In this document: positions 1 through 64,000 of the stretch, piece after piece
Numbering within the stretch: position 1 is the stretch's first letter
How the letters are laid out: the number at the start of each line of letters is the position of its first letter
Assembly (NCBI GenBank): GCA_913030825.1
Contig: CAJWCU010000012.1
Span: forward strand, 1 to 64,000
Source of the DNA: an uncultured Rhodospirillaceae bacterium
Lineage (GTDB): Bacteria > Pseudomonadota > Alphaproteobacteria > Rhodospirillales > Casp-alpha2
Direction of reading: 5' to 3'
Length of the DNA: 64,000 bases
Made by a program: the position numbers and the translations under genes
Notes under the pieces: generated by a model
What the model was told of the DNA's origin: nothing
The model's database searches: none
The model's input: only the letters and a program-made list of their open reading frames with translations

Positions 1-101
1 TGATCAGTTATCTCAACGCCTTCGGCATGCTGGCCGTCGCCTCGGCGGTGGCGATCCCGCTGATTCTGATGGCGCGCCAGCCCAGCAAAAAGGCAGGCTA
101 G
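1..101 (+). CDS. MFS efflux transporter, C-terminal end (partial)
   Basis: Only the last 32 codons are in the window, read from base 3 to the TAG at 99-101. They encode a hydrophobic helix (start ISYLNAFGMLAVAS, then VAIPLILMARQ) followed by a short basic tail ending SKKAG. A last transmembrane helix closing with proline and a basic LMARQ-like end is typical of DHA2/EmrB-type drug-resistance transporters of the major facilitator superfamily. The family call is an inference from this short piece; another polytopic carrier is possible. The gene ends head-on with the aldehyde dehydrogenase and shares its hairpin terminator. Confidence 0.5.
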   Translation, partial: ISYLNAFGMLAVASAVAIPLILMARQPSKKAG

Positions 102-140
102 GCCCCGCGTGGCCCGCCGCCGAATTCGGGGCGGCATGAA

Positions 141-169
141 AAAGGCGCCTCCCGGCAGGAGGCGCCTTT
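141..169. terminator. Bidirectional hairpin terminator
   Basis: A perfect 12-bp stem (AAAGGCGCCTCC / GGAGGCGCCTTT) with a 5-base loop lies between two convergent genes. It has A-rich sequence on one side and a T-run on the other, so it can end transcription from both directions. Confidence 0.85.
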
Positions 170-191
170 CGCATTTCCGGTTGCCCGCGGA

Positions 192-1694
192 TCAGGCCCG
201 GGGCGTCTCCAGATTGACGGTCACGTTCTTGCGTTGGGTGAAGCTTTCCAGCATGCCTTCCAGGGAGAACTCCCGGCCCAGGCCACTTTGCTTGTAGCCG
301 CCGTAGGAATGGCCCGGCAACTGCCCGCCGCCCTGGTTGACCTGAACCCAGCCGCTTTCGATCGCATGCGCCGCCCGCAGGCCGGCGCCGATGTCGTGGG
401 TCCAGACATAGGCGGCGAGGCCGTAATGGCTGTCGTTGGCCATGCGGATGACCTCGTCCTCGTCGGTCCAGCGGATCGCCACCAGGACCGGGCCGAAGAT
501 TTCTTCGCGCGCCAGGCGCCAATCGTTGGATGCGTCCGCGAACAGGGTCGGCATGGTGAAGTAACCCTCGGACAACGGTCCGGATTCCGGCGGCATGCCG
601 CCCATCACCAGCCGCGCGTCCTCGCGTTTCAGGCCGTCCTCGACATAGCCGCAGACCCGGCGGAACTGTTTTTCGTTGATGACGGTGCCGATGTCCGTTT
701 CTTCGTCCAGCGGATCGCCGAGTTTCAGCTTCGACGTTTTGTCGGCCAACTTATCGAGGAACGAGTCGAAAATGTCGGCATGCAGGAACAGGCGCGATCC
801 CGCCGTGCAGGACTGGCTCTGCCGCGTGAACCGCATGGCGGCGATGATGCCGTCGACGACCCAGTCTTCGTTGGCGTCCGGATAGACGATGGACGGGCTC
901 TTGCCGCCCAGTTCCAACGACACGGGCACGATCCGTTCGGCTGCCGCGCGCATCATGATCTTGCCGACCTCGGTCGACCCGGTGAACGACAGCTTGGCGA
1001 TACCGGGATGGGTCGCCAGCGGCCCGCCGCATTCCTCGCCATAACCGGTCAGCAGATTGAGCACGCCGCCCGGAAGGAACTCCTGGCAGATCTCGGCCAT
1101 CAGCATCACGCCCAGGGGCGCGTCCTCGGCGGCCTTGAGGACCACCGTGTTCCCGGCGACGACGCCGGCGGCGATCTTCAGCGCGCCCAGCAGGACCGGC
1201 GCGTTCCACGGAATGACGGCGCCGACCACGCCCAGCGGCTCACGCCGGGTATAGCTCAGCATGTTTTCGCCGAGCGGGATGGTCTCGCCTTTCAATTCGC
1301 CGGAAAGCCCGCCGTAATAACGGAAGATTTCGGCCGTGATATTGGCTTCGGGGCGCGCCTGGGTACGCAGCGCGTTGCCCGTTTCCAGGGCGATCAGGCG
1401 GGCCATTTCCTCGGCCCGGGCTTCCAAAGCGTCGGCGATTTTCAACAAGGCCCGGCCGCGCACGCGCGGGTTGGTGCGCGCCCATTCGGGGAAGACCTTG
1501 GTCGCCGCGGCCACGGCGGCCTCGACGTCGGCGGCGCCGCCGCGCGGCACCTCGGCGATCTTCGTGCGGTTGGCGGGGTTTTCAACGTCGATCCGGGCGC
1601 CGGAGACGCTTTCCACCCATTTGCCGTCGATCAGCATACCTTTCGGCGTGTAGGTGGTGGCACCGGTATCGGTTTTCATTGTGGCAGTGGTCAT
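192..1694 (-). CDS. NAD(P)-dependent aldehyde dehydrogenase
   Basis: A 500-aa cytoplasmic aldehyde dehydrogenase, full length for the superfamily. Visible are the substrate-tunnel Asn in IPWNAP (about residue 164), the coenzyme Lys (187), the FTGSTEVGK nucleotide-binding turn (about 237-245), the general base Glu261 in ELGGKSP and the catalytic Cys296 in QSQSCTAGSR. The enzyme oxidises an aldehyde to its carboxylate; the substrate cannot be read from sequence. The ATG at 1694 is chosen because the N-terminus MTTATMKTDT leads directly into the usual LIDGKWV segment; an upstream extension to 1868 would add an unconserved, proline-rich stretch. It stands alone, convergent with the MFS gene. Confidence 0.93.
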   Translation of the reverse strand: MTTATMKTDTGATTYTPKGMLIDGKWVESVSGARIDVENPANRTKIAEVPRGGAADVEAAVAAATKVFPEWARTNPRVRGRALLKIADALEARAEEMARLIALETGNALRTQARPEANITAEIFRYYGGLSGELKGETIPLGENMLSYTRREPLGVVGAVIPWNAPVLLGALKIAAGVVAGNTVVLKAAEDAPLGVMLMAEICQEFLPGGVLNLLTGYGEECGGPLATHPGIAKLSFTGSTEVGKIMMRAAAERIVPVSLELGGKSPSIVYPDANEDWVVDGIIAAMRFTRQSQSCTAGSRLFLHADIFDSFLDKLADKTSKLKLGDPLDEETDIGTVINEKQFRRVCGYVEDGLKREDARLVMGGMPPESGPLSEGYFTMPTLFADASNDWRLAREEIFGPVLVAIRWTDEDEVIRMANDSHYGLAAYVWTHDIGAGLRAAHAIESGWVQVNQGGGQLPGHSYGGYKQSGLGREFSLEGMLESFTQRKNVTVNLETPRA

Positions 1695-1828
1695 CGTAGG
1701 TTCCTCAAAGTCCCTTGGTGGGCCCCCCCCAGTCACGCAGGTTGTTCCCGGGTATAACACGGGACGGCCATAATGACCGAATCCCGCAGCCGGGCCAGTA
1801 GGACATGGAGGAAGACGGCAGGGGAGGG

Positions 1829-2755
1829 TCAGTTGTCCGGTTTCGGTTGGACATTCTGCCCGGCGCATTCGCCGAGGCTGCCGTCGGGCATTTTGGCGCC
1901 GCAGATATTGGTTTCCTGATCGATGACGCTTTCGAAGCTCGCCCCCGACAGGTCGGCGCCGGTGAAATCGGCGTGCCGGACATCGGTCAGAATGAACTTA
2001 CAGCGCAGGCATTTCACGCCGGTCAGATTGGCGTCGCTTAAATCCGTCGATTGCAGGAGCGAGCCGCTCAGGTCCGCGCCGCTCAGGTTGGCGCCCGAAA
2101 GACTGGCGCCGGTCAGATCGACGCCACGCATGTTGGCGCCGCTAAGATCGGCCCCATCCAGGTTGGCGTTGGACAACGAGATATCCGCCATCCAGGCACC
2201 GCGCAGGTCGGCGCTGCGGAAATCGGTCCAGGCCGCATTGACCTTGACGAACCGTACCCCCGCGAATTCCCCGGCGGACAGGGTGGCGCCGCTTAGATCG
2301 ACCCGATCGAATTCCGCGCCGGGCGCGAAGACGAAGGACATGTCCGTATCGCTCAAGTCGCTGTCTGTGAATGCGGCGTTCTCGATCTGGGCACGTGCCA
2401 GTTTGGCGCCTTTCAAGTCCGAGTCACGAAAGTCGGCGAGGGCCAGGTTGCTGCTGTCCAGATTGGTGTTCCGCATCCGGCAACCGAGAAAATCGGCGCT
2501 GAAGATGAAAGCGCCGCTCAGGTCCTGGTCCGACAGGTCGCAGCGTTCCAATTTGAGGTACCGCAGGTCGCAGAACCGGCAGGACGCTCCGGCTTCGACG
2601 GCCTTGGCGGCTTCCGGATCGGCGGCCCGCGCGGTCCCGACCGTCGCCGGAGCCGCCAATACCGACAGGGCCACCGCCGCGCCGACGGCCACCGACATCA
2701 GCGCGGCCGGTCGGCGCGAGACGGGGCGGGAGGGCAGGGAGTGTATCGACGGCAT
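1829..2755 (-). CDS. Exported pentapeptide-repeat protein
   Basis: A 308-aa protein with an N-terminal signal peptide (basic start, hydrophobic MSVAVGAAVALSVLAA, Ala-rich cleavage region near residue 45). The rest is mostly A(D/N)LXX pentapeptide repeats (for example GANLSGADLSG), which fold as a right-handed quadrilateral β-helix. A pair of cysteines (CRFC) precedes the first coil and a second pair (CLRC) lies later in the repeats, so disulfides in the periplasm are plausible. No enzymatic motif is visible. It begins 13 bases after the secretin-like gene on the same strand, so the two are probably co-transcribed. The role is unknown; binding or scaffolding near the outer-membrane secretin is an inference. 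Confidence 0.85.
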   Translation of the reverse strand: MPSIHSLPSRPVSRRPAALMSVAVGAAVALSVLAAPATVGTARAADPEAAKAVEAGASCRFCDLRYLKLERCDLSDQDLSGAFIFSADFLGCRMRNTNLDSSNLALADFRDSDLKGAKLARAQIENAAFTDSDLSDTDMSFVFAPGAEFDRVDLSGATLSAGEFAGVRFVKVNAAWTDFRSADLRGAWMADISLSNANLDGADLSGANMRGVDLTGASLSGANLSGADLSGSLLQSTDLSDANLTGVKCLRCKFILTDVRHADFTGADLSGASFESVIDQETNICGAKMPDGSLGECAGQNVQPKPDN

Positions 2756-2768
2756 CGGACGGCCTTCG

Positions 2769-4718
2769 TCAATAGAACAGGAAACCGAGCGCCCGTTTCA
2801 GGCGCGAGGACAGGGATTGGTTGTTTTCCCAACGGTCCAGCACGACGTCGCCGGTGCGGAATTCGCGGTAGAGCGCGTTGTCTTGCATATGGCTGAACAC
2901 CGAGGCCCAGTTGGGGTAGGAGCGGAACCAATCCGCATGCCGTGCGCGAAATTCATCGACGGCGGATTCCTCGGGCGTGCCGTTCTTGGACTTGCTCGGC
3001 TGACGGTAGACGTATTCCGGCAGCCGCGGGGTGATCAGCAACAGGACGGATTTGTTGAAATCCGTCGTCGTCTGGCGGCTGAAGAAGTATTGCACCAGGG
3101 GAATTTCCTGCAGCAGCGGCACGCCGTCACGCGTCAGCTCCGTTTCCTTCTCGCTCAGGCCCGACAGGATTAGCGTCTCGTTATAATTCATGGTGACGTT
3201 CGCGTTGACCGTCGTGCGCGAGGTCTCGATCTTCGACGTGAACCCCGTGACCTTGGCATTCGGCGTATTGAGGAACGTGCGTTCGGCGACCACGGCCATC
3301 TTGACGCGCCCATCGTCCAGCATCTCCGGCGTGATGTTCAGCTTCACGCCGACATCTTCCTCGATCGAAACCGCCTCGCCCGTACCGCCGGCGGTGGATG
3401 GCAGGGTCTGGGCCTTGATCGAAACGCCGGAAAAGAATTCCGATGCCTGGCCGTTCATCGCCGTCAGGGTCGGGCGCGCCAGGATTTCGCTGCGTTCGTC
3501 CGTGGAATTGGCGATGTTCAACGAGTAGGTGATCGATGGGATGTTCAGCGCCCGGGTGATCGTGCGCGTGAAATCGCCGGTGGTCGTTCGTGTGTCGGAC
3601 AACGAAAACCCGGCTGTCGATAAATCGGTGCTGCCGAATTGCAGGGTCAGGTTCGACAGCAGGTTGACGCCCTTGGCGGTGGTCGTTTCTTCTTCCGTGC
3701 GGATGATGACGACGTCGACGATGACCATCTGGTTCGCGTCCGGCGTCGGCGCCTCGGCCTGGGCCGCGTCGCCTGCCTGATCGGATTGGCCCGTCGCATC
3801 GCCGCCTTCCTGAACCGAGGTCACCGGCGCCGGCGCCGGGGCGCCCGGGTCCGGGGTCACGGTGTCCGCCCAGGGTGAACGGGCGTTCCGGTAGGGCGTG
3901 ACCGCATCGGAGTCCGGTTCCGGGCTGGGCACGCCTTGGGCCAGCAGGACCGGGTTGCGAACGTGGAACCGGGTCCAGTCGGTCAACCGGTCGCGCAGGT
4001 GGCTGTTGGTCGAGGGGGCCGGATTGATGGTTTTCAGGCGGTCGGCGAAATCGAGCGCCGTGTTCGGTTGATTCAAGGCGGCCAACGTGATCGCCGATGC
4101 CTGCTGCACGCGCGCACTGTCGGGCTCGACCTCGCGAAGTTTGCGCAACACGCCTTCCGCCGTCGGCAGGTCACCCGCGTAATAGGACGCCGCCGCCATG
4201 TAATAGAGAAGGTCCGGATCGCGCGGATGGAGGATCAGCGCCTCGGCGAAACGTGTTTGGGCGCCGCGAAAATTCCGCAGGTCCAATTCCAGCAACCCGG
4301 CGTGGTAGTGGGCGATCCAGTTCGATGCGTCCAACCGTACCGCCCGGTCGTAACCCTGACGCGCCAGATCGTATTTGGCGTCGGCCCCGGCCAGGGCCAT
4401 CAGGTGATAGGTCAGGCCCGCCAGGAAATTCAGGCTCGAATTGCCGCCGTCGATACGAAGCGCTTTGTTGAACGCATCCAGCGCGCGTTCCAGATCGCCG
4501 TCGTCCAGATGGCGGATGCCTTCCGCCGCCAGGCGGCGGGGTTCGGTATTGATTTTTTCCTGGGGAATGGCTTCGGCGACGGATCTGCTTTCGATGCCCG
4601 AAACGCTTGCCGTCTGACAGGCGGTAAGCAGGCACAACCCGACAGCGACGCTCAAAACCGGTAGCGGTCGGCGGTGCTGCCTGCGCGGATCTTCGCCTAA
4701 GTCGTCGTGGCGAGCCAA
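2769..4718 (-). CDS. TPR-containing secretin-like outer-membrane lipoprotein
   Basis: A 649-aa protein with a lipoprotein signal (LCLLTAC lipobox, Cys about residue 34), then several TPR-like helix pairs (about 60-240), a Pro/Ala/Asp-rich linker (about 260-330) and a C-terminal secretin domain of the GspD/PulD family (about 330-580). The secretin part has the typical pattern ARPTLTAMNGQ, VGVKLNITPEM, LILSGLSEKE and SVLLLITPRLP. Secretins form gated outer-membrane channels for type II, Tad or similar systems, but no other secretion genes lie nearby. The start is TTG at 4718 with GAGGGGG eight bases upstream; no ATG precedes the lipobox. TPR and secretin in one lipoprotein suggests the pilot/assembly function is built in (inference). 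Confidence 0.8.
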   Translation of the reverse strand: MARHDDLGEDPRRQHRRPLPVLSVAVGLCLLTACQTASVSGIESRSVAEAIPQEKINTEPRRLAAEGIRHLDDGDLERALDAFNKALRIDGGNSSLNFLAGLTYHLMALAGADAKYDLARQGYDRAVRLDASNWIAHYHAGLLELDLRNFRGAQTRFAEALILHPRDPDLLYYMAAASYYAGDLPTAEGVLRKLREVEPDSARVQQASAITLAALNQPNTALDFADRLKTINPAPSTNSHLRDRLTDWTRFHVRNPVLLAQGVPSPEPDSDAVTPYRNARSPWADTVTPDPGAPAPAPVTSVQEGGDATGQSDQAGDAAQAEAPTPDANQMVIVDVVIIRTEEETTTAKGVNLLSNLTLQFGSTDLSTAGFSLSDTRTTTGDFTRTITRALNIPSITYSLNIANSTDERSEILARPTLTAMNGQASEFFSGVSIKAQTLPSTAGGTGEAVSIEEDVGVKLNITPEMLDDGRVKMAVVAERTFLNTPNAKVTGFTSKIETSRTTVNANVTMNYNETLILSGLSEKETELTRDGVPLLQEIPLVQYFFSRQTTTDFNKSVLLLITPRLPEYVYRQPSKSKNGTPEESAVDEFRARHADWFRSYPNWASVFSHMQDNALYREFRTGDVVLDRWENNQSLSSRLKRALGFLFY

Positions 4719-4872
4719 AATTTCCCCCTCGGCCAGGTGCCGGTATCGCCGGGCATCCTGCCCCGTAAGCGGTCCCAGACGGCGATGCCGCCTTCGGACT
4801 TGATCAGACTATACTGAAGGACCAAGTTGAATTCTATACGCCAACGTATTGTTTTGAAAAGGCTCTCCACCA

Positions 4873-6237
4873 ATGGATGCTTCCGCCGCACCCATTCTCG
4901 TCTGGTTTCGCCGCGATCTTCGTGTGGGTGACAATCCGGCCCTTGCTGCCGCGGCATCGACGGGCCGTCCGATCATTCCCGTCTTCATCCTGGATGACGA
5001 AACGCCGGGGCTCCGGGCAGCTGGAGGCGCATCCCGGTGGTGGCTGCATGGTGCCTTGGCCGCTTTGGCGGAGGACCTGACCGCCGCCGGGTCGTGTTTG
5101 ATTCTGCGACGGGGGGCGGCGGGCCGGGTACTCGACGATCTGATCGCGGAAACCGGCGCCACGGCGGTCCATTGGAACCGCCTTTACGACGCCGGCGGCA
5201 TTTCCCGTGACAAGGAGATCAAATCGTCCCTGAAGGACCGCGGGATCGCGGCGGAAAGCTTCAACGGATCGCTGTTGTTCGAACCGTGGGAGATCAAGAC
5301 CAAGGCCGGCAGCTGGTTCAAGGTCTATACCCGGTTCTGGCAGGCTTGCCGCGCGGCGGGCGACCCGCCGCCGCCGATCGATACACCCACGGCGATGCCT
5401 GCGCCGGGTGCCTGGCCTGAAAGCGACGATCTGGAGGCCTGGGCCCTGTTGCCACAGGCGCCCGATTGGGCCGCCGGGTTTCACGACCATTGGACGCCGG
5501 GGGCGGCGGGGGCATTGGCCCGGCTCGAGCATTTTTTGTCAGACGCGGTCGACGCCTATGCCGACGACCGGGATTTTCCGGCCACGCCCGCGACCTCGGG
5601 TCTGTCCCCCCATCTGGCCTGGGGCGATATCGGCCCGCGTCAGGTCTGGCAGGCGGCGATGGCCGGGGCGCCCGCCGGGGCCGGGCGGGAGACCTTCCTG
5701 AAGGAACTTGTCTGGCGCGAGTTCGCCCATCACGTGACGTTCCATCAGCCGGACATGGCGACCGTTCCCATGGATGCGAAGTTCCGCGATTTTCCGTGGG
5801 AACCGGATGACGACCTACTGGCCGTCTGGCAACAGGGCCGTACCGGCTATCCCATGGTCGATGCCGGGATGCGCGAGCTTTGGGCGACCGGTACCATGCA
5901 CAACCGGGTGCGCATGGTCGCGGCCTCGTTCCTGGTCAAACATCTGATGCAGCCCTGGCAGGCGGGCGAGGCCTGGTTCTGGGATACCCTGGTCGATGCC
6001 GACCCGGCGTCGAACCCGTTCAACTGGCAATGGGTCGCGGGCTGCGGCGCCGACGCGGCACCCTATTTCCGCATCTTCAATCCGACCCTGCAGGCCGATA
6101 AGTTCGATGCCGACGGCGCCTATCTGCGGCGCTGGATACCGGAGTTGACCGAAGGCGGCTACCCCGATCCCATCGTCGATCACAAGATCGCGCGGGAACG
6201 GGCATTGGTGGCCTTCAAATCGCTCAAGCGGGAATAG
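4873..6237 (+). CDS. phrB: Deoxyribodipyrimidine photolyase (class I)
   Basis: A 454-aa, two-domain photolyase that uses FADH- and blue light to split cyclobutane pyrimidine dimers. The N-terminal Rossmann antenna domain starts ILVWFRRDLRVGDNPAL. The C-terminal FAD-binding helical domain shows the family signatures WREFAHHV, GYPMVDAGMRELWATG, MHNRVRMVAASFLVKHL and NPFNWQWVAGCGADAAPYFRIFNP. Length is typical. It is divergent from the secretin gene across about 150 bp and converges on prmA with only 12 bp between stop codons. Cryptochrome cannot be fully excluded, but the motifs are those of a repair enzyme. Confidence 0.95.
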   Translation: MDASAAPILVWFRRDLRVGDNPALAAAASTGRPIIPVFILDDETPGLRAAGGASRWWLHGALAALAEDLTAAGSCLILRRGAAGRVLDDLIAETGATAVHWNRLYDAGGISRDKEIKSSLKDRGIAAESFNGSLLFEPWEIKTKAGSWFKVYTRFWQACRAAGDPPPPIDTPTAMPAPGAWPESDDLEAWALLPQAPDWAAGFHDHWTPGAAGALARLEHFLSDAVDAYADDRDFPATPATSGLSPHLAWGDIGPRQVWQAAMAGAPAGAGRETFLKELVWREFAHHVTFHQPDMATVPMDAKFRDFPWEPDDDLLAVWQQGRTGYPMVDAGMRELWATGTMHNRVRMVAASFLVKHLMQPWQAGEAWFWDTLVDADPASNPFNWQWVAGCGADAAPYFRIFNPTLQADKFDADGAYLRRWIPELTEGGYPDPIVDHKIARERALVAFKSLKRE

Positions 6238-6249
6238 GATGCGACGGGC

Positions 6250-7131
6250 TTAGCCCGGCTTCTTCATCACCAACGACCGCCAGCCGTTGATCGTCATGTG
6301 ACGGACCAGGCGCAGGCCCTGGCGGCGATGGGCGGTGATGACCAGCGGCGTGTCGCGGACCAATAGGCCCGACAGGATCGCCGTGCCGCCGGGGGCGAGG
6401 TGCCGCGCCAGGTCCTTGGACAGCTTGCGGATCGGCCGGGCCAGGATGTTTTCGAAGATCAGGTCGTAGGGCTTGGCCGCCCGCACGACGGGCGAGGCAT
6501 AGCCCGGCCCCGAGACGGCGGAGACCAGATGGCCGACATCGTTACGATCCGCGTTGAAGGCGGTGACGCGGGCGGCTTCGTCGTCGATGTCCGTGGCGAC
6601 GACGGGACAACGGAACAGCTTCGCCGCCGCGATGCCCAGAATGCCGGAGCCACAGCCCATGTCCAGCACCCGCCGGGGCTTCAGCCGGGGGGCGGATTTT
6701 TCCAACAGGGTCAGGCAACCCGCGGTCGAGCCGTGCTCTCCCGATCCGAAGGCCGTACCCGCGTCCAGCATGATCGGCACCATGCCCAGCGGCGGTGTGT
6801 CTTCAACGTGGCTGCCGTGGACAAAGAAACGGCCCACCGTCAGCGGCGGAAATTCGAACAGGTTTTCCGTCAGCCAATCCTTGGGCGGGATCAGGTCGAT
6901 CACCGGCGTCGGCGCGTCACCGTCGGGAAAGGCGGCGTTGAGCGCGGCCTTGAGTTGCGCGCGATCCGGTTCGTCGGCGGCGATGCCTTCGACCCGCCAG
7001 TCATCGTCCGTATCGGAATCGCCGAAGGCGGTGACGGCCAGGCAGACCGGCTCCAGGCAGGCTTCCAGAAAGGGCACGGCTTCCATCTTCACGCTGAAAG
7101 CGATGGACCATTGAAAGCGGCCGCCGGTCAC
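6250..7131 (-). CDS. prmA: Ribosomal protein L11 methyltransferase
   Basis: A 293-aa SAM-dependent methyltransferase that trimethylates ribosomal protein L11. The C-terminal half has the class I SAM fold: VLDMGCGSGILGIAAAKL (motif I), VATDIDDEAARV (motif II) and the FENILARP motif characteristic of PrmA. An upstream GxAFGSGEHGST-like segment is also typical. The start is a GTG at 7131 that overlaps the uvrD stop codon (GTGA), so translation is coupled to uvrD. The open frame continues upstream to 7971, but that is only the shadow of uvrD. The N-terminal domain is shorter and more diverged than in enteric PrmA, as usual in Alphaproteobacteria. Confidence 0.92.
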   Translation of the reverse strand: MTGGRFQWSIAFSVKMEAVPFLEACLEPVCLAVTAFGDSDTDDDWRVEGIAADEPDRAQLKAALNAAFPDGDAPTPVIDLIPPKDWLTENLFEFPPLTVGRFFVHGSHVEDTPPLGMVPIMLDAGTAFGSGEHGSTAGCLTLLEKSAPRLKPRRVLDMGCGSGILGIAAAKLFRCPVVATDIDDEAARVTAFNADRNDVGHLVSAVSGPGYASPVVRAAKPYDLIFENILARPIRKLSKDLARHLAPGGTAILSGLLVRDTPLVITAHRRQGLRLVRHMTINGWRSLVMKKPG

Positions 7132-9431
7132 GACACGGTCTCGACGAAACTGCCCATGACCTTTTTGCGCCCGGCTTTCTCGAAATCGATTTCCAGTTTG
7201 TCGCCGTCCTTGGCGGTGATCCGGCCGTAGCCGAATTTCTGATGGAACACGCGGGTTCCGACGGACAGGCCATCGGTATCGCCCGCGCGTTCGGCGACCC
7301 GCCAATCGCCGCCGGCACCGCCGGTCCCGGCGAAACGCTGGGTGCGCGGGCCGCGCCGCCGCATGGCGCCCGGGAAGGACGTGCCACCGCCGAAACCGCC
7401 GCCGCCATAGCCGCCGTCGCTCAATCCGCCGTAGCCGTTGCCGGTATAAAGCCCCTGTTCCTGCTGGCGGTCGATATTGGCGGCGGGCAATTCGTCGACG
7501 AAGCGCGACGGCAGCGCCGTTTGCCATTGGCCGTAGACCCGCCGGTTGGCGGCGAAGGAAACGGCGGCGCGCTTGCGCGCCCGGGTCAGCCCGACATAGG
7601 CGAGACGGCGTTCTTCCTCCAACGCCGGCAGGCCGCCTTCGTCCAAAGCGCGCTGATGGGGGAACAGGCCTTCTTCCCAGCCGGGCAGGAACACGGTCTC
7701 GAATTCCAGGCCCTTGGCGCCGTGGAGCGTCATCAAGGAGACCTTGTCGTCCGTGGCGTTTTCTTCGTTCTCCATGACCAGGCTGACGTGTTCCAGGAAG
7801 CCCGCCAGATTGTCGAAATCCTCCAACGCCACGACCATTTCCTTGAGGTTCTCCAGCCGTCCCTGGGCCTCCGGCGCCTTGCTTTCGCGCCACATGCCGG
7901 TGTAGCCGCTTTCGTCCAGCACGGTTTTGACCACGTCGATATGGTCGGTGACCGAAACCAGGGCCCGCCAACGGTCGAAATCATCCAGCAATTGGGTCAG
8001 GGTCTGGCGTGCCTTGGGCTTCAACTCGTCCGTACCACACAATTCACGCGCGGCGGCGGTCAGCGCGAGGCCCCGCGACCGGGCATGCAGATGCATGGCC
8101 TGCAAGGTGGCGTCGCCCAGGCCGCGTTTGGGCAGGTTGAAGATACGCTCGAACGCCAGGTCGTCGGCCGGTTGCGCGATGACCCGCAGATAGGCGATGG
8201 CGTCGCGGATTTCCTGGCGTTCGTAGAACCGCTGGCCGCCAACCACCCGGTAAGGCACACCCAGCGTGATCAGCCGTTCTTCGAATTCGCGGGTCTGGAA
8301 CCCGGCGCGGACCAGGACGGCGATTTCGTTCAGTTTGTGGCCGGAGCCGTGCAGACTTTCGATCTCGTCGCCGATCACGCGGGCTTCCTCGTCGCCATCC
8401 CACACACCGCGCACGATGACTGGGTCGCCGTCGTTCTCTTCGGTCCAGAGCGTCTTGCCGAGGCGCCCGTCGTTATGGGCGATCAGGCCCGAGGCGGCGG
8501 CCAGGATATGCGAGGTCGACCGGTAGTTGCGTTCCAGCCGCACCACCGTGGCGCCCGGAAAATCCTTCTCAAACCGCAGGATGTTGCCGACCTCGGCGCC
8601 GCGCCAGGAATAGATCGATTGATCATCGTCGCCGACGCAGCAGATGTTCTTGTGCGATTGGGCCAGCAGGCGCAGCCACAGGTATTGCGCCACGTTGGTA
8701 TCTTGGTACTCGTCGACCATGATGTATCGGAACTGGTTCTGATACTTGGCCAGGACCTGGGGGTTGTTGTTCAGCAACTCCAGGCAAAGCAGCAACAGAT
8801 CGCCGAAATCGCAGGCGTTCAGCGCCTCCAGCCGATCCTGATAGGCCTGATAGATTTCCAGGCCGCGCCCGTCGCAAAGCGCCTGGGCGTCTTCTTCCGG
8901 CAGTTTGTCCGGCGTCAGGCCGCGGTCCTTGAAGCGCTGGATGGCGCCTGAGACGACGCGCGGCGGCCAGCGTTTCTCGTCGATTTCCATGGCCGACAGG
9001 TGCTGTTTGACCAGGCGGACCTGATCGTCGGCGTCGAGGATCGTAAAATTGGGCTGGCGGCCGACCAGTTCGGCGTTGGCCCGCAGGATCCGCGCCCCGA
9101 TGGCATGGAAGGTGCCGACCCACCATCCCTCGACCGGCGCGCCCACCAAATTCCCGACCCGTTCCTTCATCTCGCGCGCCGCCTTGTTGGTGAAGGTGAC
9201 AGCGAGAACTTCCCACGGCCGTGCCTTGCGCTGCATCAGGATATGGGCGAGGCGCGTGGTCAGCACGCGGGTCTTGCCCGTGCCGGCACCCGCCAGGACA
9301 AGTACCGGGCCGTCGACGGCCTGCACGGCTTCGGTTTGGGTCTCGTTGAGGCCCTGCAGATAGGGTGCGGGCGCCGCGACAGAAGATGGCGGCGGTGGCG
9401 GCGCCGGAACGAATTGGGAGGAATCGGACAT
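7128..9431 (-). CDS. uvrD: ATP-dependent DNA helicase UvrD/PcrA
   Basis: A 767-aa superfamily 1A 3'-5' helicase for nucleotide excision and mismatch repair. Motifs in order: Walker A AGAGTGKT (47-54), AVTFTNKAAREMKERV (Ia), VDEYQDTN (Walker B), VGDDDQSIYSWRGA (III), RLERNYRS (IV), LMTLHGAKGLEFETVFLPG (V) and YVGLTRARKR (VI). Before the conserved C-terminal Tudor-like end (GTRVFHQKFGYGRI) there is a Gly/Tyr-rich, probably disordered stretch (about residues 665-690). A proline-rich N-terminal tag (PAPPPPPSS) precedes the helicase core. It is translationally coupled to prmA downstream; the Clc gene lies upstream on the same strand. Confidence 0.96.
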   Translation of the reverse strand: MSDSSQFVPAPPPPPSSVAAPAPYLQGLNETQTEAVQAVDGPVLVLAGAGTGKTRVLTTRLAHILMQRKARPWEVLAVTFTNKAAREMKERVGNLVGAPVEGWWVGTFHAIGARILRANAELVGRQPNFTILDADDQVRLVKQHLSAMEIDEKRWPPRVVSGAIQRFKDRGLTPDKLPEEDAQALCDGRGLEIYQAYQDRLEALNACDFGDLLLLCLELLNNNPQVLAKYQNQFRYIMVDEYQDTNVAQYLWLRLLAQSHKNICCVGDDDQSIYSWRGAEVGNILRFEKDFPGATVVRLERNYRSTSHILAAASGLIAHNDGRLGKTLWTEENDGDPVIVRGVWDGDEEARVIGDEIESLHGSGHKLNEIAVLVRAGFQTREFEERLITLGVPYRVVGGQRFYERQEIRDAIAYLRVIAQPADDLAFERIFNLPKRGLGDATLQAMHLHARSRGLALTAAARELCGTDELKPKARQTLTQLLDDFDRWRALVSVTDHIDVVKTVLDESGYTGMWRESKAPEAQGRLENLKEMVVALEDFDNLAGFLEHVSLVMENEENATDDKVSLMTLHGAKGLEFETVFLPGWEEGLFPHQRALDEGGLPALEEERRLAYVGLTRARKRAAVSFAANRRVYGQWQTALPSRFVDELPAANIDRQQEQGLYTGNGYGGLSDGGYGGGGFGGGTSFPGAMRRRGPRTQRFAGTGGAGGDWRVAERAGDTDGLSVGTRVFHQKFGYGRITAKDGDKLEIDFEKAGRKKVMGSFVETVS

Positions 9432-9514
9432 ACCGACTTATAAACCGGTCGCGCCCGGGATGCCATCGCGAGGCAGCCGATAAACCGGTCCTTTTCGCCC
9501 GGCGGAATAAGGGC

Positions 9515-11293
9515 CTATTCGTGCCCCAGTTCCTCGCGGCGGCGTTCCATCAATACCCGGTTGAACTCGGTCATCACGTCGTCATGGGTGACGGCACCCA
9601 CCAGGGTCCGGTCCAGATCGCTTTCCGTCACCGGAATGATGCTTTCCCCGGACCGGTCCATCAACTGGACCGCCGCCCCGATGTCGTCGTGCCGGGACAG
9701 CATGGGCGGATGGGGCCGGGCCACGTCGCTGGCGTTGACTAGGCCGTCCAGGTCGTGATCGAAGGCGAAATCGCTGAGATCGGACAACGTGATGGTGCCG
9801 TGCAACTCACCGTTGTCGCGCACCACGAACAATTCGCCGACGGACGAATCCTGCAGAAGATGGCGCAGCGTCTCCAGATCCGTGCTCATGGTGACGGTCG
9901 ACAGATTGCTGCGCATCACCGCGTTGATGGCGATGGTCTGCATCACTTCCGATTCGATGCCTTGCTTCAGGTCCATACCCCGTTCGCGAAGCTGCCGGAC
10001 GAAGAACGACCGGTCGTAGAAATGGTGGGAGAACTCGGACGCGACGACGACGGCGACCATGACCGCCAGGGTCAGGGTGTAATCGGAGGTCATCTCGAAG
10101 ATGATCAGGGTGGTCGAGATTGGCGCCCCCAGGACCGCCGCCGCGACCGCCCCCATGCCGACAACCGTATAGGCGGGCACGCCCGCGGACAGGTCGGGGA
10201 AGATGCTGGTCGCGACGATGCCGTAGGCCCCGCCGCAGACCGCGCCGACGACCAGGGCCGGCGAGAACACGCCGCCGGAAAATCCCCAGCCCAGCGATAT
10301 CGCCGTGGCGATGATCTTGGCCGCCAGGATGATCAGCAAGGTGCCGAAACCGTAGGCGTGCAGCATGGCGTCCTCGGTCACGCCGTAACCGACGCCCAGG
10401 ACCTGCGGCATCACCAAGGCCATGGCGCCGATCGCCAGGCCCGCGACCGCCGGTTTGGTCCAGGACGGGATCGGCGTGCGTTTCGACAACTCCGTCGCGA
10501 CGACGATGGAATGCATCAGCAGGATGGCGCAGACGGCACAGGCGACGCCCAACCCGACGAATGCCGGAAACTCCCAGAACGAGGCGAGCGGATTATTGAC
10601 CAGGGCGAAGGCCGGAAAATCGCCGAAGTAGTAGCGTGAGATCGCCGTTCCCGCGACCGAGGCGACGACGACCGGCGCGAAGGCCTTCAACGCGTAATGA
10701 CCGATGACGACTTCGTTGGCGAACAAGGCCCCGGCCAGCGGCGCGTTGAACGATCCCGCGACCGCCGCCGCCACGCCGCAGCCCAGCAGCGTTCGGTTCA
10801 GCGACCGGGTCAGGTGCAGGCGCCGGGCCAGCCATGCGCCCAACGACGCACCCAAGTGAACGGCGGGGCCTTCCCGCCCGACCGAAGCGCCGGCCCCGAT
10901 GGACAGGGCGCTGGCGATCGCCGACAGGAGGCCGACGCGGGACGACATCCAACCGCCGTGAATCTGTTCCGCCTCGATCACGTCGGCGACCCCCTGGGAG
11001 CGTCGACCCGGCAGGAAAAAATAAATGAACAGGCCGACAACCAGGCCACCGGCGGCAGGCGCCAGCAGGACCTGCCACCAGGGCAGGCGCGCGACGTGCA
11101 TGGACAGGCGGTCGTGGTCGGTGCCGTAGACCGCCATCTGGACCAGGTCGATGGCTTCGCGGAAAAGGACGACGGCGGCACCCGACGCGCAGCCGACAAC
11201 CAACGCGAGGACCATCAAGACCAGATGGTCGTTGCGGATCACACGTCGGAGCGCCAGCAGAAGCTGCGCGAATTTGAATTGTGGATTTACCAT
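9515..11293 (-). CDS. CLC-family chloride transporter/channel with CBS pair
   Basis: A 592-aa inner-membrane protein: CLC membrane domain (about 1-440) followed by two CBS domains (about 455-580), which in this family bind adenine nucleotides. The gating glutamate is present in GREGPAVHLG (Glu141). The position equivalent to the E. coli ClcA internal proton glutamate (E203) appears to be Val195, in the segment GALFANEVVIG; the preceding Glu194 matches E202. A Val there is usual in CLC channels rather than H+/Cl- antiporters. The start at 11293 has GGGAAG upstream. It is not obviously part of a larger operon. Direction and ion selectivity cannot be settled from sequence. Confidence 0.92.
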   Translation of the reverse strand: MVNPQFKFAQLLLALRRVIRNDHLVLMVLALVVGCASGAAVVLFREAIDLVQMAVYGTDHDRLSMHVARLPWWQVLLAPAAGGLVVGLFIYFFLPGRRSQGVADVIEAEQIHGGWMSSRVGLLSAIASALSIGAGASVGREGPAVHLGASLGAWLARRLHLTRSLNRTLLGCGVAAAVAGSFNAPLAGALFANEVVIGHYALKAFAPVVVASVAGTAISRYYFGDFPAFALVNNPLASFWEFPAFVGLGVACAVCAILLMHSIVVATELSKRTPIPSWTKPAVAGLAIGAMALVMPQVLGVGYGVTEDAMLHAYGFGTLLIILAAKIIATAISLGWGFSGGVFSPALVVGAVCGGAYGIVATSIFPDLSAGVPAYTVVGMGAVAAAVLGAPISTTLIIFEMTSDYTLTLAVMVAVVVASEFSHHFYDRSFFVRQLRERGMDLKQGIESEVMQTIAINAVMRSNLSTVTMSTDLETLRHLLQDSSVGELFVVRDNGELHGTITLSDLSDFAFDHDLDGLVNASDVARPHPPMLSRHDDIGAAVQLMDRSGESIIPVTESDLDRTLVGAVTHDDVMTEFNRVLMERRREELGHE

Positions 11294-11400
11294 CGTCTTC
11301 CCGCCCGCATGATAGGACGAGAAGGTTAATCAGGTCTCTACCTCAATGCCTTATAACGAAAACTTGAAAGCGCGGAGGAAGATTTGACGGGCGCCCGGTT

Positions 11401-11422
11401 CGGGTCGGCCGGGGCCGACCCG
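11401..11422. other. GC-rich stem-loop after phoB
   Basis: A perfect 9-bp stem (CGGGTCGGC / GCCGACCCG) with a 4-base loop lies just beyond the phoB stop codon. There is no T-run on either side, so it is more likely an mRNA 3' end-stabilising or Rho-associated hairpin than a classical terminator. Confidence 0.5.
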
Positions 11423-11433
11423 CCGGTCAGGCG

Positions 11434-12126
11434 TCAATCGGGCGAGGAATCCAGGGCGTAGCCCGCCGACCGCACGGTGCGGATCAGGTCGGGGCGGCCT
11501 TCGGTGTTCAACGCCTTTCGCAGGCGCCGGATATGGACATCCACGGTCCGCGATTCGACGTAGATGTCACGGCCCCAGACCCGGTCGAGCAGCTGTTCGC
11601 GGGAATAGACCCGGCCCGGCTTTTCCAGGAACACGCGCAGCAGGCGGAATTCCGTCGGGCCCAGGCGGACCAACTCGTCCCCCCGGTAAACCCGGTGTTC
11701 CTCCAAGTCCATGGTCAGATCGGCGTAGCTCAGGACGTCGTCGACCCGTTCCGGATGGGCCCGGCGCAGCACGGCGCGGACCCGGGCGATCAACTCGTTC
11801 GGCGAGAACGGCTTGACGACGTAGTCGTCGGCGCCGGAATCCAGGCCGCGGATGCGGTCCGCTTCCTCGCCCCGGGCCGTCAGCATGATGATCGGCAATC
11901 CCTTGTTCTCGGGTTTGCGCCGCAACTGGCGGCAAACTTCGATGCCCGACAGGTTGGGCAGCATCCAGTCCAGGATGACCAGCGAGGGGTCTTCTTCCTC
12001 GACCGCGACGACGGCGGTTTCGCCGTCGCCGACGACGACGGCGTTGAAGCCTTCCTTCGACAGATTGTAGCGAACGAGTTCCGCCAGCGACGGGTCGTCC
12101 TCCACGATGAGGATGTTCTTGCTCAT
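11434..12126 (-). CDS. phoB: Phosphate regulon response regulator PhoB
   Basis: A 230-aa OmpR/PhoB-family regulator. The N-terminal receiver has the acidic pair in VEDDPSL, phospho-acceptor Asp in VILDWMLP, Thr in MLTARG and Lys in YVVKPF. The C-terminal winged helix ends with the usual TVDVHIRRLRKAL...TVRSAGYAL. When phosphorylated by PhoR, PhoB dimers bind Pho boxes such as those at 17806-17849 and 19685-19706. It is the last gene of the pst block, just after phoU. An in-frame ATG nine bases upstream (12135) is also possible; the 12126 start gives the MSKNILIVEDD N-terminus usual for PhoB. Confidence 0.95.
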   Translation of the reverse strand: MSKNILIVEDDPSLAELVRYNLSKEGFNAVVVGDGETAVVAVEEEDPSLVILDWMLPNLSGIEVCRQLRRKPENKGLPIIMLTARGEEADRIRGLDSGADDYVVKPFSPNELIARVRAVLRRAHPERVDDVLSYADLTMDLEEHRVYRGDELVRLGPTEFRLLRVFLEKPGRVYSREQLLDRVWGRDIYVESRTVDVHIRRLRKALNTEGRPDLIRTVRSAGYALDSSPD

Positions 12127-12144
12127 GATCCCCATGTCCCGGAG

Positions 12145-12861
12145 TTATTCCGCTTCATGTTCGACGACGGTGAAGCTCGACGCGTCGCTTTTTTCGCGCT
12201 CGTCGACCGGAGGCTCGCCGTTGACCAGATAATACACGTTTTCTGCGATGTTGGTGGCATGGTCGCCGATGCGCTCCAGATTCTTCGCCACGAACAGCAG
12301 ATGCGTGCAGGAGGTGATGGTCCGCGGGTCTTCCATCATGTAGGTCAGGATTTCCCGGAACAGGCTGGTGTGCAGCAGATCGGCGTCGGCGTCGCGGGCA
12401 CGAACGGCTTCGGCCTTGTCCACGTCGCGCGCGACATAGGCGTCCAGAACGTCCTTGATCATGCCCTGAACCAGGGTCGCCATGCGGTTGATGCTTTTGG
12501 CCGGGCCCAGGGGCGGCGACTGGGACAGCACCACCGAACGCTTGGCGATGTTCTTGGCGTAGTCGCCGATGCGTTCGATCAGGCTGGCCGTGCGCAGCGC
12601 CGTGATGGTGACGCGCAGGTCGTCCGCCATCGGCTGACGCAGGGCCAGGGTCGTGGTCGCATGGGTGTCCATGTCGGCCTCGAGCATGTCGATCTTCTTG
12701 TCGCCGGCGATCACGCGGTCGGCCAGTTCGGTATCCCGCTTGATCAAGGCTTCGATCGCGTCGGCCAATTGAACCTCGGCCAGTCCGCCCATCTCGGCGA
12801 TGGTGTTGTCCAGCTTCTTGAGATCTTCGTCGAAGGATTTGACGATATGTTCCGTATTCAT
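12145..12861 (-). CDS. phoU: Phosphate transport accessory protein PhoU
   Basis: A 238-aa all-helical protein with two PhoU repeats, each with the metal-binding pattern seen here as RIGDYAKNIAKR and RIGDHATNIAENV. PhoU links the Pst transporter to PhoR and holds the Pho regulon off when phosphate is plentiful. The start ATG at 12861 is preceded by GGGAGAAAG; an in-frame extension upstream would overlap pstB and is not conserved. It lies between pstB and phoB in the same operon. Confidence 0.95.
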   Translation of the reverse strand: MNTEHIVKSFDEDLKKLDNTIAEMGGLAEVQLADAIEALIKRDTELADRVIAGDKKIDMLEADMDTHATTTLALRQPMADDLRVTITALRTASLIERIGDYAKNIAKRSVVLSQSPPLGPAKSINRMATLVQGMIKDVLDAYVARDVDKAEAVRARDADADLLHTSLFREILTYMMEDPRTITSCTHLLFVAKNLERIGDHATNIAENVYYLVNGEPPVDEREKSDASSFTVVEHEAE

Positions 12862-12898
12862 TTGTAACTTTCTCCCGATGGCTCGCCGTTGGGTCGGC

Positions 12899-13720
12899 TC
12901 AGCCGAAGCGGCCGGTGATATAGCCCTGGGTGCGTTCATCCGTAGGATTGGTGAACATTTTCTCGGTTTCGTCGACCTCGACCAGATAACCCAGGTGGAA
13001 AAACGCGGTTTTCTGAGACACGCGGGCAGCCTGCTGCATCGAGTGGGTGACGATGACGATGGTGAAGTTGGAGCGCAGCTCGTCGATCAGTTCCTCGATC
13101 TTCGCCGTGGCGATGGGGTCCAGGGCCGAGCAGGGCTCGTCCATCAGGATCACTTCCGGCGACACGGCGACGGCGCGGGCGATGCACAGACGCTGTTGCT
13201 GCCCACCGGAAAGACCGGTGCCCGGCTGATCCAGGCGGTCCTTGACCTCGTTCCACAGGCCGGCTTTCTCAAGCGAGGTCTGAACGATCTGATCCAGGTC
13301 CGACTTGTTGTCGACCAGGCCGTGGATGCGCGGGCCGTAGGCGACGTTGTCGAAGATCGACTTGGGGAAGGGGTTCGGTTTCTGAAACACCATGCCGACC
13401 CGGGCCCGCAGGTGCACGACATCGACGTTCTTGTCGTAGATGTCTTCACCGTCGAGCGCGATGCTGCCTTCGACGCGGCAGATGTCGATGGTGTCGTTCA
13501 TGCGGTTCAGCGACCTGAGGAAGGTCGACTTGCCGCAGCCCGACGGGCCGATCAGCGAGGTGACCTCGTTTTCATTGATGTCCAGGTCGACATCGAACAG
13601 GGCCTGTTTCTCGCCGTAGAAGACTTTGACCTTGTCGGCCTTGATTTTGATGCCGGGGGCGGCGTCGCTCTGGGTCACGGGGGTCGCTCCGGTCGTGTCC
13701 TGGGAAATGCTCTGATTCAT
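12899..13720 (-). CDS. pstB: Phosphate ABC transporter ATP-binding protein PstB
   Basis: A 273-aa ABC ATPase. Walker [10 protein letters not shown], signature [14 protein letters not shown], Walker [14 protein letters not shown] and the switch His in [11 protein letters not shown] are all intact, and the PstB-specific [11 protein letters not shown] segment is present. A 30-residue N-terminal extension precedes the ABC core, as in other Alphaproteobacteria. It energises phosphate import with PstC and PstA. It sits 13 bases downstream of pstA and is followed by phoU. Confidence 0.97.
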
Positions 13721-13733
13721 GGCTATGCCATCC

Positions 13734-15062
13734 TTACCATTTTCTTTCGAAACGTTTGCGCAGGAAAACCGCGCTCACATTCATGAAGACCAAGAAGGCC
13801 AACAGCACGCAGATGGCCGCCGAGGTCCGTTCGACGAAGGCGCGTTCCGGAGAATCGGCCCAGATGTAGATTTGCACCGGCAGAACCGTGGAGGGATCCA
13901 ACGGGCCCTGCGGAATGTCGACGATGAAGGCGACCATGCCGATCATCAGAAGCGGCGCCGTTTCGCCCAGTGCCTGGGCCATGCCGATGATGGTTCCGGT
14001 CAGGATGCCCGGCATGGCGAGCGGCAGGACGTGGTGGGTGATGACCTGCAGCGGCGAAGCGCCGAGACCGTAAGCGGCCTCGCGGATCGACGGCGGCACC
14101 GATTTCAAGGCCGAGCGGGCGGCGATGATGATTGTCGGCAAGGTCATCAAGGCGAGCACCAGGCCGCCGACCACGGGGGCCGAGCGGGGCATGCCGAAGA
14201 AGTTGATGAACACCGCCAGACCCAGCAGGCCGAACACGATGGACGGAACCGCCGCCAGGTTGTTGATGTTGACCTCGATGGTCTGGGTCCATTTGTTGAC
14301 CGGGGCGAATTCTTCCAGATAGATCGCCGCCGAGACGGCCAGCGGGAAGGACACCAGCAGCGTCACCAGCATGGTGAACAGCGAGCCCATGGCCGCCCCG
14401 CGGATACCCGCCAGTTCCGGTTCGCGGCTGTCGCCGGCGGTGAAGAAGGTGGTGTTGAACACCGTTTCCACCAGGCCCCGGTTTTCCAGCCGTTCGAACC
14501 AGGCGATCTGCTTGTCCTTCACCCGGCGTTCGGCCTCGGGCAGGTTGCGGTCGATCTGGCCTTTATTCAACTGGTCGATATCGTCCGACAGCGGCATCTG
14601 AATGGTCACCCGTTCGCCGATCAGGTCCGGGTTCTTGAGAACCTGGTCGCGGATTTCGAACACGGCGCCGGGGCTGATCATTTCGAACAACTGGCGCTTG
14701 TCGCGGCGCGACGTGACGTCCGGGAACAGGTCGAAGAAAGCCTGGCGGATGATCGTGCGGTAATTGGCCCGCGACAGAACCTGCGGGTCGCGCGTGCCGT
14801 CGGGATCGATGTCCTGCGGGTACAGCGTGACTTCCAGGTTGATCATCGTCTGGGTGAAGGCGGGGACCGCCTTGCCGATGATGGTCGTGAACAACAGGCC
14901 CAGCATGCAGATGGCGAAGAAGATCGCCAGGATGCCGTACATTTGGAACCGTTTCTCGGCCGCGTAGCGGCGTTTCAGGCTCTTGCGCACGGCCTCGCCG
15001 GAATTACGGGTCGTGAGACCCCCGCCGGTGTTGCCGTTCATGGTGGTGGCCGCGTCAGTCAT
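13734..15062 (-). CDS. pstA: Phosphate ABC transporter permease PstA (long form)
   Basis: A 442-aa inner-membrane permease. The C-terminal half is the usual six-helix binding-protein-dependent permease with an EAA loop ([30 protein letters not shown] region). The N-terminal half holds one helix (about 42-65) and a large extracytoplasmic domain (about 66-220) of the DUF3333 type, found in alphaproteobacterial PstA but absent in the enteric protein. The start codon overlaps the pstC stop (ATGACTGA), so the two permeases are translationally coupled. Confidence 0.95.
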
Positions 15063-16440
15063 ATTGCTCTCGATATTTGTTGACGATGGTCAGGGCGATG
15101 ATGTTCAGCACCAGCGTGACGCAGAACAGGATGAGGCCGAGGGCGAAGGCGGCCAGCGTCTTGGCGCTGTCGAATTCCTGGTCGCCGACCAGGAGCGTGA
15201 CGATCTGCACCGTGACGGTGGTCACCGCTTCGAAGGGGTTGGCCGTCAGATTGGCGGCCAGGCCGGCGGCCATGACGACGATCATGGTTTCACCGATCGC
15301 GCGCGATACGGCCAGCAGCAGCGAGCCGACGATGCCTGGCAACGCCGCCGGCAGGATCACCTGGCGGATGGTCTCCGACTTGGTCGCACCCAGGCCGTAG
15401 GAGCCTTCGCGCAGCGATTGCGGCACCGCCGACATCACGTCGTCCGACAGGGACGAAACGAAGGGGATGATCATGATGCCCATGACCATGCCCGCGGCCA
15501 GCGCGCTTTCCGATGAGATGGTCAGGCCGAAATCAAGACCCCAGTCGCGGAAGAACGGGGCCACGGTCAAGGCCGCAAAGAAGCCGTAGACGACGGTCGG
15601 GATGCCGGCCAGGATTTCCAGCATCGGCTTGACCGTGCCGCGTACCTTGGACGGCGCGTATTCGGACATGTAGATCGCCGCCATCAGCCCGACGGGGGCG
15701 GCGACGCACATGGCGATCAGCGAGATCAGCATGGTGCCGGCCAGCAGCGGGATCGCGCCGAACAGGCCGGTGGCGCCGACCTGATCCTTGCGGATGGCGG
15801 TCTGCGGGCTCCATTCCAGGCCGAAGACGAAGTCCAGCGGGTGGACTTTTTCGAAGAACCGCAGCGATTCGAACAGCAGCGACAGGATGATGCCCAGCGT
15901 CGTCAGAACGGCGATGGTCGAACAGATGATCATGATGACCATGGCCGCCTTTTCGACGCTGTTGCGCGCCCGCAGTTCCGGCGCGATGCGCTGGCGGGCC
16001 AAAAGAATGCCACCGCAGGCGAGAACCACGAGGATGCCGGTCAGCAGCATCTTCGACATCGACTTGATGTGGGCATAGAAGTCGGCGGCGTCCTGCAAGG
16101 CGACGTCGACGACCTCGCGCGACGTCACGTCGCCGTGGGACAGGTTCTTGACGTCGTTGATCAGCAGCGAGAGTTCCGCCGCGGGCAGGTTCTGCTTATC
16201 GGCCGGCAGCGAGGCCACCAGCATGCCGTCGAGGATCGAGGTTTCGAACCCCATCCAGGCGAGCAGCAGAAGAAAGCCGGGTACCGCGCACCACAGGCCG
16301 ATGTAATAGCCATAGTAATTGGGCAGCGAGTGCAGGTTGCGGACATGACCGCCGGCCGTCGCGAGGGCGCGGGACCGGCCGAGGAAGTATCCGAAGATTG
16401 TCAGAAGGGCGAGGACGCCGAACAAGACGGGGAAGCTCAT
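15055..16440 (-). CDS. pstC: Phosphate ABC transporter permease PstC (long form)
   Basis: A 461-aa inner-membrane permease. The C-terminal part shows the permease EAA loop (REGSYGLGATKSETIRQVILPAALPGIVGS region) and GIPTVVYGFFAA, typical of PstC. The N-terminal 180 residues add two or three helices and an extracytoplasmic loop not found in E. coli PstC, matching the enlarged PstA. AAAGGAATT precedes the ATG. A strong stem-loop separates it from pstS upstream. Confidence 0.94.
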   Translation of the reverse strand: MSFPVLFGVLALLTIFGYFLGRSRALATAGGHVRNLHSLPNYYGYYIGLWCAVPGFLLLLAWMGFETSILDGMLVASLPADKQNLPAAELSLLINDVKNLSHGDVTSREVVDVALQDAADFYAHIKSMSKMLLTGILVVLACGGILLARQRIAPELRARNSVEKAAMVIMIICSTIAVLTTLGIILSLLFESLRFFEKVHPLDFVFGLEWSPQTAIRKDQVGATGLFGAIPLLAGTMLISLIAMCVAAPVGLMAAIYMSEYAPSKVRGTVKPMLEILAGIPTVVYGFFAALTVAPFFRDWGLDFGLTISSESALAAGMVMGIMIIPFVSSLSDDVMSAVPQSLREGSYGLGATKSETIRQVILPAALPGIVGSLLLAVSRAIGETMIVVMAAGLAANLTANPFEAVTTVTVQIVTLLVGDQEFDSAKTLAAFALGLILFCVTLVLNIIALTIVNKYREQYD

Positions 16441-16623
16441 GGCGCTTCAATTCCTTTGGTTCGCGTACCCGAAATTCGGGCAGGGGTCTGATATCGAAAA
16501 ACGAAAGGACTAAACGAAAGAGAAAAACAAAAATCGGGGATGTCGAAAATGACGGATCGTGGAAATGAAGGTTCTGAAAAAAGAAGCCGTAATTGCAGTC
16601 GAGAAGCTCAGGAAGGGCCGGGT

Positions 16624-16653
16624 GTTCCCGGAAGGCCGAGGCCTTCCGGGAAC
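16624..16653 (-). other. pstS-pstC intergenic stem-loop
   Basis: A perfect 13-bp inverted repeat (GTTCCCGGAAGGC / GCCTTCCGGGAAC) with a 4-base loop lies just after the pstS stop. It has no T-run on the minus strand. Such hairpins between the binding-protein gene and the permease genes usually shield the upstream mRNA from 3' exonucleases, which would give more PstS than PstC/A (inference). Confidence 0.75.
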
Positions 16654-16667
16654 GTGACCGGGGTAAC

Positions 16668-17708
16668 TTAGAGGTCGATGTTGTTGCGCAGGTTGGCGCC
16701 GTCTTCACGGAACTTGGTGCGCTCGGCATCACCCATCGGGATCAGACCCTTGTCGGTGAGGTAGCCGTCGGGGCCGAAGGCTTTATCCGCGGTGAATTCG
16801 GCGACGAATTCTTTCATGCCCGGGATCGAGCCGACGTGTGCCTTCTTGACGTAGAAGTACAGCGGGCGGGACACGGCATAGGAGCCGTCCGAGATCGCTT
16901 CGAAGGTCGGGGCCTTGCCGTCGATCAGGGAGCCCTGGATCTTGTCGGCGTTCTGATCGAGGAAGCTGTAGCCGAAGACACCGAAGGCTTTCGGGTTGGC
17001 TTCCAGCTTGCGGACGATCAGCACGTCGTTTTCGCCGGCTTCGACATAGGCGCCGTCTTCACGGATCGAGTGGCAGATCGCCTTGTACTTCTTCTTGTCC
17101 GTCTTCTTCATGGCCTTGATCCAGCCGATCTTCTTGCAGCCGCCTTCCATCGCCAGTTCGGCGAAGGCGTCACGGGTGCCGGAGGTCGGGGGCGGGCCCA
17201 GGACTTCGATCTTGACGTCGGGGAGGGACGGATCGACGTCTTTCCAGGTCTTGTTCGGGTTCGGGATCAGCTTGCCTTCGCCGGCCGGAACGTCCTTGGC
17301 CAGGGCCATGAAGATCTGCTGACGGGAGATCTTCATCTGCGGGGAAGCTTTGGAGTTGGCCATGACGATGCCGTCGTAACCGACTTTGATCTCGACGACG
17401 TCGGCGACGCCGTTCTTGGCGCAACGCTCGACTTCGGATTTCTTGATCCGGCGCGAGGCGTTGGTCATGTCCGGGTGCTGGGCGCCGATGCCGGCGCAGA
17501 ACAGCTTCAGGCCGCCGCCGGAACCGGTGCTTTCGACGACCGGGGTTTTGAATTTGGTGGTTTTGCCGAACTGTTCGGCGACGGCGGTCGAGAACGGAAA
17601 CACCGTCGACGAGCCGACGATCCGGATCTGGTCGCGCGCTTCGGCGGCGTTGGCCATCGAGAGGGCCATGCCGGCAACGGCGGCGATTGCAAGAGACTTG
17701 CGAATCAT
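16668..17708 (-). CDS. pstS: Periplasmic phosphate-binding protein PstS
   Basis: A 346-aa periplasmic binding protein with a Sec signal peptide (MIRKSLAIAAVAGMALSMA, cleavage near ANAAEA). The mature start IRIVGSSTVFPF is the phosphate-binding signature, with further ligand residues in ESTGSGGGLKLF and TSGTRDAF. It captures phosphate and hands it to PstC/PstA/PstB. TACGTAGGAG precedes the ATG. It is the first gene of the pst operon, with a Pho box about 100-140 bp upstream. Confidence 0.97.
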   Translation of the reverse strand: MIRKSLAIAAVAGMALSMANAAEARDQIRIVGSSTVFPFSTAVAEQFGKTTKFKTPVVESTGSGGGLKLFCAGIGAQHPDMTNASRRIKKSEVERCAKNGVADVVEIKVGYDGIVMANSKASPQMKISRQQIFMALAKDVPAGEGKLIPNPNKTWKDVDPSLPDVKIEVLGPPPTSGTRDAFAELAMEGGCKKIGWIKAMKKTDKKKYKAICHSIREDGAYVEAGENDVLIVRKLEANPKAFGVFGYSFLDQNADKIQGSLIDGKAPTFEAISDGSYAVSRPLYFYVKKAHVGSIPGMKEFVAEFTADKAFGPDGYLTDKGLIPMGDAERTKFREDGANLRNNIDL

Positions 17709-18071
17709 GGGTTGCTCCTACGTATCTTTAAGGGAAAACTGAGTTGTTCGTTCATTCGTTCGGAAAGCTCCCGCCCCCGAATGTCATCGCCGACAACCTA
17801 GGACCGTCACACGTCGTATTTATGACGTGTATGTTGCACTTTTATGACATCAACTTGTGAAAAACGGCGGAAATCCAAGGTTTTTTGCGATTTTCGAAAA
17901 TGACACCGCATGCGGATGTAACAAAAAATATGTCTATACATTTTGCACCCGCACAAACCTGCGCGGGAATCGTTGTCCGCTGACCCGCCGTCGGCGGGCC
18001 GACCCGGCGCCGAGGGCGCGCGGGCGGGATGGACGTGAAGTCGGGGGTTGGGCGCGGCGGCGCGGCCGGGC
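17709..18071 (-). promoter_or_regulatory. pst operon promoter region (363 bp, no gene)
   Basis: This stretch between pit and pstS is AT-rich near 17820-17950, unlike its surroundings, and holds the Pho box. The rest (17951-18071) is GC-rich sequence with no supportable gene. Confidence 0.7.
17806..17849 (-). promoter_or_regulatory. Pho box array upstream of pstS
   Basis: Read on the minus strand there are four consecutive 11-bp units: TGTCATAAAAG, TGCAACATACA, CGTCATAAATA and CGACGTGTGAC. PhoB binds direct 7-bp units (consensus CTGTCAT) spaced by an AT-rich 4 bp. Units 1 and 3 are close matches and units 2 and 4 weaker, so two PhoB dimers could bind side by side. The array lies about 100 bp upstream of the pstS start. 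Confidence 0.8.
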
Positions 18072-19550
18072 TTAGTCGAAGGCCCAGGCAATCGCCAGGA
18101 ACAGACCGCCGCCCATCAGTGCGGCGCAAGGCACGGTTACGATCCAGGCGGCCACGATGGTCGTGAAATGCTGGCGCCGGACCAACTTGCGCCGGCGGCT
18201 GCGCTCGGCGTTTTCCCGGGCCTGCGGGGCGGGGGTGTCTTCGCCGGACTCGCGGCCCCGGGTGATGTGGGTATTCCGTCCGGTAAACCATTCCCGGAAG
18301 AAGCCGACGCCGAACACGGCGCCGACGGCGATATGCGTCGACGACACCGGAAGGCCCAGGGCCGAGGCGATGATGACCGTGATCGCGGCGGCCAGCGCCA
18401 CGCAATAGGCGCGCATGGGGTTCATCTTGGTGATTTCCGCGCCGACCGTCCGGATCAGCTTGGGCCCGAACAGCAACAACCCCATGGTGATCCCGGCGGC
18501 GCCGACGAACAACACCCAACTGGGAATGCCGACCTTGCCGTGAGCACCTCCGGTTGCCGCCGTGTCGACGACGGCGGCCAGCGGGCCGACCGCGTTGGCG
18601 ACATCGTTGGCGCCATGCGCGAACGACAGCAGTGCCGCCGCGCAAATCAGCGGCAGGGTGAACAGCGTGCGCACCGATTTATTGCGGTTTTCCATGCCCG
18701 CCGCCTTGCGGTGGATCAGGGGCCGCACGATCAAATAAGTCACCAGGTAGACCCCAAAGCCGGCCGCCACGATCATTTCCGGGCCGGGCCGCCAGACTTT
18801 CTTCAGGCCCTTCATCATCAGATAGGCGGAAAACACTCCGGCCATCAGTGCGACCAGAACCGGGACCCAGCGCTTGGCGCCCGCGATCTTGTCCGCCCGG
18901 TAGATGATGTTGAACTTGATGAAGGCGAGGAACAGGGCCGCGATCACGCCGCCCAGCAAGGGCGAGATGACCCAGCTGGCGGCGATCGCGCCCATCACCG
19001 GCCAGTCGACCACGCCAAACCCGGCGGCGGCGATACCCGCCCCCATGACCCCGCCGACCACCGCATGGGTGGTCGAGACCGGCGCGCTCAGCCAGGTCGC
19101 CAGATTGACCCAAAGCGCGGCCGCCAACAGGGCCGACATCATGGCCCAGATGAAAACGTCCGGATCGCCGATCTGATGCGGATCGACGATGCCCTTGGAA
19201 ATCGTCTTGACCACGTCGCCCCCGGCGACGATCGCGCCCATCGATTCGAATACGGCGGCGATCACCAGCGCGCCGGTCATCGAAAGGGCGCGCGAGCCGA
19301 CCGCCGGGCCGACGTTGTTGGCGACGTCGTTGGCCCCGATGTTCAACGCCATGTAGCCGCCGATCACCCCGGCGGCGACGATGAACATCTGATGATCCAT
19401 GCCGACGGTCGCGATCATCGCCACGTTCGACGTGATGGCCAGGAACAGCAGCGCCCAGCCGATGCGCGAAAATTCACGGCCCAGGGACTGGGTCGCGTGC
19501 TCGACCGCGGCCAGTTTGGTCAGGTCCTTGTTCAGGGTCTCTTTATACAT
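18072..19550 (-). CDS. pit: PiT-family inorganic phosphate transporter
   Basis: A 492-aa inner-membrane protein of the PiT family, which couples phosphate (or metal-phosphate) uptake to the ion gradient. The duplicated family signature is clear: GANDVANNVGPAVGSRAL with PVSTTHAVVGG in the first half, and GANDVANAVGPLAAVV with PVSSTHIAVGAV in the second. About ten hydrophobic helices are visible, with a charged cytoplasmic loop near the end (REWFTGRNTHITRGRESG). The ATG at 19550 (MYKETLNKD) is preferred over an upstream arginine-rich extension. It lies between phoR and pstS and has its own candidate Pho box about 135 bp upstream. Confidence 0.94.
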   Translation of the reverse strand: MYKETLNKDLTKLAAVEHATQSLGREFSRIGWALLFLAITSNVAMIATVGMDHQMFIVAAGVIGGYMALNIGANDVANNVGPAVGSRALSMTGALVIAAVFESMGAIVAGGDVVKTISKGIVDPHQIGDPDVFIWAMMSALLAAALWVNLATWLSAPVSTTHAVVGGVMGAGIAAAGFGVVDWPVMGAIAASWVISPLLGGVIAALFLAFIKFNIIYRADKIAGAKRWVPVLVALMAGVFSAYLMMKGLKKVWRPGPEMIVAAGFGVYLVTYLIVRPLIHRKAAGMENRNKSVRTLFTLPLICAAALLSFAHGANDVANAVGPLAAVVDTAATGGAHGKVGIPSWVLFVGAAGITMGLLLFGPKLIRTVGAEITKMNPMRAYCVALAAAITVIIASALGLPVSSTHIAVGAVFGVGFFREWFTGRNTHITRGRESGEDTPAPQARENAERSRRRKLVRRQHFTTIVAAWIVTVPCAALMGGGLFLAIAWAFD

Positions 19551-19684
19551 GGAGGCTCTTCGGCTCTGTCGGCATTGTCTATGGCGGGCGGCGGGCCGGA
19601 TAATGCAGGGCCCGGGCGTGCCGCTTTCGCGGCAGGCGCTCCGGCTCCTCAGGGGATACGCGCTCGGAACCCCCGAAGGCAATC

Positions 19685-19706
19685 AGTTTGTTACAATTTT
19701 ATGACG
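19685..19706 (-). promoter_or_regulatory. Candidate Pho box upstream of pit
   Basis: On the minus strand, CGTCATAAAAT is followed directly by TGTAACAAACT, two 11-bp units matching the PhoB consensus with AT-rich spacers. It lies about 135 bp before the pit start. Whether PhoB activates or represses pit here cannot be told; in rhizobia a pit gene is known to be repressed by PhoB. Confidence 0.65.
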
Positions 19707-19789
19707 CCCGACGCCAATGCCCGGATGCCCGGCCGCACAAGGGGGCGAGGGGACGCCCGCGGGTCGGCCCCGCGGCGGCCGGCGGGGCG

Positions 19790-20911
19790 TCAGGACTTGC
19801 CGGAAGACGGCAGGGCGACCGGCTCGCCGCTTGTCAGCATGCCCTGGCGCGGGGCTTCGGCGGGCAGGTAGACCGTGAAGGTCGATCCCTTGCCGATCTG
19901 ACTTTCTACGCCCAGATGACCGCGGTGGCGGTTGATGATGTGTTTGACGATGGCCAGGCCCAGGCCCGTGCCGCCGACGCTTTTCGACCGCGCCTTGTCG
20001 ACCCGGTAGAACCGTTCCGTCAGGCGCGGGATGGCGTCTGCGGGGATGCCGTCGCCGTGGTCCGTCACCTTGACCGCGATACCCGACCGGCCGGTCCCGG
20101 GGATGCGGTCGGCGGGTTCGACCCGGATGTCGATGGCTTCGCCCTTGCCGCCGTAGCGGATGGCGTTTTCGATCAAGTTGCGGAAGACCTGGAACAGTTG
20201 ATCGGCCTCGCCGTGGACCGTCGGCAGGCCGGTGCCGTAGTTGACCCGGATCGGCATGTTGCTGGCCTTGGCCTGCACGCTCAACGCTTCGGTCACGTTC
20301 AACAGGACGCCCGCGATATCGACGGGCGCGGTCGGCCGGACGTGTTCATTGATCTCGACCCGGGACAGGGTCAGCAGGTCGTCGATCAGGCCGGCCATGC
20401 GCTTGGCCTCGCGGAGCATGATGCCCAGGAACCGCACGCGGGTGTCTTCATCCCCGCCGGCGGGGCCTTCCAAGGTTTCGATGAACCCGAGCAGCGCCGC
20501 CAGCGGCGAGCGCAGTTCGTGCGACGCGTTGGCCACGAAGTCGGCGCGCATCTGTTCCGCGCGGCGCGCCGTGGTCTGGTCGCGCAGAACCAAAACGGCG
20601 CCGATACTTTTGGTGTCCGGGGCCGGCGGCACGCCGGAGACGTGCATTTCGAAATTGCGGGTCGTATTTCCGGGTAGGGTTACTTCGACCGTGCGGTTCT
20701 CGTTGCGCCCCAACACTTCGTCGACGGCGTCGAGAACCCGGGGGTGGCGCAACGACATGGCCAAGTCCTGGCCGACGCCGGAGATATCCAACAGGTCGCG
20801 CGCCGCGCCGTTGGCATAAACCACGGCGCGCCGCCCGTCCAACAGGATCGTTGGATCGGGAAAGTGGTCGAGAATACGGTCGGTCAACGGGACCATCGTC
20901 TGGTGCCCCAT
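19790..20911 (-). CDS. phoR: Phosphate regulon sensor kinase PhoR (no transmembrane segment)
   Basis: A 373-aa histidine kinase: PAS domain (about 8-115), HisKA with phospho-acceptor His in ANASHELRSPLAALLG, and HATPase with N-box NLIENAIRYGG, VTDHGDGIP (G1) and GGTGLGLAIVKHI (G2). Typical PhoR proteins have one or two N-terminal transmembrane helices. Here none is present, and the open frame upstream reaches a TGA at about 21010 without coding a hydrophobic segment. The protein is therefore predicted to be cytoplasmic and must reach PstB/PhoU by another route. It is the first gene of the phosphate block, and PhoB is the last. Confidence 0.9.
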   Translation of the reverse strand: MGHQTMVPLTDRILDHFPDPTILLDGRRAVVYANGAARDLLDISGVGQDLAMSLRHPRVLDAVDEVLGRNENRTVEVTLPGNTTRNFEMHVSGVPPAPDTKSIGAVLVLRDQTTARRAEQMRADFVANASHELRSPLAALLGFIETLEGPAGGDEDTRVRFLGIMLREAKRMAGLIDDLLTLSRVEINEHVRPTAPVDIAGVLLNVTEALSVQAKASNMPIRVNYGTGLPTVHGEADQLFQVFRNLIENAIRYGGKGEAIDIRVEPADRIPGTGRSGIAVKVTDHGDGIPADAIPRLTERFYRVDKARSKSVGGTGLGLAIVKHIINRHRGHLGVESQIGKGSTFTVYLPAEAPRQGMLTSGEPVALPSSGKS

Positions 20912-21051
20912 CTGTTTTCCCGATCTGCGAAACCCAGGCGCTAGGTGGAGGGTATGCCGATCTGCGCGCCGGGTTCCCGGGCCTGATGGCTGGGCGGGCG
21001 AAAAAAGTCAAGAAACCGTTTTACGACAATCGGCGGCATTCCGCGGGTTGT

Positions 21052-22122
21052 TCAGGTATGCGCCTGCTGTGCTTCGGTCTGGGACGCGGTCCCGGAAACA
21101 CCCATTTCAACCCGATTGCGGCCGTTGTGCTTGGCCAGATACAGCGCTTCGTCCGCGCGCTCGATCAGGTTTTCGATGCTTTCGCCGGGGGTGAACTCGG
21201 CGGCGCCGACGGAAATCGTGATGGTGCCCAGGCTCTTGCCCGTGGCGCGGTTGACGACGGCCTTCTTGCAGACCTGATTGCGTACGTGCTCGCCGACTTT
21301 TGCGCCGTTCACCAGATTGGTGTCGCGCAAAACGATGGAAAACTCCTCACCGCCGTAACGCGCGGTCAGGTCCTCGCCGCGCACGCAGCTTTTCAAAATC
21401 CGCGCGACGAAACGCAGAACCTGATCGCCGACCTGATGCCCATGGGTGTCGTTGAACGATTTGAAATGGTCGATATCGATCATCAACAAGGTCAGCGGCG
21501 CCTTGCGGTCAAGAGCCTCGGCGGCGGCGATGCGGATTTCTTCGTCGAATAGCTTGCGGTTGGCGACACCGGTCAGGGCGTCGGTCATCGCTTCGTGACG
21601 CAGCGATTCGACGTCTTCCTTCAGGCTTTCGATCTCGTGCGCCGATTCCTTCAGGCGCGCTTCCAGAACCTGATTGCGGTCCTCCATATGGCGGGTCGCG
21701 GCGATCACCTGTTCCAGCACGGCGCGAATATCCTGGCGCCCGTCACCGGCGGCCAGTTCGCCCGAGACCACGGACAGGGTGTCGCCGTAGGCCTGGGCGT
21801 CGTCGCCGGCCTCTTCCAGATAGGACATCAATTTTTTGAGTTCGGTCTCGACCCGGAGCGTCGCATCGTTGAGGAAATCCTCGTCGAGCGTCACGCCCAA
21901 GAAGCGGTCATAGATTTCGGCGTTGCGTTCTTCCGTGAACGGCAGGCCGGCCTCCAGGATCACGTCCAGGGTGCGCGAAAGCTCAGGGTAAGCGCCCGAG
22001 AAATACCGATACCAAACCGCGAAATTGTTCGGTTTGGGCGGAATCCCCTTTTTCTCCATCATCTGGAGCGCCGCTTTGGCGTATTCGGTCGGGTTGCTCC
22101 GGGACTCTTGATCGCTGGACAA
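21052..22122 (-). CDS. Diguanylate cyclase (GGDEF domain)
   Basis: A 356-aa cytoplasmic protein. The C-terminal GGDEF domain (about 175-340) makes cyclic di-GMP; the active-site loop is RYGGEEF and a product-inhibition I-site (RGED) lies five residues before it. The substrate site DIDHFKSFNDTHGHQVGD is intact. The N-terminal 130 residues are helical and begin with a conserved alphaproteobacterial segment (EYAKAALQMMEKKGIPPKPNNF cut short here: EYAKAALQMMEKKG), followed by a coiled coil (about 130-175). The start is probably TTG at 22122 with AGGAAGG eight bases upstream; no ATG is available in frame. No transmembrane segment. Confidence 0.9.
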   Translation of the reverse strand: MSSDQESRSNPTEYAKAALQMMEKKGIPPKPNNFAVWYRYFSGAYPELSRTLDVILEAGLPFTEERNAEIYDRFLGVTLDEDFLNDATLRVETELKKLMSYLEEAGDDAQAYGDTLSVVSGELAAGDGRQDIRAVLEQVIAATRHMEDRNQVLEARLKESAHEIESLKEDVESLRHEAMTDALTGVANRKLFDEEIRIAAAEALDRKAPLTLLMIDIDHFKSFNDTHGHQVGDQVLRFVARILKSCVRGEDLTARYGGEEFSIVLRDTNLVNGAKVGEHVRNQVCKKAVVNRATGKSLGTITISVGAAEFTPGESIENLIERADEALYLAKHNGRNRVEMGVSGTASQTEAQQAHT

Positions 22123-22238
22123 CGGGCATGCCTTCCTAGTGGTTACAGGACGCCGTTCTCACCTTCTTTTCGCCCTTCGATCATTTGGCGCCGAAGGATT
22201 GATAGAGTCCATTTTCTAACATAACCCGATGGAGGGGT

Positions 22239-22733
22239 TTACAGCTTTTTCTTTATTTCGATGTGACGGCCCGCTTGCGGCGGTCGCGGTAGGCGGGAAT
22301 GAAGGTCTTTCAGGCGTTCCAATTCCGTCCGCACGGTGTCGGGGAACGGTGCGGTTCGCCGCGTATTCAGATCGACATGAAGGATCATCAGTTCGTTGGT
22401 TGCGGCCGGCCGGTCGTCTTCGCCCGCATACATTTCGTGGAAGATGTGCAGTCGCTTTTCATCGACGTCCAGGACGCGCGTGCGGATGCGCATCTCTTCG
22501 CCCAGGCCGACCTCGTTGTCATAGGTGACGTGCGCCTCGACGACGAAAATCGAACATCCGCTGGCCTCCCGGTACGCCGCGTCCAGCCCGACGACATCCT
22601 GCAGCGCATCCGTCGTCTGGTCGAAAACCAATACGTAATAGGCCAGGTTCATGTGGCCGTTGTAGTCGATCCAATCCTTCTGCACGGTCGCCCGGTGCAG
22701 GATCGGCAGGGCGCCGGCGTCGTCGCTGGTCAT
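22239..22733 (-). CDS. Hotdog-fold acyl-CoA thioesterase
   Basis: A 164-aa single-domain hotdog thioesterase. The helix-start motif VQKDWIDYNGHMNLAYYV is that of the 4-hydroxybenzoyl-CoA/betainyl-CoA thioesterase group, with the Asp and Asn-Gly-His-Met-Asn in place. It hydrolyses an acyl-CoA to free acid and CoA; the acyl group is unknown. GGAGA precedes the ATG. It is divergent from the glycosyltransferase operon and follows no obvious pathway genes. Confidence 0.85.
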   Translation of the reverse strand: MTSDDAGALPILHRATVQKDWIDYNGHMNLAYYVLVFDQTTDALQDVVGLDAAYREASGCSIFVVEAHVTYDNEVGLGEEMRIRTRVLDVDEKRLHIFHEMYAGEDDRPAATNELMILHVDLNTRRTAPFPDTVRTELERLKDLHSRLPRPPQAGRHIEIKKKL

Positions 22734-22938
22734 CGAAATCTCCGTCGTCTAGATGCATATCGGTATTCGCGCCTAAGCCTTGGGGGTCGATCGGCGGATT
22801 GCAAGACATTTGACCTTTCCCGGTGCGGGTGCGATAAGCGGGCGCGCTCTGCCGCCCGTCCGCGACATTCGATCCGGTCATGGCGGTCGGCGGGCACGCC
22901 GACGACGGAAAAACGCGAAAAAAGCGCAAAGTTTCCCC

Positions 22939-23706
22939 ATGAACGCGACCTCTTCAAAACATACCTCACCGGCTTTGGCCGTCGTTGTCCCCGTGCACAA
23001 CGAGACCGAGAATCTGGCGCCTCTGATCGGCGAGATCCGCGCCGCCTTGGCGAGCGGCCCGGCCTTTGAAATCGTTTACGTCGACGACGGCTCGACGGAC
23101 GAGACCTTGGCCAAGCTGATCGAGATCGCGAACGAGACGCCGGAGCTGCGCGTCCTGCGCCACGTCAATTGCTGTGGTCAGTCGGCGGCGATCCATACGG
23201 GTGTACGGAACGCACATGCCTCACTCATCGCGACGCTTGACGGTGACGGCCAGAACGATCCCGCCGACATTCCTGCCCTGGTCGAGAAGTACAATGCCGA
23301 AGGCGGGGGCGAGCGTTTGATGATCGCCGGTCTGCGTGCCAAGCGGCGGGATACGGCGATCCGCCGCCTGTCGTCGCGCGTCGCCAACGGCATCCGGTCC
23401 AGTCTGTTGAAGGACGACACGCCCGATACCGGTTGCGGGCTCAAGGTTTTTCCGCGCCAGGCTTTTCTCGATTTCCCCCGCTTCGATCACATGCACCGCT
23501 TCATGCCCGCCCTGATGATCCGGCTCGGTGGGCGGGTGATGTCCGTGCCGGTCAATCACCGGCCACGGGAACGCGGCACCTCGAAATACGGCGTGTGGAA
23601 CCGGCTCTGGGTCGGCATCGTCGATCTGTTCGGAGTGATGTGGTTGCAAAGCCGTGGCTCCAAGCCCGAGGTCGTCGAAGAGACGCCGGGCGCCCAGGCA
23701 AAATGA
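22939..23706 (+). CDS. Family 2 glycosyltransferase (DPM1/ArnC-like)
   Basis: A 255-aa GT-A fold glycosyltransferase. It shows VVVPVHNETENL, the metal-binding region YVDDGSTDET, LDGDGQNDP and the C-terminal HRPRERGTSKYGVWNR segment typical of polyprenyl-phosphate sugar transferases. There is no C-terminal transmembrane pair, unlike ArnC, so it resembles soluble dolichol-phosphate-mannose-synthase-like enzymes. The ATG at 22939 has no clear Shine-Dalgarno. It begins a four-gene set; its stop overlaps the next start (ATGA). Confidence 0.9.
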   Translation: MNATSSKHTSPALAVVVPVHNETENLAPLIGEIRAALASGPAFEIVYVDDGSTDETLAKLIEIANETPELRVLRHVNCCGQSAAIHTGVRNAHASLIATLDGDGQNDPADIPALVEKYNAEGGGERLMIAGLRAKRRDTAIRRLSSRVANGIRSSLLKDDTPDTGCGLKVFPRQAFLDFPRFDHMHRFMPALMIRLGGRVMSVPVNHRPRERGTSKYGVWNRLWVGIVDLFGVMWLQSRGSKPEVVEETPGAQAK

Positions 23707-24407
23707 GCGCCAAGCTGATATTGCGCGGCGGCACGTTGCTGCTGTCGCTGATCGGGGTGGTCATCCTAGTCCGCCTGACCGGCCTGGACGCCCATCTCGA
23801 TGAAACCTGGATCGACACCTATGTGCGGGGCCAGGGGATTGCCGGCATTCTTGTCTTCGTCGCCGCCGGCGGCCTGGTTACCGGGGTCGGCCTGCCGCGC
23901 CAGTTGTTCGCCTTCCTCGGCGGCTATGCCTTCGGCATCGTCGAAGGCACGGGCCTGGCCATTCTGGCAACCCTCGCGGGCTGTATCGCGTCATTCTATT
24001 ACGCGCGGTTCCTGGGTCGTGACCTGATCGCCGGCCGGTTCCCGGGCAAGGTCAAACAGATCGATGCCTTTCTGGCCGAGAACCCGTTTTCCATGACCCT
24101 GCTGATCCGCTTCCTGCCGTTCGGATCCAACTTGATCACCAATCTCGCGGCAGGGGTCTCGACGGTTCCGGGTCTTCCCTATTTCGCGGCCTCGGCGGTC
24201 GGTTATTTGCCGCAGACGCTGATATTCGCGTTGATCGGCACCGGCATGAAGGTCGATCCGATGGCCAATATCGGGCTTGCCGCCGGGCTGTTCGTCTTGT
24301 CCGGTATCTTGGGCGTCTATCTCTATCGCCGGCATCGCCATGGCAAGGTGCTGGACGAGGAATTGGAAGCGGAAATCGGCGAGGCCGATCCGTCCGCGGC
24401 GGAATGA
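23703..24407 (+). CDS. TVP38/TMEM64 (DedA-like) membrane protein
   Basis: A 234-aa inner-membrane protein with about five or six hydrophobic segments. The VTT/SNARE-associated core is visible as GLPRQLFAFLGGYAFG, then a reentrant region and IRFLPFGSNLITNLAAG. Family members move or scramble lipids, including undecaprenyl phosphate in some DedA proteins. In this operon a role in recycling a lipid carrier for glycan synthesis is a reasonable inference. The start overlaps the GT2 stop codon. Confidence 0.85.
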   Translation: MSAKLILRGGTLLLSLIGVVILVRLTGLDAHLDETWIDTYVRGQGIAGILVFVAAGGLVTGVGLPRQLFAFLGGYAFGIVEGTGLAILATLAGCIASFYYARFLGRDLIAGRFPGKVKQIDAFLAENPFSMTLLIRFLPFGSNLITNLAAGVSTVPGLPYFAASAVGYLPQTLIFALIGTGMKVDPMANIGLAAGLFVLSGILGVYLYRRHRHGKVLDEELEAEIGEADPSAAE

Positions 24408-24423
24408 CCGTCCGCTGACCCCT

Positions 24424-25644
24424 ATGGCCGGGCGCGGCGGCGGGGAGACGCCATTGCATGTTCTGATCGTTCCTTCCTGGTACTCCCATCTACGTTCGCC
24501 GGGCGGCGGATCGTTCTTCCGCGATCAGGCCCAGGCCCTGGCCCGTGCCGGGCACAAGGTCGGCATCCTGGCGCCCAAGGTCTGGGGCGTGCGGGACTAC
24601 CGCGCCGGGCCGTTGCCGGACATGAACCTGATCGCGGCGGAGGATGAAGGCTTCGTGCGTGTCTGGCGTCTCAATACCCTGCATCGTCTGCCGCGCATGC
24701 CTTACCGTGATTCCCGGGCGTTCTGCGCCGCGGGTCGGCGCCTGTACGATGCTTATGCAGCGGCGGAAGGACAGCCCGATGTGTTGCACGGTCATGCGGC
24801 GCTTTACGGTGGCGTCCTGGCGGCGGATTTGTCTCGGCGCACCGGTGTTCCCGCTGTGTTGACGGAACATTCGACCGATTATGCCCAGGGCAAGCACCGA
24901 TGGTGGCAGAAGCGGCTGATCCGCCGGGCGCTGAGGGATGCCCGCGCGCGCCTCGCGGTCAGCCCCCAATTGCACGACATTCTGATCGACCAATATGCCG
25001 GTGCGGCGCGGCCGCTCGAGGTCGTGCCCAATATCCTGACGCCCGCGTTCGAGGCGAACCCACCGCCAACCGACGAGATGCCGGGGCCTTTTATCTTTCT
25101 CTGCGTCGCCCGCATCTCTGCTGAAAAGAATCAGGACGGGCTGATCCGGGCCTTCGCGCAAGCCTTCCCCGAGGGCGATGAGGAACTGCATTTCATCGGG
25201 TCCGGCGAAGCCGCGGAGTTGGAGAGATTGGCGCGCGAGATGGGCGTCGCCGGCAGGGTCAAGGTTTTGGGTGTTTGTCCGCCTGAGGACGTGCGTGGCC
25301 GCATGGCATCCGCCGGTGCGGTGGTGCTGGCGAGTTACGTGGAAACCTTTGGCGTCGTCGTTATCGAGGCGCTGTCGCAGGGCACGCCCGTGGTCGCGAC
25401 GATCTCCGGCGGGCCCGAAGGCATCCTGACGCCGGAAAGCGGCATTCTTATTCCGCCCGGCGACGATGCGGCCCTGATGCGGGCTCTTGCCGAAATTCGG
25501 GCGCGGGCGGCAGCCGGTGAGTTCGATGGCCAGGAGCTGCGCCGCGGATGCCTGGCCCGCTACGGCGAAAAGGCCGTGGTCGGGGAATTGGAAAATATTT
25601 ACGCTGCGGCCCTCGGCGGTTCAAACGAAACGGGGACAACATGA
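24424..25644 (+). CDS. Family 4 glycosyltransferase
   Basis: A 406-aa GT-B fold retaining glycosyltransferase. The N-terminal acceptor domain starts HVLIVPSWYSHLRSPGGGSFF; the C-terminal donor domain has CVARISAEKNQDGLIRAF, the GSG loop (FIGSGEAAEL) and the EX7E motif ETFGVVVIEALSQGTPVVAT. It transfers a nucleotide-activated sugar to a growing glycan; donor and acceptor are unknown. The ATG at 24424 follows the TVP38 stop by 16 bases, and an alternative TTG start lies about 30 bases on. The stop overlaps the start of the next gene. Confidence 0.9.
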   Translation: MAGRGGGETPLHVLIVPSWYSHLRSPGGGSFFRDQAQALARAGHKVGILAPKVWGVRDYRAGPLPDMNLIAAEDEGFVRVWRLNTLHRLPRMPYRDSRAFCAAGRRLYDAYAAAEGQPDVLHGHAALYGGVLAADLSRRTGVPAVLTEHSTDYAQGKHRWWQKRLIRRALRDARARLAVSPQLHDILIDQYAGAARPLEVVPNILTPAFEANPPPTDEMPGPFIFLCVARISAEKNQDGLIRAFAQAFPEGDEELHFIGSGEAAELERLAREMGVAGRVKVLGVCPPEDVRGRMASAGAVVLASYVETFGVVVIEALSQGTPVVATISGGPEGILTPESGILIPPGDDAALMRALAEIRARAAAGEFDGQELRRGCLARYGEKAVVGELENIYAAALGGSNETGTT

Positions 25645-26453
25645 GTAAGACTTATTCGGCGATCCTGGCGGGGTTGGTTCGCGGCCTGGCGGCGCCCATG
25701 TCGCGCTGGCCGCGCTACGCCACGCTGGCGCGACTGGGCAACGCGGTGACGCCGCGCGTGCCGCTGGATACGCCGATGGGCACGATGACCCTCTATACCC
25801 CCGGCAAGGATGCGCTTTATTTCGCGCGCAATGCCTTCACTCGCGAGCCGGAGACCCTGGAATGGATCGATGGGTTCGCCAAGGACGAGGTCTTCTGGGA
25901 TATCGGCGCCAGCGTCGGGCCTTACACGGTCTATGCGGGGATGCGCGGCATCCCGACGGTCGCGTTCGAACCCAACCCCTTTTCGTTCTACTGCCTCGCC
26001 CGCAACGTCGCCGAAAACGGCGTCGGCGAGGTCGTCCAGGCCCATTGCCTGGGGCTCAGCGACCAGGACGGGCGCGGCCGCTTCTACATGCCGTCGTTCG
26101 AGGCCGGAACCTCCGGCTCGTCGCTTTACGACAGCGGCCTGTCGCGTCTGGGCTTCGCCAAGGCCGAGATCGCCGTCGACGCCTTCGCGCTGCGGGCCGA
26201 CGCCCTGGTCGAGACCTATGGGTTTCCGGCCCCAAACCATATCAAGATCGACGTCGACAGCATCGAGCCGCAGATTCTGAAAGGCGCCATGGGCGTGTTG
26301 AAAAGCGGGCAGGTCAAATCCGTGCTGATCGAAATCGCGCCGGACGATGCGGAAATTCCGGCGCTGTTGGCCGAAGCCGGGTTTTCCGAGGCCAGGCGCG
26401 GGGTTCAGCGGGAAAACACCGACGTCAACGTGATCTTCACGCGCCGCACCTGA
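25641..26453 (+). CDS. FkbM-family methyltransferase
   Basis: A 270-aa SAM-dependent methyltransferase of the FkbM family. SAM-binding motif VFWDIGASVGPYTVYAG (about 87-103), acidic loop VAFEPNPFSFYCLARNV and the family-typical IKIDVDSIEPQILKGA are clear. FkbM enzymes usually O-methylate sugars or polyketides; next to GT2 and GT4 genes, capping or decorating a surface glycan is likely (inference). The ATG overlaps the GT4 stop. It is the last gene of the set; groESL follows with its own promoter. Confidence 0.9.
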   Translation: MSKTYSAILAGLVRGLAAPMSRWPRYATLARLGNAVTPRVPLDTPMGTMTLYTPGKDALYFARNAFTREPETLEWIDGFAKDEVFWDIGASVGPYTVYAGMRGIPTVAFEPNPFSFYCLARNVAENGVGEVVQAHCLGLSDQDGRGRFYMPSFEAGTSGSSLYDSGLSRLGFAKAEIAVDAFALRADALVETYGFPAPNHIKIDVDSIEPQILKGAMGVLKSGQVKSVLIEIAPDDAEIPALLAEAGFSEARRGVQRENTDVNVIFTRRT

Positions 26454-26533
26454 TCCCACGCCTTGCGACGGCGCCGCGCCCCGAATTCCGGGGGGCGTCG
26501 CGATGACCGTTCCATGAAAATTTCCGGATTCCC

Positions 26534-26562
26534 TTGACAGCCAGGGCCCAGCGGACTACATC
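26534..26562 (+). promoter_or_regulatory. groESL housekeeping-type promoter
   Basis: A perfect -35 hexamer TTGACA (26534-26539) is followed after 16-17 bp by CTACAT/TACATC as -10. The CIRCE operator starts immediately downstream, so HrcA binding would block the transcription start. Confidence 0.7.
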
Positions 26563-26563
26563 G

Positions 26564-26590
26564 CTGGCACTCACTGGGGTCGAGTGCTAA
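26564..26590 (+). promoter_or_regulatory. CIRCE operator (HrcA binding site)
   Basis: CTGGCACTC, nine bases, GAGTGCTAA. The consensus is TTAGCACTC-N9-GAGTGCTAA; the right arm is perfect and the left differs at two bases. It lies about 50 bp before groES, the standard place for heat-shock repression by HrcA. Confidence 0.9.
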
Positions 26591-26639
26591 CAAACACGAA
26601 AAAACCCTTACTTATCCATTATTTGACGGAGAGCAGACA

Positions 26640-26927
26640 ATGAAGTTCAGGCCTCTGCATGACCGGGTTCTGGTCAAGCGCATCGAGCAGGACGAGAAGA
26701 CCAAGGGCGGCATCATCATTCCCGACACCGCCAAGGAAAAGCCCATGGAAGGCAAGATCGTTGCCGTCGGTTCCGGCACCCGCAACGAAGACGGCTCCAT
26801 CACGCCGCTCGACGTTAAGAAGGGTGACGCGGTTCTGTTCGGCAAGTGGTCGGGCACGGAAGTCACCATCGAAGGTGACGAACTGATCATCATGAAGGAA
26901 TCGGACCTCCTGGGCATCATCGGCTAA
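26640..26927 (+). CDS. groES: Co-chaperonin GroES
   Basis: A 95-aa heptameric lid of the GroEL chaperonin. The sequence starts [16 protein letters not shown], has the mobile loop [16 protein letters not shown] and ends ESDLLGIIG, all diagnostic. GGAGA precedes the ATG. It is co-transcribed with groEL 54 bases downstream under CIRCE/HrcA control. Confidence 0.99.
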
Positions 26928-26945
26928 CGCCGGTTCGAAGCCTGA

Positions 26946-28628
<1,683 letters not shown>

Positions 28629-28653
28629 TCCAGCCTCCTGTCGTAAAGTTCGG

Positions 28654-28689
28654 AAAGGGCCGCACCGCAAGGTGCGGCCCTTTTCTTTT
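28654..28689 (+). terminator. groESL terminator
   Basis: A perfect 13-bp stem (AAAGGGCCGCACC / GGTGCGGCCCTTT) with a GCAA tetraloop, followed by a T-rich run (TTTTCTTTT including the stem end). Confidence 0.95.
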
Positions 28690-28846
28690 GGCCGGCGCCC
28701 TTCGTTCTTTGGCCAGCGCCCAGCGCCGTTGATCCGGATCAACGGCAGCCGGCCGGCCTTCGGCTATAGGGTGGGATGCGAAAGTTTGCTAACGTCCGCC
28801 TGCGCTCGCGGACCTTGGCCATCACCCAGGGGCGGGAGACAGCGAC

Positions 28847-30475
28847 ATGCCAAACACCATCCAGGTCGGATTCCAACGAATGACCATTCCCGCCCTCGCC
28901 GACGACATTCGCGCCTTGATCGGCCGCGGCCAATTGGCCGAAGCCGGGCAGCGGACCTATGACGCCGCGGTGACCGGCCGCGCCGATGCCGAGGTCCTGG
29001 CCCTGGGGGGCGCGGCGGCCTATCAGGCGGGGGCCGACGATCTGGCCTTGGAGTTGTTCTCGCGCCTGGATGCGCGGGGCGGCATGGATGCCCAGCAATG
29101 GGCGATGATGGGCCACGCGGCGGAACGGCTCGGCGTCAACCGGGTGGCGATCCCGGCCTACCGCCGGTCCCTGGAATTGCAGCCGCAATCCCCGCCTGTG
29201 CATTACAACCTGGGCTCCATCTATCTGCGGCGTCATCAATGGTCCGAGGCGATCGCTCATCTGAAAGCCGCCTGCGACGGCAAACCCGACTGGCAGGCGG
29301 CCTGGGAAAACCTGGCCCAGGCCATGCTCGGCACCGAACATTACGAAGCGATCGTGCCGTTCCTCGAGGACTGCATGAAGCGGTTCCCGGACAATGCCTA
29401 TTTCCACGTAAAGCGGGCCGAAGCCTTGATGAGCATGGGCGACCATGACGGGGCCGAGGCGGCGTTCCGCTGGTTGACGGAACAGTTGCCCGACGTCGCC
29501 GAGATCTGGGGCGGTCTGGCGGCGGCAGTCATCCAGGACGGCCGCGCCGACGAGGCGGCGGAAATCCTCGCCCGGGCCTCGGCCCAGGGGGCGGCTTCCG
29601 CCGATCTGGATCAACTGGCCGCAACGTTGAAGCTGGACGCCGGCGACCCCGCCGGGGCGGTCGCCGGATATGAAGCGATCCTCGCCGCCGAACCGGGGCA
29701 CCGCCTGGCCCGGGTCAATCTGATCGACGCCCTGTTGCAGGTTGGCGAGGCGGACAAGGCCCTGGCGGTCTGCGATGCGCGCCTGGCCGAGGTCCCGGGT
29801 GATCCGGAAATGCTCGCCTACCGGCATATCGTCATGGTCGACCGGGGCGCGGTCGCCGAGGCCGAGGCCTTTCTTCCGCCGGACCTGATCATGGGCCACC
29901 GGCCGATGCCGCCGGATGGTTTTGCCTCCATGGCCGATTTCAACAAGGCGATGGTCAGCCATATCCTGGACCATCCCTCCCTGGTGCCGTCGCCGCCGCA
30001 GCACGCCACGGTCGCGGGCCGCCATACCGGCAGCCTGGTTTGCGATCCCTGGGGGCCGATGACCCATTTCAAGGAGATGATCGCCGAGGCTGCGCGGGTC
30101 TATCGCCGCCGCCACCGGAACAGCGACCATCCTCTGTTCACCCGATGGTCCGACGAATATTCCCTGACCGTCTGGGCCGTCGAAATGAACGCCGGCGGCC
30201 ATCAGATGCCGCATATCCATCCGTCGGGCTTTCTCTCGGGTGTCTATTACCCGCAACTGCCGCAGCAGGTGACGGACCCGGACGACACCGACGGCTTCAT
30301 CGAATTCTTCCAAGCACCGGATCAGTTCAAGCTTCACCACCCGCCGCGCCTGCAACTGTTCCCGCCCGAGGAAGGGGTGATGTATCTGTTCCCGTCGGCC
30401 TATTTCCACCGCACCATCCCGTTCGTCGGCGACGGCACGCGCATCAGCGTCGCCTTCGACCTGGTCGCGCTTTAG
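28847..30475 (+). CDS. TPR protein with C-terminal 2-oxoglutarate/Fe(II) oxygenase-like domain
   Basis: A 542-aa soluble protein. Residues about 15-350 are TPR-like helix pairs (for example PVHYNLGSIYLRRHQWSEAI). The C-terminal about 190 residues match the putative 2OG-Fe(II) oxygenase family: MNAGGHQMPHIHPSGFLSG gives the first iron His pair, and FPSAYFHRTIPF with TRISVAFDL gives the distal His and the 2OG-binding Arg. Such fusions are thought to hydroxylate a protein or peptide captured by the TPR part; the target is unknown. GGGAGA precedes the ATG. The hydrolase gene follows 18 bases on and is likely co-transcribed. Confidence 0.82.
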   Translation: MPNTIQVGFQRMTIPALADDIRALIGRGQLAEAGQRTYDAAVTGRADAEVLALGGAAAYQAGADDLALELFSRLDARGGMDAQQWAMMGHAAERLGVNRVAIPAYRRSLELQPQSPPVHYNLGSIYLRRHQWSEAIAHLKAACDGKPDWQAAWENLAQAMLGTEHYEAIVPFLEDCMKRFPDNAYFHVKRAEALMSMGDHDGAEAAFRWLTEQLPDVAEIWGGLAAAVIQDGRADEAAEILARASAQGAASADLDQLAATLKLDAGDPAGAVAGYEAILAAEPGHRLARVNLIDALLQVGEADKALAVCDARLAEVPGDPEMLAYRHIVMVDRGAVAEAEAFLPPDLIMGHRPMPPDGFASMADFNKAMVSHILDHPSLVPSPPQHATVAGRHTGSLVCDPWGPMTHFKEMIAEAARVYRRRHRNSDHPLFTRWSDEYSLTVWAVEMNAGGHQMPHIHPSGFLSGVYYPQLPQQVTDPDDTDGFIEFFQAPDQFKLHHPPRLQLFPPEEGVMYLFPSAYFHRTIPFVGDGTRISVAFDLVAL

Positions 30476-30493
30476 GCAGGGGCCGCCGCCGCC

Positions 30494-31219
30494 ATGCCGA
30501 CGCCCCGCTTCGTCCTGATCCACGGTGCCTATCACGGCGCCTGGTGCTGGGAACGCCTGATCCCGCTGCTGACGGCCCGGGGGGGCGAGGTCGCGGCACC
30601 AGACCTGCCCGGCCACGGCGTGGACACAACGCCAAGCGCCGATCTGTCCCTGGCCCTTTACGCCGAACATGTCGCCGCAGTCGTCCGCGCCCAGGGCGGA
30701 CCCGTGACCCTGGTCGGTCATTCCATGGCAGGCGCGGTGATCGCAGAGGTCGCGGAACGCGTACCCGACCTGATCTCCCGGCTGCTCTATCTGACGGCCT
30801 ATATGCCCGGCGACGGCGAAAGCATCGTCGATTGGGCGCGGCGCGACGGCGACACCCGCGCGGGCGCGCGTAAGGTCGATTACGACGGTGTGCCTTGCCT
30901 GACGGTCGACCGCGAGACGACCTGGGACGCGTTTTATCAGGACGCGCCCGAGGAAGACCTGGATTGGGTCTATCCCAAATTGCGGCCCGAGCCCCTGGCG
31001 ATTTTCCGACAGGGGCTTGCCCTCAGCGACGCCAACTTCGGACGGGTGCCCCGCGATTACATTTCCTGCCGCCAGGATCTGGCGATCACGGCGGACCTGC
31101 AGGACGACATGCTGGACGCCTTGCCGGCGCGCCGGACCTGGGACCTGGACTGCGGCCATTCGCCTTTCCTCGTATGCCCGGAACTTCTGGCCGACGTGTT
31201 GTTCGACGGCGAGGTCTGA
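30494..31219 (+). CDS. Alpha/beta hydrolase (methylesterase/hydroxynitrile-lyase-like)
   Basis: A 241-aa α/β-hydrolase. The oxyanion region FVLIHGAYHGAWCW, the nucleophile elbow GHSMAG (Ser about 80) and the terminal His in CGHSPFL are those of the plant-type methylesterase/hydroxynitrile lyase (MES/HNL) subfamily, which cleaves small esters. No signal peptide. Substrate unknown. A hydroxynitrile-type activity near a cyanate locus is a tempting link but is not supported beyond subfamily resemblance. Confidence 0.85.
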   Translation: MPTPRFVLIHGAYHGAWCWERLIPLLTARGGEVAAPDLPGHGVDTTPSADLSLALYAEHVAAVVRAQGGPVTLVGHSMAGAVIAEVAERVPDLISRLLYLTAYMPGDGESIVDWARRDGDTRAGARKVDYDGVPCLTVDRETTWDAFYQDAPEEDLDWVYPKLRPEPLAIFRQGLALSDANFGRVPRDYISCRQDLAITADLQDDMLDALPARRTWDLDCGHSPFLVCPELLADVLFDGEV

Positions 31220-31401
31220 ACCTCCGGGCGGACATTTCACCGGACTCGAATATAAACGCCACCCGCGAATGCATCTTGAAAGGTTGGCGAACTGATTCTA
31301 ACGTCATGGTTAACCAAGGACGGAAACAACACCGTTCGAACCCGGGGGACGCATCCAAGCAGGGAAGTTGCGACCAACGCCTTTTCGCTTGGAGTGGGAA
31401 G

Positions 31402-31989
31402 ATGTCGGCCGTTGGCCTGAAGATTCTGGTGATTGACGAAAGTGACGAACGCGCCCAGGTGCTGCTCGCAGGCCTGGAGGACGCGGGGTATCACCACGTC
31501 CAATACCTGCGCGATATGTCCGATCTGGTGCCGCGCATCGCGGCGATCGATCCGGACGTGATCCTGATCGACCTGGAAAACCCCAACCGCGACACCATCG
31601 AGCAGATGTTCCGCGTTTCGCGCGAGGTCAAACGCCCGATCGCCATGTTCGTCGACGAAAGCGATCCGGAAACCACCAAGTCGGCGATCCGCGCCGGGGT
31701 TAGCGCCTATATCATCGACGGCCTGCGCCGCGACCGTATTCAGCCGGTGGTCGACGTCGCGATTTCGCGGTTCGAATCCTACCGCGAGTTGGAACAGCGG
31801 GCGACGGACGCCGAACTGCAACTGGCCGAACGCAAAACCATCGAACGGGCCAAGGCTCTGTTGATGGAAAAACGCGCAATGACCGAACCGGACGCCTACG
31901 AAGCGATCCGCCATATGGCGCGGGCCAAGGGCAAGCGCATGGTCGAGGTCGCGGAAAGCCTGCTGACCGCCCAGGCGCTGGGTATCTAG
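31402..31989 (+). CDS. ANTAR response regulator 1 (NasT/AmiR-like, intact receiver)
   Basis: A 195-aa regulator with an N-terminal receiver domain and a C-terminal ANTAR RNA-binding domain (about 135-193; KTIERAKALLMEKRAMTEPDAYEAI begins KTIERAKALLMEKR). The acidic pair (Asp12, Glu13) and phospho-acceptor Asp57 in VILIDLENP are present. The AYIIDGL segment matches NasT proteins, which prevent transcription termination at nitrate-assimilation leaders. GGAGTGGGAAG precedes the ATG. It lies after a 182-bp gap from the hydrolase gene and convergent with the DUF3500 gene. No partner sensor (NasS) is adjacent. Confidence 0.9.
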   Translation: MSAVGLKILVIDESDERAQVLLAGLEDAGYHHVQYLRDMSDLVPRIAAIDPDVILIDLENPNRDTIEQMFRVSREVKRPIAMFVDESDPETTKSAIRAGVSAYIIDGLRRDRIQPVVDVAISRFESYRELEQRATDAELQLAERKTIERAKALLMEKRAMTEPDAYEAIRHMARAKGKRMVEVAESLLTAQALGI

Positions 31990-32049
31990 GCGCGCGGCGC
32001 CGCTTCCCGTTTTTTTCAGTCAAATGTCCGTGGCTGTCTGGCGTGCCGT

Positions 32050-33084
32050 CTAGGGCCGGTGTCCGTGGCCGTCCGGCGCGGTGCGGTAGTGGTGATGCAG
32101 ATCGTCACGGCCGAAATCGTTGGCCGGATCGCGCCACAGGCTGTGGATGTGGTTGCCGCCGTCCTGGGTGTTGTCGAATTCGATAAGCAGGCGCGGTCCG
32201 TGAATCCGGTAGTAAAACGGCCCAGCTCCCGTCGTCGGTCCGGCCCAGGCCAGGCGGGTGCGGCCCCATCCGGCCCGGACCAAATCCATGTAGGGCCGTC
32301 CGACTTCGTCGCGCGCCAAGCCGACATAGGTCCGGATCAGGGTGGTTAGTAGAACCTGTTGATCGGCGGTGAGGGCCCCGACGGGCAGGCCCACGGGAGC
32401 TTCGAAGGCATCGCCCCGGCCCGGGCCGGCGACGATGTTGCCCAGCGACCGGCCGCGCAACTGGGCTTCTTCCAACTGCGCCGGATCGAGGCTTCTCGCC
32501 AACCGTAAGGCCAGGACGTATTCGTCCCGCTGGACCCGTTCGCCGAGGCGTGGGCCGCCCGGAATGCGGGCCGGGTTGGTGCCGAGGAAGGTCGGCGTGA
32601 CCGAAACCGCGCCCGGCGCGGCGGCGGTGACGTTGATCGACAGATGATGGCCTTCCAGGCGCCAGCCCCAGGGATGCGTGCCCGGCGTGCCGAATACGGA
32701 GATGAAGTATTTTTCCGGATCGCGGTAGCTGAGGGACGATCCCTCGACCTCGGCCAGGACGGCCTCCAGCGCCATGATCGCCACGGCCTTCTGAATGCCG
32801 CCCGCCGAAAGGGTGCTCCGCATCAGGGCCAGGGACGCCTGTCGTTGGGCATCGGTCATATCGCCGAACCGGATGCCGCTGCGATGACCGGGAATGTAGT
32901 GCCAGTCGGTCCGCTCGCCGTCGTCGAAAGGGAAGCTGCCGTCGTCCCGCCGGTCGCCCAGCGCGTCGAGCCAAGCCGTCGCGGCCGCGGTCATGTCGGT
33001 ATCGACCGTCTGGGCGCGGGCGGGCCCGGCCTCGGTGGCGAGTGCCGCGCTGAACGCGGCGGCGAGGAGCATGCGTTTCACCAT
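32050..33084 (-). CDS. DUF3500 exported protein
   Basis: A 344-aa protein with a Sec signal peptide (MVKRMLLAAAFSAALATEA, cleavage near ARA-Q). The body matches DUF3500: GTHPWGWRLEGHHLSIN and FYYRIHGPRLLIEFDNTQ, followed by GGNHIHSLWRDPANDFG and a His-rich end (DDLHHHYR). The many conserved His and Asp suggest metal binding, but no activity is established for the family. It is isolated between ANTAR 1 and the small exported protein. Confidence 0.82.
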   Translation of the reverse strand: MVKRMLLAAAFSAALATEAGPARAQTVDTDMTAAATAWLDALGDRRDDGSFPFDDGERTDWHYIPGHRSGIRFGDMTDAQRQASLALMRSTLSAGGIQKAVAIMALEAVLAEVEGSSLSYRDPEKYFISVFGTPGTHPWGWRLEGHHLSINVTAAAPGAVSVTPTFLGTNPARIPGGPRLGERVQRDEYVLALRLARSLDPAQLEEAQLRGRSLGNIVAGPGRGDAFEAPVGLPVGALTADQQVLLTTLIRTYVGLARDEVGRPYMDLVRAGWGRTRLAWAGPTTGAGPFYYRIHGPRLLIEFDNTQDGGNHIHSLWRDPANDFGRDDLHHHYRTAPDGHGHRP

Positions 33085-33174
33085 GATCCCAGAGACATAG
33101 GGTGCGTGACAGCGGGACGCAATCCGGGAGATGCGCCGGCAGTGCTGCTCGCCTAGGGGCTTGGGCCGGGGGCG

Positions 33175-33360
33175 TCAGTTCCGGTCGGTCAGGCTCGCCG
33201 GATTGTTGAGCTGCTTCGCTCGGATGCAGACGGCCTGGTCGACGGCGCTGATGACCAATTCGCGCTGTTCGAAACAGCCGATCATGGTGCCGTGAGTGGA
33301 ATGGATTTTGGCGTCAAGGGCGCCGGCGATCAGCGAGAGGGTAATAAGAGTCCATGTCAT
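33175..33360 (-). CDS. Small exported protein (61 aa), unknown
   Basis: A 61-residue reading frame with a good Shine-Dalgarno (AAGGAG nine bases before the ATG) and a hydrophobic N-terminus (MTWTLITLSLIAGALDA) that could be a signal peptide. The remainder has two cysteines (CFEQRE and VCIRAKQ) about 16 residues apart, suggesting a disulfide in the periplasm. I do not recognise the family. It lies 90 bp upstream of the DUF3500 gene on the same strand. Confidence 0.55.
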   Translation of the reverse strand: MTWTLITLSLIAGALDAKIHSTHGTMIGCFEQRELVISAVDQAVCIRAKQLNNPASLTDRN

Positions 33361-33741
33361 GGCGACAACTCCTTGGTGTCACGGTCGGACGGCCTCCCTG
33401 GCGCTTGGTTGCGAAATGTTAGCACGGAGACGGCGACGGTGCGCAAGCCCGACGGTCGGGGCCGGAGATAACGTATTGGTAAATTGAGGAATTGGTTGCG
33501 GACGGGCGATGGCGTTCGCGATCCGGCGTTGCCGCGAATCGGAAATTCGATGATGTCCTCGGCCGTTTTCACCCGGCGGCGCGGCCATGACGTCGGCTCA
33601 TGTTCGACGGCCTCGCAACTGCACAAAAAATATGCTGCACCCGCAACGGTGATTAATTTTTATGCGTATGCTTTCGGCGGTGACTCCGGAAATATCGAAA
33701 GAAATTGTTGTTTATCAACGGGGTGAGGCCTGATTAAAAAC

Positions 33742-33756
33742 TGGCACGGCCTTTGC
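33742..33756 (+). promoter_or_regulatory. σ54 (-24/-12) promoter for ANTAR 2 / cyanate operon
   Basis: TGGCAC, five bases, TTGC. This matches the RpoN consensus exactly in both elements and spacing. Transcription should start near 33767, 175 bp before the ANTAR 2 start. σ54 promoters need an activator such as NtrC, which fits nitrogen control. Confidence 0.88.
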
Positions 33757-33768
33757 GATTGTCATAGC

Positions 33769-33790
33769 GCCGGGCGACCTGCCGCCCGGC
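33769..33790 (+). other. Stem-loop at the 5' end of the ANTAR 2 transcript
   Basis: A perfect 8-bp stem (GCCGGGCG / CGCCCGGC) around a 6-base loop ACCTGC, beginning within a few bases of the predicted σ54 start. ANTAR proteins bind hairpins with 6-base loops; this loop has the conserved A at position 1 but not the G at position 4. Confidence 0.5.
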
Positions 33791-33911
33791 ATCCTTCGCG
33801 TCCAATGGCGGGCGGAACATCGAAGGCCATTTGCCCCATGACGGGCTGGAATGCCGGCATGTGCCGGGATTGGTAGCTAACACCGCCGACGTATGGCGGC
33901 CATGGTTTGGG

Positions 33912-33927
33912 CCCGGTTTCGGGTTTT
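33912..33927 (+). terminator. Weak attenuator-like hairpin before ANTAR 2
   Basis: CCCG-GTTT-CGGG followed by TTTT, placed immediately before the AAGGGG ribosome-binding site of ANTAR 2. The stem is only four GC pairs, so it is a candidate, not a firm terminator. Confidence 0.4.
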
Positions 33928-33943
33928 AAGGGGCGACAACCAC

Positions 33944-34549
33944 ATGCAAATTCGTTTGATGACGCCTGTCGGTACCAGCGTTCTCGTCGTGGAACGGGAT
34001 GCATCGCGCGCCGAGGCGACCAAACGTCTGCTCGTCGAACAGGGCTATACGGTGACCGGTCTGCTGACCGACCTGGACGCCTTCGGCGAAACCGCCGCCA
34101 AAACCACCGCCGACTGCATCATGATTTACGCGACCGAGCCGGACCGCGCGTTGCTCGACCAGTTGCGCGCCCTGCCGACGGAACAGCGCCGGCCGACGAT
34201 CCTGATTACCGAGAACGGCTCGACCGACGCCATCCACGCCGCCGTCGCCGCCGGGGTCAATGCCTGCGTCGTCGTCGGCGTCAACGGCAACCGCATCCGG
34301 TCCGCCATCGATCTGGCGAAAGCGAATTTCTCCAATACCGCCGGCCTGCGCGAGGAACTGGACGAGGCGCGCAACGCATTGCGCGACCGTAAGGTCATCG
34401 AGCGGGCCAAGGGCATCATTATGCGTGAACGCGGCCTCGATGAAGAGGCCGCCTATACCATGCTGCGGACCCGCGCCATGCAGCGCGGCGTGCGCCTGGT
34501 CGCCGTCGCCGAGATGGTGGTCGAGGCGGCGGAGGTCATGCAGCTATAG
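33944..34549 (+). CDS. ANTAR regulator 2 (degenerate receiver)
   Basis: A 201-aa protein with a receiver-like N-terminal domain and a C-terminal ANTAR domain (about 140-200; RKVIERAKGIIMRERGLDEE). The receiver lacks its phospho-acceptor: the segment aligning with VILIDLENP of ANTAR 1 reads CIMIYATEP, so Asp is replaced by Tyr62. Regulation by phosphorylation is therefore unlikely, and ligand or protein binding is more plausible. The ATG at 33944 follows AAGGGG. It is the first gene after a σ54 promoter and lies directly upstream of the cyanate transporter, separated by a structured 224-bp leader. It probably controls that leader by antitermination (inference). Confidence 0.88.
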   Translation: MQIRLMTPVGTSVLVVERDASRAEATKRLLVEQGYTVTGLLTDLDAFGETAAKTTADCIMIYATEPDRALLDQLRALPTEQRRPTILITENGSTDAIHAAVAAGVNACVVVGVNGNRIRSAIDLAKANFSNTAGLREELDEARNALRDRKVIERAKGIIMRERGLDEEAAYTMLRTRAMQRGVRLVAVAEMVVEAAEVMQL

Positions 34550-34631
34550 AATTTCGCCGCCCGGGCGCCTGGATCACGGCGACGGCGGCAGCACAGTTTG
34601 GCGGGCGGACGATGACGCCCGATCCGCCGAA

Positions 34632-34666
34632 GAACCGGGCCGGGCGACGACGGGGTCGTCGGGTTC
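34632..34666 (+). other. Leader stem-loop
   Basis: CGACGAC-GGG-GTCGTCG forms a perfect 7-bp inner stem, and GAACC/GGTTC extends it outside an unpaired segment. It is the strongest structure in the cynA leader. Confidence 0.55.
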
Positions 34667-34707
34667 ATACAGGGGGACGATGACGGCCCCCGAAAAAGGA
34701 CCACGAC

Positions 34708-34755
34708 GTCCATCGACGGGACCGCGAAGAGCGGCCGCCGCGTTGGGCGTTTTTT
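34708..34755 (+). terminator. Candidate attenuator before cynA
   Basis: Two short hairpins come first: GTCC...GGAC around an ATCGAC-containing loop (34708-34722), and CCGC-GAAGA-GCGG (34722-34734). Then CGCC-GCGTTG-GGCG (34736-34749) is followed by six T. The ATCGAC loop has A at position 1 and G at position 4, as in known ANTAR targets. The T-run is six bases before CAGGAG, the cynA ribosome site. Confidence 0.45.
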
Positions 34756-34773
34756 ATTATCAGGAGTAAATCA

Positions 34774-36393
34774 ATGGGAGCCTTTGCAAACCCGTTTGAT
34801 CCCGACAAGCTCTTGTGGAACGGCTGTCCCTGCGGGCAGCACCGATCCATCATCGAGCACAATATGGCCATGGCCGCGGCGCAGGGTAAGGATGCGTCCC
34901 GGTTCCAGTGCGAAGACGTAGACGCGGCGGAAGCCACGTCCGCCGAAGGCACCGGCCACAGCCCCGCCAATTGCTTCGATCCGTCCTGCCAGGAAGCCGC
35001 TTGCGTTTCCATGCGTCAGGCCGCCGAAGCCAACGGCCAGGGCGACATGGTGCGCGCCGCGCAGAAGCATCAGCAGGAAATGGCCGATCTGGAAGCGGAG
35101 CCCGAGGCTTCGGATCTGGAAAGCACCATGTCCCGCGCCGTTGAATCGGCCGTCATGAAGGGAATGTTCGGGGGCGACATGCATCGCCGTTCGTTCCTGA
35201 AAGCGGTCGGCGCCGGTACGGCCTATGCGGCCATTGCCTCCATGTTCCCTCTCGAAGAAGCCAAAGCCATGGCGGTCGAGATGGCCATGAAGGGTGGGCC
35301 GCTCGAGAAGTCCAAGCTGAACGTCGGTTTCGTGCCCATCACCTGTGCGACGCCGATCATCATGGCCCATCCGATGGGTTTTTATAAGAAGTACGGCCTG
35401 GACGTTTCCGTGATCAAGACGGCCGGTTGGGCCGTGTCCCGCGACAAATCGCTTTCCGGCGAATACGACGCGGCGCACATGCTCACGCCGATGCCGCTCG
35501 CGATCTCCATGGGTGCCGGTTCGACCAAGGTGCCCTGGACCATGCCGGCGGTGGAGAACATCAACGGTCAGGCCATCGTGCTGTCGAAGAAGCACATGGA
35601 CAAGAACGATCCGAAGATGTGGAAAGGCTTCAAGTTCGCAGTGCCTTTCGAATACTCCATGCACAACTTCCTGCTGCGCTACTACGTGGCCGAACACGGG
35701 CTGGATCCCGACAAGGACATCCAGATCCGCGTCCTGCCGCCGCCAGAAATGGTCGCCAACCTGCGGGCGGACAACGTCGACGGCTACCTGTCGCCGGATC
35801 CGTTCAACCAGCGGGCGGTCTATGACGGCGTCGGCTTCATCCACAAGCTGACGAAGGACATCTGGGAAAAGCATCCCTGCTGCGCCTTCGCCGCCTCGCA
35901 GGGCTTCATCGACGAAAACCCCAACACCTTCATGGCGTTGTGGAAGTCGATCCTGGACGCCACCGACTTTGCGTCGGTCAAGTCCAACCGCAAGGAGATC
36001 TCCAAGGCGATCTCGCCGAAGAACTACCTGAACCAGCCGGTCACGGTTCTGGAACAGGTGCTCGTCGGCACCTACGCGGATGGTCTGGGCAACGTCAAGA
36101 AGGTCCCGGACCGGATCGATTTCGATCCGTTCCCGTGGCATTCCATGGCGGTCTGGATCCTGACCCAGATGAAGCGCTGGGGCTACGTCAAGGGCGACGT
36201 CGACTACAAGAAGGTCGCCGAAGACGTTTATCTCGCGACAGACGCGCAGAAGCTGATGTCCGAGATGGCCCTGACCGGTCCCTACGGCACCCCGCCGAAG
36301 GAGACCTACGAGAACTACACGATCATGGGCAAGACGTTCGATCCGGCCAAGCCGGAAGACTACGTCGAGTCCTTCGCCATCAAGAGAACGTAA
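34774..36393 (+). CDS. cynA: Cyanate/nitrate-type ABC transporter substrate-binding protein with N-terminal Cys-rich domain
   Basis: A 539-aa protein. The C-terminal about 380 residues are a NrtA/CmpA/CynA-family binding protein (LNVGFVPITCATPIIMAHP start; FPWHSMAVWILTQMKRWGY typical). Unusually, a Tat signal with RRSFLK (138-143) lies about 135 residues in. Before it is a charged domain with Cys18, Cys20, Cys46, Cys67, Cys72 and Cys77 (GCPCGQH and CFDPSCQEAAC), suited to metal or Fe-S binding. Met136 has GGGGG six bases upstream and could be a second start giving a normal secreted form. The neighbouring permease, ATPase and cyanase make cyanate the likely ligand; nitrate or bicarbonate is possible. 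Confidence 0.85.
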   Translation: MGAFANPFDPDKLLWNGCPCGQHRSIIEHNMAMAAAQGKDASRFQCEDVDAAEATSAEGTGHSPANCFDPSCQEAACVSMRQAAEANGQGDMVRAAQKHQQEMADLEAEPEASDLESTMSRAVESAVMKGMFGGDMHRRSFLKAVGAGTAYAAIASMFPLEEAKAMAVEMAMKGGPLEKSKLNVGFVPITCATPIIMAHPMGFYKKYGLDVSVIKTAGWAVSRDKSLSGEYDAAHMLTPMPLAISMGAGSTKVPWTMPAVENINGQAIVLSKKHMDKNDPKMWKGFKFAVPFEYSMHNFLLRYYVAEHGLDPDKDIQIRVLPPPEMVANLRADNVDGYLSPDPFNQRAVYDGVGFIHKLTKDIWEKHPCCAFAASQGFIDENPNTFMALWKSILDATDFASVKSNRKEISKAISPKNYLNQPVTVLEQVLVGTYADGLGNVKKVPDRIDFDPFPWHSMAVWILTQMKRWGYVKGDVDYKKVAEDVYLATDAQKLMSEMALTGPYGTPPKETYENYTIMGKTFDPAKPEDYVESFAIKRT

Positions 36394-36402
36394 GAGGGAA
36401 CC

Positions 36403-37245
36403 ATGAAGTCCATGTCGCTTAAAACCCGCTCCATCGTGCTGTCGATCGCGTTGTTGTTCGCGTTCGCCGGTCTTTGGCAACTGATGCTGCCGGAAGGGAC
36501 GGGCTCTGCCGCGAACATGGACCCCGCTTACGCCGCCTTGATGGGGGCGACTGCCAAGGGGGCCTCGGCGATGCCGGGGCCCCTCGAGGTCGCCAAGCAG
36601 ATCTGGGAACACGTCCTAAACCCGTTCTATGACGCCGGCCCCAACGACAAGGGCATCGGCATCCAGTTGGGGTATTCGATCCTGCGTGTCCTGGTCGGCT
36701 TTTCCTTCGCCATTATCGTCGCCATTCCGCTCGGCTTCCTGATCGGCATGTCGCCGCTTTTCTATCGCGCCCTCGACCCGTTCATCCAGATTCTGAAGCC
36801 GGTTTCGCCGCTCGCCTGGATGCCGCTGGCGCTTTACACGATCAAGGATTCGATCATCTCGTCCGTGTTCGTGATCTTCATCTGTTCGGTCTGGCCGATG
36901 CTGACCAACACGGCCTTCGGCGTCGCCAGCGTGCGCAAGGAATGGCTCAACGTCGCCAAGACGCTTGAGGTCGGCCACCTGCGCACCGCCTTCCGCGTGA
37001 TCCTGCCGGCGGCGGCCCCCACGATCATGACCGGCATGAGGATTTCCATCGGCATCGCTTGGCTGGTCATCGTCGCCGCCGAGATGCTCGTCGGCGGCAC
37101 GGGCATCGGCTACTTCGTGTGGAACGAATGGAACAACCTGTCGATCACCAACGTGATCGCCTCGATCTTCTTCATCGGACTGATCGGAATGGTGTTGGAC
37201 ATGATCCTGTCCGCCCTGACCCGTTTCGTCACCTACGCAGAATAA
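36403..37245 (+). CDS. cynB: Cyanate/nitrate-type ABC transporter permease
   Basis: A 280-aa inner-membrane permease of the NrtB/SsuC family with about six helices. The EAA loop is visible as KTLEVGHLRTAFRVILPAA, followed by PTIMTGMRISIGIAWLVIV, both typical. A first helix (about 10-30) and a 50-residue periplasmic loop precede the core. GAGGGAA precedes the ATG, nine bases after the cynA stop. It partners the binding protein upstream and the ATPase downstream. Confidence 0.9.
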   Translation: MKSMSLKTRSIVLSIALLFAFAGLWQLMLPEGTGSAANMDPAYAALMGATAKGASAMPGPLEVAKQIWEHVLNPFYDAGPNDKGIGIQLGYSILRVLVGFSFAIIVAIPLGFLIGMSPLFYRALDPFIQILKPVSPLAWMPLALYTIKDSIISSVFVIFICSVWPMLTNTAFGVASVRKEWLNVAKTLEVGHLRTAFRVILPAAAPTIMTGMRISIGIAWLVIVAAEMLVGGTGIGYFVWNEWNNLSITNVIASIFFIGLIGMVLDMILSALTRFVTYAE

Positions 37246-37268
37246 AAGAAAGAACGGAGCCCCGAAAG

Positions 37269-38195
37269 ATGAGCGCGAACACAGCCGCCACCAGCCAGCC
37301 CCGTATCCGCGTCGAAGGCCTGGCGCAGCGTTTCCCCGCCCCGGACGGCAACGGCGAGACCACCGTCTTCGAAGACATCTGGTTCTCCGTGGAGCCGGGT
37401 GAGTTCGTCTGCCTGATCGGTCATTCCGGCTGCGGCAAGACGACATTGCTGAACATCCTGGCGGGCCTGGCCACGGCCAGCGCCGGCAACGTCATCGTTT
37501 CCGGCCAGGAAGTCACCGGCACGTCCCTCGACCGCGCCGTGGTGTTCCAGAGCCACGCCCTGATGCCCTGGATGACCGTGATGGGCAACATCGCCTTCGC
37601 CGTGTCGTCGAAATGGCCGCGCATGGCGAAAAAGGACCTTCACGCCCATTGCCAGAAGTTCATCGACCTGGTCCACCTGACCGGATCGGAAAACAAGAAG
37701 CCGTCGCAGCTTTCCGGCGGCATGAAACAGCGCGTCGGCATCGCCCGCGCCATGGCGATCGAACCGCAGATCATGTTGCTGGATGAGCCGTTCTCGGCGC
37801 TCGACGCGCTGACCCGCGGCTCGCTGCAGGACGAACTTCTGAGCATCTGCGCCGAGACGGAACAGACCGTCTTCATGATCACCCACGACATCGACGAGGC
37901 CATTCTGCTGGCCGACAAGATCATCCTGATGACGAACGGGCCCGATGCGCGCATCTGCGAGATCGTCGAGAACACGCTGCCGCGCGAACGGACGCGCAAC
38001 AACATGCATACCCAAGCCAACTACTACCCCGTCCGCAACCACCTGATCGAATTCCTGGTCAACCGCTCGGTCGGGTTCAAGGACGAATTGGCGTCCCCCG
38101 ATTACGACCCCAGACATCCGCCGGTCGTCGGCCCCACCGTGGTCACCGACGAAGCCGGCGAGACCGGCACGGGCGTCCTGCGCGCCCAGGCCTGA
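37269..38195 (+). CDS. cynD: Cyanate/nitrate-type ABC transporter ATPase
   Basis: A 308-aa ABC ATPase of the NrtD/SsuB/TauB group. Walker A GHSGCGKTT, Q-loop VVFQSHALMPWMT, signature LSGGMKQRVGIARA, Walker B IMLLDEPFSALDA and the switch His in FMITHDIDEA are intact. The C-terminal 50 residues beyond the ABC core (including PDYDPRHPPVVGPT) are an extension with no recognised domain. The ATG at 37269 is 23 bases after the permease stop. It powers uptake by CynA/CynB. Confidence 0.92.
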   Translation: MSANTAATSQPRIRVEGLAQRFPAPDGNGETTVFEDIWFSVEPGEFVCLIGHSGCGKTTLLNILAGLATASAGNVIVSGQEVTGTSLDRAVVFQSHALMPWMTVMGNIAFAVSSKWPRMAKKDLHAHCQKFIDLVHLTGSENKKPSQLSGGMKQRVGIARAMAIEPQIMLLDEPFSALDALTRGSLQDELLSICAETEQTVFMITHDIDEAILLADKIILMTNGPDARICEIVENTLPRERTRNNMHTQANYYPVRNHLIEFLVNRSVGFKDELASPDYDPRHPPVVGPTVVTDEAGETGTGVLRAQA

Positions 38196-38236
38196 ACCGA
38201 CAATCCGCATACGTCATCAACGAAGGAGACACTTAC

Positions 38237-38686
38237 ATGACCCGTGCAGAATTGACTGAGAAGATCCTGGCCCACAAGGTCCTGACCGGCTTTACGTGGT
38301 CCGACGTCGCCGAAAAAGTCGGCAAATCCAAGGAGTGGACGGCCTGCGCCTGCATGGGGCAGTTGTCTCTGTCGAAGGAACAGGCCGAGGCCGCCGGCAA
38401 CGCGATGGGGCTGAACTTCTCCGACGACGAGATGGCGCTCCTGATGTCGGTGCCCTATCGCGGCTCGCTGGACACGCAGATCCCGACCGATCCGCTGATC
38501 TACCGGTTCTACGAAATCACCCAGGTGTTCGGCATGTCGATCAAGTCGCTGATCGAGGAAGAATTCGGCGACGGGATCATGTCGGCCATCGACTTCGACA
38601 TGCAGATCGAACGCATTCCCGATCCCAAGGGCGACCGTTGCCAGGTCACCCTGAGTGGCAAGTTCCTGCCCTACAAATCCTATTAA
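38237..38686 (+). CDS. cynS: Cyanate hydratase (cyanase)
   Basis: A 149-aa decameric enzyme that converts cyanate and bicarbonate to carbamate and CO2, with carbamate then giving ammonia. The N-terminal helix-turn-helix-like domain is followed by the catalytic domain YRFYEITQVFGMSIKSLI and FGDGIMSAIDF, which carry the catalytic Arg, Glu and Ser equivalent to R96, E99 and S122 of the E. coli enzyme. AAGGAGA precedes the ATG. Its place right after the ABC transporter identifies the imported substrate as cyanate and the purpose as nitrogen supply and detoxification. Confidence 0.96.
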   Translation: MTRAELTEKILAHKVLTGFTWSDVAEKVGKSKEWTACACMGQLSLSKEQAEAAGNAMGLNFSDDEMALLMSVPYRGSLDTQIPTDPLIYRFYEITQVFGMSIKSLIEEEFGDGIMSAIDFDMQIERIPDPKGDRCQVTLSGKFLPYKSY

Positions 38687-38761
38687 GGACCAACCTTCCG
38701 GATGACCATCAAAGGCGGTGGCCCGGTAATCAAACTCATTGAGACAGAGAGGTATCTTCAA

Positions 38762-39430
38762 ATGAACGCTCGCAAACTCACCAAGTTGGTTCCCGCGCTG
38801 GCCGTCGGCGCCGTTGCCGTCGCCGCCGCCGAACCGGCGCTCGCCCACCATCCGCTCGGGGGGGCTCCGATGGAAACCTTCGCCCACGGCGTGCTGTCCG
38901 GCATCGGCCACCCGCTGCTGGGCTTTGATCACCTGTTCTTCGTGCTGGCCGTCGGCCTGGCCGCGCTCTACACCGGCCACCGCTTCACCGCCCCGGCCGC
39001 CTATATCGTCGCCATGCTGGCGGGTTGCCTGATGATGAGCCTGGGCGTCGGCCTGCCGGCCAAGGAAATCGTCATCGGTCTGTCGCTTCTGGCCCTGGGT
39101 GCGGTCGTGTTGTCCGGCCGGGCCATGAGCATCCTGCCCGCCGTCATCGTCTTCGCCGCCTTCGGTATGTTCCACGGCTCTGCTTTCGGTGACTCGATGG
39201 CCGCTCAGGAAGCGGGCTTCGGTGCGCCGGTTCTGGTCGGCTACCTGCTGGGCCTGGGCGTTCTGCAGTACGCCATCGCCGTCGCCGCCGGCACGGTCGC
39301 CCTGAAGCTGTGGAAGGCCACGGAATCGACGGCCATGGAAACCCGTCTGGCGGGTGCCGTGGTCGCCGGTGTCGGCATGTTCCTGACGCTGGAAAACCTG
39401 GAAGGCATCGTTCTCGGCGCCATTCTGTAA
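38762..39430 (+). CDS. HupE/UreJ-family metal permease
   Basis: A 222-aa membrane protein with a cleavable-looking N-terminal segment ([20 protein letters not shown]) followed directly by HHPLGG, then about six or seven helices. [13 protein letters not shown] and [10 protein letters not shown] carry the conserved Asp-His and His residues of HupE/UreJ proteins, which import nickel or cobalt. GAGAGG precedes the ATG at 38762. Cyanase itself needs no metal, so its presence here with the CobW-type protein points to another metal-dependent step of the pathway. Confidence 0.88.
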
Positions 39431-39579
39431 TACCCGGGCCGAACGGCCCCCACGCCGGGGTGCGGCGTGCCGGGACAACGCGCCGCCCCCGACATAACCT
39501 ACCGGTTTTGGTCCCACACACTGACGATGCGGTCCGCCCAAGGGTGGGTGGACCGCCAACTCAAGGGAGAGTAATCACC

Positions 39580-40548
39580 ATGGAAGCGGCAAAGGTGCCC
39601 GTCACGCTGATCACCGGATATCTGGGTGCTGGCAAGACCACATTGCTCAACCGTATCCTCACCGAACAGCACGGCAAGAAGTACGCCGTCATCGTCAACG
39701 AATTCGGCGAGGAAGGCATCGACAACGAATTGGTCGTCGACGCCGACGAAGAGATTTTCGAGATGAACAACGGCTGCATCTGCTGCACCGTGCGCGGCGA
39801 TCTGATCCGCATCATCTCCACCCTCATGAAACGCGCCGACGCCTTCGACGGCATGATTATCGAGACCACGGGCCTGGCCGATCCGGCGCCGGTGGTGCAG
39901 ACCTTCTTCGTGGACGAGGACGTCCAGGCGAAGGTTTCGCTCGACGCCGTCGTCACGGTGGTCGACGCCTGTCATTTCTTGGACGCCGTCGACGAGGAAC
40001 ACGAACTGGCCGAACAGGTCGCCTTCGCCGACATCATCCTTCTTAACAAGACTGACCTGGTCGACGCCGACAAGCTCAACGCGGTGAAGGCCAAGATCAC
40101 CGGCCTGAACAAGATGGCGAAAATAATTGAGACGGTGAACAGCGGGGCCCCCATCGAGGAAGTCCTCGACCGCGGTGCGTTCGACCTTTCGCGGGTTCTC
40201 GAGTTCGAGCCGGGACTTCTTGATGAAGAAGACGACCACGAACACGACGAAGACATCATCTCGGTCAGCCTGACGACCGATACGCCGATCGAACCCGAAA
40301 AGTTCTCCAACTGGATCCGTGGATTCATTATGGAACGCGGCGTCGATGTGTTGCGGACCAAGGGCATCCTGAACCTTTCCGGTCAGGACAACCGATACGT
40401 CTTCCAGGGTGTTCACATGGTCATGGACAGTGCCTGGGGCGCGCCCTGGGACAGCGCCAGCCGGTCGTCGCGCCTGGTCTTCATCGGCCGTAACCTGGAC
40501 GAGACCGAACTGAACTCGGCCTTCCAGGCCTGCACGGTCGCGGCCTGA
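39580..40548 (+). CDS. CobW/COG0523-type G3E GTPase (metal chaperone)
   Basis: A 322-aa P-loop GTPase. Walker [10 protein letters not shown], the metal-binding GCICC motif (Cys-Ile-Cys-Cys, about 64-68), VDACHF and the NKTD base-specificity motif are all present. An acidic-His stretch ([10 protein letters not shown], about 213-222) could bind metal. The C-terminal CobW_C domain is present. Such proteins deliver zinc, cobalt or other metals to enzymes. AAGGGAGAG precedes the ATG. It is followed six bases on by the WD40 gene. Confidence 0.93.
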
Positions 40549-40559
40549 GGGAGATGAGC

Positions 40560-41675
40560 ATGACAGCAGACGCCTTGATCAATCCCCAGGCCGGCGGCGT
40601 GCCGGGCTTTAACCCGGACGCCGGCGCGCGCTTGGTGTCCCCGGCGGTGGGTCTTTCCGAAACGCCGGCGGTTGGGGCCCATCCGACCTTCGTCGTCATC
40701 GAACCGGGCCAGGCCCGGGCCGTCATCGGCTTCGGCGACAAGCGCCTGCGCGGCCTGTCCCTTGCTTTGGACGGCGCGCAGCCGCAAGTCGTCGCCGATG
40801 TGGACGCGACGCCTATTGCGGGGGTGGCGGATATCGGCGGCAAGGGGGTGCTGATCGGTACGGACGGCGGGACGCTGCTACGTCTCGACGGATCGGACGT
40901 GACGACCCTGGCATCGACCGACGGTGCCTGGATCGGCCAGATCGCCGTGCATACGGACAAGTCGGGCGAGGCGGGCTTGCGTGCCTTCGCCGCCGGAAAG
41001 TCGATGACCGTTCTGGACGGCGAAGGATCGGTGGTGCTGACCTCCGACGATCATCCGTCGACCGTCGCGGGACTGTCGTTTTCGCCGGATGGAACCAAGA
41101 TCGCCGCGGCTCATTATGACGGCGTGACCGTCTATACCCTGACCGATGCCAAGCAGAAGCCCGTTCGCCTGGACTGGCACGGCTCTCACACCGCCGTCGC
41201 CTGGTCGCCCAACGGTAAGTTCATCGTCACCGCCATGCAGGATAAGGAAATGCATTGCTGGCGGTGGAAGGATAAGACCGGCATGCGGATGTCGGGCTAT
41301 CCGTCGAAGATCCGGGCCCTGACCTGGACCGCCGATGGCGGCTACGTCGCGGCTTCGGGCGCGGATACGGTCACGTCCTGGGATTGTTCGGGCAAGGGGC
41401 CGTCGGGCAAGCCCCCGTTGGAATTCGGCTATGTCTATAACGGCATTGTCATGCAGGTTGCGGCCCATCCGACGGACGGGGTCGTCGCCGGCGGTTATTC
41501 CGACGGTACGGTGATGATCGGGACCGTCGAACAGGAAACCGCGATGATCGCTCGCCCGTCCAGCGGTAGTGCCATTTCCGGCCTCGCCTGGACCGCCGAC
41601 GGCACGACCTTGGTCGCCGCCGACGAACAGGGCGCCATTGCCGTGATGCGCATGAAGGAAGCCTTGGTCTCGTAA
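40560..41675 (+). CDS. WD40-repeat β-propeller protein
   Basis: A 371-aa soluble protein made of WD40-like repeats, best seen as SFSPDGTKIAAAHYDGVTVY, AWSPNGKFIVTAMQDKEM and AWTADGTTLVAADEQGAI; about seven blades fit the length. No signal peptide, so it acts in the cytoplasm, probably as a docking platform. It starts 11 bases after the CobW-type gene. Two ATGs lie close together; 40560 is placed better after GAGGGAG than 40554. Pairing of this family with CobW-type GTPases suggests a shared complex (inference). Confidence 0.82.
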   Translation: MTADALINPQAGGVPGFNPDAGARLVSPAVGLSETPAVGAHPTFVVIEPGQARAVIGFGDKRLRGLSLALDGAQPQVVADVDATPIAGVADIGGKGVLIGTDGGTLLRLDGSDVTTLASTDGAWIGQIAVHTDKSGEAGLRAFAAGKSMTVLDGEGSVVLTSDDHPSTVAGLSFSPDGTKIAAAHYDGVTVYTLTDAKQKPVRLDWHGSHTAVAWSPNGKFIVTAMQDKEMHCWRWKDKTGMRMSGYPSKIRALTWTADGGYVAASGADTVTSWDCSGKGPSGKPPLEFGYVYNGIVMQVAAHPTDGVVAGGYSDGTVMIGTVEQETAMIARPSSGSAISGLAWTADGTTLVAADEQGAIAVMRMKEALVS

Positions 41676-41735
41676 GCCGGTGGCCGGCTGGGTGGGCCGG
41701 CCCCGCGCCACGGGACGCGAACGGGAGAGACGACG

Positions 41736-42011
41736 ATGGACGATATTCTCGGATTGTCACGGGCCAAGCCGGACGGCAGCGCCGCGCGGATCAAGGACAT
41801 GATGCGCGAACGGTTGGGCATCGGCGAGGAGACGACTCTTATGGTCTCCGAACTGCATTGCCACGAAGACGGCTGCCCGGATGTGGAAACGGTGATCGCC
41901 GTGATGAACGCCGATCGGGACAAGATGACCTGGAAGATCGCCAAGCCGATGACCGAGGTCGGCGAAGGCGATATCCAAAGCCTGATGATCCCCCAAGCCG
42001 CCGGGGCGTGA
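41736..42011 (+). CDS. Small Cys/His protein linked to the CobW-type gene (91 aa)
   Basis: A 91-aa acidic protein with a central motif ELHCHEDGCPDVETVIAVM, holding two Cys and two His in nine residues, a likely metal site. The rest is small and charged, and it ends ALIPQ-like (MIPQAAGA). GGGAGAGACG precedes the ATG. I recall similar short proteins beside CobW-type GTPases but cannot name a function. A metal-transfer partner is an inference. It is the last plus-strand gene of the operon. Confidence 0.72.
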   Translation: MDDILGLSRAKPDGSAARIKDMMRERLGIGEETTLMVSELHCHEDGCPDVETVIAVMNADRDKMTWKIAKPMTEVGEGDIQSLMIPQAAGA

Positions 42012-42146
42012 ACGGCGCGGCTTTTCTTTCCTGACGTCAACTGATCACGACGCGGTCCGGTGATTTGCCGCGACGGCATCGCTATTTGTGGGGCGCATCC
42101 CCTTCGGCGGCGCGCGGCGGCATGTCGGTCTACGGGAAAAAGGGGA

Positions 42147-42200
42147 GGAAGGCGGCAGGTCCCGAGGAGAGTGGCTGTCGATAACGACCCGCCGCCTTCC
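42147..42200. other. Stem-loop after the cyanate operon
   Basis: GGAAGGCGGC pairs perfectly with GCCGCCTTCC across a 34-base loop. It lies between the convergent 91-aa gene and ANTAR 3. No T-run follows. Confidence 0.45.
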
Positions 42201-42230
42201 CTAAGTCCGTCTTGGGAGGAGAGGACTTAG
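42201..42230. terminator. Second stem-loop after the cyanate operon
   Basis: CTAAGTCC and GGACTTAG form a perfect 8-bp stem around a 14-base loop, directly after the previous hairpin. Together they occupy the 280-bp convergent gap and may end both operons. Confidence 0.4.
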
Positions 42231-42291
42231 TGTTCGTTGAAATTTTTCGCCGGGCCGCCTGCGGTGGCCGGGCCGGGGGTGGTCCGTGGCG

Positions 42292-42882
42292 TCACCCCTT
42301 GCAGAGAACGAGGCTCTCCGTGTCGATGATCTGTTCGGCGACGACCCGCATGGGCTGCGAGCGTTTCATCGCCAGCTTGCGAATCTCGTGATAGGCCGTG
42401 TCTTCCTCAAGCCCCTTGAGCTTCATGACGATGCCCTTGGCGCGTTCGATAGTGATGCGGTCGGCCAGTTTGTCTTCCTTTTCCTTCAGGCGCGTTTTCA
42501 ATTCGCGCATGGCAAGGAATTGGGTTCGGGTCCATTCGGCGAGGCTCGGGAACGCCTGCAGGCCCGCCGTCACCGGCAGATAGGCGACGACACCGGCGCG
42601 TGATGCCTGTGTCATCATTTCCGGCCGTTCGTCGTCGGCCAGGAACATCACGGGTAAAGGCGCCGTCTCGTTCAGGCTCTGCAACTCGGTGAAGGGGAAT
42701 TCGTTGGGGTCGGCGACATGCACCACGATCATGTCGGGCGCGGCCTCGCGGGCCTTGTCGACCATCTCACCGTTCGGCGCGCAGAAGGAAACCACCTCAT
42801 GCATCCCGCCGTTGGTGCCCGCTGCGTGGGCCTGAAAGGCCTCAACCGCGTTCGGGATATCCGTTATCAGCATCACACGCAT
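42292..42882 (-). CDS. ANTAR regulator 3 (degenerate receiver)
   Basis: A 196-aa protein with a receiver-like N-terminal domain and a C-terminal ANTAR domain (about 138-190; RITIERAKGIVMKLKGLEED). The position of the phospho-aspartate reads MIVVHVADP, so it is replaced by His55, and the acidic pair is reduced to one Asp (Asp8). Control by phosphorylation is unlikely. A coiled-coil linker (about 115-140; LKTRLKEKEDKLADR) suits dimerisation. It has its own perfect σ54 promoter about 90 bp upstream, and is convergent to the cyanate operon and divergent from a sensor kinase. Confidence 0.88.
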   Translation of the reverse strand: MRVMLITDIPNAVEAFQAHAAGTNGGMHEVVSFCAPNGEMVDKAREAAPDMIVVHVADPNEFPFTELQSLNETAPLPVMFLADDERPEMMTQASRAGVVAYLPVTAGLQAFPSLAEWTRTQFLAMRELKTRLKEKEDKLADRITIERAKGIVMKLKGLEEDTAYHEIRKLAMKRSQPMRVVAEQIIDTESLVLCKG

Positions 42883-43279
42883 CGTCGTTTTCTTGGTTGC
42901 CTCTGTATGTTGTTGTTTGTGTCAGGGCTGGGCGGGTCTTTAAGCCCGCACTTCGCAAATGCAAAAAGCAAGTCCTGTGCCAACCCGCCTTTGCGATAAA
43001 TTCTCATTTATGTCCAATAGATTAGCTGCATTTATGCACATGCATGCGATGCAGCAAATACGCAAAAAATGACCAAAAAACAGGCTAAATTTTAGTATTG
43101 ATAAAAATTTGTGCATTGAGTGACGTTGGGAATGCCCGGGGCGGTGCTCGAAAATGGTGCATCCGCCTTTCGGGTATGCCACCACCGGCTGTCGGCCTGG
43201 CGGGGCCGGACGCGCCGGTGCAACCTGCACTTTCGGTATGCTTAATAATCTATCCCCGTTCGGTTAGGCTGGTGTCCTG
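42883..43279. promoter_or_regulatory. Divergent control region, ANTAR 3 / sensor kinase (397 bp, no gene)
   Basis: The stretch 42990-43120 is strongly AT-rich and contains TGCATTTATGCAC, ATGCATGCGATGCAG and, on the minus strand, TGCACAAATTTTTATC. The TGCACAAA word followed by an A/T tract also occurs upstream of the other σ54 promoter (33620), so it may be a shared activator site. Confidence 0.5.
42968..42982 (-). promoter_or_regulatory. σ54 (-24/-12) promoter for ANTAR 3
   Basis: On the minus strand TGGCAC, five bases, TTGC, followed by T: a full match to the RpoN consensus. Transcription should start near 42957, about 75 bp before ANTAR 3. Confidence 0.88.
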
Positions 43280-44986
43280 ATGATCGCGGAATTCGCCAAA
43301 GCGGCGTCGTTGTTGCTTTCCCTCTGCTTGCTCTATGCATTCATCGCGCAACGATGGCCATACGAGGAACTGACCGGCCGTATCTTGGCCGGTCTGCTGT
43401 TCGGCGTGATCTGCGTGATCGGCATGGAATCTCCGGTCACCGTGGCGCCCGGCGTCATCTTCGATCCCCGATCGGTCATTATCAGCCTGTCCGGCGTCTT
43501 CGGCGGGCCCATCGCCGGGGTCGTCGCCGGATTGATCGCGGCCGGATACCGATTGTACCTGGGCGGCGGCGGCGCCCCTGTCGGTGTCGCCGTGGTCGTG
43601 GCCTGCGTCGCCCTGGGCCTTGCTTATCGCATGGCTTGCCGGTCCGGCCGGGTTCCCCTGAATTGGGCCACTTTATTGGCATTCGGGTTGGTCGTGCACC
43701 TAGTGGTGATCGCGCTCTTCGCGCAGCTACCCGCCCCCGTGGCGGAAAAGGTGATGCGGACGATCGCCCTGCCTTTCGTCATTACCTTTACGCCGGCGAC
43801 CATGGTGCTGGGCATGATCCTGGCCTATGTGGACGACCGCATCGAAACCCGCGAGGCCCTGGCCGTAAGTCAGGCGCGGCTGCAGGCAGTCATCGACAAT
43901 ACGCCCAACGGCATGACGCTCAAGGATCCGGATGGCCGGATCCTTCTGGTCAATCCGACGTTCGCCGACTGGGTCGGCGCCAGCCCCGACGCCCTGGTCG
44001 GCAAGACCATCTGGGACATCTTTCCCGCAGCCGATGCCCGCGAGGTGGCGGAGAAGGAACGCGCGGTCATGGACAGCGGCAAGCTGGACATCAGCGAAGC
44101 CACGCGGACTTTCCCGAAGGCCGGGATCAAGGTTCTCCGAAACCACAAGATCCCCATCGTCGTCGGGGCGGGCCGGGACAAGGCGCTGCTGACCATCATC
44201 GTCGACATCACCGAGGAGAAATCGATCCAGCAGGACCTTCGCACCGCCCTGGGCCTTGCCGAGGAAGCGAACCAGGCCAAAACCCAATTCCTGGCGACCA
44301 TGAGCCATGAGTTGCGAACCCCGCTGAATGCGATCATCGGGTTCTCGGAAATCCTGCACCGCCAATATTTCGGTCCGCCCGGCCAGGGGAAATACCGGGA
44401 ATACGCCAAGGACATTCATTCCAGTGCGTCTTATTTGTTGTCCTTGGTCGAGGACCTTCTCGACATTTCGGCCATCGAAGCCGGTGGCGCGATGCATGAG
44501 CCGGCGATTGTGGCGGTCGGCGAGATCGCGGAAGATTGCGCCGATGCGGCCCGCGTTCGCGCTTATGAAAAAGACATCGAAATCGACGTGGTCCTGGCCG
44601 ATCCGTTGCCGCCCGCCTTTGCCGACGCGCGCGCGGTCAAGCAGGTATTCCTGAACCTGCTGGTCAATGCCATCAAGTTCACACCGTCTTCGGGGCAAAT
44701 CCACATCGCCGTCGAACAGGCCGGGGACATGATAGTGGCCTCGGTCGCCGATAACGGTCCCGGCATCCCGCCCGACTTGATCGACCGCCTTCTCGAGCCG
44801 TTCTCAAAGCGCACCAAAGATCCCTTCACCACGGAAAAGGGTTGGGGGCTGGGGCTGTCGATCTCGAAATCCCTGATCGAAATGCAGGGGGGGACGATCG
44901 GCATCGAAAGTGTCCCGGGTGCGGGAACGACCGTGACCTTCACGCTTCCCCTCGCGGGCCCCGCTCAGGTGGCGCAATCGGCCTAG
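43280..44986 (+). CDS. Membrane sensor histidine kinase (5TMR-LYT, PAS, HisKA, HATPase)
   Basis: A 568-aa kinase. The N-terminal about 185 residues form a 5TMR-LYT (LytS-type) sensor with ESPVTVAPGVIFDPRSVII and FGGPIAGVVAGLIAAGYR. A PAS domain follows (about 200-310; RLQAVIDNTPNGMTLKD), then HisKA with the phospho-acceptor in TMSHELRTPLNAIIGFSE, and a HATPase with NLLVNAIKFTP, VADNGPGIP and GWGLGLSISKSL. LytS-type domains usually sense small molecules or membrane state. No response regulator with an intact Asp is adjacent; ANTAR 3 lies divergent but cannot be phosphorylated in the usual way. Confidence 0.92.
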   Translation: MIAEFAKAASLLLSLCLLYAFIAQRWPYEELTGRILAGLLFGVICVIGMESPVTVAPGVIFDPRSVIISLSGVFGGPIAGVVAGLIAAGYRLYLGGGGAPVGVAVVVACVALGLAYRMACRSGRVPLNWATLLAFGLVVHLVVIALFAQLPAPVAEKVMRTIALPFVITFTPATMVLGMILAYVDDRIETREALAVSQARLQAVIDNTPNGMTLKDPDGRILLVNPTFADWVGASPDALVGKTIWDIFPAADAREVAEKERAVMDSGKLDISEATRTFPKAGIKVLRNHKIPIVVGAGRDKALLTIIVDITEEKSIQQDLRTALGLAEEANQAKTQFLATMSHELRTPLNAIIGFSEILHRQYFGPPGQGKYREYAKDIHSSASYLLSLVEDLLDISAIEAGGAMHEPAIVAVGEIAEDCADAARVRAYEKDIEIDVVLADPLPPAFADARAVKQVFLNLLVNAIKFTPSSGQIHIAVEQAGDMIVASVADNGPGIPPDLIDRLLEPFSKRTKDPFTTEKGWGLGLSISKSLIEMQGGTIGIESVPGAGTTVTFTLPLAGPAQVAQSA

Positions 44987-44996
44987 GCCGGGATTA

Positions 44997-45896
44997 TCAG
45001 GATTCGTTCACCGGCCAGTCCGGGCGGATCGCGCGGATCAGGCCGGAATGATCCAGGTCACCGTCGCCGGCCTCGATCACCCGGTCGTAAAGATCGCGGG
45101 ACAGCGCCGTCGCCGGCAATTCGATGCCCAAGTGCTCGGCCAGTTCCATGGCTTGGTCCATGTCCTTGCGCTGGATCGGGCAGCGGGCACCAGGCGTGAA
45201 CTTGCCCTCGATCATGCGGAGCCCGTGAACCTCCAGAATGCGGCTGTCGGCGAATCCGCCGCCCAGCGCTTCGCGCACCTTGCCGGGATCGACCCCGGCG
45301 GCCTGGGCCAGGGACAGGGCCTCGGCGACCGCGCCGATGTTCAGGCCGACGATGACCTGATTGGCGGCCTTGGCGACCTGGCCCGCGCCGGTCGGCCCGA
45401 CATGGGTGATCTTGCCGCCCAGGACGTCGAGGATCGGCTGGGCGCGTTCGAACGCGGTATCCGACCCGCCCGCCATGATCGTCAGGTTCCCGGCCTCGGC
45501 GCCCAGGGTGCCGCCGGAGACGGGGGCATCGACGTAATCGGCGCCCAGTTCCTCGGCCTTGGCGGCCAGCATGCGGGTGACCAACAGCTTCGAGGTGCCC
45601 ATGTCGATGATCAGCTTGCCCTGGACGTTGGCGGCGAACACACCGTCCTCGCCGGACAGGACTTTCTCCAGGGCGGGCGTGTCGGACAACATGCAGATGA
45701 CGACGTCTGATTTCTCCGCCGCGTCCTTCGGGCTGGCTGCCGGCGTCATGCCTTCGCCCGCCAATTCCTCGACGGCCCCTTGCGACCGGTTATGGACGAC
45801 AAGCGCCGCGCCTGCGGCTTTCAGGTTGCGCGCCATGGGCTTGCCCATCAATCCCAAGCCGATAAATCCGACGGTCGTGCCCGCAAGGTTGGTCAT
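44997..45896 (-). CDS. NAD(P)-dependent 3-hydroxyacid dehydrogenase (HIBADH/GarR family)
   Basis: A 299-aa β-hydroxyacid dehydrogenase. Dinucleotide fold VGFIGLGLMGKPMARNL, substrate motif YVDAPVSGGTLGAEAG (the DAPVSGG signature) and the catalytic Lys in GQVAKAANQVI are all present. Members reduce or oxidise 3-hydroxyisobutyrate, tartronate semialdehyde or similar acids; which one applies here is unclear. GGGAG precedes the ATG. It is convergent with the sensor kinase and divergent from the AEC carrier. Confidence 0.93.
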   Translation of the reverse strand: MTNLAGTTVGFIGLGLMGKPMARNLKAAGAALVVHNRSQGAVEELAGEGMTPAASPKDAAEKSDVVICMLSDTPALEKVLSGEDGVFAANVQGKLIIDMGTSKLLVTRMLAAKAEELGADYVDAPVSGGTLGAEAGNLTIMAGGSDTAFERAQPILDVLGGKITHVGPTGAGQVAKAANQVIVGLNIGAVAEALSLAQAAGVDPGKVREALGGGFADSRILEVHGLRMIEGKFTPGARCPIQRKDMDQAMELAEHLGIELPATALSRDLYDRVIEAGDGDLDHSGLIRAIRPDWPVNES

Positions 45897-46004
45897 CCGG
45901 ATAACTCCCTTTTATATTGTCAGCGCACCCGTTATGGGAGGGCGGCACGACGCCGGTCAAGTTCCGTTAAGCGAACACGGCGTTCCTTTTTGTTCGGAGA
46001 GTTC

Positions 46005-46964
46005 ATGGAACCGGTCATCAACGTCGTCCTGCCCGTTTTCGCCATCATCCTGTCGGGGTATATCGCCGGGCGCGCGGGCGTCATGGGCCCGGCCTCGACC
46101 GACGCCCTCAACCGCTTCGTCTATTATGTCGCGCTGCCGGTGCTGCTGGGCCATTCCATGGCGCGGGTCGATGCCGCGACGATTTTCGATTTGCCCTTCA
46201 TCTTCGCCTACCTGGGCGGTTGCGGCGTGACCTTCGCCGCGGCCTATTTCCTGTCGCGCCTGGCGTTCAAGAACGACATGGCGCAATCGTCCCTGTTCGC
46301 CATGGTCTCGATCTTCGCCAATACGGGCTACATGGGCATTCCGCTGGCGATCGTCGCCTTCGGGGCCGACACGGCGCTGCCCGCCGCCATCGCGACCGTT
46401 TTCCAGACACTGGTCTTCATCTCCGTCACCGAAGTTCTGATTTCCGCCGGGCGAAGCTCCGGCACCGGCCAGGCGCTGGCCAAGGTTGCCGTCGATTCCC
46501 TCTGGGGCCTGCTCAAGAGCCCTCTGTTCATCGGCTGCGCGTTGGGCATGGGCTGGTCGCTGGGCGGGCTCGAGCTGCCGGTGCCGGTCGATACCTACGC
46601 CAAGGTGCTGGGGGCGGCGGCCGGGCCGGGGGCGCTGTTCGCGCTGGGTCTGTTCCTGGTCGGCAAGCCGATTTCCGAAGGCATCGGCGAGGTCTCGGTG
46701 ATGGTCGCGATCAAGCTCTTGATCCATCCGGCAGTGACTTGGGTGCTGGGCGCCTATGTCTTCGACGTGCGGCTCGACTGGTTGGTCGTGCTGGTCATGC
46801 TGGCGGCCCTGCCGACGGGGGCCAGTTGCTTCGTCCTGGCGCAGCAGCAGAACATTTATATCCGTCGCACGTCGTCGGTGACCTTGTTCTCGACCCTGAT
46901 CGCAGTGCTGACCATCGGCGCGTTTTTCGCCCTGCCACAGGTCGCGGACGCGCTGCAGCCCTAG
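46005..46964 (+). CDS. AEC-family (auxin efflux carrier) transporter
   Basis: A 319-aa inner-membrane protein with about ten helices in two inverted halves, typical of the AEC/MdcF family that exports or imports organic acids such as malonate. NTGYMGIPLAIVAFG in the first half and PTGASCFVLAQQQNIY in the second are family hallmarks. The upstream start at 46005 follows TTCGGAGAG. Divergent from the hydroxyacid dehydrogenase, which suggests a shared organic acid substrate (inference). Its last codons overlap the end of the convergent dinG-like gene by four bases. Confidence 0.9.
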   Translation: MEPVINVVLPVFAIILSGYIAGRAGVMGPASTDALNRFVYYVALPVLLGHSMARVDAATIFDLPFIFAYLGGCGVTFAAAYFLSRLAFKNDMAQSSLFAMVSIFANTGYMGIPLAIVAFGADTALPAAIATVFQTLVFISVTEVLISAGRSSGTGQALAKVAVDSLWGLLKSPLFIGCALGMGWSLGGLELPVPVDTYAKVLGAAAGPGALFALGLFLVGKPISEGIGEVSVMVAIKLLIHPAVTWVLGAYVFDVRLDWLVVLVMLAALPTGASCFVLAQQQNIYIRRTSSVTLFSTLIAVLTIGAFFALPQVADALQP

Positions 46965-49732
46965 TCCTGCTCCGGGCCTTCCGTCAGGAAGGCCTTGACC
47001 TGAGCGACCGCCTCGCCGAGCCCCAGGCGCTGGATTTCCACGTCTTCCGGGAAGGCGGCGGCCAAACGCGTCGGCAGGGCCCGGTCCAACATCACGAAGA
47101 CCCCCCGGTCGCCCGCCCGGCGGATCAGCCGCCCGAACGCCTGTTTCAGTTTCAGGCGGGTCAATGCCTCGTCGAATTCGCGCCCGCCGAAGGCATTGCG
47201 GCGCGCCTTGTGCAGGATGTCCGGGCGCGGCCAGGGCACCCGGTCGAAGACGATCAATCTTAGCGACCGGCCGGGCACGTCAACACCGTCCCGGACCGCG
47301 TCGGTGCCCAGCAGGCAGGCGTCTTCTTCCGCCCGGAAGATATCGATCAGGGTGCCGGTGTCCAACGCGTCGACATGCTGTGCGTAAAGGGGAATGTCCC
47401 GGTCCTCCAGCGGACCGGCGATGCGTTGGTGCACGGCGCGCAGGCGGTTGATCGCCGTGAACAGCCCAAGCGCTCCGCCGCCCGAGGCCAGGAACAATTC
47501 CCGGTAGGCGGCCGAAACCTGATCCGGCGAGTTGCGGTTGACGTCGCCGACCACCAGCACGCGGGTCTGCTTGCCGTAATCGAAGGGCGAGGGCACGGCG
47601 ACATGCTGTGCCGGGCGGGTCATGTGGACGGCGCCTGTGCGGGCCGATGCCTGGGGCCAGCCGTCACCGTCCGGGTCGCGGTCGTCGTTGGTGATGTCGC
47701 GCAGCGTCGCCGAGGTCACCAGCACACCGTGCGCTTCGGAGGCGACCTGTTCGGCGAAGGGTTCCGTCGGGTCCACGTAATGGCGGTGAAAGGCGACATC
47801 GACCTCGCGCCCGAAGGAGCGTTCGACCGCGAACCAATCGACGAAGGTCTCCGGCGTTTCCGAATTCAATGCCTTCAGCATGTCGCGCCAGGCGGCGATC
47901 TGGGTCAGGCCCCGGCGCTCCAGCGACCGGGCCACGGCCTCGACGCGGTTGCGGGTCTGGGTGTCCAGGTTGTCGGCCTCGTCGTCCAGCTTGGCCGCCA
48001 GGCGCTGCACCAGGTCGCCCATGGGCTTGCCCAGTTTGGCGAGGGCGGATTCCAATTCTCCGGCAGCGGCGATCAGGCCGTCGGTTGCCGGATGCGGCTC
48101 GCATTCGATGGAATATCCCGCGTCCGCGTCCTCGGCCCGCGCCAATACCTGGGACCGCAGGCGGGCCAGGAAATCCTCGGCCGGGCCACGGGGCGCGCCC
48201 TCGATCCGCTGACGCCAGCCGGGCCCGGGCAGGGCGCGGGCGGCGGCCAGCACGGCGTCCAGCGATTCCTGCGCCTTGTCGTCGTCGGAGATCAGGTCTT
48301 CGATCCGTGCCTTCAGGCCGCGCGACCGCGACCGTTGGCCTTCCTCGGCGCCGACCAGCCAGCGCCGCAGGTCCGCCGTCTCGAAACCCGACAGGTGGGC
48401 GGAGAACGCGCCGTCGGCGGCGCTGAAGATATGGTGGCCTTCGTCGAAGACATAGCGCAGGGGCAGGCCGCCCATGTCGTCCGACCCGATCCCGCCCAAG
48501 GCGGCCTGGATCATCACCAGGGCATGGTTGGCGACGACGATTTCGGCATGCTTGGCGCGGCGCTGGGAGCGTTCGATGAAGCATTTTCCGTAATGCGCGC
48601 AGGCGGCGTAGACGCATTCGCCCCGGGTGTCGGTCAGGTCCGTGGTCAGGCCCGTGCCCATCAGGTCGGCAAGCCAGGCCGGGAAATCGCCGCCGACCAT
48701 GTCGCCGTCGCGGGTCGCCAATGCCCAGCGCGCCAGCAGGCCCAGCGCGATGGCATCGCGCCCCGGATTCTGCAGGGATCGGTTCAGGGCTTCCTCGTAA
48801 TTCAGGATGCAGAAATAGTTCTCCCGCCCTTTGCGGACGACGACTTTTTGTTCCTTCTCCACCGCATCGGGATAGAGCCGGTCCAGTTCGGCGTCCAACT
48901 GGCGTTGCAGGTTGCGGGTGAAGGTCGAAATCCAGACGGTACCCTGGTTCTTCTGGGCCCAGACGCTGGCGGGCGCGATATAGCCCAGCGTCTTACCGAC
49001 GCCCGTGCCGGCCTCGGCCAATACAAAGCGTGGCTCCCCCGCCCGGTCGCGGGGTAGGAAGGCGGCGGCGGTCCCGGCGGCGTAATCGGCCTGCTGCGGG
49101 CGTTGTTCCGATGCACGGCCCAAAAGCACGGCCAGTTGTCCGCGCGCCTCCTGGGCGGAAACCGCGGCGTTGCCGGGCGGCGGCGGCGGGGCCTCGTCCT
49201 CCCATTCAGGCAGGCGCTGCCAGATCATCAGGCCGCGCCGGGTAGAGGTCGAATGGGGCTCCTCCCCGGCGCCAAGTGCTGCCAGCACGACCGGCGCCCA
49301 GGGCCAGCCGCCCCGGCCCATGGACCAGGCGATGGCGGCGCTGTCGCCGCGCCCTTCCTGGCCCAATTCGGCCAGCAGCCGATCGGTCGCCAAGATCAGG
49401 GTTTCGGCCTCGGCCTCGTGGGTCGACGGCAAAGGCAGGTTCATGGCCTCGGCCAGACCGCGCGGTGTCGGCAGGCAGAACTTGGCCGGGCGGCAGAAGG
49501 CGAACAGCTCCAGCACGTCCAAGGCCCGCATGCCCTGCAGATGCAGGCGACGGGCCGTCGACTTGGCATGGCAGACCAGGACCGGGCCGGAGGCGCGGAC
49601 GCGCCGCGCGGCCTCCGCCGGGTCCAAATTCTCGATCTCTCCTTCGCCGCTCAACCATGCGCAATGACGCACGCCCGCCACCAAGGCGGGCACGTCGCGA
49701 AGCTGCGGAAAGGGGGTTCCCGCCGTGGTCAC
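46961..49732 (-). CDS. DinG/XPD-type iron-sulfur DNA helicase
   Basis: A 923-aa superfamily 2 helicase. An N-terminal about 200-residue region is specific to alphaproteobacterial relatives. Then come Walker A AEAGTGVGKTLGY, an Fe-S domain with Cys in ENYFCILNYE and three more in GECVYAACAHYGKCF, DEGHH (Walker B), VTSATL and the C-terminal QAFGRLIRRAGDRGV motif VI. Family members unwind R-loops, forks or damaged DNA. The start appears to be GTG at 49732. The four cluster cysteines are intact. It converges with the AEC gene, overlapping it by four bases; a GGCCTTCC-GTCA-GGAAGGCC hairpin (46975-46994) lies inside its last codons. Confidence 0.9.
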   Translation of the reverse strand: MTTAGTPFPQLRDVPALVAGVRHCAWLSGEGEIENLDPAEAARRVRASGPVLVCHAKSTARRLHLQGMRALDVLELFAFCRPAKFCLPTPRGLAEAMNLPLPSTHEAEAETLILATDRLLAELGQEGRGDSAAIAWSMGRGGWPWAPVVLAALGAGEEPHSTSTRRGLMIWQRLPEWEDEAPPPPPGNAAVSAQEARGQLAVLLGRASEQRPQQADYAAGTAAAFLPRDRAGEPRFVLAEAGTGVGKTLGYIAPASVWAQKNQGTVWISTFTRNLQRQLDAELDRLYPDAVEKEQKVVVRKGRENYFCILNYEEALNRSLQNPGRDAIALGLLARWALATRDGDMVGGDFPAWLADLMGTGLTTDLTDTRGECVYAACAHYGKCFIERSQRRAKHAEIVVANHALVMIQAALGGIGSDDMGGLPLRYVFDEGHHIFSAADGAFSAHLSGFETADLRRWLVGAEEGQRSRSRGLKARIEDLISDDDKAQESLDAVLAAARALPGPGWRQRIEGAPRGPAEDFLARLRSQVLARAEDADAGYSIECEPHPATDGLIAAAGELESALAKLGKPMGDLVQRLAAKLDDEADNLDTQTRNRVEAVARSLERRGLTQIAAWRDMLKALNSETPETFVDWFAVERSFGREVDVAFHRHYVDPTEPFAEQVASEAHGVLVTSATLRDITNDDRDPDGDGWPQASARTGAVHMTRPAQHVAVPSPFDYGKQTRVLVVGDVNRNSPDQVSAAYRELFLASGGGALGLFTAINRLRAVHQRIAGPLEDRDIPLYAQHVDALDTGTLIDIFRAEEDACLLGTDAVRDGVDVPGRSLRLIVFDRVPWPRPDILHKARRNAFGGREFDEALTRLKLKQAFGRLIRRAGDRGVFVMLDRALPTRLAAAFPEDVEIQRLGLGEAVAQVKAFLTEGPEQD

Positions 49733-49761
49733 GGCAGGGGCGCGCCCAGGGGCCGGGCGGC

Positions 49762-49811
49762 AAAAATGGGGGGCCTGCGAATCATGACGACATGATGCGC
49801 CAGGGCCCCCC
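49762..49811 (-). terminator. metH terminator
   Basis: On the minus strand a long imperfect stem (GGGGGGCCCTGG... with CATCATG inner arm, matching CATGATTCGCAGGCCCCCC) is followed by ATTTTTG. It lies 40 bases after the metH stop and ends the sahR-metF-metH operon. Confidence 0.8.
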
Positions 49812-49850
49812 GAATGCCAAGCGGGCGAAGGCCGGTTTCAGGGCCGAACC

Positions 49851-53573
<3,723 letters not shown>

Positions 53574-53577
53574 GATC

Positions 53578-54579
53578 TCAGATCGCTTTTTGCTTCTTGG
53601 ATTGCTGATTGTCGGGTTCGGCACGGTCGTCGTCTCCCGCCGTCGGCTTGGGCCGCACCCCCAGCATGTGGCAAATGGCGTAAGTCAGATCCGCCTGGTT
53701 CAGGGTATAGAAATGGAACTGCTTGTCGCCGAAGGCATGCAGGGTCCGGCACTGTTCGGCGACCAGGGAGGCCGCGACCAGCTTGTGGGTTTCCGGGTCA
53801 TTCTCCAGGCCGTCGAACAGGTCGATCAGCCAGCGCGGGATCGTCGCTCCGCAGCGCTTGGAGAAATTGGCGACCTTCTTGAAATTGTGGATCGGCATGA
53901 TGCCCGGGATGATCGGCACCCAGATGCCGGCGGCCCGCGCCTGATCGACGAAGCGAAGGTAGACGTCGGTATCGAAGAAGTACTGGGTGATCGCCTGGTC
54001 GGCGCCGGCGTCGATCTTGCGTTTCAGGTTGTCCATGTCGGCCTTGGCGCTGCGCGCTTCCGGGTGGACTTCCGGATAGGCGCCGACGGAGATGTTGAAA
54101 TCGCCGATCTGGCGCAGGCCGGACACCAGATCACAGGCAAAGGCATAGCCGCCGGGATGCGGTTTGTAGACGCCCGAGGTGTCCTGGGGATCGCCGCGCA
54201 GCGCCACGATATGACGCACGCCCATGTCCCAATAATCCTGGGCGACCTTGTCGATCTCGCTGGTGGTGGCGTCGACGCAGGTCAGGTGGGCGGCCGGCAG
54301 CAGGTCGGTTTCGTTCAGCAGGCGCTTGACGGTGGAATGGGTGCGCTCGCGGGTTGAGCCGCCGGCGCCGTAGGTCACGGAAACGTATTTCGGGTTCAGC
54401 GGCGCCAGGCGCTGGATCGAGTTCCATAGCCGGTCCTCGGCGCCGTCCGTGGCCGGCGGAAAGAATTCGAACGAAACCTCGACGTCGTCCGGCAGCGGGG
54501 CGGCGACGGAGGTTCCGGAGATGGCGGCGCGGCCGAAAGCCGCGACCTGGTGAAGATTGTCGGTCGGTACGTTAGGCAT
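53578..54579 (-). CDS. metF: 5,10-Methylenetetrahydrofolate reductase
   Basis: A 333-aa FAD enzyme that makes 5-methyltetrahydrofolate for MetH. SFEFFPP at the start (catalytic Glu), [20 protein letters not shown] and [14 protein letters not shown] are typical. The C-terminal 20 residues are a charged tail outside the conserved barrel. The start codon overlaps the stop of the upstream sahR-type gene (TAATG), so the two are translationally coupled. Confidence 0.96.
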
Positions 54580-55604
54580 TAGGGAGTTGTCTCCAGGGTC
54601 CGGCCGGCCTGCGCGCCCGCGTCGGGGCGGGCGAGGGGCGGCGTGGTGGGTTCGGGATCGGCGTTCCTGGCGGCGGTCTTATCCGCTGCCCAGAGCGTCA
54701 CGGTCAGGGGATCGCCGGCGAGATGATGGATCGCCCGCGGGGTCAGGCCGGCGGCCTTGAGCCAGGCCTCGGCCTCGGCGTCGGAAAACCCGAGGCGCCG
54801 GTGTTGATGGTTGCGGCGCAGGTTTTCTTCTTCATGCGGCGCGAAGTCGACGACCAACAGCGTGCCGCCGGGACGCAGCATGCGGGACGCGGCCTCGATG
54901 GCGCGGTCCGGGTCGGCAAGGTAATGCAGGACCTGATGCACGGTGACCAGATCGAAGGATTCGGAAGCGAAGGGCGGTTGCGTGATGTCGGCCTGACGGA
55001 CCTGGCAATGGGTCAGGCCGCGGGCATCCAGATTGGCCCGCGCCACGGACAGCATTTCGTGCGACATGTCGATGCCCTGTCCGAACTCGGTGCGGTCGGC
55101 CAACAGCTCCAACACCCGTCCGGTGCCGGTGCCCAGGTCCAGATGCCGTTCGACCCGCTCGGGGACGAGGTCCAGAATTTTCTTTTCGACCACCGCGTCG
55201 TCAACATGAAGCGAGCGCAGTTCGTCCCAGCGGTCGGCGTTTTCGCGGAAGTATGCGGCGGCCGCCTCGGCCCGCTCGCGTTTGATCTGGACCAGGCGTT
55301 CGCGGTCCTGGGCCAGGGTCTCGTCGTCGAGCGGCGCCAAATCGACCAGACGCGCCGCCAGGTCGGTCTGCGCGCCGTCTTGGGCCAAACGGTGGAAGAC
55401 CCAGCTGCCTTCCGGCACGCGGGCGAGTAGCCCGGCGGCGGTCAGAACCTTCAGGTGACGCGACACGCGCGGTTGGCTCTGGCCCAGAATCCGGACCAGC
55501 TCCGAAACGGTCAAATCGCCATCGGCGCAAAGGGCCAGAATACGAAGGCGGGTCGGCTCCGCCGCCGCCCGCATCCCGGCCATGGTGTCGTCGAGTGATC
55601 TCAT
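54579..55604 (-). CDS. sahR: SahR-type ArsR regulator with SAM-methyltransferase-like domain
   Basis: A 341-aa fusion: an N-terminal ArsR winged helix (about 10-100; LRILALCADGDLTVSELVRILGQSQPRVSRHLKVL contains SQPRVSRHLKVL) and a C-terminal class I methyltransferase fold (about 130-300; DLGTGTGRVLELLAD, VTVHQVLHYLADP). SahR proteins of Proteobacteria sense S-adenosylhomocysteine with this domain and control the methionine cycle. Its position at the head of metF-metH fits exactly, and a near-perfect palindrome lies just upstream. Catalytic methyltransferase activity is not implied. The C-terminal 35 residues are Pro/Ala-rich and probably disordered. Confidence 0.93.
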   Translation of the reverse strand: MRSLDDTMAGMRAAAEPTRLRILALCADGDLTVSELVRILGQSQPRVSRHLKVLTAAGLLARVPEGSWVFHRLAQDGAQTDLAARLVDLAPLDDETLAQDRERLVQIKRERAEAAAAYFRENADRWDELRSLHVDDAVVEKKILDLVPERVERHLDLGTGTGRVLELLADRTEFGQGIDMSHEMLSVARANLDARGLTHCQVRQADITQPPFASESFDLVTVHQVLHYLADPDRAIEAASRMLRPGGTLLVVDFAPHEEENLRRNHQHRRLGFSDAEAEAWLKAAGLTPRAIHHLAGDPLTVTLWAADKTAARNADPEPTTPPLARPDAGAQAGRTLETTP

Positions 55605-56073
55605 AGTCAGTCATATACATATAAACATATCTTTATGTCTATAGAAAAATGGCGGATTGGCGAGAATTTATCCGGCGCCGGGCGCCGTCGGACCGCTGCA
55701 CTCTTTGTTAGGCGGCGAGGAGCCGCCTTTGGTATAGTTGCGGGGATGCAGGCGACCCGCGAGGATACGCGGGCGTTCCGCATTCAGAATGCGATATAGC
55801 CTTGGGAGGGCTTTGTTCTGGGAGGACAAGCGGTTTCCAAAAGCGATCCGCCGTGCGCGCTCGGTCTATCACCGGGTGCCGTTTTCGTGTCCGTGATCCT
55901 GATGGGCCAACCTTTCTTCGCTCCCACTTCTATTGCGCCGGTTCGCAGGACCCTGGCCATTTGCCCAGGTATTCAAATGCCGATCGACCGGTTACACAGA
56001 AAAAAACCGTAAAACAAAAAAACAGGAATAAGCAGAACAGACCAAAGCACGGAAACATCATACAGGGGGAAAC
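55605..56073. promoter_or_regulatory. Divergent region sahR / chemoreceptor (469 bp, no gene)
   Basis: It holds the SahR-type operator (55621-55636), a small GGCGGC-GAGGA-GCCGCC hairpin with TTT (55711-55730), and otherwise no supportable gene. No convincing σ28 flagellar promoter was found before the chemoreceptor. Confidence 0.5.
55621..55636 (-). promoter_or_regulatory. SahR operator
   Basis: ATAAACATATCTTTAT, a 16-bp palindrome perfect except at the symmetric C/G pair (positions 6 and 11). It lies 17 bases before the sahR start inside an AT-rich patch, so SahR probably represses its own operon here. Confidence 0.75.
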
Positions 56074-58425
56074 ATGCAGAACCTGCGGATCAGCACGGCC
56101 AGCCGCATGCTGCTTATCGCCATTGCGGTGGTGGGCGCCATCCAGATCGTCAATGTTCTGAGCATCAGCAAGAATGTCGAAACCATCGGCGATGCATGGG
56201 ATGAATTCCAGGCAGCCCAGAATGAAAAGGTTCGGTTGCTCGGTGAATTCCGATCCTACATGGGTGTCGGGGGTCTGATCGACCACTACAAGACCTATAC
56301 GATCCGTCAGGAAGACAAGAATCTCCAGGATATCCGCAAGTCCGCCGACAAGGCGTTGACGGTGCTGAATTCATACGGCGGTTTGAGCCTGAACGAAGCC
56401 GAACAGGCCGCGGTCAAAACCCTGGAGGAGACGGTTCGCCGATATCAGGCGGCGGCCGGCGAAGTGGAAAACCTGACCTACGACGCCGCACCGGCGGAAG
56501 AAATCGACAAACAGATCGTCATCGACCCGGCGCCCGCGTTGGATGCCCTCAAGACCCTGGGCGACGAAGCGGAGATCAAGGACAAGTCCGGGCAAAAGAA
56601 GGGTAAGCCCAGCAAGTCGGCGATCCTGAACCGTATCCATGGGCAAATCGGTTTCGGCGGTATGATCCATACCTTCAAGGACCTGGAAATCCGCCGCGAA
56701 GAAGCGCTGGCGGAAAAGCTCAAGGCCAACCTGGCCGCTATCCTGTCCGAGGTCGCGGCCTACGGCCAATTGAAGCCGTCGGAAGTCGAGGCGAAGCTGC
56801 TCGGCGATATGACCAAGGTCATCGAACTGTACGTCGCGGGCGCCGATCAGGTCCTCGCCATGGCGAATTGGGGTCAGGGCGCGCGCGAGATCGACCAGAA
56901 TCTGATCATCGACAACAAGCCTCTGTTGGCGGCTCTTGATGGGCTGAAGAACGAGGTCAAGATGCAACTCGCGGCCAAGTCCGACGCGGTCGACGATTCC
57001 CTGGGCGACGTCAACGATCTGGTGCAACTCGCAGTCTGGGTAACGGTTTGCCTGCTGACCGCCTTGATCGTGTTCAGCTTCTGGATGCTGAACTACCGGG
57101 TGCGCAACCCGATCAAGGCGATCACCCAGTCCATGAACGACCTTGCCGGGGGGGCGTTGGAAACCGACATACCGTTCAACGGCGACCAGACCGAAGTCGG
57201 CGAAATGGCCGCCGCCGTCCAGGTGTTCAAGGAAAACGCCCTGGAGGTCAAACGCATGTCGGCCGAACGGGAAACCGAACAACGCCGCAATCAGCGCAAA
57301 CTGCAAAGCGAGGTGCTTGCGCTGAACAACGCCTTGGAAGAGGAAGTCGCCAAGGCCGTCGATATGGTCAAGGAACGCGCCGACGCGGTCGAGGGTTCGG
57401 CCAAGGCCGTCGCCGACCTGTCACAATCGGCCCATGCCCAGGCGACGACCGTCGCCAGTGCGGCCGAGGAAGCCACCATCAACGTGCAGACCGTGGCCAG
57501 CGCGGCGGAAGAGCTATCGTCCTCGATCAACGAAATCTCGTCGCAGGTCGGCCGGTCGTCGCAGATCGCCCGCCAGGCGACCGAGGACGCCGACCGCACC
57601 AACGCCCAGATCCAGGGTCTGGCCGAGGCCGCGCAGAAAATCGGCGAGGTCGTCGACCTGATCACCGACATCGCCGAGCAGACCAACCTGCTGGCCCTCA
57701 ACGCGACGATCGAGGCCGCCCGCGCGGGCGAGGCCGGCAAGGGCTTCGCCGTCGTCGCGTCCGAGGTCAAGAACCTGGCCAACCAGACGGCAAAGGCGAC
57801 CGAGGAAATCGGCAAGCAGATCGGCGGTATCCAATCGGCGACCCAGGATTCGGTCGAAGCCATCGGGACGATCACCAAGACCATCGGCGATATCAACGAG
57901 ATCGCCTCCTCCGTCGCCGCCGCCGTCGAGGAGCAGGGCGTGGCGACGCAGGAGATCGCCCGCAACGTCGAGCAGGCCGCCGCCGGAACGCAAGAGGTTT
58001 CGTCCAACATCATTCAGGTCACCGACGTCGCCGGACAATCGGGCGAGGCGGCAAGCCAACAGTTGGAGGCCGCCGCACAGGTCAAGTCCGGCATCGACCA
58101 TATGAACGAGCGGCTGCTGGAGATCATCCGCGAAAGCCAGGATCCGGACCTATCCAAACGCCATACCATCAACATGGCGGTCAAGGTCACGGTCGATGGG
58201 GCGGCAAAGGACGTCTTGATGCAGGCGTTGTCCAAGGGCGGTGTGGCGATCCTCGACCGCGGTCTGGGCGTTCGGGAAGGCTCCGGGTTCACCATCGCCC
58301 TGCCGGGCCTCGGTGATTTCGAGGCGATGATCGTCGCCAAGACCGAGGACAACACCCACGTGCGTCTTGATCTCGACGACGGCGAAGCGGCGAAGATCGC
58401 TTCGTTCATCGCCGAAAGGTCTTGA
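56074..58425 (+). CDS. Methyl-accepting chemotaxis protein with duplicated sensor domain and PilZ-like tail
   Basis: A 783-aa transmembrane chemoreceptor. TM1 is about 11-31 and TM2 about 317-340. The periplasmic part holds two related units offset by 129 residues: MGVGGLIDHYKTYTIRQED (63-81) matches IGFGGMIHTFKDLEIRREE (192-210), and EEIDKQIVIDPAPALDAL matches REIDQNLIIDNKPLLAAL. A HAMP domain (about 341-395) and the signalling hairpin with EQTNLLALNATIEAARAGE tip follow. The last about 90 residues (LSKGGVAI, GFTIALPGLGDF) look like a PilZ domain, possibly binding cyclic di-GMP, though only one of the RxxxR arginines is clear. Confidence 0.93.
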   Translation: MQNLRISTASRMLLIAIAVVGAIQIVNVLSISKNVETIGDAWDEFQAAQNEKVRLLGEFRSYMGVGGLIDHYKTYTIRQEDKNLQDIRKSADKALTVLNSYGGLSLNEAEQAAVKTLEETVRRYQAAAGEVENLTYDAAPAEEIDKQIVIDPAPALDALKTLGDEAEIKDKSGQKKGKPSKSAILNRIHGQIGFGGMIHTFKDLEIRREEALAEKLKANLAAILSEVAAYGQLKPSEVEAKLLGDMTKVIELYVAGADQVLAMANWGQGAREIDQNLIIDNKPLLAALDGLKNEVKMQLAAKSDAVDDSLGDVNDLVQLAVWVTVCLLTALIVFSFWMLNYRVRNPIKAITQSMNDLAGGALETDIPFNGDQTEVGEMAAAVQVFKENALEVKRMSAERETEQRRNQRKLQSEVLALNNALEEEVAKAVDMVKERADAVEGSAKAVADLSQSAHAQATTVASAAEEATINVQTVASAAEELSSSINEISSQVGRSSQIARQATEDADRTNAQIQGLAEAAQKIGEVVDLITDIAEQTNLLALNATIEAARAGEAGKGFAVVASEVKNLANQTAKATEEIGKQIGGIQSATQDSVEAIGTITKTIGDINEIASSVAAAVEEQGVATQEIARNVEQAAAGTQEVSSNIIQVTDVAGQSGEAASQQLEAAAQVKSGIDHMNERLLEIIRESQDPDLSKRHTINMAVKVTVDGAAKDVLMQALSKGGVAILDRGLGVREGSGFTIALPGLGDFEAMIVAKTEDNTHVRLDLDDGEAAKIASFIAERS

Positions 58426-58490
58426 GCCCGCTTTCACCTTGCGCCGTGGCGGCTGGGGGCGTTTGATGGGGGACCGGCCCCGCCCATCAG

Positions 58491-59429
58491 GTGGCGGGGC
58501 GAACGCAGGAGCCCGCCATCTCAGCCGACCCGCCAGCCTCCGCCGCCGATGCCGGCAATCCCCGTCCGTCGGCCCTTCGTATCGTCTCGATGGCGGGGAT
58601 CGCCATGACGGCCTTCGCCGCTAACTCGATCCTTTGCCGCGCCGCCTTGGGGCCGAACTTGATCGACCCGGCGACGTTCACCACCGTGCGGGTGACTTCG
58701 GCGGCCGTGGTTCTCGCCTGCGTCGTGCTGGCGCGCCGCCGCCATCTGCCGTCCGGCCGGTATGCGGATTGGCGCCTTGCCCTGATGCTGTTCGCCTATG
58801 CCGTGTTCTTTTCCTTCGCCTATGTTTCGCTCAGCGCGGGCACGGGGGCGTTGATCCTGTTCGGCGCGGTGCAGTTGACGATGTTCGCCCGCGCCTTTCA
58901 CGAACGGGAACATTTCCCGCCGCTCGCCTGGGTCGGCTCGGCCCTGGCCCTGGGCGGGCTGGTCTGGCTGGTCCTGCCGGGCCTGACAGCGCCCGATCCT
59001 CTGGGCGCCGCCCTGATGGCATTGTCCGGTGTGGCTTGGGGGCTGGTCTCGCTGCTGGCGCGGGGAGCGGATCATCCGGTCGAGGCCAATGCCGCCAACT
59101 TCGCGCTTTGCGTGCCGCTGGCCATGATGGTCAGCCTGATCTTCCTGGCCGACGCCCATTGGACACCCCTGGGCCTCGCCCTCGCCGTCGCCTCGGGAGG
59201 CTTGGCGTCGGGCGGCGGCTACGTTCTTTGGTATGCGCTGCTGAAATACATTCCGGCGGCCCGGGCGGCGATCCTGCAACTCTCCGCCCCGGCCATCGCC
59301 GCCTTGGGCGGCGTCGTGCTGCTGGGCGAAGACCTGACGCCGCGCCTGATCGTCGCCTCCGCCGCCATGCTGGGCGGCGTCGCGTTGGTGTTGGCGCAGA
59401 AGGCGAAGGCACAGCCGCCGGCGGAATAG
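58491..59429 (+). CDS. EamA-family (DMT) transporter
   Basis: A 312-aa inner-membrane protein with ten helices in two EamA halves, as in RhaT/YdcZ-type metabolite exporters. ANSILCRAALG and FAYVSLSAGTGALILFG are typical of the first half; KYIPAARAAILQLSAPAIAALGGVV cut here as YIPAARAAILQLSAPAIAA of the second. The start is uncertain: GTG at 58491 has no ribosome site and falls in a GC-rich hairpin (58478-58499), so an ATG at 58590 is an alternative that would shorten the N-terminus. Confidence 0.85.
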   Translation: MAGRTQEPAISADPPASAADAGNPRPSALRIVSMAGIAMTAFAANSILCRAALGPNLIDPATFTTVRVTSAAVVLACVVLARRRHLPSGRYADWRLALMLFAYAVFFSFAYVSLSAGTGALILFGAVQLTMFARAFHEREHFPPLAWVGSALALGGLVWLVLPGLTAPDPLGAALMALSGVAWGLVSLLARGADHPVEANAANFALCVPLAMMVSLIFLADAHWTPLGLALAVASGGLASGGGYVLWYALLKYIPAARAAILQLSAPAIAALGGVVLLGEDLTPRLIVASAAMLGGVALVLAQKAKAQPPAE

Positions 59430-59444
59430 CGAGCTTGCCCTGAT

Positions 59445-61124
<1,680 letters not shown>

Positions 61125-61239
61125 TGGCGAGGGGTTCCGTTGCTTTATGGGCGTGTCAGGTTTGCGCGCTGTTTAGCGGATCATGGCGGGGCTGGCAACG
61201 TGACATAACGCAATCCTGCCTCGGCGATGGCGTGGTAGG

Positions 61240-62196
61240 ATGATTCGAGAACTGAGTTGGGAGGCTTCGGTTCCTGTGGATCGTCTCGAATTCATTCGCG
61301 CCATGAGCATCCGGCGGCTGGCCACTTGGGCGCTCGGCCTGACGGGTGGGGCGGCGCTTGGCGTGTCGGCGGCCGTCGCGTGGCATCTCGGCGGCGGTGA
61401 TCTGGCCCGGGTGGCTTTCGCCTGGGGCATCGGGGCGGCGGTGCTGGCTTTCGTCTTCGGTCTGGTCTGGTCGCTGCTGGATAGCCAGCTGCGGGCCCGC
61501 GAGTTTGATAAGAACGCCTTGCCGGCGCGGCCCGAACTTTACGATTTCGACCAGTTGAATCCGCCCATGCATCTCGAGGAACTGGGCGGCAAATGCCTGA
61601 AGGACCTGACCTTCGTCGTCTTCGACACGGAGACCACGGGCCTTAAGCCGTCGGAAGGGGATGAGATCATCTCCATTGCCGGGGTGCGCATCGCCGGCGG
61701 GCGCATCGACCGGGAGGCCGCGTTCGAACGCCTGGTCCATCCCGGCATGCCAATCCCCAAGGCGTCGATCCGGTTTCACGGCATCACCGACGATATGTGC
61801 GCGGGCGCCCCGCCGGTCGCCGACGTGCTGCCCGCGTTCAAGGACTTCGTCGGCGACGGTGTTCTGGTCGCCCATAACGCGGCCTTCGACATGCGGTTTC
61901 TGAAATTGAAAGAAGCCGCCACCGGCGTCGTCTTCGACAATCTGGTTTTGGACTCGCTCTTATTGTCGGTCTTTCTGGACGCCGAGAACCGCAATCATTC
62001 GCTGGACGCCATCGCGGCGCGCATGGAGATCGAAATCGAAGGCCGCCATACGGCGCTGGGTGACAGCATCGTCACGGCCAAGGTCTTCCTGCGCATGCTC
62101 GACATGCTGGAAGCCCGCGGCATCACCACCCTGCGCCAGGCGGTCGATGCCTCGATCAAGATGGAGCATGTGCGGGAGATGCAACGCCAATTCTAG
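61240..62196 (+). CDS. Membrane-anchored DnaQ-like 3'-5' exonuclease
   Basis: A 318-aa protein. Two hydrophobic segments (about 29-50 and 58-82) anchor it at the N-terminus. The DEDDh exonuclease domain (about 122-290) has FDTETTGL, HNAAFDMRFL and RHTALGDSIVTAK with the catalytic acids and His. Free DnaQ-like exonucleases degrade nucleic acid from the 3' end; the membrane anchor suggests a role at the cell envelope rather than as polymerase III proofreader. GTG at 61276, preceded by GGGAGG, is an alternative start. Confidence 0.88.
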   Translation: MIRELSWEASVPVDRLEFIRAMSIRRLATWALGLTGGAALGVSAAVAWHLGGGDLARVAFAWGIGAAVLAFVFGLVWSLLDSQLRAREFDKNALPARPELYDFDQLNPPMHLEELGGKCLKDLTFVVFDTETTGLKPSEGDEIISIAGVRIAGGRIDREAAFERLVHPGMPIPKASIRFHGITDDMCAGAPPVADVLPAFKDFVGDGVLVAHNAAFDMRFLKLKEAATGVVFDNLVLDSLLLSVFLDAENRNHSLDAIAARMEIEIEGRHTALGDSIVTAKVFLRMLDMLEARGITTLRQAVDASIKMEHVREMQRQF

Positions 62197-62243
62197 CCCA
62201 CTTGGGGTTGGCCGGGTCGGCCAAGTGGGCGTCCTTAGAGGAC

Positions 62244-63155
62244 TCAAAGACTCTCCACATACTCAACCAACTTCCGCCGCATGTCCTCGTCCGGCATCGC
62301 CCCGAAGGCCGCCCCCATGTTCTCTTTCATATGATCGACCCGCGTGGTCGCCGGAATGGCGCAGGTCACGGCCGGGTGGGAGACGATGAATTTCAGCAAA
62401 ACCTGTGCCCAGTTCTTGGCGCCGATGTCGGCTGCGAAGGGCGGCAGGGGCCGGCCCTGGAAATGGTCGATCAGGGCGCCGCGCTGGAACGGCCGGTTGA
62501 CGATCACGGCGATGCCCCGTTCACGGGCCAGCGGCAGTAGGTGATCCTCGGCCTCGCGGTCGGCGATGTTGTAGGTCAGCTGCACGAAGTCGATGGGCTC
62601 CCGGTCCATGATCTCGGCCAGGTCGCCGTGGCGCCGCCCGTGCGAGGTGGTGATGCCGATCTGGCGGACGCGGCCTTCGGCGCGCCAGGCCTTGAGCGTT
62701 TCCAGATGCCTTTCCCAGCCGAGCAGATTGTGGATCTGCAGGACATCGAACCGGTCGATCCCCCATTTGCGGCGCGAGGCTTCCATCTGGCGGATGCCGT
62801 GGTCCTGGCCCGGCGTCCAGACCTTGGTCGCGGAGATCAGGCCGGGCGGCTGTCCCAAGGCGGCGAGGCCGCGGCCGATGACGTCCTCCGACGTGCCGTA
62901 CATGGGCGAGGAATCGATCAGGCCGCCGCCCATGGCGAAGAAGGTCTTGAGAACCTCGTTGCGTTGCGTCTGGGCCGCCGCATCGTCGCCGATGTCGAAG
63001 GTCAGCCAACTGCCCATGCCGATGACGGGGATGCGCAGGTTCGTCGAGGGCACGGCCTTGGTGCGCGGCCGCGGTGCCGCATGGGCAAGGCGCGGCAAGG
63101 CGGCGGTAAGGCCGGCGGCGCCCGTGGCGATCAGGAAACGGCGGCGTGTCGGCAT
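62244..63155 (-). CDS. Tat-exported aldo/keto reductase
   Basis: A 303-aa protein with a twin-arginine signal (MPTRRRFLIATGAAGL, cleavage near AHA-AP) followed by an aldo/keto reductase barrel. Catalytic Tyr in SSPMYGTSE and Lys in ATKVW are seen, with His in QIHNLLGWE. An NADPH-binding end (AIPATTRVDHMKENMGA) is present. Export by Tat implies folding with cofactor in the cytoplasm. Substrate unknown. The ATG at 63155 is used; a TTG 18 bases upstream is possible. Convergent with the exonuclease. Confidence 0.88.
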   Translation of the reverse strand: MPTRRRFLIATGAAGLTAALPRLAHAAPRPRTKAVPSTNLRIPVIGMGSWLTFDIGDDAAAQTQRNEVLKTFFAMGGGLIDSSPMYGTSEDVIGRGLAALGQPPGLISATKVWTPGQDHGIRQMEASRRKWGIDRFDVLQIHNLLGWERHLETLKAWRAEGRVRQIGITTSHGRRHGDLAEIMDREPIDFVQLTYNIADREAEDHLLPLARERGIAVIVNRPFQRGALIDHFQGRPLPPFAADIGAKNWAQVLLKFIVSHPAVTCAIPATTRVDHMKENMGAAFGAMPDEDMRRKLVEYVESL

Positions 63156-63223
63156 GGTCGGACTGTACCTCAAACCGCGCGGGCGATCATCTCACATCCT
63201 CGGGAGCGGGGGTGTGGCCGGGT

Positions 63224-64000
63224 CTACATCACGTCGCCCGTGAACTCGCCGCGCAGGCGGTCCTGCAGCCTTCGGATCGCTTCGAAACCGTCCTTCAAAA
63301 TGTCGGTCTCGCGCCGCGTCAGGCTGCTTGGGTGGACGTAGTTGGTGACCGGTTTGCCGGATTTGAAATCGGCGATCTGCCGGCGCAGCAGCAGACGGGA
63401 AATATGGTGATAGGCCCCTTCCAGATAGTCGGCTTCGTCGGCGTCCAGGATGCCGCGTTCGCGGAGTGCGGCCATACGGTCCAGGGTCGGGTTGATCGTC
63501 AGACCTTCGCGCAGACTGAGCAGACGCATGGCCTCGACCAAGGGAAGGGTGCCGGAATGCTTCAGGTTGAGATAGCCCTTGTAGCCGGCGGCGTCGCTCT
63601 CCTTCATGGTGATGAAGCGGCGGAACCAGCCGAGGGCCGGGCCGTGGTCCTTGTCGTCCTCATACATTTCGCGGAGGAAGGCATGATTGCCCTGGGCCGT
63701 TTGGGTGACGTGCCGGCGCAGGTCGTCGGCCAGGTTGTCCTGTCCCCAGGCGGAACGGAAGTCGAAGAAGATGTCGCACAGCCGCAGCATGGTCGTGCCG
63801 CGCTTGCGCGACCACAGGCGGATCTGTTCCTTCCATTGGCTGATCGTCTTGCGCCACAGCGGATTGGTCGCCATGACATAGCCCTTGCACAGCGGCAATC
63901 CGATGGCGTCCAGGTCGGCGACCATGCGTTCGGCCAGGGCGATGAACCAGGCGTCGATCTCCCCGTGCCGGTCGTCGGGGTAGTCTTCGAGGATGAAGCC
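63224..64000 (-). CDS. DUF294-type putative nucleotidyltransferase, C-terminal part (partial)
   Basis: The visible 258 codons reach the window edge without a start; the frame is open from 64000 to the stop at 63224. GFILEDYPDDRHGEIDAWF, then LPLCKGYVMATNPLWRKTISQW resembles the DUF294 nucleotidyltransferase domain, and the remainder matches its C-terminal helical DUF294_C region. In this family CBS or cyclic-nucleotide domains usually come first, so those may lie outside the window. An ATG at 63925 is internal to the conserved region and is not the real start. Confidence 0.78.
   Translation of the reverse strand, partial: GFILEDYPDDRHGEIDAWFIALAERMVADLDAIGLPLCKGYVMATNPLWRKTISQWKEQIRLWSRKRGTTMLRLCDIFFDFRSAWGQDNLADDLRRHVTQTAQGNHAFLREMYEDDKDHGPALGWFRRFITMKESDAAGYKGYLNLKHSGTLPLVEAMRLLSLREGLTINPTLDRMAALRERGILDADEADYLEGAYHHISRLLLRRQIADFKSGKPVTNYVHPSSLTRRETDILKDGFEAIRRLQDRLRGEFTGDVM

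Follow-up and report, generated by a model that had tools for sequence, protein, structure and literature searches.

Leaders under NasS-NasT control have been described for the nas genes of Paracoccus denitrificans and the nos genes of Bradyrhizobium diazoefficiens (excerpts of PMC3795266 and PMC6759348) and for nas of Azotobacter vinelandii. The cyanate (cyn) locus considered here, within a 64-kb stretch of DNA (the window), resembles these systems in its ANTAR protein, leader hairpins, predicted interference with a terminator, and link to nitrogen genes. It differs in that the target is cyanate uptake and cyanase, that the ANTAR gene (ANT2) sits between promoter and attenuator, and that no NasS gene adjoins it save the homologous CynA, while the ANT2 receiver lacks the phospho-acceptor Asp. 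The EutV-controlled eut leaders of Enterococcus faecalis (PDB 6WSH, 6WW6) share the receiver-ANTAR layout, six-base loops with G at position 4 (G4), and a last hairpin embedded within the terminator stem. However, EutV is activated by phosphorylation and the eut loops are of A1/G4 type and occur as a pair (parts of PMC3369931 and PMC8934654), whereas ANT2 has no such Asp and the window's cynA leader holds four hairpins, whose loops start with G or C. In Pseudomonas aeruginosa, the AmiC-AmiR system likewise combines an ANTAR protein with a small-molecule-binding sensor from the same operon (PMC3795266, in part), but no dedicated cytoplasmic sensor gene was found at the cyn locus. Other cyn operons share the core genes and their order (binding protein, permease, ATPase, cyanase), but in 73 of 80 named cyn loci the 3 kb upstream contain no ANTAR gene; among these 73 rows, 20 show a sigma-54 site 50-352 bases 5' of the aligned cynA start.

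Sigma-54 control has been predicted for cyanate lyase and, separately, for ANTAR genes (PMC12316311, in part). Among the matches listed, no paper in the open-access PMC literature describes ANTAR control of cyanase, in agreement with the original prediction, which knew of no such case; the mechanism is known and the target apparently new. Based on comparative sequence analysis, we consider it likely that the locus encodes an ANT2-gated transcription-attenuation switch for cyanate use, comprising a sigma-54 start, four hexaloop hairpins, and a terminator. Such a switch would extend ANTAR leader control to cyanate, with a regulator whose gene belongs to the very operon under its proposed control, and would represent an alphaproteobacterial case of an ANTAR protein with neither a phosphorylation site nor an obvious sensor gene.

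Promoter sites and gene layout

The pattern TGGCAC-N5-TTGC occurs exactly twice in the window, as the -24/-12 element TGGCACGGCCTTTGC 5' of ANT2 (33742-33756, + strand) and as TGGCACAGGACTTGC 5' of a divergent ANTAR gene, ANT3 (42968-42982, - strand), against a mean of 0.10 in shuffled windows; both RpoN sites first proposed for this DNA were recovered as sigma-54 type matches. Genome-wide, the pattern was not enriched (11 matches vs 17 for a reversed control), so the site letters by themselves say little, and the promoter assignment rests on position and conservation. A site at this position 5' of the ANTAR gene recurs in L038, L039, L041, L045, and L059, and in L035-L037 with an altered last base; none was found in L040, L060, L062, and L063, and the sequence of L042 is cut. 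Genes for one RpoN and for four strong sigma-54 activators are present in the genome, and inspection by eye revealed no clear NtrC enhancer site.

ANT2 (33944-34549, + strand) is the first gene of the cyn operon. It is followed by cynA (34774-36393, + strand), encoding an NMT1_2 substrate-binding protein whose nearest solved structures are NrtA and CmpA and whose N-terminus carries a Cys-containing extension and then a Tat motif. Next come cynB (36403-37245; NtrB-type ABC permease), cynD (37269-38195; NtrCD-type ABC ATPase), cynS (38237-38686; cyanase), and genes for a HupE/UreJ-type membrane protein (38702-39430), a CobW-type GTPase (39580-40548), and a WD40 protein (40554-41675), all on the + strand and all confirmed. 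A 91-aa protein without a Pfam match (41736-42011, + strand) recurs in the window's genus and in L038, L039, and L059.

Hairpins and terminator of the cynA leader

Structure prediction of the leader (34550-34773) revealed four tandem ANTAR-type hairpins with six-base loops, namely hairpin 1 (34606-34621, loop GATGAC), hairpin 2 (34640-34663, GACGGG), hairpin 3 (34672-34691, GATGAC), and hairpin 4 (34698-34711, CACGAC), followed by a predicted intrinsic terminator (34706-34755, + strand) with a stem at 34706-34750 (-25.1 kcal/mol) and a TTTTTT run at 34750-34755. The Shine-Dalgarno sequence lies at about 34761-34766 and the cynA start codon at 34774, which bears out the stacked hairpins and T-run next to the ribosome site described from the letters alone. 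The 3' arm of hairpin 4 forms part of the terminator 5' arm, so the two structures are predicted to be mutually exclusive, an arrangement shared with described ANTAR antiterminators. Folding of 34698-34757 yielded -27.0 kcal/mol (z -2.48; at least as stable in 4 of 200 shuffles), while the fold energies of the hairpin stretch 34598-34711 (z -1.85; 9 of 200) and of the ANT2 5' UTR (z -1.33; 23 of 200) are less remarkable. That UTR also holds two G4 hairpins, CGTCC-AATGGC-GGGCG (33799-33814, + strand; A1/G4 loop) and GCCC-CATGAC-GGGC (33833-33846, + strand; C1/G4 loop). A simple terminator scan did not output the cyn terminator, which has an interrupted stem, and an Rfam scan of the entire window returned no family at cut-off. 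At least three RANGRN loops within 100 nt occur on the two window strands only in the cynA leader.

Position 4 is G in all four cynA-leader loops of the window and invariant in both loops of 11 aligned segments; the hairpin screens required G4 and are thus no independent test of it. G4 is the sole base-specific contact according to a part of PMC8934654. Position 1, by comparison, is A in none of the four window loops (G, G, G, and C), vs three of four loops in each of L038 and L039 and all four in L042. The shift away from A in one genus is a natural experiment on the importance of individual loop bases.

It is very improbable that this structure is an ordinary terminator ending a monocistronic ANT2 unit, with cynA under its own promoter. 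The terminator does end directly 5' of the Shine-Dalgarno sequence, as such a reading would have it, but the ANT2-cynA interval has no further sigma-54 site, nor is a sigma-70-type site listed there, and the hairpin array and its overlap with the terminator are conserved. Moreover, loci without ANT2 place a sigma-54 site shortly 5' of cynA in 7 of 11 cases.

Comparison of leaders among homologous cyn loci indicated that the hairpins are conserved and covary in relatives. Across 11 sequences, the segment spanning hairpins 3-4 (or the final two) had 92.4% of cells paired vs 74.3% in shuffles, six double-changed pairs, and a covariation score matched by 0 of 500 shuffles; visual selection of these segments as hairpins biases the pairing figure upward and, to a lesser degree, the covariation. 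For all four hairpins in seven sequences, 96.7% of cells were paired and eight pairs double-changed (0 of 500 shuffles); covariation set A4 omits the near-identical L036 and L037 plus L041 and L045, and set A3 omits L036, L041, L045, L046, L059, L060, L062, and L063, with hairpin 1 of L042, misaligned by the program, scored in that alignment without correction. The terminator outer stem was paired in 49 of 49 cells with two double-changed pairs and a covariation score that none of 500 shuffles reached, although its numbers of double-changed pairs and pair types did not exceed those of shuffles (145 and 350 of 500, respectively).

Among 14 folded leaders, six from relatives (L041, L045, L059, L060, L062, and L063) lack a T-run directly 5' of cynA, so these relatives may employ a different step. 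Together with translational ANTAR control reported in mycobacteria and proposed in actinobacteria (PMC8164766, in part), this is the kind of evidence expected if the hairpins mainly affected cynA translation or Rho instead of intrinsic termination. We regard that alternative as improbable for this locus, as the window and its nearer relatives have a strong T-run terminator overlapping hairpin 4, with a stem preserved through paired changes.

The ANTAR proteins and their linkage to the leader

There are three ANTAR genes in the window and four in the genome. Both ANTAR proteins named in the original prediction, ANT2 and ANT3 (42292-42882, - strand), proved real, and a third, the NasT-like ANT1 (31402-31989, + strand), had been missed. 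The ANTAR domain of ANT2 (PF03861) scored 68.1 bits (cut-off 27.3) and is preceded by a receiver-like N-terminus, the layout of AmiR/NasT/EutV-type regulators; its Response_reg match (25.9 bits) falls below the cut-off of 30.2, and ANT2 is alignable with 1S8N (residues 11-195) and 6WSH (residues 13-193). The receiver is degenerate, with Tyr in place of the phospho-acceptor Asp, a residue found in 0 of 11 aligned cyn-linked ANTAR proteins (window included). ANT2, the proposed antiterminator, retains the residues matching EutV Tyr164, Arg168, Met172, Lys143, and Arg177. ANT1 keeps its receiver Asp and has Arg at the position of EutV's essential Met172, and ANT3 is altered at the positions matching Lys143 and Arg177. 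Cyn-linked ANTAR proteins form no single supported clade, and those of L059, L060, L062, and L063 have diverged (23-31% identity), with the positions of Tyr164 and Arg168 replaced. A related arrangement, lacking the T-run, is present in Aliishimia ponticola MYP11 (L062).

ANT3 was found in four loci, all of the window's genus; no counterpart was detected in L038, L040, L041, L042, and L045, each read for more than 9 kb 3' of the cynA start, and the stretch of L039 is too short for a judgement. Since ANT3 is confined to one genus among the loci read and is not next to cyn in other relatives with enough sequence, we rejected it as a core co-regulator. Hence, of the original reading, a sigma-54 start with ANTAR antitermination is well supported by comparative sequence; a functional pair of ANTAR proteins flanking the operon is not supported.

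Hairpin arrays co-occur with ANT2-type genes. Hexaloop hairpins averaged 2.79 per leader in 14 ANTAR-linked loci, four of them from one genus (0.12 when shuffled), vs 0.175 in 80 others. A locus was classed as unlinked if the 3 kb upstream held no ANTAR gene, and L046 was placed in this class though its contig is cut. At least three hairpins precede cynA in 11 of the 14 loci whose ANTAR gene is no more than 3 kb away. Because guessed start codons could hide leaders in unlinked loci, these were rescanned with a wider window, which dropped L046 and L049 (short upstream sequence), and three hairpins within 120 nt appeared in 0 of the 79 scanned. For two of the unlinked loci, an ANTAR-like match lies about 7 kb off, downstream in L082 (24% identity) and upstream in L122 (38%).

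An equivalent hairpin-terminator design lies 5' of four genes for NMT1_2-family binding proteins and one nirB in other genomes (L151-L154, L165), which favours attenuation at the cynA leader too. As the window genome also carries, on contig C14, a nasT next to a NasS-like gene, the question arises whether this leader is a target of NasT rather than ANT2, such that cyanate genes follow nitrate. We consider this improbable. In G256 and G025, which have hairpins at cyn, the cyn-linked ANTAR gene is the sole one detected, which makes NasT dispensable in these genomes; in G060, only ANT2 and ANT1 are present, the latter with the Arg noted above. The sole strong match to NasS in these three genomes is CynA (other matches E 8.9e-5 or worse), and no nasT adjoining a nasS was detected in them. 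Conversely, G101, G228, and G294 have an ANTAR gene elsewhere, none by cyn, and no hairpin array at cyn. The leaders in other genomes came from 15 non-cyn matches to model R1, comprising five leaders, nine chance-like matches inside long open frames, which were rejected, and L169 near a contig end. In the window genome, 14 weaker matches were likewise set aside, the five inspected (L136-L140) all lying inside long open frames. The specificity of R1 is low, with chance matches up to 37.5 bits, and at threshold the leaders at cyn in G256 and G025 went undetected.

Proposed operation and candidate signals

Cyanate can serve as a source of nitrogen and is also a toxic metabolite. For ANT2-gated attenuation, we infer the following course of nitrogen signalling, ANT2 activation, binding, and read-through. 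Sigma-54 polymerase, probably NtrC-dependent in nitrogen limitation, would initiate at about 33768, as placed from the -12 element, and transcribe ANT2 first. The transcript would then fold into the four hexaloop hairpins and the terminator that reuses the 3' arm of hairpin 4. Without active ANT2, the terminator would prevail and the product would be mainly ANT2; active ANT2 would bind the hexaloops and hold hairpin 4, allowing polymerase to read on into cynABDS-hupE-cobW-WD40.

A point against this switch is that ANT2 has neither a phospho-Asp nor an adjacent gene for a NasS-like cytoplasmic sensor, the next gene encoding the Tat-type CynA. NasS and CynA belong to one protein family and the order ANT2-cynA mirrors nasT-nasS, which supports the idea that CynA itself is the sensor, with a cytoplasmic pool holding ANT2 and releasing it on cyanate binding; the situation in G256, G025, and G060, where no other strong NasS homolog and no nasT-nasS pair was detected, points the same way. 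Tat substrates fold prior to export. We think this unlikely, but if true, CynA would double as a transporter component and a NasS-like switch. The N-terminal extension of CynA was considered as an ANTAR-specific sensor domain and rejected; it provides no evidence for a sensor role, as it is present both with and without ANTAR linkage.

The apparent cyn operon and its leader

An apparent operon on the forward strand (33742-42011) begins with a sigma-54 type site, followed by the ANTAR gene ANT2 (33944-34549), a 224-base gap, cynA, cynB, cynD, cynS and genes for a HupE/UreJ protein, a CobW GTPase, a WD40 protein and a 91-aa protein; apart from the ANT2-cynA gap, neighbouring genes lie 5 to 149 bases apart (start codons chosen by us). 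The original reading of a cyanate uptake and cyanase operon agrees with this single run of cynA, cynB, cynD and cynS, with CynS identified as a cyanase by NCBIfam (201.9 bits) and by matches to PDB 1DW9 and others. The nearest solved structures to the binding protein CynA are NrtA and CmpA, and the transporter is named for cyanate on the strength of the adjoining cynS. CynA residues 1-135 (34774-35180) form an N-terminal stretch ahead of a Tat-like motif; in 22 CynA relatives its length is very roughly 55-170 aa, some of the starts being guesses. The stretch usually has CPCG/CSCG-like or CxC cysteines and is independent of ANTAR linkage. The CobW GTPase and WD40 genes (39580-41675) are close to cyn genes in many loci, ANTAR-linked or not.

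The stacked hairpins and T-run proposed before cynA are present: four forward-strand hairpins at 34606-34621 (loop GATGAC), 34640-34663 (GACGGG), 34672-34691 (GATGAC) and 34698-34711 (CACGAC), and a predicted terminator stem (34706-34750, -25.1 kcal/mol) that overlaps hairpin 4 and runs into TTTTTT. Because both use ACGTCC, hairpin 4 and the terminator are mutually exclusive. Against shuffles, 34698-34757 (-27.0 kcal/mol) has a folding z of -2.48 and the hairpin stretch by itself -1.85, and a cluster of three such loops occurs once in the window (both strands scanned). From leader anatomy, covariation and ANT2 co-occurrence, read-through control of the cyn genes, with ANT2 holding hairpin 4 against the terminator, is a well-supported prediction: a known mechanism on a new-looking target. 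As originally stated, no report of ANTAR control of cyanase was found, here in searches of the open-access PMC literature.

The sequence TGGCAC-N5-TTGC occurs twice in the window, each time just upstream of an ANTAR gene, and this position supports the sigma-54 promoter reading. Of the claim of two perfect RpoN promoters, the sites and their placement stand, but the pattern is not enriched genome-wide, being rarer than its reversed control (11 vs 17). A single RpoN and four strong sigma-54 activators were found among the genome's proteins. Among loci from other genomes (L-numbers), the site precedes the ANTAR gene in L038, L039, L041, L045 and L059, has its last base changed in L035-L037, and was not found there in L040, L060, L062 and L063. 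It also lies 61-177 bases before the aligned cynA start in 7 of 11 relatives' stretches without ANT2, and 50-352 bases before it in 20/73 unlinked rows (no ANTAR gene within 3 kb upstream of cynA) among the matches listed. A divergent PAS/sigma-54-activator gene adjoins the ANTAR gene or cynA in L059 and L060. For the promoter in the window, we infer NtrC control.

Conservation across cyn loci

CynA searches yielded 20 stretches from relatives and 80 loci among the matches listed. In nine of the 20 stretches ANT2 immediately precedes cynA, and an ANTAR gene is directly upstream in 6 of the 80 listed rows and 2.35 kb upstream in a seventh (Roseibium L060); three of these seven repeat loci already counted (L055, L056, L058), and the additional linked loci are Filomicrobium L059, Roseibium L060, Aliishimia L062 and Rhodobacteraceae MAG L063. 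In L062 and L063 (Rhodobacterales), the ANTAR gene is preceded by OsmC-, acyl-CoA dehydrogenase-, rhodanese- and DsbA-like genes (from translation only), and these by a second ABC transporter, the whole region reaching as far as about 4 kb before cynA.

Hairpins with RANGRN hexaloops average 2.79 per leader in the 14 linked loci (window included, four from one genus) vs 0.12 in shuffles, and 0.175 vs 0.03 in 80 others among the matches listed. The comparison of homologous leaders found the hairpins kept: eleven of the 14 linked leaders have at least three, and the remaining three hold two, two and one, whereas in a wider window none of the 79 unlinked loci listed has three within 120 bases and two (L064 and L100) have two. 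L046, counted among the 80 others, has four hairpins on a contig that ends before any ANTAR gene could show; the one ANTAR gene in its genome lies at another contig's end.

Covariation scores for hairpins 3-4 (segments picked as hairpins beforehand), for all four hairpins and for the terminator stem, although inflated by relatedness of the sequences, each exceeded 500/500 shuffles and lay far above slid controls. For the terminator stem, neither the double-changed pairs (2; reached by 145/500 shuffles) nor the pair types (4; reached by 350/500) stood out. A terminator with T-run precedes cynA in 8/14 folded leaders (window, L035, L037-L040, L042, L046) and was not seen in the remaining six.

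The ANTAR proteins and their proposed RNA targets

The window holds three ANTAR genes rather than the two first described, namely ANT1 (31402-31989), ANT2 and ANT3 (42292-42882, reverse strand), and a fourth, NasT-like, adjoins a NasS-like gene on contig C14 of the same genome. ANT1 is a NasT paralogue (54% identical) without a NasS neighbour, groups with NasT in an 18-row tree (support 97/100) and precedes ANT2 in the loci of five relatives (L035-L039). ANT3 and a 5TMR-LYT/PAS histidine kinase gene (43280-44986) point away from each other, and the intergenic region that they share contains the second sigma-54 site (span 42292-44986). The cyn-linked ANTAR gene is the only one detected in genomes G256 (96% complete, 8% contamination) and G025 (99% complete), and ANT2 and adjacent ANT1 are the only ones detected in G060 (99% complete); in all three, CynA is the only strong NasS homolog.

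In our alignment to EutV, using residues named in PMC8934654, ANT2 has the same residues at Lys143, Tyr164, Arg168, Met172 and Arg177, and departs with Gln at Asn173, Gly at Arg175 and Arg at the position taken as 147. ANT1 has Arg at the Met172 position; ANT3 has Ile at Lys143 and Pro at Arg177. The L059, L060, L062 and L063 proteins have lost Tyr164 and Arg168, and RNA recognition there may therefore differ. Since the 18-row tree recovered no single supported clade of cyn-linked proteins, the linkage may have more than one origin.

PMC3369931 and PMC8934654 describe ANTAR sites as pairs of hairpins whose hexaloops have A1 and G4 and whose second member is embedded in the terminator. The AANGR part of the eut 13-mer (AGCAANGRRGCUY, from PMC3369931) resembles loops seen in relatives, for example AACGGC and AATGGC. 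In the window's genus, loop position 1 of the cyn leader is G or C, a departure that may be tolerated because G4 is the sole base-specific contact in the EutV-RNA structure (PMC8934654).

The ANT2 5' UTR carries another hairpin pair, CGTCC-AATGGC-GGGCG and GCCC-CATGAC-GGGC. The pair recurs in L035-L039, where changes in the stems compensate each other (CGCCC/GGGCG, CGTCC/GGACG). The CATGAC-loop hairpin (33833-33846) keeps identical 14 letters in 5/6 loci (window, L035-L038), and in L039 its outer pair is compensated (G-C to A-U). No terminator with T-run follows the pair, the fold is not exceptional (z -1.33), and the model gives it a low score (13.5 bits, ranking fourth in the stretch searched); as a lead, ANT2 may target its own mRNA.

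Similar leaders before other genes

R1, a model of the last two leader hairpins, was searched against 385 genomes of the class and 297 of the order; it matched nine cyn leaders (seven already in the model, two near-identical) and fifteen others. Nine of the fifteen look like chance and one is ambiguous. Chance matches reach 37.5 bits, which makes R1 scores under about 39 uninformative by themselves. The other five are leaders built alike, upstream of four NMT1_2-family binding-protein genes (L151-L154) and one nirB (L165), and the predicted cyn leader design is therefore common to leaders of other nitrogen genes. The cyn leader differs from these in its target, in having its regulator inside the operon and no separate gene for a sensor, and in the window's loop letters. 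In another genome of the class, L152:1441-1656 combines hexaloop hairpins with a terminator-like stretch and a sigma-54 type site (TGGCACGGGCTTTGC), all ahead of the NMT1_2-family gene.
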